Of a DNA stretch of 20,888 bases, positions 1 through 20,888 are shown in pieces (positions within the stretch are counted from its first letter, which is position 1; every line of letters starts with the position of its first letter). The stretch is from a virus: positions 1 to 20,888 of IMG/VR virus record IMGVR_UViG_3300025646_000468, one strand, 5' to 3'. Below the pieces are notes generated by a model. It did not search any database and had not been told where the DNA came from. It saw only the letters and a list, made by a program, of their open reading frames with translations. Both the position numbers and the translations under genes were made by a program.

Positions 1-1047
1 GAGCCTGACCAGTTAAACGCCCTGCTCGTTGAGCGATTCTTGAAGCTGAAAGAAAAGCTGAGTCGAGAAGTCGAGAGGCTTACTGACGAACAAGGTTTGT
101 TTTTCAGTGAGTTGTTGGATTTGTTCCTGGCGCATGTTCAGGCGAATCGTGACGAGCGGACGGTTGGCAAGTATCGACAACAGCTTAGTCGCTACCAAAA
201 GATTGTAGGTGATTATCGGATTCGGCTTCACACCTCACAACTGACTGACAAGTTCGTCTTGGCTTTAAGAAAAGATGGACTGAATGACCATAGCTGTAAT
301 TCTTATCTTCGAGCAGTTCGCGCAATCCTCAATTGGAGCTGGGAGCAAGGTCACTTACCAGCAGCCATTAAAGTCAAAAGCGTTCGCTCGTCCAAACCTC
401 TGCCTGCTGTATTCTCTCAGCAACAACTCGAAGATTTACGGCAACACCTAGAACAAGGCTGGAACGAAACCAAACGAAGACGGTTTCTGGTTCTGCTTCG
501 TACCTGGTGGTTTTTGCGCTATACCGGAATGCGTGGTGGTGAGCTGCTGGCGCTGAAATGGGACAATGTTTATCCTGACCGAATCGAACTTCGCTCAACA
601 AAGGATTGGAAGGTAAAAGGCAGGAAAGACGCAATCATTCCAATCGCTGAAGATTTAAAAGAATTTATTTTAAGTCAGGAAGTCAAAGGCGAGAAGTTTG
701 TTTTGGACAACGGCAGAGGTAAGCCTTTGTATTCAAGCCTTGGGGATTTGACCAAATCCATGAGGAAGGCGCTGCTAAAGGTAGGCATTGAAAACGCAAA
801 ACCGCTGCATTCGTTTCGTTCTACGGTTGCGACTGAACTATTATCTGGTGAAAGTTCAAATCCTGTTCAGGTGCAAAAGCTTCTGCGTCATCATTCGATT
901 CAAACAACCATGTCTTATTTAAATAGTGACCACTTGCAGCAAGTGGACTTGGTAAATAAGTTGGGAACTGGCGGAAACACTGGCAAGAAAAAATTGAAAG
1001 AATCCAGCAAGCCCAGAATTCGTCTAGCCTACAGCCGAAAGAACTAA
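1..1047 (+). CDS. int: Tyrosine-recombinase integrase, 5' end outside window
   Basis: Site-specific recombinase that integrates and excises the phage genome. The reading frame is open from the first base of the window, so the true start lies upstream and the TTG at 40 is only the first in-window start-like codon; 348 residues are visible. Counting from that TTG as residue 1, the complete catalytic set is present: Arg165 in TGMRGGELLALKW, a Lys in the following beta-hairpin (193 or 196), His257 and Arg260 in LHSFRSTVATELL, His284 in LLRHHS and the nucleophile Tyr293 in TTMSYL. The His-to-Tyr spacing of nine residues is that of the family. An N-terminal SAM-like core-binding region (about 20-110) precedes the catalytic domain. 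The gene stops directly against the att core and converges with the lysis genes. It is the only gene here on the + strand. All active-site residues are intact, so the enzyme is probably functional. Confidence 0.95.
   Translation, partial: EPDQLNALLVERFLKLKEKLSREVERLTDEQGLFFSELLDLFLAHVQANRDERTVGKYRQQLSRYQKIVGDYRIRLHTSQLTDKFVLALRKDGLNDHSCNSYLRAVRAILNWSWEQGHLPAAIKVKSVRSSKPLPAVFSQQQLEDLRQHLEQGWNETKRRRFLVLLRTWWFLRYTGMRGGELLALKWDNVYPDRIELRSTKDWKVKGRKDAIIPIAEDLKEFILSQEVKGEKFVLDNGRGKPLYSSLGDLTKSMRKALLKVGIENAKPLHSFRSTVATELLSGESSNPVQVQKLLRHHSIQTTMSYLNSDHLQQVDLVNKLGTGGNTGKKKLKESSKPRIRLAYSRKN
930..946. repeat. Perfect CCACTTG dyad inside int, possible integrase arm site
   Basis: CCACTTG, three bases, then CAAGTGG form a perfect inverted repeat about 100 bases before the att core. 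The same six bases CCACTT occur again on the far side of the core at 1095-1100 and, inverted, at 1126-1131. Four copies in about 200 bases flanking an att core is what arm-type integrase sites look like, but this is inference from position only. Confidence 0.3.
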
Positions 1048-1097
1048 GGTGACTGTTAATCATTGGGTCGCTGGTTCGAGTCCAGCTTGGGGAGCCA
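1048..1097 (+). other. attP: att core: 3' half of a tRNA-Asn(GUU) gene
   Basis: These 50 bases read as the 3' part of tRNA-Asn. They hold a five-pair anticodon stem around the loop CTGTTAA (anticodon GTT), a variable loop, a T arm GCTGG-TTCGAGT-CCAGC, the 3' acceptor strand TTGGGGA, a discriminator G and CCA. The 5' acceptor strand and D arm are missing, because the integrase coding sequence ends immediately before it, so this is not a working tRNA. Phages that integrate into tRNA genes carry exactly such a 3' fragment, which restores the gene after integration. It lies between the integrase stop and the lysis genes, the usual place for attP. Confidence 0.85.
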
Positions 1098-1111
1098 CTT
1101 CCAGAGGATTT

Positions 1112-1132
1112 GCCACACTTCCGTTAAGTGGC
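1112..1132. other. Imperfect hairpin between converging int and lysis genes
   Basis: GCCACACTT and AAGTGGC can pair across five bases with one unpaired base. It sits between the converging ends of the integrase and the lysis operon, where a terminator would be expected, but neither side is followed by a run of T, so termination is not supported. It may instead be part of the integrase arm region. Confidence 0.25.
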
Positions 1133-1140
1133 GGTTCTGA

Positions 1141-1299
1141 CTATCCGCCAGTGATTGCCTCTTTCAGCTTCTTTGCCTTCCTCATTTTTCGATAAATTCC
1201 CACTCCAGCCGCTGCCATTGGTAAGCCTGCTGCCGTTAAAATTAATTCTACTCCACCAGATTCAACAACAGAATTAAATATTTCTAAAAATCCTTCCAT
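1141..1299 (-). CDS. Small single-span membrane protein, holin-like
   Basis: A 52-residue protein (MEGFLEIFNSVVESGG...). A moderately hydrophobic stretch at about residues 17-36 (VELILTAAGLPMAAAGVGIY) is followed by a basic tail (RKMRKAKKLKEA), which suggests one membrane span with the tail in the cytoplasm. The start is one base after the endolysin stop, and a GGAG Shine-Dalgarno lies in the last codons of the endolysin gene, so the two are translationally coupled. Position in the lysis cassette, size and topology suggest a small holin, pinholin or antiholin. No sequence family was recognised, so the function is inferred. It is the last gene of the late series. Confidence 0.65.
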   Translation of the reverse strand: MEGFLEIFNSVVESGGVELILTAAGLPMAAAGVGIYRKMRKAKKLKEAITGG

Positions 1300-1300
1300 T

Positions 1301-1690
1301 TTAATAACTCCAAATCATTAAACCGTCTTCACGGTCATCGACATGAAGGAAGCGGCTTGAACCAGTAAAAGAAAACCCATACCCACCGAACAAGCCCATC
1401 TGAATTCCGATTTCTAACAGCCTTGCCCCATCCGCATTCCAGCAGGCAATATCCACTGCTCGGCCTAATACATGATAACCCGTACTTTTGGGTTTCCCGT
1501 CTTTCCATTTAGCCTTTTCAACCGGATGCTCTGGCGAGCGATAGGCTGAAGTTAGTCTGATTGGCTTGCCGTAATGAGTCCTCAACGTTTCCAGTTTAGT
1601 AAGAAACGAACTCGAAACCTTGCATTCACCAGTAAATTTGCACTTCAACTCGTCCCTCGAAAAATGCTCTGAGTGGTCAATAAATTCCAT
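1301..1690 (-). CDS. Endolysin, M15-family peptidase
   Basis: A 129-residue zinc peptidase that cuts the peptide part of peptidoglycan to release progeny. It matches the M15 (VanY/M15_3) type in full: FSRDELKC at the N-terminus, SAYRSPEH near 48-55, the metal ligands His73 and Asp80 in YHVLGRAVDI, and His116 in FLHVDDR. It has no signal peptide, so it would depend on a holin. The ATG at 1690 is preferred to the TTG three bases upstream because the AGGAG Shine-Dalgarno leaves five bases before the ATG and only two before the TTG. The ATG overlaps the previous stop (TGATG). Whether it acts as an L,D-endopeptidase or D,D-carboxypeptidase cannot be told from the sequence. Confidence 0.88.
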   Translation of the reverse strand: MEFIDHSEHFSRDELKCKFTGECKVSSSFLTKLETLRTHYGKPIRLTSAYRSPEHPVEKAKWKDGKPKSTGYHVLGRAVDIACWNADGARLLEIGIQMGLFGGYGFSFTGSSRFLHVDDREDGLMIWSY

Positions 1691-2004
1691 CAAGTCTCCT
1701 TTTCAGGGTAGTCCACACATTCTTGAGAATACATTTCGCCAAACGCTTCTCTTTGGGGTAACGGCATCAACTGAAGGTCTACATATCTATGGTTCTCGCG
1801 GTAATGGTCAATGACACAACTGCAAAGCTGAATGGCGGATTGCATGGCGAGATTGCTGCCCATGCCTTGCATTTGATAGGTGGGAGCAAGTCGAAGTGAG
1901 CATTGGTAAGCCCATGAAACTAGGTGCAAGGTTTTGTACTCAACAGGCAAAGCCAGTGCTGACGTTGATAGCAGCAAAGCCAAGCCTGCTAGTAGCGTTT
2001 TCAT
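1690..2004 (-). CDS. Secreted cysteine-containing protein of the lysis cassette
   Basis: A 104-residue protein with a clear N-terminal signal peptide: Lys2, a hydrophobic core LLAGLALLLSTSALA, and a probable signal-peptidase I site after Ala18. The mature part has four cysteines (35, 61, 63, 96, with a CSC pair) and is probably disulphide-bonded in the periplasm. It overlaps its upstream neighbour by ATGA and the endolysin by TGATG. There is no lipobox, so it is not a typical outer-membrane spanin lipoprotein, although its position in the cassette would suit a spanin partner or lysis regulator. I do not recognise the family. Confidence 0.7.
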   Translation of the reverse strand: MKTLLAGLALLLSTSALALPVEYKTLHLVSWAYQCSLRLAPTYQMQGMGSNLAMQSAIQLCSCVIDHYRENHRYVDLQLMPLPQREAFGEMYSQECVDYPEKET

Positions 2005-2342
2005 TTTTGTAACTTGTCCATTTTCTGACTTAGCTCACTGATCGCAACGGTCATATTAGTAAGCGTTGTGTTGAGCTTTTCATGAACTGCTAAAAGTTGC
2101 TGAGACTGTTGGGCCTGAAGGTTCGCAAGCTTTTCTGTGGTGGCCTGTTGAAGTTGTGAATTTTCGCGTAAAAGTTCGCTGACGCGAATATCGCTTTCAG
2201 AGTCCTTAGTTAGCCAAATATTTCGCTCCTTTTCAAAACCTCTTAAAAGAAACACGATCAACCAACCGCTGAAGGTCAGAGAAGCCATGCCAAAACCTAA
2301 GTCTTGGACTAATTGGATCATTGAGTTGGGTTCTGCTGGCAT
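2001..2342 (-). CDS. Membrane-anchored coiled-coil protein, holin or inner spanin candidate
   Basis: A 113-residue protein with one N-terminal transmembrane segment (about residues 12-34, LGFGMASLTFSGWLIVFLL) followed by a long, charged, Gln-rich helix with heptad spacing (about 50-113), which is probably coiled coil. Inner-membrane spanins and some single-span holins share this plan. The start at 2342 has an AAGG seven bases upstream, whereas the internal Met8 has no ribosome site. It is the first gene of the lysis cassette and overlaps the secreted protein by ATGA. The next gene makes a secreted protein, which could pair with this one in the periplasm; that is inference. Confidence 0.68.
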   Translation of the reverse strand: MPAEPNSMIQLVQDLGFGMASLTFSGWLIVFLLRGFEKERNIWLTKDSESDIRVSELLRENSQLQQATTEKLANLQAQQSQQLLAVHEKLNTTLTNMTVAISELSQKMDKLQK

Positions 2343-2354
2343 TGCTCGGCCTTT

Positions 2355-3299
2355 TTAAGTGGTTTCTAGTTCTGAAATTCGTGCAGTAAGTGCGTCAATT
2401 TGTGACTGTTGTTCTTGGATGGCCTTTACCAAAACTGGAATGAATTGAGTGCTTTCTAACCCATATCCAATTTCTGTTTCACCTGTTTCTTCATTAATAA
2501 TGCGTTCATAAGTATTGACCAAATCAGGGATGATTAACTGAACCTCCTGTGCAATAAACCCAAGTTCGTGCTTATCTGCTTCATCAGCGATCCAATCAAA
2601 TTCAACTGGTCGAAGTTGCCTTACCTCTGAAAGCCCATAACTGACTTCAACAACATTTTCTTTTAGATTTAAGTCTGAGGGGTTTGTGTTTGTTAATACT
2701 CCACTGTTTGAATATACGGTTCCCGTTCCTAAATTGGTGATTGTGACATTACCGTTGTATCCAACAATAAATCTTGCTGTCCAAGTATCATCTGATGCAT
2801 CAGCATCTTGTTGGCCAGAGGCTATTTCTAAAGCATTAGATGTACTTTCTTGAGCAGCAATCTGCCAGTTTGCATGAGCAGCGTTTGTTGTAGCAAAAGT
2901 TAGTTCAGGTGAACCATTTTTTATAACAGGATTGTCTTGAAACTCTGTTGCTCCAGAAACCGTCAGCCCATCAGCAGTAAGCGTCACCACCCCACCACTC
3001 TCACTCAAAACAGCAGTAGTTCCATCGCTTTTGTAAATAGTAGTTCCAGAACTCTTTAAATCAATTTCGGTCCCAGTCACGCTCCCACCAGTAACTGTGA
3101 TTGAATCTGAGTCTTGTGTGGCAATTGTTCCCAATCCTAAATTGGTTCTTGTCGTTGAATCATCAGAAACATTTAAAGAGCCTGTTACGCTGATATTTCC
3201 GCCCGTGTTTAACTGTGCAGAAGTGGAAACCGTGCTGGCAGTTAGCGTGAGACTCGAACCGTTGTAATTCTGGATTTCGTTTGTTTTGAGTAATGACAT
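2355..3299 (-). CDS. Tail fibre with C-terminal S74 self-cleaving chaperone domain
   Basis: A 314-residue receptor-binding fibre. The N-terminal two thirds is low-complexity beta-structure rich in Ser, Thr and Gly, and includes the RTNLGLGTIATQ motif common in phage fibres. From Ser208 the sequence is a peptidase S74 (intramolecular chaperone) domain: SDLNLKENV carries the Ser208/Lys213 dyad, followed by LRPVEFDWI, GFIAQEVQLIIPDLV and a C-terminal trimerising coiled coil. In this family the domain folds the trimer and then cuts itself off just before the Ser, which would leave a fibre of 207 residues. The usual Arg of the SDxRLK motif is Asn here, but both catalytic residues remain. The start overlaps the previous stop (TAATG). 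Confidence 0.88.
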   Translation of the reverse strand: MSLLKTNEIQNYNGSSLTLTASTVSTSAQLNTGGNISVTGSLNVSDDSTTRTNLGLGTIATQDSDSITVTGGSVTGTEIDLKSSGTTIYKSDGTTAVLSESGGVVTLTADGLTVSGATEFQDNPVIKNGSPELTFATTNAAHANWQIAAQESTSNALEIASGQQDADASDDTWTARFIVGYNGNVTITNLGTGTVYSNSGVLTNTNPSDLNLKENVVEVSYGLSEVRQLRPVEFDWIADEADKHELGFIAQEVQLIIPDLVNTYERIINEETGETEIGYGLESTQFIPVLVKAIQEQQSQIDALTARISELETT

Positions 3300-4267
3300 T
3301 AAATTAGCTCAACAAATTCAAAGTTGTAGTCATAGAGTTGAGAACCTGGATAACTGTACGCAATGCTGGCAGGCTCAAAGAAGCTACCAAAAACTGCGGT
3401 GTTCGTTTGGTAGCCTAGAATCTCAGCAGCCACTGGTTGCATTCGTAAGCCAGCAAAGACTTTGGTTGCTGTTGCTCGTTCGCTTTCAAGTATTTGAACG
3501 CTTCCGCTGAATCTTCTGCGAATTTCACCCAATCGGTAAACTAAGCCTGAATCTTTTTCTTGTCTGATTCCAAAACTGTCTCGGCTGATCGACATACCGA
3601 CGTTTGGATTGTAGGTTTCCAGAACTTTCCCGGCTCGAATCGTGTTGACGATCAGCGGCAACTTCATTGAAGAAACCGTAAAGTTTGAGCCACCATTTCC
3701 GGTCAGTTGCAAATCTTCTGAGCCTGTCCCATCCCCAGTAATCCGGTTGAGCTGCTCGGTAAAAACCCCATCGCTGACAAAAGTACCCAGCTTGATTTGT
3801 GGATAATCTTCTAAATAAATGTTTGAACTGCTCGCTTGCAATCTGCCTAGATTCCCATTGCTTGCTGTCACCCAACCGTCCAGACTTCCTTTAACGTCTG
3901 TCGAATTAGTCAAAGCAATCTCAACCGTGTTGGTTGTTGCTGGACAAGCCACAAAGACCGAATCATTCCAGTGGGTTTTCTCATTGAGTAAATATTGCTC
4001 GGTCAGTGTGTAGGTGTTCGAGTACGTTTCTGTCGATAAGGTGCTTGCGCCTGAATCCTTGAATGTTACCGTCACGGCTTCTGCCAAGTAGCTGAAAAAA
4101 ATGGCTTCTGCGCCTGGGCAAGTCACAGTGATCGTTGCGGTTGCCGAATCAGCAATGTAAGGCTGTTTTGGATAATTGTTTTCAACCTTGCTGACGGCAT
4201 AATCACTAGCAAGCTGAGTCGCTGAACTGGTAACGCTAGTGATTAAATTGGTGTAGATAATCTTCAT
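3299..4267 (-). CDS. Tail-tip or fibre-associated structural protein
   Basis: A 322-residue protein with no signal peptide or membrane segment, rich in Ser, Thr and Val throughout, as in beta-sandwich tail proteins. The N-terminal third (ATITVTCPGAEAIFFSYLAEAVTVTF) looks like a jelly-roll or discoidin-like domain. It lies between other tail-tip genes and the S74 fibre and overlaps both neighbours, so a place at the tail tip or fibre base is likely. I recognise no specific family. Confidence 0.6.
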   Translation of the reverse strand: MKIIYTNLITSVTSSATQLASDYAVSKVENNYPKQPYIADSATATITVTCPGAEAIFFSYLAEAVTVTFKDSGASTLSTETYSNTYTLTEQYLLNEKTHWNDSVFVACPATTNTVEIALTNSTDVKGSLDGWVTASNGNLGRLQASSSNIYLEDYPQIKLGTFVSDGVFTEQLNRITGDGTGSEDLQLTGNGGSNFTVSSMKLPLIVNTIRAGKVLETYNPNVGMSISRDSFGIRQEKDSGLVYRLGEIRRRFSGSVQILESERATATKVFAGLRMQPVAAEILGYQTNTAVFGSFFEPASIAYSYPGSQLYDYNFEFVELI

Positions 4268-4827
4268 TCAAACCTGACAAAGTCGATTTCGGTTGGTCCG
4301 CTGATGGTTGTCTCTTCTGCATCAAAACTATAAATGATTGAAGTTATGGTAATTGTGGCTTTGATGCTTTGCTTTTCGTCTATGCAGATAATGCGATAGC
4401 CTAAAAGGTAATTGTCTTTAATCCCAAAAATTCGAGCCGTGCAGATTGGCGCAGATTCGCTCTGCAAAATGGCTCTTAAATATTCAATGACTTTCTCTTC
4501 AATTGTTGACAGTGCGTTATAGCTTTGCTCTTCCCCATAGCCTAAGTTCGGAACTTCAACGTATTTTGTTTCTTGCGCAAGCGTGACACTATCTGGATAA
4601 GGCGTATTGAATTCATACTCGCTGAAAACCTTTTTAATTGGAAAGGCTGGCGCTAATTGCAACTGCAGCAATTCTGGCGTTCTCACCGTTGCGGCTGCGA
4701 CACCGGTTTGAATCCGATTAATGACTCGTAAAGTAGAGCCGCTAATCTGAAGAAGAAGATTCGCAGCCTTGGCAGTATCAGCCGCGAAGTCAATCAGTGG
4801 CTCGTTTCTAGTGGTTGCTTGTGCCAT
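4264..4827 (-). CDS. Tail-tip protein of unknown family
   Basis: A 187-residue protein without membrane segments, opening with a helical Ala-rich stretch (about 12-45) followed by mixed sequence. The C-terminal half (SIKATITITSIIYSFDAEETTISGPTEIDFVRFE) is beta-rich. It overlaps the next tail gene by ATGA and follows the 57-aa gene by two bases. Only its position among tail genes supports a structural role. Confidence 0.55.
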   Translation of the reverse strand: MAQATTRNEPLIDFAADTAKAANLLLQISGSTLRVINRIQTGVAAATVRTPELLQLQLAPAFPIKKVFSEYEFNTPYPDSVTLAQETKYVEVPNLGYGEEQSYNALSTIEEKVIEYLRAILQSESAPICTARIFGIKDNYLLGYRIICIDEKQSIKATITITSIIYSFDAEETTISGPTEIDFVRFE

Positions 4828-4829
4828 AA

Positions 4830-5003
4830 CTAAGGCGAATAAATTTCAACTTCTGAAGCTGTCGTGGCTACCGTTAAAGAGCGAACTGTCAGCGTTCCGT
4901 TTGCATCTATTTCTACTGTTACGCTAAGTCGAACTTCAACTGGTGAGTCGTTTACTTGCTCGTCGCTGATCGTGGTATCGGTGTTGTAATTGACTCCTGC
5001 CAT
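4830..5003 (-). CDS. Small tail-operon protein, 57 residues
   Basis: A short acidic protein starting MAGVNYNTDTTISDEQ and ending TTASEVEIYSP, with a central beta-like stretch (VEVRLSVTVEIDANGTLTVRSLTV). It fills the gap between two tail genes exactly: its ATG directly follows the TAA of the upstream gene, and its stop is two bases before the next ATG, so coding is well supported by packing although there is no clear ribosome site. Translation is probably coupled. No family recognised; a small tail-tip component is the simplest reading. Confidence 0.65.
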   Translation of the reverse strand: MAGVNYNTDTTISDEQVNDSPVEVRLSVTVEIDANGTLTVRSLTVATTASEVEIYSP

Positions 5004-6041
5004 TTACGCATAGCTCGTGTCTAAAGTTAGGCTTAATTCAGTCGCAACGTGATTGTAAAAACTCGAAAGAGTTGAACCTCGGTTGCTAATCCCTGAAATC
5101 GACAAAACACCTCCAGTGGTGGCAGAGTTCAATTTAATCACTGTGCTGGTTGGCGCAACGCCTGAACCGCCTGAACCATTCCAGAATTCTGAACTGGTGT
5201 TATCCGTCGAGTAAATCAAAACGCCATCTTCTCGGATTTCGATTGGGTAACTGGAATTGTTGGTTTGCAAATCTGGATTGGCTACTTCGTCATCGCGTTT
5301 CTTAATCACAGGCGTGACGTTTTTGACAATGCCCCAACTAAACGGAATTCTCAGCGGCACACCCACTCGGTGCGTGTTGCCGTCAGAGGTAAACGTTCCG
5401 GTTGTGCCGTACCCACTCGTCACCGGAATGAAGTCTTTGTCCTGCAAGGTAAAGGTGTTTGAACCAGTGCGAACAACGTAATAATAGTTATCGACTGCAA
5501 CTGATTGATATTCGAGCAGTTCCCCATAGGAATCCATCTGCTCAAAAATGATAACCGTGCCTGTGACAAAGCCGTGATTTAAGGCTGTGATGGAAACCGG
5601 AGTTCCTGCGCCTGAAGAAATAACTGCTTCCACAAAGGCAAAATTTTCGGTCAAGGTAAATGGCCTAGCGCCTTTCGTAAATTCGGTGTCTGTGAGCGCA
5701 AAGGTGAGTTCTGTATCAGTGACGGATTGAAGAAAAATGTTTCCAGAAAACAAGTCGCTTCCTGCCTCGCCCCATTTCAAAGTCGTTGCATATAGCCCAG
5801 GTGCGGTCAGCAGGTCTTCGTATCTCTGCAAGGCGAACGGATGGCTTGCGTTTAGATAATCGTTGGTAAGTGTGATATTGCCAAACTTCACACCAATCTT
5901 GCCTGAATCCTCAACCTGTCCAAGTTCAAGCGAAGGTATTCTCTTGACAAAAGGCTGATAAAAGTTCTGCCCAGCAAAGCCTCTAATTGAACCTCGGTAA
6001 GCTGTGCCGTCAACCGTGATCGTGGCAAGTAACTGGCTCAT
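5004..6041 (-). CDS. Tail-tip/distal tail protein
   Basis: A 345-residue protein that follows the tape measure gene with a TGATG overlap, the place of distal-tail or hub proteins in siphophages. The first 120 residues (LLATITVDGTAYRGSIRGFAG onward) resemble the beta-barrel opening of tail-tip hub proteins. A middle part (about 150-225) holds ITALNHGFVTGTVIIFEQ and YYYVVRTGSNTFTLQD, a motif pair typical of a small ubiquitin-activating-like or Ig-like repeat found in many phage tail proteins. There is a Gly/Ser-rich linker near 285-295. No catalytic residues are recognised. Confidence 0.6.
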   Translation of the reverse strand: MSQLLATITVDGTAYRGSIRGFAGQNFYQPFVKRIPSLELGQVEDSGKIGVKFGNITLTNDYLNASHPFALQRYEDLLTAPGLYATTLKWGEAGSDLFSGNIFLQSVTDTELTFALTDTEFTKGARPFTLTENFAFVEAVISSGAGTPVSITALNHGFVTGTVIIFEQMDSYGELLEYQSVAVDNYYYVVRTGSNTFTLQDKDFIPVTSGYGTTGTFTSDGNTHRVGVPLRIPFSWGIVKNVTPVIKKRDDEVANPDLQTNNSSYPIEIREDGVLIYSTDNTSSEFWNGSGGSGVAPTSTVIKLNSATTGGVLSISGISNRGSTLSSFYNHVATELSLTLDTSYA

Positions 6042-9000
6042 CAGATGTACCTAGCCGGAAGAAACTTGTCGCCTTGCCTTCTCGTTCTTTCTCTCAGTTC
6101 GCTTCTGAATTCTTCAATGCTGGCCTTCGTCTGGCCTTGCATATCGGTATAAACATTCACCTCGGTGTCGTTCTCGCGAACTGCCACAATCAATTCAGCC
6201 AATAAACGTTTGACCTCTGGGTCGCTCGTTGCGTTGATTGCGGCTGAATCGCCAGAGTTCAAGCGGTTCAGATTGCTCACGCCATAACGTCTGACGGTTT
6301 CTGGTGATAGAATGTATTCGCCTGGAGAAAGCATAGCTGGAATGGTGTCGAGTGGGTCTACTATTCCGCCTCGTCTAAAGCCGATTTTTTGTACATCAAA
6401 TCCGCTGCTTAATCTTCCAAATGAATATCTCTTTGCAGCTTCTAACTCGTCAAATCCAGATATTTCAGTCTGAGTACCGTAGTCTGTAAAAACATAATAG
6501 TTTCGCTCTATTAAGCCGCTTGCTAAGTACGTTGCAGCTAAATCAGAAACTGACAAATTCCTGTTTTCCCTATCACTTAGACTTGAATCAGCGTAAGTAG
6601 TGACTCCAGCATTCCCATCATAGTAGTAAACTGTTGGATTATCTGATTTATACAATCCGCTCGTCACAACGTTTCCACCTTGACCCAATGCCGCAAGTGT
6701 TGAGAGTGTTTCACCTTCAACCGCTGCGGCACTTTGATTCATGTCAATGACTAAAGCTGTGACTGCGCTTTGCAAGGTGCTGCCAAGATTCTCAACAGCC
6801 AACGTTATTGAGTCCGTATTGATGTCAACGTCAATCTGAGCTTGAATTACCGGAATATTTGCGGCAATGGCATCGACAACAGCCTGAATGATAGGCGTAT
6901 TTGAAGCGGTTGCACTGACTACGGCTTCAATATTTGTATCTGAATTGCTTGCGGCAACTGCGGTAACAATCGCTTCAATGTCCGTATCTGATAAATGAGA
7001 TTGAACAGCAGTTACGATTGAAACGATTTCCGTATCGGAAAGGTTCTGGTCTTCAATTGCCGTGACCACTGCTTCAACAACCAGGTCACTGTTTGCTTCG
7101 TCAATTACGGTTTGAACCGGAACGTCCACCACCAAGGCGCGGAACGTCAACGCTAGAACCAATCTGTCCAAGCCTTCAATCACCTCTTCCACACCCAGCC
7201 CGAATTCTTCTGCAACGTCTGTCAGTTGCTCGCGGACCTTGTCAATTTCACTTTGTGGCATGGTCGCCTGAACGAATTCTGCAACCTCTTCAATGTCTGC
7301 TAGGACTGAATTGAAAATGTTTTGATAGCGGCTCGAAGACTTGAAAACGTCTTGGGCGCTCTTCAGGTAGGTGTCAACGAAAGCTTGAAATTCTTTGACG
7401 TTTTCTTCTGTGGCTTCTGGGTCTAGTGCTGCCGCAAGCAGTTCTTGGTATTGAGTAGTTGCAGAAGTGAAACGGTCTGAAGCAGAGGCGGTTGAATATT
7501 GAGAGAATACCAGGCTTTCGGCTTGGTCGCGTAGGTCTTGGACGAGTTCAATGATATTGTCGAAGGTTTTTTCTAAATCACTGAGCAGTTTGTCCACCTG
7601 TGCTTGGCCTTGCTGTTGAAGCAACAAAGCGGCTTCTCGCTCGCGTTCTTCGTTGAGTTTTTGAAGTTCTTCTTGTTGCTTTTCGAGCAGGTCATTTTGT
7701 GCTTGGGTCGCTCGGTTCACCGAATCCAAAAGCTGACTTCTTAGTTCTTCATCATTGATAAGGTCCGCCAAGGCTCTTTGCTGTTCTATTGTGGCAATGG
7801 CCTCGTCATACCTAAACTGGATTTGTTCTTCTGCGCTTAGTTTTTGAAACTCAATTGCCGCAATCTGGTCTTCTGCGGATTGGGTCAAATCATCCAAGGC
7901 GTTGAGTGGTTCTTGAATGTAGGCTTCAATCAATCCTTGAATAACAATCTTCGATTTCTCTTCTGTCTCAGCAATCTTCTGATTTACTTTTTTTATTTCC
8001 TTACCTATTTGATTCATAAGATAAGGAGCAGATGAAGCTGCTGCTAGTGTTTTGAAATTGATTATTTGCACAGCTTCCAGGCTAGCAACTGCCTGTTCAG
8101 TGTTTTGCGTTATTCGGTTGATAACTTCGGTCAGTCCCAAATCTGGAATCAAGTCAGCTAGTTCGTCAATCTTTGGTTGCAGTTGATCCCTCGTTGACGG
8201 AGTGTCTGCAATGTTTTCAAAAATCGAATCGGCTTGAGCAAATGCTTTTTGCTGATTGGTTGGTCCTCCAGGTCTTGAACTGCTAAAGGCTGCTTCTAAA
8301 TCTCTGGCAAGTCCACCTCCAAAAATATAACCATTTGGGCCAAGTCCAACCGTGTCAAGCAAGCCTTCTGCGGCATTTGTTGCGTTCTCAATCAATGCTC
8401 CAATCAAGCGATTGATTGCACTGATTAAATCGCCCAGAATGTCAATCAGTGGGTCGATTGTGTCGAAGAGAATTTCAAAGCTTTTGTCGATGGCAGCAGC
8501 AACTTTTTCGTTACTCAAAATCAGCTTGGCAGCGGCTTCATCCAAGGATTTTGATTGAGCAATATTTGCGGCTCGGCTCGCGTTTGGACCTGCGCCAGAA
8601 ACACCGGAAACAATCGCTCCTGCGGTGCGGTCAGTCAGACCAAACTGCTCTTTGAGGTAGTTGGTGGCTTGTTCTAAATAGGTGAGATTTTCTTTGTTCT
8701 GCTGGAGTTCGATTTTTCGTTTTTGAATGTTTGATTCAAGAAGTTTGTTCTCAAGATTAAGAAATCCCACTGCTTCTTTAAGAGGCACATTCTGTGCGCC
8801 TAGGATCTCAACTGTTTTCGTGTTTGAATTAACTGCTTCAGCAATTGCTTTAACTTGTTCGCCTCTAGTTTCTAGGATTGCATCTTCTAACTCTTTAATT
8901 TCTTCAAGACTGTTTATTTCCTGAATGTAGTTTGGGAATCCTCCAATTGCTGCGGTTACTCGCTCAGGTCCAATCGTAGGAAAGGCGTATTGTGAACCAG

Positions 9001-9919
9001 AAGGCGCAGCACCTCGAATGACTTGATCTAAATTTGCACCACTTCCACCAGTGGCTCGAGTTGTCAAGCCCAAGAAGTTGGATAGTTTGTCAATGCCGCT
9101 TGCTAGTCCGTCAATGAATCCAGTGAAGAATTTGCTCGCGCCTAGCTTGTCATCAATGGCTCCAATTAAAGAAGTGAAGCTATTGGCAACTCGCTGATTG
9201 GCTTGCTCAATCGTTGAGGCAGAACTGTTGGCTTGTTGGGTTAAGGCTTTCTGGCTGGCAAGAATAGCGTCAAAGAATTTCTTGTTACTGAGCTGTCCGT
9301 CTGTGACGAACTTTTTCAAACCTCCTGCGGTAAGTCCTAGCTGCTTTTCGACTTCTCGCAGCAAATTAGGCATTCCATCAATCAGAGAGTTGAACTCTTC
9401 GGCTTGAACTCTGGGACTGTTCAAGGCTTGCCCTAGCTGAAGCAATGCGCCTTGTGCAGATGCTGCTGAAGTGCCGGAAGCCTTCAGTGCAAGTCCTACG
9501 GTTTCGGTTAGGTTGATGAGGTCACGTTGACTTGCTCCCAATTGCTCGGCAGCAATACGAAGGCGAGAATAAAGCTGTCCAACGTCTTCAAGAGGCAATG
9601 CGGTTTTTTGTGCTACAAGAAAAAGTTGTTGCTGAACCGCAAGCTGCTGTACTAGCGAGTTTGTGGCAAGCTTGACGCGATTCTCAAACTGAGTCATTGC
9701 GTCAGATAACTGCGCTAGTTTTTGAACACTGATGGCAGCAAAGAAGGCAACCAATCCGGCCTTGGCCTTGTTGATGGCTCCTTCAAATTTTCTTGTGGCT
9801 TGTGCCGCTCTGTCGAATGACTGCGACGATTTGGTAAGTTCTCTCTCCAGCCTGCCCAAACGGTTAATGGCGTCACGAATCTCTAATTCAATTTCAATCG
9901 TGGATGCAGCGTTTGCCAT
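6041..9919 (-). CDS. Tail tape measure protein
   Basis: A 1292-residue protein that sets tail length and leaves the virion with the DNA. The N-terminal region (about 45-250) has the tape-measure domain: FAAISVQKLAQLSDAM, LEDVGQLYSRLRIAAEQLG, ALKASGTSAASAQGALLQLGQAL and VQAEEFNSLIDGMPNLLREVEKQLG. Long helices and coiled coil follow (700-790 is Gln/Glu-rich), with a hydrophobic stretch near 475-505. The C-terminus carries the usual GGIVDPLDTIPAMLSPGEYI signature. Residues 944-1025 are a degenerate repeat. It starts in a TAATG overlap with the G-T chaperone frame. At about 0.15 nm per residue the tail would be near 190 nm, an estimate from the family. Confidence 0.95.
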   Translation of the reverse strand: MANAASTIEIELEIRDAINRLGRLERELTKSSQSFDRAAQATRKFEGAINKAKAGLVAFFAAISVQKLAQLSDAMTQFENRVKLATNSLVQQLAVQQQLFLVAQKTALPLEDVGQLYSRLRIAAEQLGASQRDLINLTETVGLALKASGTSAASAQGALLQLGQALNSPRVQAEEFNSLIDGMPNLLREVEKQLGLTAGGLKKFVTDGQLSNKKFFDAILASQKALTQQANSSASTIEQANQRVANSFTSLIGAIDDKLGASKFFTGFIDGLASGIDKLSNFLGLTTRATGGSGANLDQVIRGAAPSGSQYAFPTIGPERVTAAIGGFPNYIQEINSLEEIKELEDAILETRGEQVKAIAEAVNSNTKTVEILGAQNVPLKEAVGFLNLENKLLESNIQKRKIELQQNKENLTYLEQATNYLKEQFGLTDRTAGAIVSGVSGAGPNASRAANIAQSKSLDEAAAKLILSNEKVAAAIDKSFEILFDTIDPLIDILGDLISAINRLIGALIENATNAAEGLLDTVGLGPNGYIFGGGLARDLEAAFSSSRPGGPTNQQKAFAQADSIFENIADTPSTRDQLQPKIDELADLIPDLGLTEVINRITQNTEQAVASLEAVQIINFKTLAAASSAPYLMNQIGKEIKKVNQKIAETEEKSKIVIQGLIEAYIQEPLNALDDLTQSAEDQIAAIEFQKLSAEEQIQFRYDEAIATIEQQRALADLINDEELRSQLLDSVNRATQAQNDLLEKQQEELQKLNEEREREAALLLQQQGQAQVDKLLSDLEKTFDNIIELVQDLRDQAESLVFSQYSTASASDRFTSATTQYQELLAAALDPEATEENVKEFQAFVDTYLKSAQDVFKSSSRYQNIFNSVLADIEEVAEFVQATMPQSEIDKVREQLTDVAEEFGLGVEEVIEGLDRLVLALTFRALVVDVPVQTVIDEANSDLVVEAVVTAIEDQNLSDTEIVSIVTAVQSHLSDTDIEAIVTAVAASNSDTNIEAVVSATASNTPIIQAVVDAIAANIPVIQAQIDVDINTDSITLAVENLGSTLQSAVTALVIDMNQSAAAVEGETLSTLAALGQGGNVVTSGLYKSDNPTVYYYDGNAGVTTYADSSLSDRENRNLSVSDLAATYLASGLIERNYYVFTDYGTQTEISGFDELEAAKRYSFGRLSSGFDVQKIGFRRGGIVDPLDTIPAMLSPGEYILSPETVRRYGVSNLNRLNSGDSAAINATSDPEVKRLLAELIVAVRENDTEVNVYTDMQGQTKASIEEFRSELRERTRRQGDKFLPARYI
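6844..7090 (-). repeat. Degenerate ~16-residue repeat in the tape measure protein
   Basis: Residues 944-1025 are built from about five copies of a unit close to SDTxIEAIVTAVxxxx (SDLVVEAVVTAIEDQN, SDTEIVSIVTAVQSHL, SDTDIEAIVTAVAASN, SDTNIEAVVSATASN, TPIIQAVVDAIAAN). The DNA copies share short blocks such as the complement of GTATCTGA or GTATCGGA but have drifted. It looks like an old duplication that lengthened the tape. Confidence 0.7.
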
Positions 9920-10368
9920 TATCGTCGCTTTCGTGGTCTTGGGGAAGGTCGAGCGGTTGAAGACTTCTTCTTCTGCAAGTCTCGTTTGCGCTCGTTCTCT
10001 TTCTTGCGGTGACTCGTCACTTCTCGGTCAATCGTCACCAGTGCGGTGTAGACTTCAACCGTGTTGATTTCGGCTCTTCTCAGATAAGCGTCAATCGCTT
10101 CTTCGCGTAGAAAACCAATGTCAAAACCCAAGTCTCGTCCGGTGGTGTCCAAGTCTCTGAAAGCCTGAACCGCTGCCAGGTTGCGCTCGGTCAGCGTCAA
10201 ATTGTTTGGACAAACTGCACAAGGCGGCTCTTCGTCTTCCTGCCAAACGTTGTCAGCAGTTTTACAGCACCAGACTGCTTGGTATCGGTCGCCTTCCTGA
10301 ATGCCATGCTCTTGCGAGTCACCTAGATAAGCCGCTCGTTCTAAGACTAAATCTAGGTAACTTTTTAA
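9919..10368 (-). CDS. T extension of the G-T tail assembly chaperone (-1 frame)
   Basis: This is the -1 reading frame reached by ribosomal frameshifting near the end of gene G. It stays open for 149 codons, giving a G-T fusion of about 267 residues, and then stops in a TAATG overlap with the tape measure start. The frame contains no ATG. Its only start-like codon is a TTG at 10200 that would discard the first 56 residues, so frameshifting is the better explanation. The extension has a Cys-rich centre (WCCKT and PPCAVC, fusion residues 152, 153, 168, 171) that could bind zinc, then a helical segment and a very basic tail (RPSPRPRKRR). In lambda-like phages G-T links the tape measure to tail-tube subunits during assembly. 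Confidence 0.85.
   Translation of the reverse strand, partial: LKSYLDLVLERAAYLGDSQEHGIQEGDRYQAVWCCKTADNVWQEDEEPPCAVCPNNLTLTERNLAAVQAFRDLDTTGRDLGFDIGFLREEAIDAYLRRAEINTVEVYTALVTIDREVTSHRKKENERKRDLQKKKSSTARPSPRPRKRR
10318..10361 (-). promoter_or_regulatory. Frameshift-stimulating stem-loop downstream of the slippery site
   Basis: In the transcript GTTACCTAGAT pairs with ATCTAGGTGAC as an 11-pair stem with one U-G pair, around a 22-base loop. It begins six bases after the slippery heptamer, the spacing at which such structures pause the ribosome in known -1 frameshift sites. Confidence 0.8.
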
Positions 10369-10721
10369 TTTCCCTCTTCGTCATCGACTTTCGCCTGGGC
10401 TAAACGCATCAGCTTCAAGCTAACATGCGTTGCCATTTTATTGAGTGCTGCGTCTTCTCCAACAAACAGGCTTTTGTTCTCAACACTACAATCTTCATCG
10501 AATGACCAGGACTGCACACAAGGCACAAAAAGCTTACGAGCGAACATTAATGAATCAATTGTCTGCTTGCCTTTCTGTGTCTTCGTGGCTGCGTTCAGAG
10601 CCTCAGTCAAAAGCTTTTGGTGAGGTAGAACACAATTGAAGGTTGCTTCTAGGTCCAAGTCTGCGTCATTGAAATCAATCGTGACTTCGTTTGCTCGCTG
10701 GACATCAAAAATAGATGGCAT
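10365..10721 (-). CDS. Tail assembly chaperone G
   Basis: A 118-residue chaperone for tail assembly, translated in the zero frame. Size, place between tail tube and tape measure genes, and sequence (acidic, starting MPSIFDVQRANEVTIDFNDADLDLEATF) fit the lambda gpG-like group. The last codons are GAG GGA AAT TAA, so the gene ends on a slippery heptamer, and some ribosomes would continue into the T frame. The start is six bases after the tail tube stop with no strong ribosome site, so translation probably depends on coupling to the tube gene. Confidence 0.85.
   Translation of the reverse strand: MPSIFDVQRANEVTIDFNDADLDLEATFNCVLPHQKLLTEALNAATKTQKGKQTIDSLMFARKLFVPCVQSWSFDEDCSVENKSLFVGEDAALNKMATHVSLKLMRLAQAKVDDEEGN
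10368..10374 (-). promoter_or_regulatory. Slippery heptamer GGGAAAT for -1 frameshift
   Basis: Read in the zero frame as G GGA AAT, this is the X XXY YYZ form needed for both tRNAs to re-pair after slipping back one base (GGG AAA T). It is directly followed by the G stop codon. The lambda G/G-T site is GGGAAAG, which differs only in the last base. Confidence 0.88.
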
Positions 10722-10727
10722 GAATTA

Positions 10728-11981
10728 TTACTTATAAATGAGTGAGAAAGCGGCAGCGTCAGTTGCAGAAGAGCCTTGAGTCAAGGCAAAGTCTACGCTT
10801 GCGGCTGCGGCTCCATCTTGCTCTGTTCCTGAAATGGAAACGCGAGCGGAAGGAATGATGATTTGCACGATACTTCCTGCGGTGTCGCCAACCTGCATGC
10901 CAATTGCGATTTGCTCTAGTCTTGCGAACTGCTCGAATCGGTAGGCTTGTGCTGGTCGCATAACAAAATCAAAAGAACCCGTGACGGTGATGGCGTTGCT
11001 GACATAAGCAGCGGCTGGGTACTTGTCTCCGGTCATTTCTGCCAAGCCTGGGTCGCCAAGATTCTTAGAAACGCTCATGGAGAAGCCAGTGGCTAGAAAC
11101 TCGTTAGCTGACGCAATCAAGCTTCCGGCTGCGGTGTTCTGTGCTGCTAAGTAAACTTGAGCGGCTGAAGTGGCGATTGGCTCATAAGTCGAAAGCGTAG
11201 CGGCTGGCAAGTGAGGCACTAGGTAGTCAGTCGAGTCAATACTGAAAGAGTCGCCAGAAGCAGCCTGAACCCCAACCGTCGCGGCTGTTGTGCTTGGTGA
11301 ACTGATGGTTGCAGCACCTCCAGTGTTTACTTGCGTATCGCTGGAGTCGTAAATGTCAACCAGTTGCCCAGCAAAGAAGTAATCGCTAGCGACTGCGTTT
11401 GAGGCAGGATCTAAGGTTACGGTTGCAGGTGAAGAGTCTGTCACGCTGACACTTGTTCCAGTCGCGTTGACTGGTCCAGAGTAGCGGATTCGAGAGGCGC
11501 GACAGTTTGCGTTCATCGTAAACACTCCGTCTCTCGTAATGTCTACGCTGAAGCCTTCGACAACGGTTCCATTCGCCACATAGAGTTTGTAGGTGTCTAC
11601 TAGTTGCGCCACTTGGAAAGTATCCGAAACTCGGCTGAAGCTGTAAGTGTTTGATACTCCAGCAGAAGTGGTTAGTGTGCCAAACACCTTTTGCAACAGT
11701 GTGGATTCGGCTGGAGCCGTGCCAGCAGAGCCGGAAGGCTTGACCAGAAACGGAATATCAAAGGTTGCTCGCTCGGCATAATTCACAAAACTTCTGTTCT
11801 GAAGCAGGCGAGTGCCAACCTCAGAAATATCTGAAGTGTTGAACGTCTGACTTAGCGCCAGAGGTTCAGTCGTGGTGAATGCGTCAGAAGCGGAAACTGC
11901 GACATAACTGCCAGCAGTTGATTCGGTTGTAATATACGGTTGACTACTTCTTAGTCTTAGATAACGGTCTGGAATCGCCAT
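10728..11981 (-). CDS. Major tail tube protein
   Basis: A 417-residue protein that forms the tail tube. It lies between the tail terminator and the G chaperone, and its composition (Ala, Ser, Thr and Val rich, beta-structure, few Cys) is that of phage tail tube proteins. It opens MAIPDRYLRLRSSQPYI, and the final part (VSFALTQ-like segment at the C-terminus, YPAAAYVSNAITVTGSFDF near 320-340) fits a tube fold. Residues about 175-265 (SVSVTDSSPATVTLDPAS onward) look like an inserted domain that makes it longer than most tubes. A strong AAGGAG ribosome site sits eight bases before the ATG, one of the best in the window, in line with an abundant protein. Confidence 0.82.
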   Translation of the reverse strand: MAIPDRYLRLRSSQPYITTESTAGSYVAVSASDAFTTTEPLALSQTFNTSDISEVGTRLLQNRSFVNYAERATFDIPFLVKPSGSAGTAPAESTLLQKVFGTLTTSAGVSNTYSFSRVSDTFQVAQLVDTYKLYVANGTVVEGFSVDITRDGVFTMNANCRASRIRYSGPVNATGTSVSVTDSSPATVTLDPASNAVASDYFFAGQLVDIYDSSDTQVNTGGAATISSPSTTAATVGVQAASGDSFSIDSTDYLVPHLPAATLSTYEPIATSAAQVYLAAQNTAAGSLIASANEFLATGFSMSVSKNLGDPGLAEMTGDKYPAAAYVSNAITVTGSFDFVMRPAQAYRFEQFARLEQIAIGMQVGDTAGSIVQIIIPSARVSISGTEQDGAAAASVDFALTQGSSATDAAAFSLIYK

Positions 11982-11993
11982 TTTCTTTCTCCT

Positions 11994-12422
11994 TTATTCA
12001 ACATCGTTGTCAATCGTGCGATACAGAACCGTGTACCGCAAAGTCGCAATGAAAAACTCCGACTCAGCGGAGGCTTGACGGATTGAAGTATCCGTAATTT
12101 GTGAATCTATCGCTAACCCGTTCAGCGTTTGGTCGTTCGCCATTGCTTCCTCGACCTCGACGGTAATTGTGTCCAAAGTGCTTTCTGCCGTGTTGCCTTT
12201 CGCAACCGCTTCAATCACCAAGTCAAGTGTCCGTTGCTGACGGTTCTGAATACCAATCTCTAAGCGTTCAACCGTTTCGGAGTTGGCATAAATCAGCAGA
12301 CCAGGCAAATCACTGGTTGCGATTGGATAAGTTCTTGAGAGAAAGACATTGTTTCCTGTTGTCGCTAGTCCGGTCAGAACCGTTTGGATTCTCGCTTTGA
12401 TTTGCGCTCGTTTGTGCGCCAT
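11994..12422 (-). CDS. Tail terminator protein
   Basis: A 142-residue protein (MAHKRAQIKARIQTVLTGL...) that probably caps the tail tube, as lambda gpU-type proteins do. The N-terminal helix, the LPGLLIYANSETVERLEIG segment, the acidic centre and the C-terminal strand FFIATLRYTVLYRT follow the terminator pattern, and its place just before the tail tube gene fits. It begins in a TAATG overlap with the joining protein gene. Confidence 0.7.
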   Translation of the reverse strand: MAHKRAQIKARIQTVLTGLATTGNNVFLSRTYPIATSDLPGLLIYANSETVERLEIGIQNRQQRTLDLVIEAVAKGNTAESTLDTITVEVEEAMANDQTLNGLAIDSQITDTSIRQASAESEFFIATLRYTVLYRTIDNDVE

Positions 12423-12709
12423 TACACACTCAACATGATTTGCGTCATTCCGGTTCCATCCGGCTGAATGCCTCGAACCGTGTAGCTCACTGCTGAAATG
12501 GTCAGAGTGTCACCATGCGCTAGGCTCGAAACGTCAGCGGTTCTTGCCAACAGTGTTGGCTCTGAGCTTTCGACTTCGCTTTCGTCTACATCAACCGCAA
12601 GAAAGTCATTGTCAAAAATCGCCACAAAAGTGCTTGCGTCCGCCTTCGTTACTGTTGAGCCATAATCTGCGAGCATGGCAGTTCTATCGGCTGCAGTTTC
12701 AACGCTCAT
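12422..12709 (-). CDS. Head-tail joining protein, lambda FII-like
   Basis: A 95-residue protein for attaching the tail to the filled head. The C-terminal two thirds match the FII/attachment group: FVAIFDNDFLAVDV, ESSEPTLLARTADVSSLAHGDTL and YTVRGIQPDGTGMTQIML. It overlaps the previous gene by ATGA and the next by TAATG, so these small head-tail genes are translated together. Confidence 0.78.
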   Translation of the reverse strand: MSVETAADRTAMLADYGSTVTKADASTFVAIFDNDFLAVDVDESEVESSEPTLLARTADVSSLAHGDTLTISAVSYTVRGIQPDGTGMTQIMLSV

Positions 12710-12918
12710 TTGGCTTTAGGCTTTCGTGCTGTTTTTGTGGTTCGAGTGGTCACTGGTGGCGCTTCTTCTGGCTCAAGTCCTTTGGCTCTGTTTTCATAGA
12801 CAACGGCCTTGCCCATGTTCACCAGTTGCTGTGCCTCTTTTGGGTCAACGCTAATCACTTGGCCCACTCTGACAGGTCCACCGTTTGCCACCGTGCCTCT
12901 GATAATCTGAATCTTCAT
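12706..12918 (-). CDS. Small head-operon protein, 70 residues
   Basis: A short protein with a beta-rich N-terminus (MKIQIIRGTVANGGPVRVGQVISVD), a helix with KEAQQLVNMGKAVVYE, and a basic Pro/Thr/Lys tail (TTRTTKTARKPKAK). Such proteins are common between capsid and head-tail joining genes, but their role is not known to me. It overlaps both neighbours by ATGA. Confidence 0.7.
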   Translation of the reverse strand: MKIQIIRGTVANGGPVRVGQVISVDPKEAQQLVNMGKAVVYENRAKGLEPEEAPPVTTRTTKTARKPKAK

Positions 12919-13454
12919 TGAAATATTCTCTGAAGTCGTTCGTTATAAACAATCACTCTTGCTGGATTCTGCATTAAATCTCTTGCCTCAATCCACTTGC
13001 CTTGCTGATCTTCCTGCACTCTTGTTGGCTTTTTGTCTAAATCCCACTGATGCCAGTATCGACGGTTGCCCGTGTAGAAATCCACTCCACAAATGTGAAT
13101 CTCTGAGTAGCCCAAATAATCTGCTGTCCAAAGTGCTTCTGGTCCTGAAAGCCGAATGAATGGGACAATTCCGCCATGAATATCTTTGTCTCTTAGATTC
13201 TTTGGGTCATGGTGAATAATCGCTGGTGAATCGTATTCTTTCAGGTGCGCTACCATTCGGACGTCATGCGCGTAACACCAGGCAAGTTCCCCCAAGAAAA
13301 GCAAACCGTGATTATTAACGCTTGCTAAGTCGTAATCTTTGGAACCAATCCGCGCCTTCGCTTGCGCCAAATCGGAAGGCGCAGAAGGTCCGCCACAAAG
13401 TAAGATACAAGGTCGAGTTTTACCCCAACCTTGTAACTCGTCTAGCTGATACAC
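12915..13454 (-). CDS. Rossmann-like accessory protein, DUF115-type
   Basis: A 179-residue protein with a glycine-rich nucleotide-binding-like motif CGGPSAPS (20-27), a strand-and-loop ASVNNHG (45-50), and a C-terminal SGPEALWTADYLGY plus EIHICGVDFY (103-127). This order resembles the DUF115/MAF-type Rossmann domains linked to glycan transfer, where GGPS, the SGP helix and a final GxD motif recur. The similarity is by eye and modest. It is not a known head protein family, yet it sits directly after the capsid stop with a GTG start, so it is probably co-expressed with the head genes. Modification of virion or host surface glycans is possible but unproven. Confidence 0.6.
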   Translation of the reverse strand: MYQLDELQGWGKTRPCILLCGGPSAPSDLAQAKARIGSKDYDLASVNNHGLLFLGELAWCYAHDVRMVAHLKEYDSPAIIHHDPKNLRDKDIHGGIVPFIRLSGPEALWTADYLGYSEIHICGVDFYTGNRRYWHQWDLDKKPTRVQEDQQGKWIEARDLMQNPARVIVYNERLQRIFQ

Positions 13455-14717
13455 TCAGGCGACAGTGACGTCCTGCGCTGCTGCGAAGCTTTCAGCATGA
13501 GCAACCGCAATATCACAATCTTGGTAGAAGAACAGATTGGTCGTTGCGGTTCCGGCACTGGAGTATGGGTCCACCAGTACGTCGAGTGCTGAGAAGAAGC
13601 CCACATAAAGGTCTGACCAGTTGCCGAAAATCAGCGAGTACGGTGAAGAACTCGGTGCTTGCGTGGTTTGAACAACTGGATAACCAAGCATGGAATCCGG
13701 TGTTGGCATAATCATCCGCGAGTCAGTGCTGGAAGCAACCAGTGTCTGCATCAGTTTGCCCACAACTGCCGGATGAGTTACCCAGCGAAGGTTTCCAAGT
13801 AGAGCGTTGTCTTGACTGACTTCGGTCATAATATCAACGACATTGCCATAGCTTAAGTTCGCGTTGCCACTGGTTCCGCCACTGGAAACGTCCCCGATTC
13901 CAGCCGTGCTGAGAATTCCGGTTGGCTCGTTTGAACCACCACCTTTGATTGCCACGTTGTCGAGTTTGGCTGCGAAGATTCGAACCATGTTATTACGAAT
14001 CAACTGCTCGACAGATGGGTCGCTCTGGATCATTAATTCGCGAGTCACGGCTACTTTGTTCGCCAAAAGCTTTGGCGTCATGGTGACTTGTGCGAAGTCA
14101 GGCTCGCTATTTCCAACTGAGCCACCTTCCGCAATGAAAGCCGCCGCGGTGCTGGTGCTAATTTTGGGGATCGCCACGTTGCCTTGCAAACCGTTCAGCA
14201 CGGTTGCGCCTACTTGCCCAAGAATTGAGGTTGAAATCAAGGCGTCGATAAAGCGATCACCTCGGTAGTCCTCTGGAACGATATTTGAGCCTGCGCCAAA
14301 GGTCGCTCCGGCTGCAGTTGATACCGTTCGAGTCTGCCAACCCCAATCCGGCACAAAAAAGCCTTTTGGTTGTCGCTTTTGCGTCTTTGCGAGTTCCTGG
14401 CTGATTTCCATTTCAAAACCAGCTTTTGACCAATCCTTCTGGTCTGCGGCTCGGATTGCTCGCACCAAGGAATAGTTGCGCTTCTCTTTCGGTGAGGCGT
14501 CAACGCTGAAGTCGATTGGCTTGGAAGTCTTCTTCTCAAGCAGCATGGCTTGGAATTCAGCTAGGCTTTTCTCTTCCTGAAGTGCTCTGAAAGCCAAGTC
14601 ATACTCGTTATGCCGCTTACCAAGTTCGAGAATCTGAGAAGCTTGGTTGCGGTACTCTTTCAGTTGGTCTTCTGGTTGCCGTGTGTTTACCGGCTCTTGA
14701 ACTACTTCTGCGCTCAT
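13455..14717 (-). CDS. Free major capsid protein from an internal start
   Basis: Codon 330 of the fusion gene is an ATG preceded by AGGAG with a six-base gap, a strong ribosome site lying exactly between protease and capsid parts. Starting here gives a 420-residue capsid protein (MSAEVVQEPVNTRQPEDQLK...) with an intact delta region and HK97 fold, the normal length for this family. It would let the phage make hundreds of capsid subunits for each protease. This is inferred from the site and domain boundary; proteomics would decide. Confidence 0.7.
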   Translation of the reverse strand: MSAEVVQEPVNTRQPEDQLKEYRNQASQILELGKRHNEYDLAFRALQEEKSLAEFQAMLLEKKTSKPIDFSVDASPKEKRNYSLVRAIRAADQKDWSKAGFEMEISQELAKTQKRQPKGFFVPDWGWQTRTVSTAAGATFGAGSNIVPEDYRGDRFIDALISTSILGQVGATVLNGLQGNVAIPKISTSTAAAFIAEGGSVGNSEPDFAQVTMTPKLLANKVAVTRELMIQSDPSVEQLIRNNMVRIFAAKLDNVAIKGGGSNEPTGILSTAGIGDVSSGGTSGNANLSYGNVVDIMTEVSQDNALLGNLRWVTHPAVVGKLMQTLVASSTDSRMIMPTPDSMLGYPVVQTTQAPSSSPYSLIFGNWSDLYVGFFSALDVLVDPYSSAGTATTNLFFYQDCDIAVAHAESFAAAQDVTVA

Positions 14718-15704
14718 TGTTTTCTCCTGAATTGCAGAATTGTCATTACCGGAAATTTCCGGCTTGGATCTGCCTACCCCAACACTGGAGTCAGCAGGAA
14801 TGGAAACCATGCTCACTTCGAGCGGTTTAAACATATTGACTCTGTAGAGCGGCTTGTCTTTGTAGCCGTTCTCGTCTTTCGTCATTCCTTGAATCTGATA
14901 GCCGATTGAGACGTTGCCACGAATCCCATCGACTACGTCACGATAAACTTCTTCCGCCATTGCGTTTTTGCTAAACCGGACTTGCGCTCTCAGTTTGTCG
15001 TTGTCCATATAGGCTCGTTCTACGACTCCAATTTGTTGCCTTGCGTCATGGTCCAACAACAGTGGCGCTTTGCCTGAAGACATGAATTCCATGTCAACGC
15101 TTCCGGCATTGTGTTCGAGAACTTCATAGCCAAATTCTCTTTCAACCGGATTCGTTGACGAAATGCTCATCATCACTCGACGGTCTGACTCGTCATCCAT
15201 CATGCGAACGCTTCCGGTTCGGTACTGAGTTTGAACTGGTAAGTCTCTTGTCTCGACTTGTTCCACTTCTCGCTCTTCCGGCTCTTCTGCGACTTGTTCA
15301 GCCTTGGCAAACGCCACAATGTATTCGTCGTTAGTCTCTTCGACGTCAATAACGTGTCTTTCGGTCATGCTAGTTAAATCCATGTTTCTCTCGCTTTGAT
15401 TCACGATTTTCTCACTCCAACTTTTGCCAGCATCCCCACTCCACAAAGCCCAGGCGATGCGTCCGTTGCTTGGATAACCTTTTTCGCCTGGTCGAAAACC
15501 TTCGGCTTTTTTGTCAACTTCATGGCGAGCGAAAAAAGATTTCATCCTCTTCACGGTTGCCAACGGTAAACTCTTGCCGTTGCTGATGTCTCTGGCGCGA
15601 GCGATTCCGACACTGGTTCCGCCTCGTCCAAATTCTCGTCTCCACTCTAGGCCACGGTTTGCCTCGGCAATCATGCCCTCGGTTGGCTTGTGGTTTTCTG
15701 CCAT
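13455..15704 (-). CDS. Prohead protease-major capsid protein fusion
   Basis: A 749-residue three-part protein. Residues 1-105 (KPTEGMIAEANRGLEWRREF, GGTSVGIARARDI, RMKSFFARHEVDKKA, GRIAWALWSGDAG) form a small domain often seen beside phage proteases. Residues about 155-315 are an HK97-type serine protease with His219 (LLLDHD), Ser266 (GNVSIGY) and probable Glu297 (LEVSMVSIPAD), spaced as in HK97 gp4. From 330 on is an HK97-fold capsid protein with a helical delta region (to about 425) and the fold proper to the end (FGAGSNIVPEDY, AAAFIAEGG, KLLANKVAVTRELM, GNLRWVTHP). The start overlaps the portal stop (TAATG). The protease should trim the delta region during maturation. Confidence 0.9.
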   Translation of the reverse strand: MAENHKPTEGMIAEANRGLEWRREFGRGGTSVGIARARDISNGKSLPLATVKRMKSFFARHEVDKKAEGFRPGEKGYPSNGRIAWALWSGDAGKSWSEKIVNQSERNMDLTSMTERHVIDVEETNDEYIVAFAKAEQVAEEPEEREVEQVETRDLPVQTQYRTGSVRMMDDESDRRVMMSISSTNPVEREFGYEVLEHNAGSVDMEFMSSGKAPLLLDHDARQQIGVVERAYMDNDKLRAQVRFSKNAMAEEVYRDVVDGIRGNVSIGYQIQGMTKDENGYKDKPLYRVNMFKPLEVSMVSIPADSSVGVGRSKPEISGNDNSAIQEKTMSAEVVQEPVNTRQPEDQLKEYRNQASQILELGKRHNEYDLAFRALQEEKSLAEFQAMLLEKKTSKPIDFSVDASPKEKRNYSLVRAIRAADQKDWSKAGFEMEISQELAKTQKRQPKGFFVPDWGWQTRTVSTAAGATFGAGSNIVPEDYRGDRFIDALISTSILGQVGATVLNGLQGNVAIPKISTSTAAAFIAEGGSVGNSEPDFAQVTMTPKLLANKVAVTRELMIQSDPSVEQLIRNNMVRIFAAKLDNVAIKGGGSNEPTGILSTAGIGDVSSGGTSGNANLSYGNVVDIMTEVSQDNALLGNLRWVTHPAVVGKLMQTLVASSTDSRMIMPTPDSMLGYPVVQTTQAPSSSPYSLIFGNWSDLYVGFFSALDVLVDPYSSAGTATTNLFFYQDCDIAVAHAESFAAAQDVTVA
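14724..14728 (-). promoter_or_regulatory. Internal Shine-Dalgarno for the capsid start
   Basis: The bases AGGAG on the minus strand, six bases before the ATG at 14717. It lies inside a long open frame, where a perfect, well-spaced ribosome site has no other evident use. Confidence 0.72.
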
Positions 15705-17200
15705 TACTCGACTTCTGGCTCAACTGGTCCGTGTGGACTGCCTAAAGGCTCAAAGGCTAAACTGATTCCGTAGCGTTCCGCCATTGCCTTGTCGTTCTGC
15801 ATTTGCTGAAACACCTCTTCCACGTCTCTGCCGTATTGTCTGGCAACGTCATTCAGTGACTTGAAGCCATTTCTAACTGCTTCGACTTCTGCTCTGATCT
15901 CTTTTGCTGGGTCCACCCAACTGAAACCTCTGCCTCTGAATTCCAGTGTGTTGCTGAACTTGTCGTAGCGAGTGATTGGGATTGGGATTGAGCCGGAAGT
16001 CATTGCCATTTTCAGCCACTCTTGACAGATTGGCTCGCACAGGTGCTGAATCAAAAAGCTTTGAATCTGACGGTATAAATCGCGTTCTTCTAGTGCACCT
16101 TGACGAATCGACGAATACGAAACGCCTTCGAGGTTGTTTGACAGGCTGGTGTAAGAAATGCCAAGTCCACTGGCAATGCCTCGAAGCACACCTTTATGAA
16201 ATTCGGCATATGCTGAAGTTGGATGGCTAGGATTCCACTCTTGAAAGCTCATTCCTGCTGGCAACTGCTGAATACTTCCAGGCTCGCCAGACATGATTTG
16301 ATTGCCGTCTGCCGATTCGTCCCCAATGAAACCTTCACCATCAGGCGAAACTAAGAAGCCCATTTTTGCGGCACTGGTTCGAGCAGCAATCAGTTCTGCT
16401 TCTTCATAACCTGAGAGAATCCGCATTCGTGACATGGCTGATGCGAACCAAGTAACGCCTCTGGTTTGTTGCGCTCGGTCAGGCAAATAAATGTGCAGAA
16501 TTTCCTCTGCTGGAACTCTGGTTCTTTTGTCGCTTCTTCGTTGTCCAAAGGTGTCGAACGGATGGCCTTGACCAAGCTTGAGATAGTACGCTTGCGGTGC
16601 GTCGAACTCGTCGAGTTCCACACCCATCACCACTCTTCTGCCTCTTGGCTCTGTGGTGAAATATTCTTCGTCGAGGTAATCCGGCTCTAGCACCTGAAGC
16701 GCGAGTCCATCACGCCAACGCTTCCCACGAACAAAACGAATCAGAATCTCGCCATCGCGACAAAGTCCCTGAATGACCAATCGCTGAATATCTAGCCAAG
16801 ACTGACGCTGATTTGCTGAACAGGATTTGCCCCAACGTCGAAACGCTCGCTCAATGATTTCGTTCCCAGCAGCATCTAACTGTCCAACATTCGGCTCATT
16901 GAGATTTCTGGCGCGAGACTGAAGCGTGAAACCATGCTCGCCAACTACATTGCTTGACATCAGTTGCAGGTAACGTCTTGCGTAGTCATCATTGCGGCAA
17001 AGTTCTCTGGCTCTGTCTCGTAGACGTCTAAGCGAATATTGAAGTTCTGCGTCTGAGCTTGTGGTTGAGCCGACAAAATCCGCCAGGAATCTTGAACCTG
17101 CCGCGCCATCATATCGACGCTTCTTCTGCTTTGGGCTTGGATTCTCTGGTGCTGGCCTATGCACTCTATCCGTGAGCCACCACATTGCTTCTTGAATCAT
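15704..17200 (-). CDS. Portal protein, lambda family
   Basis: A 498-residue protein that forms the dodecameric ring through which DNA enters and leaves the head. It matches the lambda-type portal: LRDRARELCRNDDYARRYL, NVVGEHGFTLQSRA, LDIQRLVIQGLCRDGEIL, EILHIYLPDRAQQTRGVTW and YEEAELIAARTSAAKMGFL appear in the usual order, then GLGISYTSLSNNLEGVSYSS. It starts in an ATGA overlap with the gpW-like gene, with an AGGAGG ribosome site five bases before the ATG, and ends in a TAATG overlap with the protease-capsid gene. Confidence 0.95.
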   Translation of the reverse strand: MIQEAMWWLTDRVHRPAPENPSPKQKKRRYDGAAGSRFLADFVGSTTSSDAELQYSLRRLRDRARELCRNDDYARRYLQLMSSNVVGEHGFTLQSRARNLNEPNVGQLDAAGNEIIERAFRRWGKSCSANQRQSWLDIQRLVIQGLCRDGEILIRFVRGKRWRDGLALQVLEPDYLDEEYFTTEPRGRRVVMGVELDEFDAPQAYYLKLGQGHPFDTFGQRRSDKRTRVPAEEILHIYLPDRAQQTRGVTWFASAMSRMRILSGYEEAELIAARTSAAKMGFLVSPDGEGFIGDESADGNQIMSGEPGSIQQLPAGMSFQEWNPSHPTSAYAEFHKGVLRGIASGLGISYTSLSNNLEGVSYSSIRQGALEERDLYRQIQSFLIQHLCEPICQEWLKMAMTSGSIPIPITRYDKFSNTLEFRGRGFSWVDPAKEIRAEVEAVRNGFKSLNDVARQYGRDVEEVFQQMQNDKAMAERYGISLAFEPLGSPHGPVEPEVE

Positions 17201-17793
17201 CCTGCCCTCCTGAACTCAACCTTCACCAGATTGCCAGGACGTTTGCCGCTTCTGACGCGAGTCAGTTGCCGCTCTTTAGTGACTTCTTGACGGTAATAGT
17301 CGCGCCATTTCATCAAATCGGTGATTGAAAGCTTCGTCAGTGAACGGTTGCCGATTGAATACTCTTCAACGTCATTGTCTGCTCTGCCTTCCAAAAGACT
17401 TTGGATTTTTTCGAGCATGATTTCAGCGTGAGTTCGCGGATCGTGGGCAACGTCCGTATCTGTCAGAACGTACCACTGTCCCTCGCCAACCTTGATTTTC
17501 TCTGAGTCAGAAGTTCGAGTAATCCAGGCTTGCCAATGGATGTGGCCTGTTGGATAGCTGGCAGTCGTAGAAGAAGAGACTTCGATGAAATACTTGGAAT
17601 CTGCCTCGGTTGCAGTAATCGCAATTTCAGCAGAAGAAGAACCGTGAGAACGTCCGTAATAGGTCAGAGAGTAGCTGTCTGGTGGATAGTCAACAGCAAG
17701 GTCATCTCTTCGCCAAAGCCAGCGTTCGCCAGCTACGAGACGGTCAGGTTCAATTGTGGGATAGTTTGCGCGGTCGAATTGATTGGTTGCCAT
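17197..17793 (-). CDS. gpW-like head-tail joining or head completion protein
   Basis: A 198-residue protein in the position of lambda W, between terminase and portal. The N-terminal 110 residues are a beta-rich domain (YSLTYYGRSHGSSSAEIAITA, HIHWQAWITRTSD). The C-terminal 75 residues (MLEKIQSLLEG, YSIGNRSLTKLSITDLMKWRDYYRQEV, TRVRSGKRPGNLVKVEF) have the helix-strand pattern and gR.L..lS..eL..wR..Y motif of gpW-like joining proteins. There is no clear ribosome site, and a hairpin in the transcript includes the A of the start codon, so translation may be controlled or may start further in. It overlaps the portal gene by ATGA. Confidence 0.7.
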   Translation of the reverse strand: MATNQFDRANYPTIEPDRLVAGERWLWRRDDLAVDYPPDSYSLTYYGRSHGSSSAEIAITATEADSKYFIEVSSSTTASYPTGHIHWQAWITRTSDSEKIKVGEGQWYVLTDTDVAHDPRTHAEIMLEKIQSLLEGRADNDVEEYSIGNRSLTKLSITDLMKWRDYYRQEVTKERQLTRVRSGKRPGNLVKVEFRRAG

Positions 17794-17810
17794 GCGCTAG
17801 AAATAGCGCA
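17793..17810 (-). promoter_or_regulatory. Hairpin that includes the start codon of the gpW-like gene
   Basis: On the minus strand TGCGCTA and TAGCGCA form a perfect seven-pair stem around TTTC, and the last A is the first base of the ATG. It also carries a stop for the frame that runs on from the HTH gene. Such a structure could block ribosomes or mark a protein-binding site. Confidence 0.55.
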
Positions 17811-17826
17811 GAACTTCAAGCTTGTG

Positions 17827-17871
17827 GGCAGGATTGGCAGAATTGGCAGGATTGGCAGAATTGGCAGGATT
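17827..17871. repeat. Five tandem 9-bp repeats after the HTH gene
   Basis: GGCAGGATT and GGCAGAATT alternate five times without a break, which can also be read as two and a half copies of an 18-bp unit. They lie six bases after the stop of the XRE-like HTH gene and before the gpW-like gene. Regular spacing near one helical turn suggests a multi-site protein target such as an operator or packaging site. In the frame of the HTH gene they would read as Asn-Pro-Ala/Asn-Ser-Ala, beyond its stop codon. Confidence 0.85.
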
Positions 17872-17877
17872 TAGAGA

Positions 17878-18045
17878 TTATTGCGTTTTGAGATAATGCA
17901 AAAAAACCTTGGCATAACTGGGAAGCCGACGTTTGCCAGTTTCCCAATCTTGCCAAGTTCGGTAGGAAACGCAGCATTTTTTGGATGCTTGAACCATTGA
18001 CAGGCCCAACTCTTGTCGAGCCTTTCTGAATTCGATGCTGGTCAA
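17878..18045 (-). CDS. Small XRE/Cro-like helix-turn-helix protein
   Basis: A 55-residue DNA-binding protein. The sequence LTSIEFRKARQELGLSMVQASKKCCVSYRTWQDWETGKRRLP has the XRE layout: a first helix, then LSMVQASKKC as helix 2, and VSYRTWQDWETGKR as recognition helix. The start is a TTG whose last bases overlap the previous TGA (TTGA), with AAGGAA eight bases upstream, so it is coupled to the 69-aa gene. It is shorter than full repressors and has no dimerisation or cleavage domain, which fits a Cro-type regulator. Likely target sites are the promoter dyad upstream or the 9-bp repeats just downstream; neither is shown. Confidence 0.75.
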   Translation of the reverse strand: MTSIEFRKARQELGLSMVQASKKCCVSYRTWQDWETGKRRLPSYAKVFLHYLKTQ

Positions 18046-18251
18046 TATTCTTCTTCCTTTACTTGAACGACTTTGCCATTAACAACCTTGACCAACTCAA
18101 TTCCAGCAAGCTGGTGGTCATCGATGTGCCACACTCCGTCTTCTTTCCAAAACTCGCAGATTTCCGCAGCAGTTTGTCCTGACTCTGCTTCCATATCTCC
18201 AAAACAGTAATTTTGGTTGATGTAGTCAATGATGATTTGTTTCTGGTTCAT
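18042..18251 (-). CDS. Hypothetical acidic protein, 69 residues
   Basis: MNQKQIIIDYINQNYCFGDMEAESGQTAAEICEFWKEDG... is an acidic small soluble protein with two Cys and no recognised family. GAGGG lies about seven bases before the ATG. It is the first gene after the promoter at 18313-18341 and shares its stop with the start of the HTH gene, so the two form a small regulatory unit inside the structural operon. Confidence 0.68.
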   Translation of the reverse strand: MNQKQIIIDYINQNYCFGDMEAESGQTAAEICEFWKEDGVWHIDDHQLAGIELVKVVNGKVVQVKEEEY

Positions 18252-18312
18252 ATTTAATCCCTCGTTTTTGGTTTTTGATTTAGATCAGCTCTATTGCTGA
18301 ACTGTTGAATCT

Positions 18313-18341
18313 AATTTAAACGCATTGCGTGTATGCGTCAA
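18313..18341 (-). promoter_or_regulatory. Sigma-70-type promoter inside the structural operon
   Basis: TTGACG (5 of 6 to the -35 consensus), a spacer of exactly 17 bases, and TAAATT (4 of 6 to the -10). Transcription would run to the 69-aa gene, the HTH gene and possibly the whole head operon. The surrounding 130 bases are AT-rich and carry no gene. Confidence 0.65.
18321..18337. promoter_or_regulatory. Operator-like dyad CGCAT-N7-ATGCG in the promoter spacer
   Basis: A perfect five-base inverted repeat fills the spacer and touches the -35 box. A related half-site GCACACAATGC occurs just upstream at 18351-18361 in the opposite orientation, matching ACACGCAATGC in 9 of 11. A protein bound here would block RNA polymerase, and the small HTH protein made from this promoter is the obvious candidate. 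Confidence 0.5.
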
Positions 18342-18342
18342 C

Positions 18343-18372
18343 AAAAAAAAGCACACAATGCAGATTTTTTTT
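18343..18372. terminator. A8...T8 hairpin, weak two-way terminator
   Basis: Eight A, a short GCA/TGC stem, and eight T can fold into a hairpin that ends in U on both strands. It lies after the excisionase-like gene and just before the promoter, so it could lower readthrough from the terminase genes. The GC part of the stem is only three pairs, so strength is doubtful. Confidence 0.35.
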
Positions 18373-18381
18373 ATTTTATTA

Positions 18382-18561
18382 CTAATTTAATTTTGCAAAG
18401 GCGTCTAAATAACTGGTTTGGCTTTCGATTCTCCAACTTCCACCAACTTTGTAAGCCGGAACCAATCCGGATTCACAGAATCGGTAGGCTGTTCTTTCGC
18501 TGACGTCCAACTCAGCAGCCAACTGTTTTGGTGTCAAGTATCGGTTCCTTCGGTTTCGCAT
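18382..18561 (-). CDS. Excisionase/MerR-like helix-turn-helix protein
   Basis: A 59-residue DNA-binding protein, MRNRRNRYLTPKQLAAELDV... with the winged-helix pattern of AlpA/Xis-type proteins: LTPKQLAAELDVSERTAYRF as helix-turn-helix, then GLVPAYKVGGSWRIE as the wing and SYLDAF as the last helix. The ATG is one base after the large terminase stop, with AAGG seven bases upstream. It could be the recombination directionality factor for the integrase or a regulator of the nearby promoter. An Xis role would be unusual because it is far from int and in the late series. Confidence 0.8.
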   Translation of the reverse strand: MRNRRNRYLTPKQLAAELDVSERTAYRFCESGLVPAYKVGGSWRIESQTSYLDAFAKLN

Positions 18562-18562
18562 A

Positions 18563-20389
18563 CTAAAACCTTTGAATCCAAGATTGTGGTCTTCGTGCAG
18601 GTTTCAAAGTTCTTCGTCTTGGTGCTTCCGGTGATTCTGGAATCGCTGATTCCACTTTTTCGGCTATTTTAGCAGTTCTTTGTAGTCTTTTCCAATCCCG
18701 AATGTTTAGCGAACTAAGTGCTGCTAAACTATAAACTAAACAATCCAAGGCTTCATTTCGTGGTCGAATCTTGATCCATTCGCGCCTTGGAAAGCCTTTG
18801 TGGTACTTGGTGACGATTTTCTCAGCGGTTAATTGGGCAAAGTATTCTTCATCCAAGTGTTTCGGAAATCTTAGTGCTTCTGGTCCGCTGGCAATGCGAA
18901 GTCTACCAAAGATTGCTTGTTTGATCGTGTCTACCCCAACCGGAAAGAGTTTGATTCTGCCGGAGTTGTTTCTTGACGGTCTGCCGATTGGTGGCTTGCC
19001 CTCGCCACCTACACCTTTGATTGCGTAGATTCTGGAAGCGGTTCTGCTTCTGACGAATTCATAAACCGCTTGAGTGTAGTGTCCGCCTGAGTCGATACAA
19101 GCCGCTTGAACTGGCAACTCATGCCCATCGGCACAACGCCAGCGTTCTTTGAGAAGTTTGTCGAGTTGAATCCAAGTTTGCGGTGCGGCTGGATCTGAAT
19201 GCAGAATCTGGTGGTCTAAGACAAAGCCTTCGTTGTCCTTGCCTGTTCCCAGAAACGTCACTTCTAATCTATCGTCTTGAACGTCCACTCCTGCCGTAAT
19301 CACTAAAACTTCTGCTGGTGCTGGTGCTTTGTAGACTTCTCGCCTGTTGTAAAGTCCGTGTTCGTCAATCGTTTCGCCTTGGTCTTCCCAAGTTTCGCCT
19401 AAGCTCAGATTGACAAAGGTCTGAAGCTGCTGTGCCGAATTCTGACACTGCAAAAACTCTTGCGCCATTTCAGACAATCTTGTCCAAGGCGAATACAACG
19501 CATTTAATCGAAATCCGGCAATGCCGTTGCAATGGCGTTTAGCTTGCCAGCTTCCTGCTCGAACTGCTCTCAACCGCTCGCCTTCAGTCCAGCCTGTTTC
19601 GCATTTTTCACAATGTAGCTTTGCGTCTGAACCGTCACCTGTCCAGCGAACCGAATTCCATTGAAGTGTTTGTTCATGGTCGCAGTGTGGACATTTCACA
19701 AAATAAAATCTTTGGTCTGACTCTTCAAACCAACGCTCAATCACCGAAACGCCTTTGACGGTTGGAGTTGAAACCAAAACAATCTTGCGGTTCCAATACG
19801 TTGACGTTCTTTTCATTGCCAGCCGCAACGGATCGCCATCAATTTTTGCCGTATACGGATAACGGTCTGTTTCGTCACAAAGCAAAATACGGATTGGCCT
19901 CGAAGACAAGCCTGTTGCTGAATTTGCCCCAACGAGTGTCAACTGACCACCAGCAAAACGCTTTTGCAGGATCGTGTCTCTTTGGTTGCCTTTGCCGTCA
20001 AGCGTCAGTTGCTTCAGTTCTGGCGTATCTCGCAGCATTGGAAAGATTCGTTCCTTGCTGAATCCTTCGGCAGCGTCAACCGTAGGCTGCAAAAATAGAA
20101 TTGGACTAGGATCGAAATGGATAAAATAGCCCAGAGTATTGAGCAGAATTTCAGATTTACCACACTGAGCTGAAGACATGAGAACCACAGTGTGGATGAG
20201 TGGGTCAGAGATTGCGTCCATGATGCCGCGCTGAAACTCGGCTCGTTCTGTTCGCCACTGGCCTTGCTCGGCTGAAGCTTCACCGGATAACTTGCGGTAT
20301 TCATCAGCCCATTCGCTGATTGTCAGTTTTGGTGGAGGTTCAAAATACTGGAGAGATTCCTGAAGAACTTGCTGAAGAAGTGCGCTCAT
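18563..20389 (-). CDS. terL: Terminase large subunit, GpA family
   Basis: A 608-residue packaging motor and nuclease. Walker A is SSAQCGKSE (72-80, Lys78), Walker B is ILLCDE (168-173), and a zinc-ribbon has Cys233, 236, 260 and 263. The C-terminal nuclease carries the acidic residues Asp369 (AGVDVQDD), Asp432 (IDSGGHY) and Asp548 (NEALDCLVY). This is the lambda gpA type, which cuts at cos sites, so a cos site is expected upstream. The start overlaps the small terminase stop by ATGA. Confidence 0.96.
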   Translation of the reverse strand: MSALLQQVLQESLQYFEPPPKLTISEWADEYRKLSGEASAEQGQWRTERAEFQRGIMDAISDPLIHTVVLMSSAQCGKSEILLNTLGYFIHFDPSPILFLQPTVDAAEGFSKERIFPMLRDTPELKQLTLDGKGNQRDTILQKRFAGGQLTLVGANSATGLSSRPIRILLCDETDRYPYTAKIDGDPLRLAMKRTSTYWNRKIVLVSTPTVKGVSVIERWFEESDQRFYFVKCPHCDHEQTLQWNSVRWTGDGSDAKLHCEKCETGWTEGERLRAVRAGSWQAKRHCNGIAGFRLNALYSPWTRLSEMAQEFLQCQNSAQQLQTFVNLSLGETWEDQGETIDEHGLYNRREVYKAPAPAEVLVITAGVDVQDDRLEVTFLGTGKDNEGFVLDHQILHSDPAAPQTWIQLDKLLKERWRCADGHELPVQAACIDSGGHYTQAVYEFVRSRTASRIYAIKGVGGEGKPPIGRPSRNNSGRIKLFPVGVDTIKQAIFGRLRIASGPEALRFPKHLDEEYFAQLTAEKIVTKYHKGFPRREWIKIRPRNEALDCLVYSLAALSSLNIRDWKRLQRTAKIAEKVESAIPESPEAPRRRTLKPARRPQSWIQRF

Positions 20390-20832
20390 GCGTAGGCGTC
20401 AAGAGGAACGTCTTTGAATTCTTTTAGTGCTTCTTCCAAAGCATCTGCAATGATGCCTTTGGCTTCCGTCAGAGAGGTTGCTTGCAAAATGTCCGGTGCA
20501 AGCTTGGTGGGCATAGCGAGAACTCGAGAACGAAACGCGATAATCTGTGAAACCCAAACGTTCTTGACGTTGTCCGCTCGTAGCAGCTCACGCTCAAGCA
20601 ATTTGCCTTCGAGTTCGGTTTTATTCGCCTGCGCTTTTGTCAGTCTGGTTTTTTCATACTGGAGGTCATTGCCAACTCTTTTCTTAACGTACCATTCAAC
20701 GCATTTCGTCAAATCATATCGGTTTTCTTTGCCGTCCATACCCTCCAAAGGCATACCCTCATTGTGCCATTTTTGGATGGCTCGCGTGGTGACTCCAAAG
20801 GCTTCAGCAATTTCAGATTGATTGAGGACCAT
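20386..20832 (-). CDS. terS: Terminase small subunit, Nu1-like
   Basis: A 148-residue protein that recognises the packaging site. The N-terminal 50 residues are a winged helix-turn-helix of the Nu1 type (LNQSEIAEAFGVTTRAIQKW, EGMPLEGMDG, RYDLTKCVEWYVKKR), followed by a charged helix (YEKTRLTKAQANKTELEGKLLERELL) and a C-terminal part that contacts the large subunit. The ATG at 20832 has no strong ribosome site. The 56 bases upstream hold no gene and are where cos would be sought. Confidence 0.88.
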   Translation of the reverse strand: MVLNQSEIAEAFGVTTRAIQKWHNEGMPLEGMDGKENRYDLTKCVEWYVKKRVGNDLQYEKTRLTKAQANKTELEGKLLERELLRADNVKNVWVSQIIAFRSRVLAMPTKLAPDILQATSLTEAKGIIADALEEALKEFKDVPLDAYA

Positions 20833-20888
20833 ACATAGGAACCATAAGTTACTGTAAACTCAGTGTTTCTTCGGGGTCAGAAATACCA

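Follow-up and report, generated by a model that had tools for sequence, protein, structure and literature searches.

Gene arrangement at the G-T junction

How is an open reading frame of 149 codons translated when it contains no ATG and lies, in the genome of an uncultured marine tailed phage, between a probable tail assembly chaperone gene and the tape measure gene? In the window, the whole 20,888-nucleotide stretch of viral DNA analysed here, gene G (10365..10721, -) encodes a zero-frame product of 118 aa that is recognised as an ORF with homologues in three clades, and the -1 frame extension T (9919..10368, -; 149 codons and a stop) is predicted to be produced solely as a G-T fusion. The T frame ends at 9919, which is the start of the tape measure gene (6041..9919, -; Pfam TMP_3, E 5e-52; TIGR02675, E 1e-17). 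Upstream of G lies a probable major tail protein gene (10728..11981, -), which gave no family match of its own in PHROG and Pfam searches and is assigned only by its position between G and the tail terminator, the latter identified by PHROG (phrog_4204, E 7e-23). With the major tail protein placed in this way, G and T occupy the location of a lambda-type G/GT pair.

An earlier note on this DNA had stated that the -1 frame stays open for 149 codons up to the tape measure gene, that it has no ATG, and that an ordinary annotation would begin at a TTG at 10200 and miss 56 residues. All three statements were confirmed. The G-T fusion comprises 267 residues, with the junction after a -1 slip reading ...EEGN-LKSYLDL..., and the annotation-style ORF from TTG 10200 has 93 aa, so that the 56 residues are lost. 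ATG is absent from the -1 frame in the window and in all of the close relatives examined, and a -1 frame that is open for 149 codons is expected from base composition with p about 5e-4.

Elsewhere in the window, a single 749-aa ORF (13455-15704, -) encodes the prohead protease fused to the major capsid protein, with an extra N-terminal region (phrog_2859), an arrangement shared with CRP and S-CBS phages. Between the capsid and head-closure genes, an ORF of 179 aa that starts with GTG (12915-13454, -) showed no convincing match in PHROG, Pfam, or NCBIfam. A short tandem repeat with 2.5 copies of the 18-bp unit GGCAGGATTGGCAGAATT is situated at 17827-17871, a short distance upstream of the gene that occupies 17793-17197 (-).

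Conservation of the slip site and the -1 frame

The 3' end of G reads GAA GAG GGA AAT TAA. As the earlier note had described, the heptamer G GGA AAT (10374..10368, -) is in X XXY YYZ phase directly before the TAA stop of G (10365..10367, -), which adjoins the 3' side of the heptamer and supplies the first nucleotides of a 5-nt spacer. The 19 likely genes of the window comprise 6048 codons and contain 18 in-phase X XXY YYZ heptamers (0.003 per codon), and GGGAAAT at the end of G is the only one of the 18 that lies directly at a stop and gives access to a long -1 frame.

A G-based scan of IMG/VR returned 46 close loci, in which the heptamer was judged where the locus spans the junction, and it was identical in every one of those that do. 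A T-only scan, in which the heptamer was not used, returned 46 metagenomic viral loci, including clade B (L221-L223), with a T identity of 56-60%, and clade C (L224), with a T identity of 38-39%. These T homologues span 38-98% identity, and all 46 of the loci carry GGGAAATTAA with the identical heptamer, down to the 38% level. Among 29 distinct close relatives aligned over 800 columns, the longest invariant DNA run in G and T is exactly GAAGAGGGAAATTAA, which contains the heptamer, whereas 86 of the 118 third positions in G vary. The GAAGAGGGAAATTAA context is unchanged even at a G identity of 53%: in L082, L084, L086, and L087 (also L089-L092), G is 53% identical to that of the window and T is about 86-89% identical, and the slip site at their boundary is the same. 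Such a pattern in the L082/L084/L086/L087 group suggests that G may have been exchanged, or may be changing rapidly, around a fixed slip site. Among the papers searched, none ties the heptamer GGGAAAT (or GGGAAAU) to frameshifting in phages.

In the close relatives with a complete downstream stretch, the -1 frame runs for 148-152 codons with neither a stop nor an ATG, and the other two frames of the T region contain 7-9 stops on average. The earlier note had held that relatives lacking the heptamer or breaking the -1 frame would argue against frameshifting, and none was present among the relatives found. Concerning the host, a GTDB scan with the close-clade T alignment found nothing, and a scan with a wider T alignment found one clade B contig of 48,397 bases (L225, NZFK01000029.1) that is assigned to a Rickettsiales MAG (MED721). 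This contig has the same size as a viral IMG/VR contig and is possibly mis-binned; it is a weak hint of a Rickettsiales host.

A covarying hairpin downstream of the heptamer

A hairpin (10317..10362, -) follows the slip site, with a calculated energy of -19.2 kcal/mol and a z of -4.25 (0 of 200 shuffles as good). Its outer stem pairs 10362-10351 with 10328-10317, and an inner helix pairs about 10348-10345 with 10333-10330. The earlier description gave a stem of 11 pairs with one U-G, a loop of 22 bases, and a spacer of six bases. The stem is located where it had been drawn and is extended by a 12th outer A-U pair (10362/10317); hence, the spacer is 5 nt rather than six. The loop has the length and the place described, but it is not open, as it holds the inner helix, which has 4 pairs in the window and up to 7 in relatives and is less regular than the outer stem.

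In the alignment of relatives, 97.1% of the outer-stem cells are paired, and two-sided changes are observed at four pairs. Such changes occupy 9 cells, compared with 2.5 in shuffles and 0 in slid versions, and RNAalifold independently recovered nine outer-stem pairs, three of which covary. The covariation that the earlier note had suggested looking for is therefore present as compensatory changes, although the independent events are few because the two-sided changes sit in few lineages. The hairpin z ranges from -2.5 to -6.8 across the clade of the window, where a covarying stem begins 5 nt after the heptamer, within the distance of about 5-9 nt expected for a stem-loop-stimulated frameshift, and is about 0 in clades B and C, where this stem is absent. 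The hairpin at the slip site is limited to one clade, and since clades B and C keep the heptamer without an adjacent stem, this element is perhaps dispensable. In clade B (L221-L223), a short stem and a pairing between the loop and the downstream sequence can be drawn by eye only. The proposal that the long loop might form a pseudoknot was not supported: we counted 7 conserved loop-downstream helices of at least 4 pairs, against 7-29 in the background. An Rfam search with the hairpin gave no match above the cut-off.

Protein families and folds

Neither G nor T matched Pfam or NCBIfam above the cut-off. The AlphaFold2 model of G (pLDDT 79.6) was compared by Foldseek, and it matched annotated tail assembly chaperones in BFVD with E values of 4.5e-4 and 8.9e-4; among PDB entries, the HK97 tail assembly chaperone 2OB9 scored best, though weakly (E 0.24). 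T has a weak match to phrog_3817, "tail chaperonin" (E 0.0014), and its fold search gave no match. Residues 34-53 of T (read from 10368-9922, -) include a CC...PPCxVCP motif that is conserved in all three clades, and this cysteine-rich conservation suggests a putative metal-binding site in the chaperone extension.

Comparison with known systems

The locus resembles that of lambda in its position between the major tail and tape measure genes, in the G GGA AAN near the end of G, in the -1 extension T, and in the pair of products G and G-T, which are predicted here. The A site of the lambda heptamer is occupied by AAG, and that of the window by AAU. Unlike lambda, the heptamer of the window touches the stop and is followed by a strong covarying hairpin, and the G and T of the window do not clearly resemble any curated family in sequence. 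The tail assembly chaperone frameshift of lambda has been described (Levin 1993; Xu 2004, 2013, as cited in PMC5009743), and the haloarchaeal tailed viruses HCTV-1, HCTV-2, and HCTV-5 (PMC5009743), with archaeal hosts, are also among the closest known systems. The -1 signals of the IS3/IS911 type, as presented in PMC4066793, likewise combine a heptamer with a downstream stem-loop or pseudoknot and include the weak X XXA AAY in natural use, but they concern different genes, and the hairpin of the window differs in showing no pseudoknot signal.

The Roseobacter phages CRP-811, CRP-821, CRP-831, and CRP-406, and the Synechococcus phages S-CBS1, S-CBS3, and S-LBS1, have an in-phase heptamer directly before the G stop, as in the window, and their -1 frame stays open as far as the tape measure gene or almost as far. 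Their capsid proteins are 34-43% (CRP and S-CBS) and 33% (S-LBS1) identical to that of the window. The heptamer in these phages is A AAA AAC instead of GGGAAAT, and the T of the CRP phages is shorter than that of the window; a comparison of the G profile with the CRP and S-CBS G profiles, which are thin, detected no homology. In CRP-831 (L048, 9173-9331), CRP-406 (L049, 9522-9695), and CRP-811 (L052, 8933-9091), A AAA AAC lies directly before the G stop, and an unannotated -1 extension fills the 138-nt space that precedes the tape measure gene, whereas the deposited records list only G. A stop-abutting heptamer is also found in Pseudomonas phage JG054 (A AAA AAC) and Labrenzia phage V1 (GGGAAAG). 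Because the CRP phages, S-CBS1, S-CBS3, S-LBS1, JG054, and Labrenzia phage V1 share this layout, it is, judged from their sequences, recurrent, though not universal, as the Mu-like phage JBD88a has no stop-abutting heptamer. The mean distance from heptamer to stop is 26 nt in SEA-PHAGES phages and 36 nt in the Xu phages (PMC10885494).

Proposed mechanism and alternative readings

The presence of GGGAAATTAA in 46/46 loci, the invariance of GAAGAGGGAAATTAA, the covariation of the stem, and the selection on the -1 frame all support programmed -1 ribosomal frameshifting at the G-T junction, like that of lambda G/GT, which we consider very probable here. The gene order, the weak fold match of G, and its BFVD matches agree with the interpretation of the earlier note that the genes are the tail chaperones G and G-T. 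The elements of the site and the selection on them were read directly from the loci, and from these we infer how slippage, its rate, the moving tRNAs, and the roles of the products would fit together. Most ribosomes would terminate at the TAA after translating G. The hairpin 5 nt past the heptamer would pause a minority, which would slip back one base, with tRNA-Gly moving from GGA to GGG in the P site and tRNA-Asn moving from AAU to AAA in the A site; the slipped ribosomes would miss the adjoining stop and continue through the 149 residues of the T domain. By analogy with lambda (PMC5009743), G would coat the tape measure protein and G-T would probably recruit the major tail protein.

The earlier note had called the site a textbook one. 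The elements are all present, but AAU in the A site places the heptamer in a class that is weak in E. coli. According to PMC4066793, the best heptamers in E. coli are those on which the A-site tRNA finds a cognate codon again after the slip (AAG), the move from AAC to AAA is poorly tolerated, and X XXA AAY heptamers as a class have low efficiency because tRNA-Asn re-pairs poorly on AAA; these are E. coli rules and may not be those of the host. AAU in the A site should behave like AAC. A weak heptamer may suit a low ratio of G-T to G, which the hairpin would raise in the clade of the window.

Three other readings of the junction were weighed. T might be a separate protein that starts at TTG 10200, or at another TTG or GTG, without any frameshift, and a gene caller would indeed report the 93-aa ORF from this codon. 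However, TTG 10200 is missing in many close relatives, and it is preceded by GTGCAGTTTGTCCAAACAAT, which contains no Shine-Dalgarno sequence. Moreover, the 56 residues upstream of the TTG evolve as a protein in the -1 frame, with 45 of 54 third positions varying compared with 10 of 54 second positions; the codon-position pattern in T fits this frame both before and after the TTG, and 18 of the upstream residues are invariant across the three clades. The -1 frame is therefore open and under protein selection without a start of its own, and since this selection extends upstream of a TTG that is not conserved, the TTG was rejected as the start of T and independent initiation is very unlikely. Equally improbable are slippage at the level of transcription and an indel, whether a sequencing error or an evolutionary event, that split one gene. 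Nothing specific favors either. The A7 runs (AAAAAAAC) of the CRP-type relatives might conceivably cause slippage during transcription, but GGGAAAT lacks a long homopolymer. Furthermore, the 46 loci, which derive from many independent assemblies, all break the frame in the same way, and both the zero-frame stop and the -1 frame are retained.

The third reading accepts the frameshift and changes its route: slippage would occur mainly in the P site with the stop codon in the A site instead of in tandem on the heptamer. In the window and in nine further phage records that were inspected, the heptamer is immediately followed by the stop, and the disfavored re-pairing from AAU to AAA in bacteria (PMC4066793) leaves room for a contribution of slow termination. 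In contrast, the entire GGG of the heptamer is invariant, and slippage of a single P-site tRNA-Asn would not need it. Sequence cannot separate the two routes because both give the same peptide; we regard termination-coupled slippage as unlikely, and tandem slippage on the heptamer as the preferred route. A broader proposal, which we offer tentatively as a possibility, is that X XXA AAN followed by a stop is a recurrent design of siphophages, marine and other, in which slow termination and slippage of A-site Asn would set a low G-T ratio and the gain or loss of a hairpin, lineage by lineage, would tune it.

Significance

The lambda-type frameshift mechanism has long been known, and what is seen here, by comparison of relatives, is selection on the slip site and on the RNA hairpin. 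The heptamer touching the stop, which is shared with several other phages, the AAU codon in the A site, and the hairpin confined to one clade are less usual details and represent mild novelties. The locus adds a very probable G/GT frameshift in an uncultured coastal phage group, together with evolutionary evidence for the slip site and its stimulator. The isolate records of the CRP phages, S-CBS, and S-LBS1, among those checked, annotate G without the full extension. Furthermore, an AAU A-site codon that touches the stop would allow a natural test of the slippage rules that were worked out for bacteria in E. coli.
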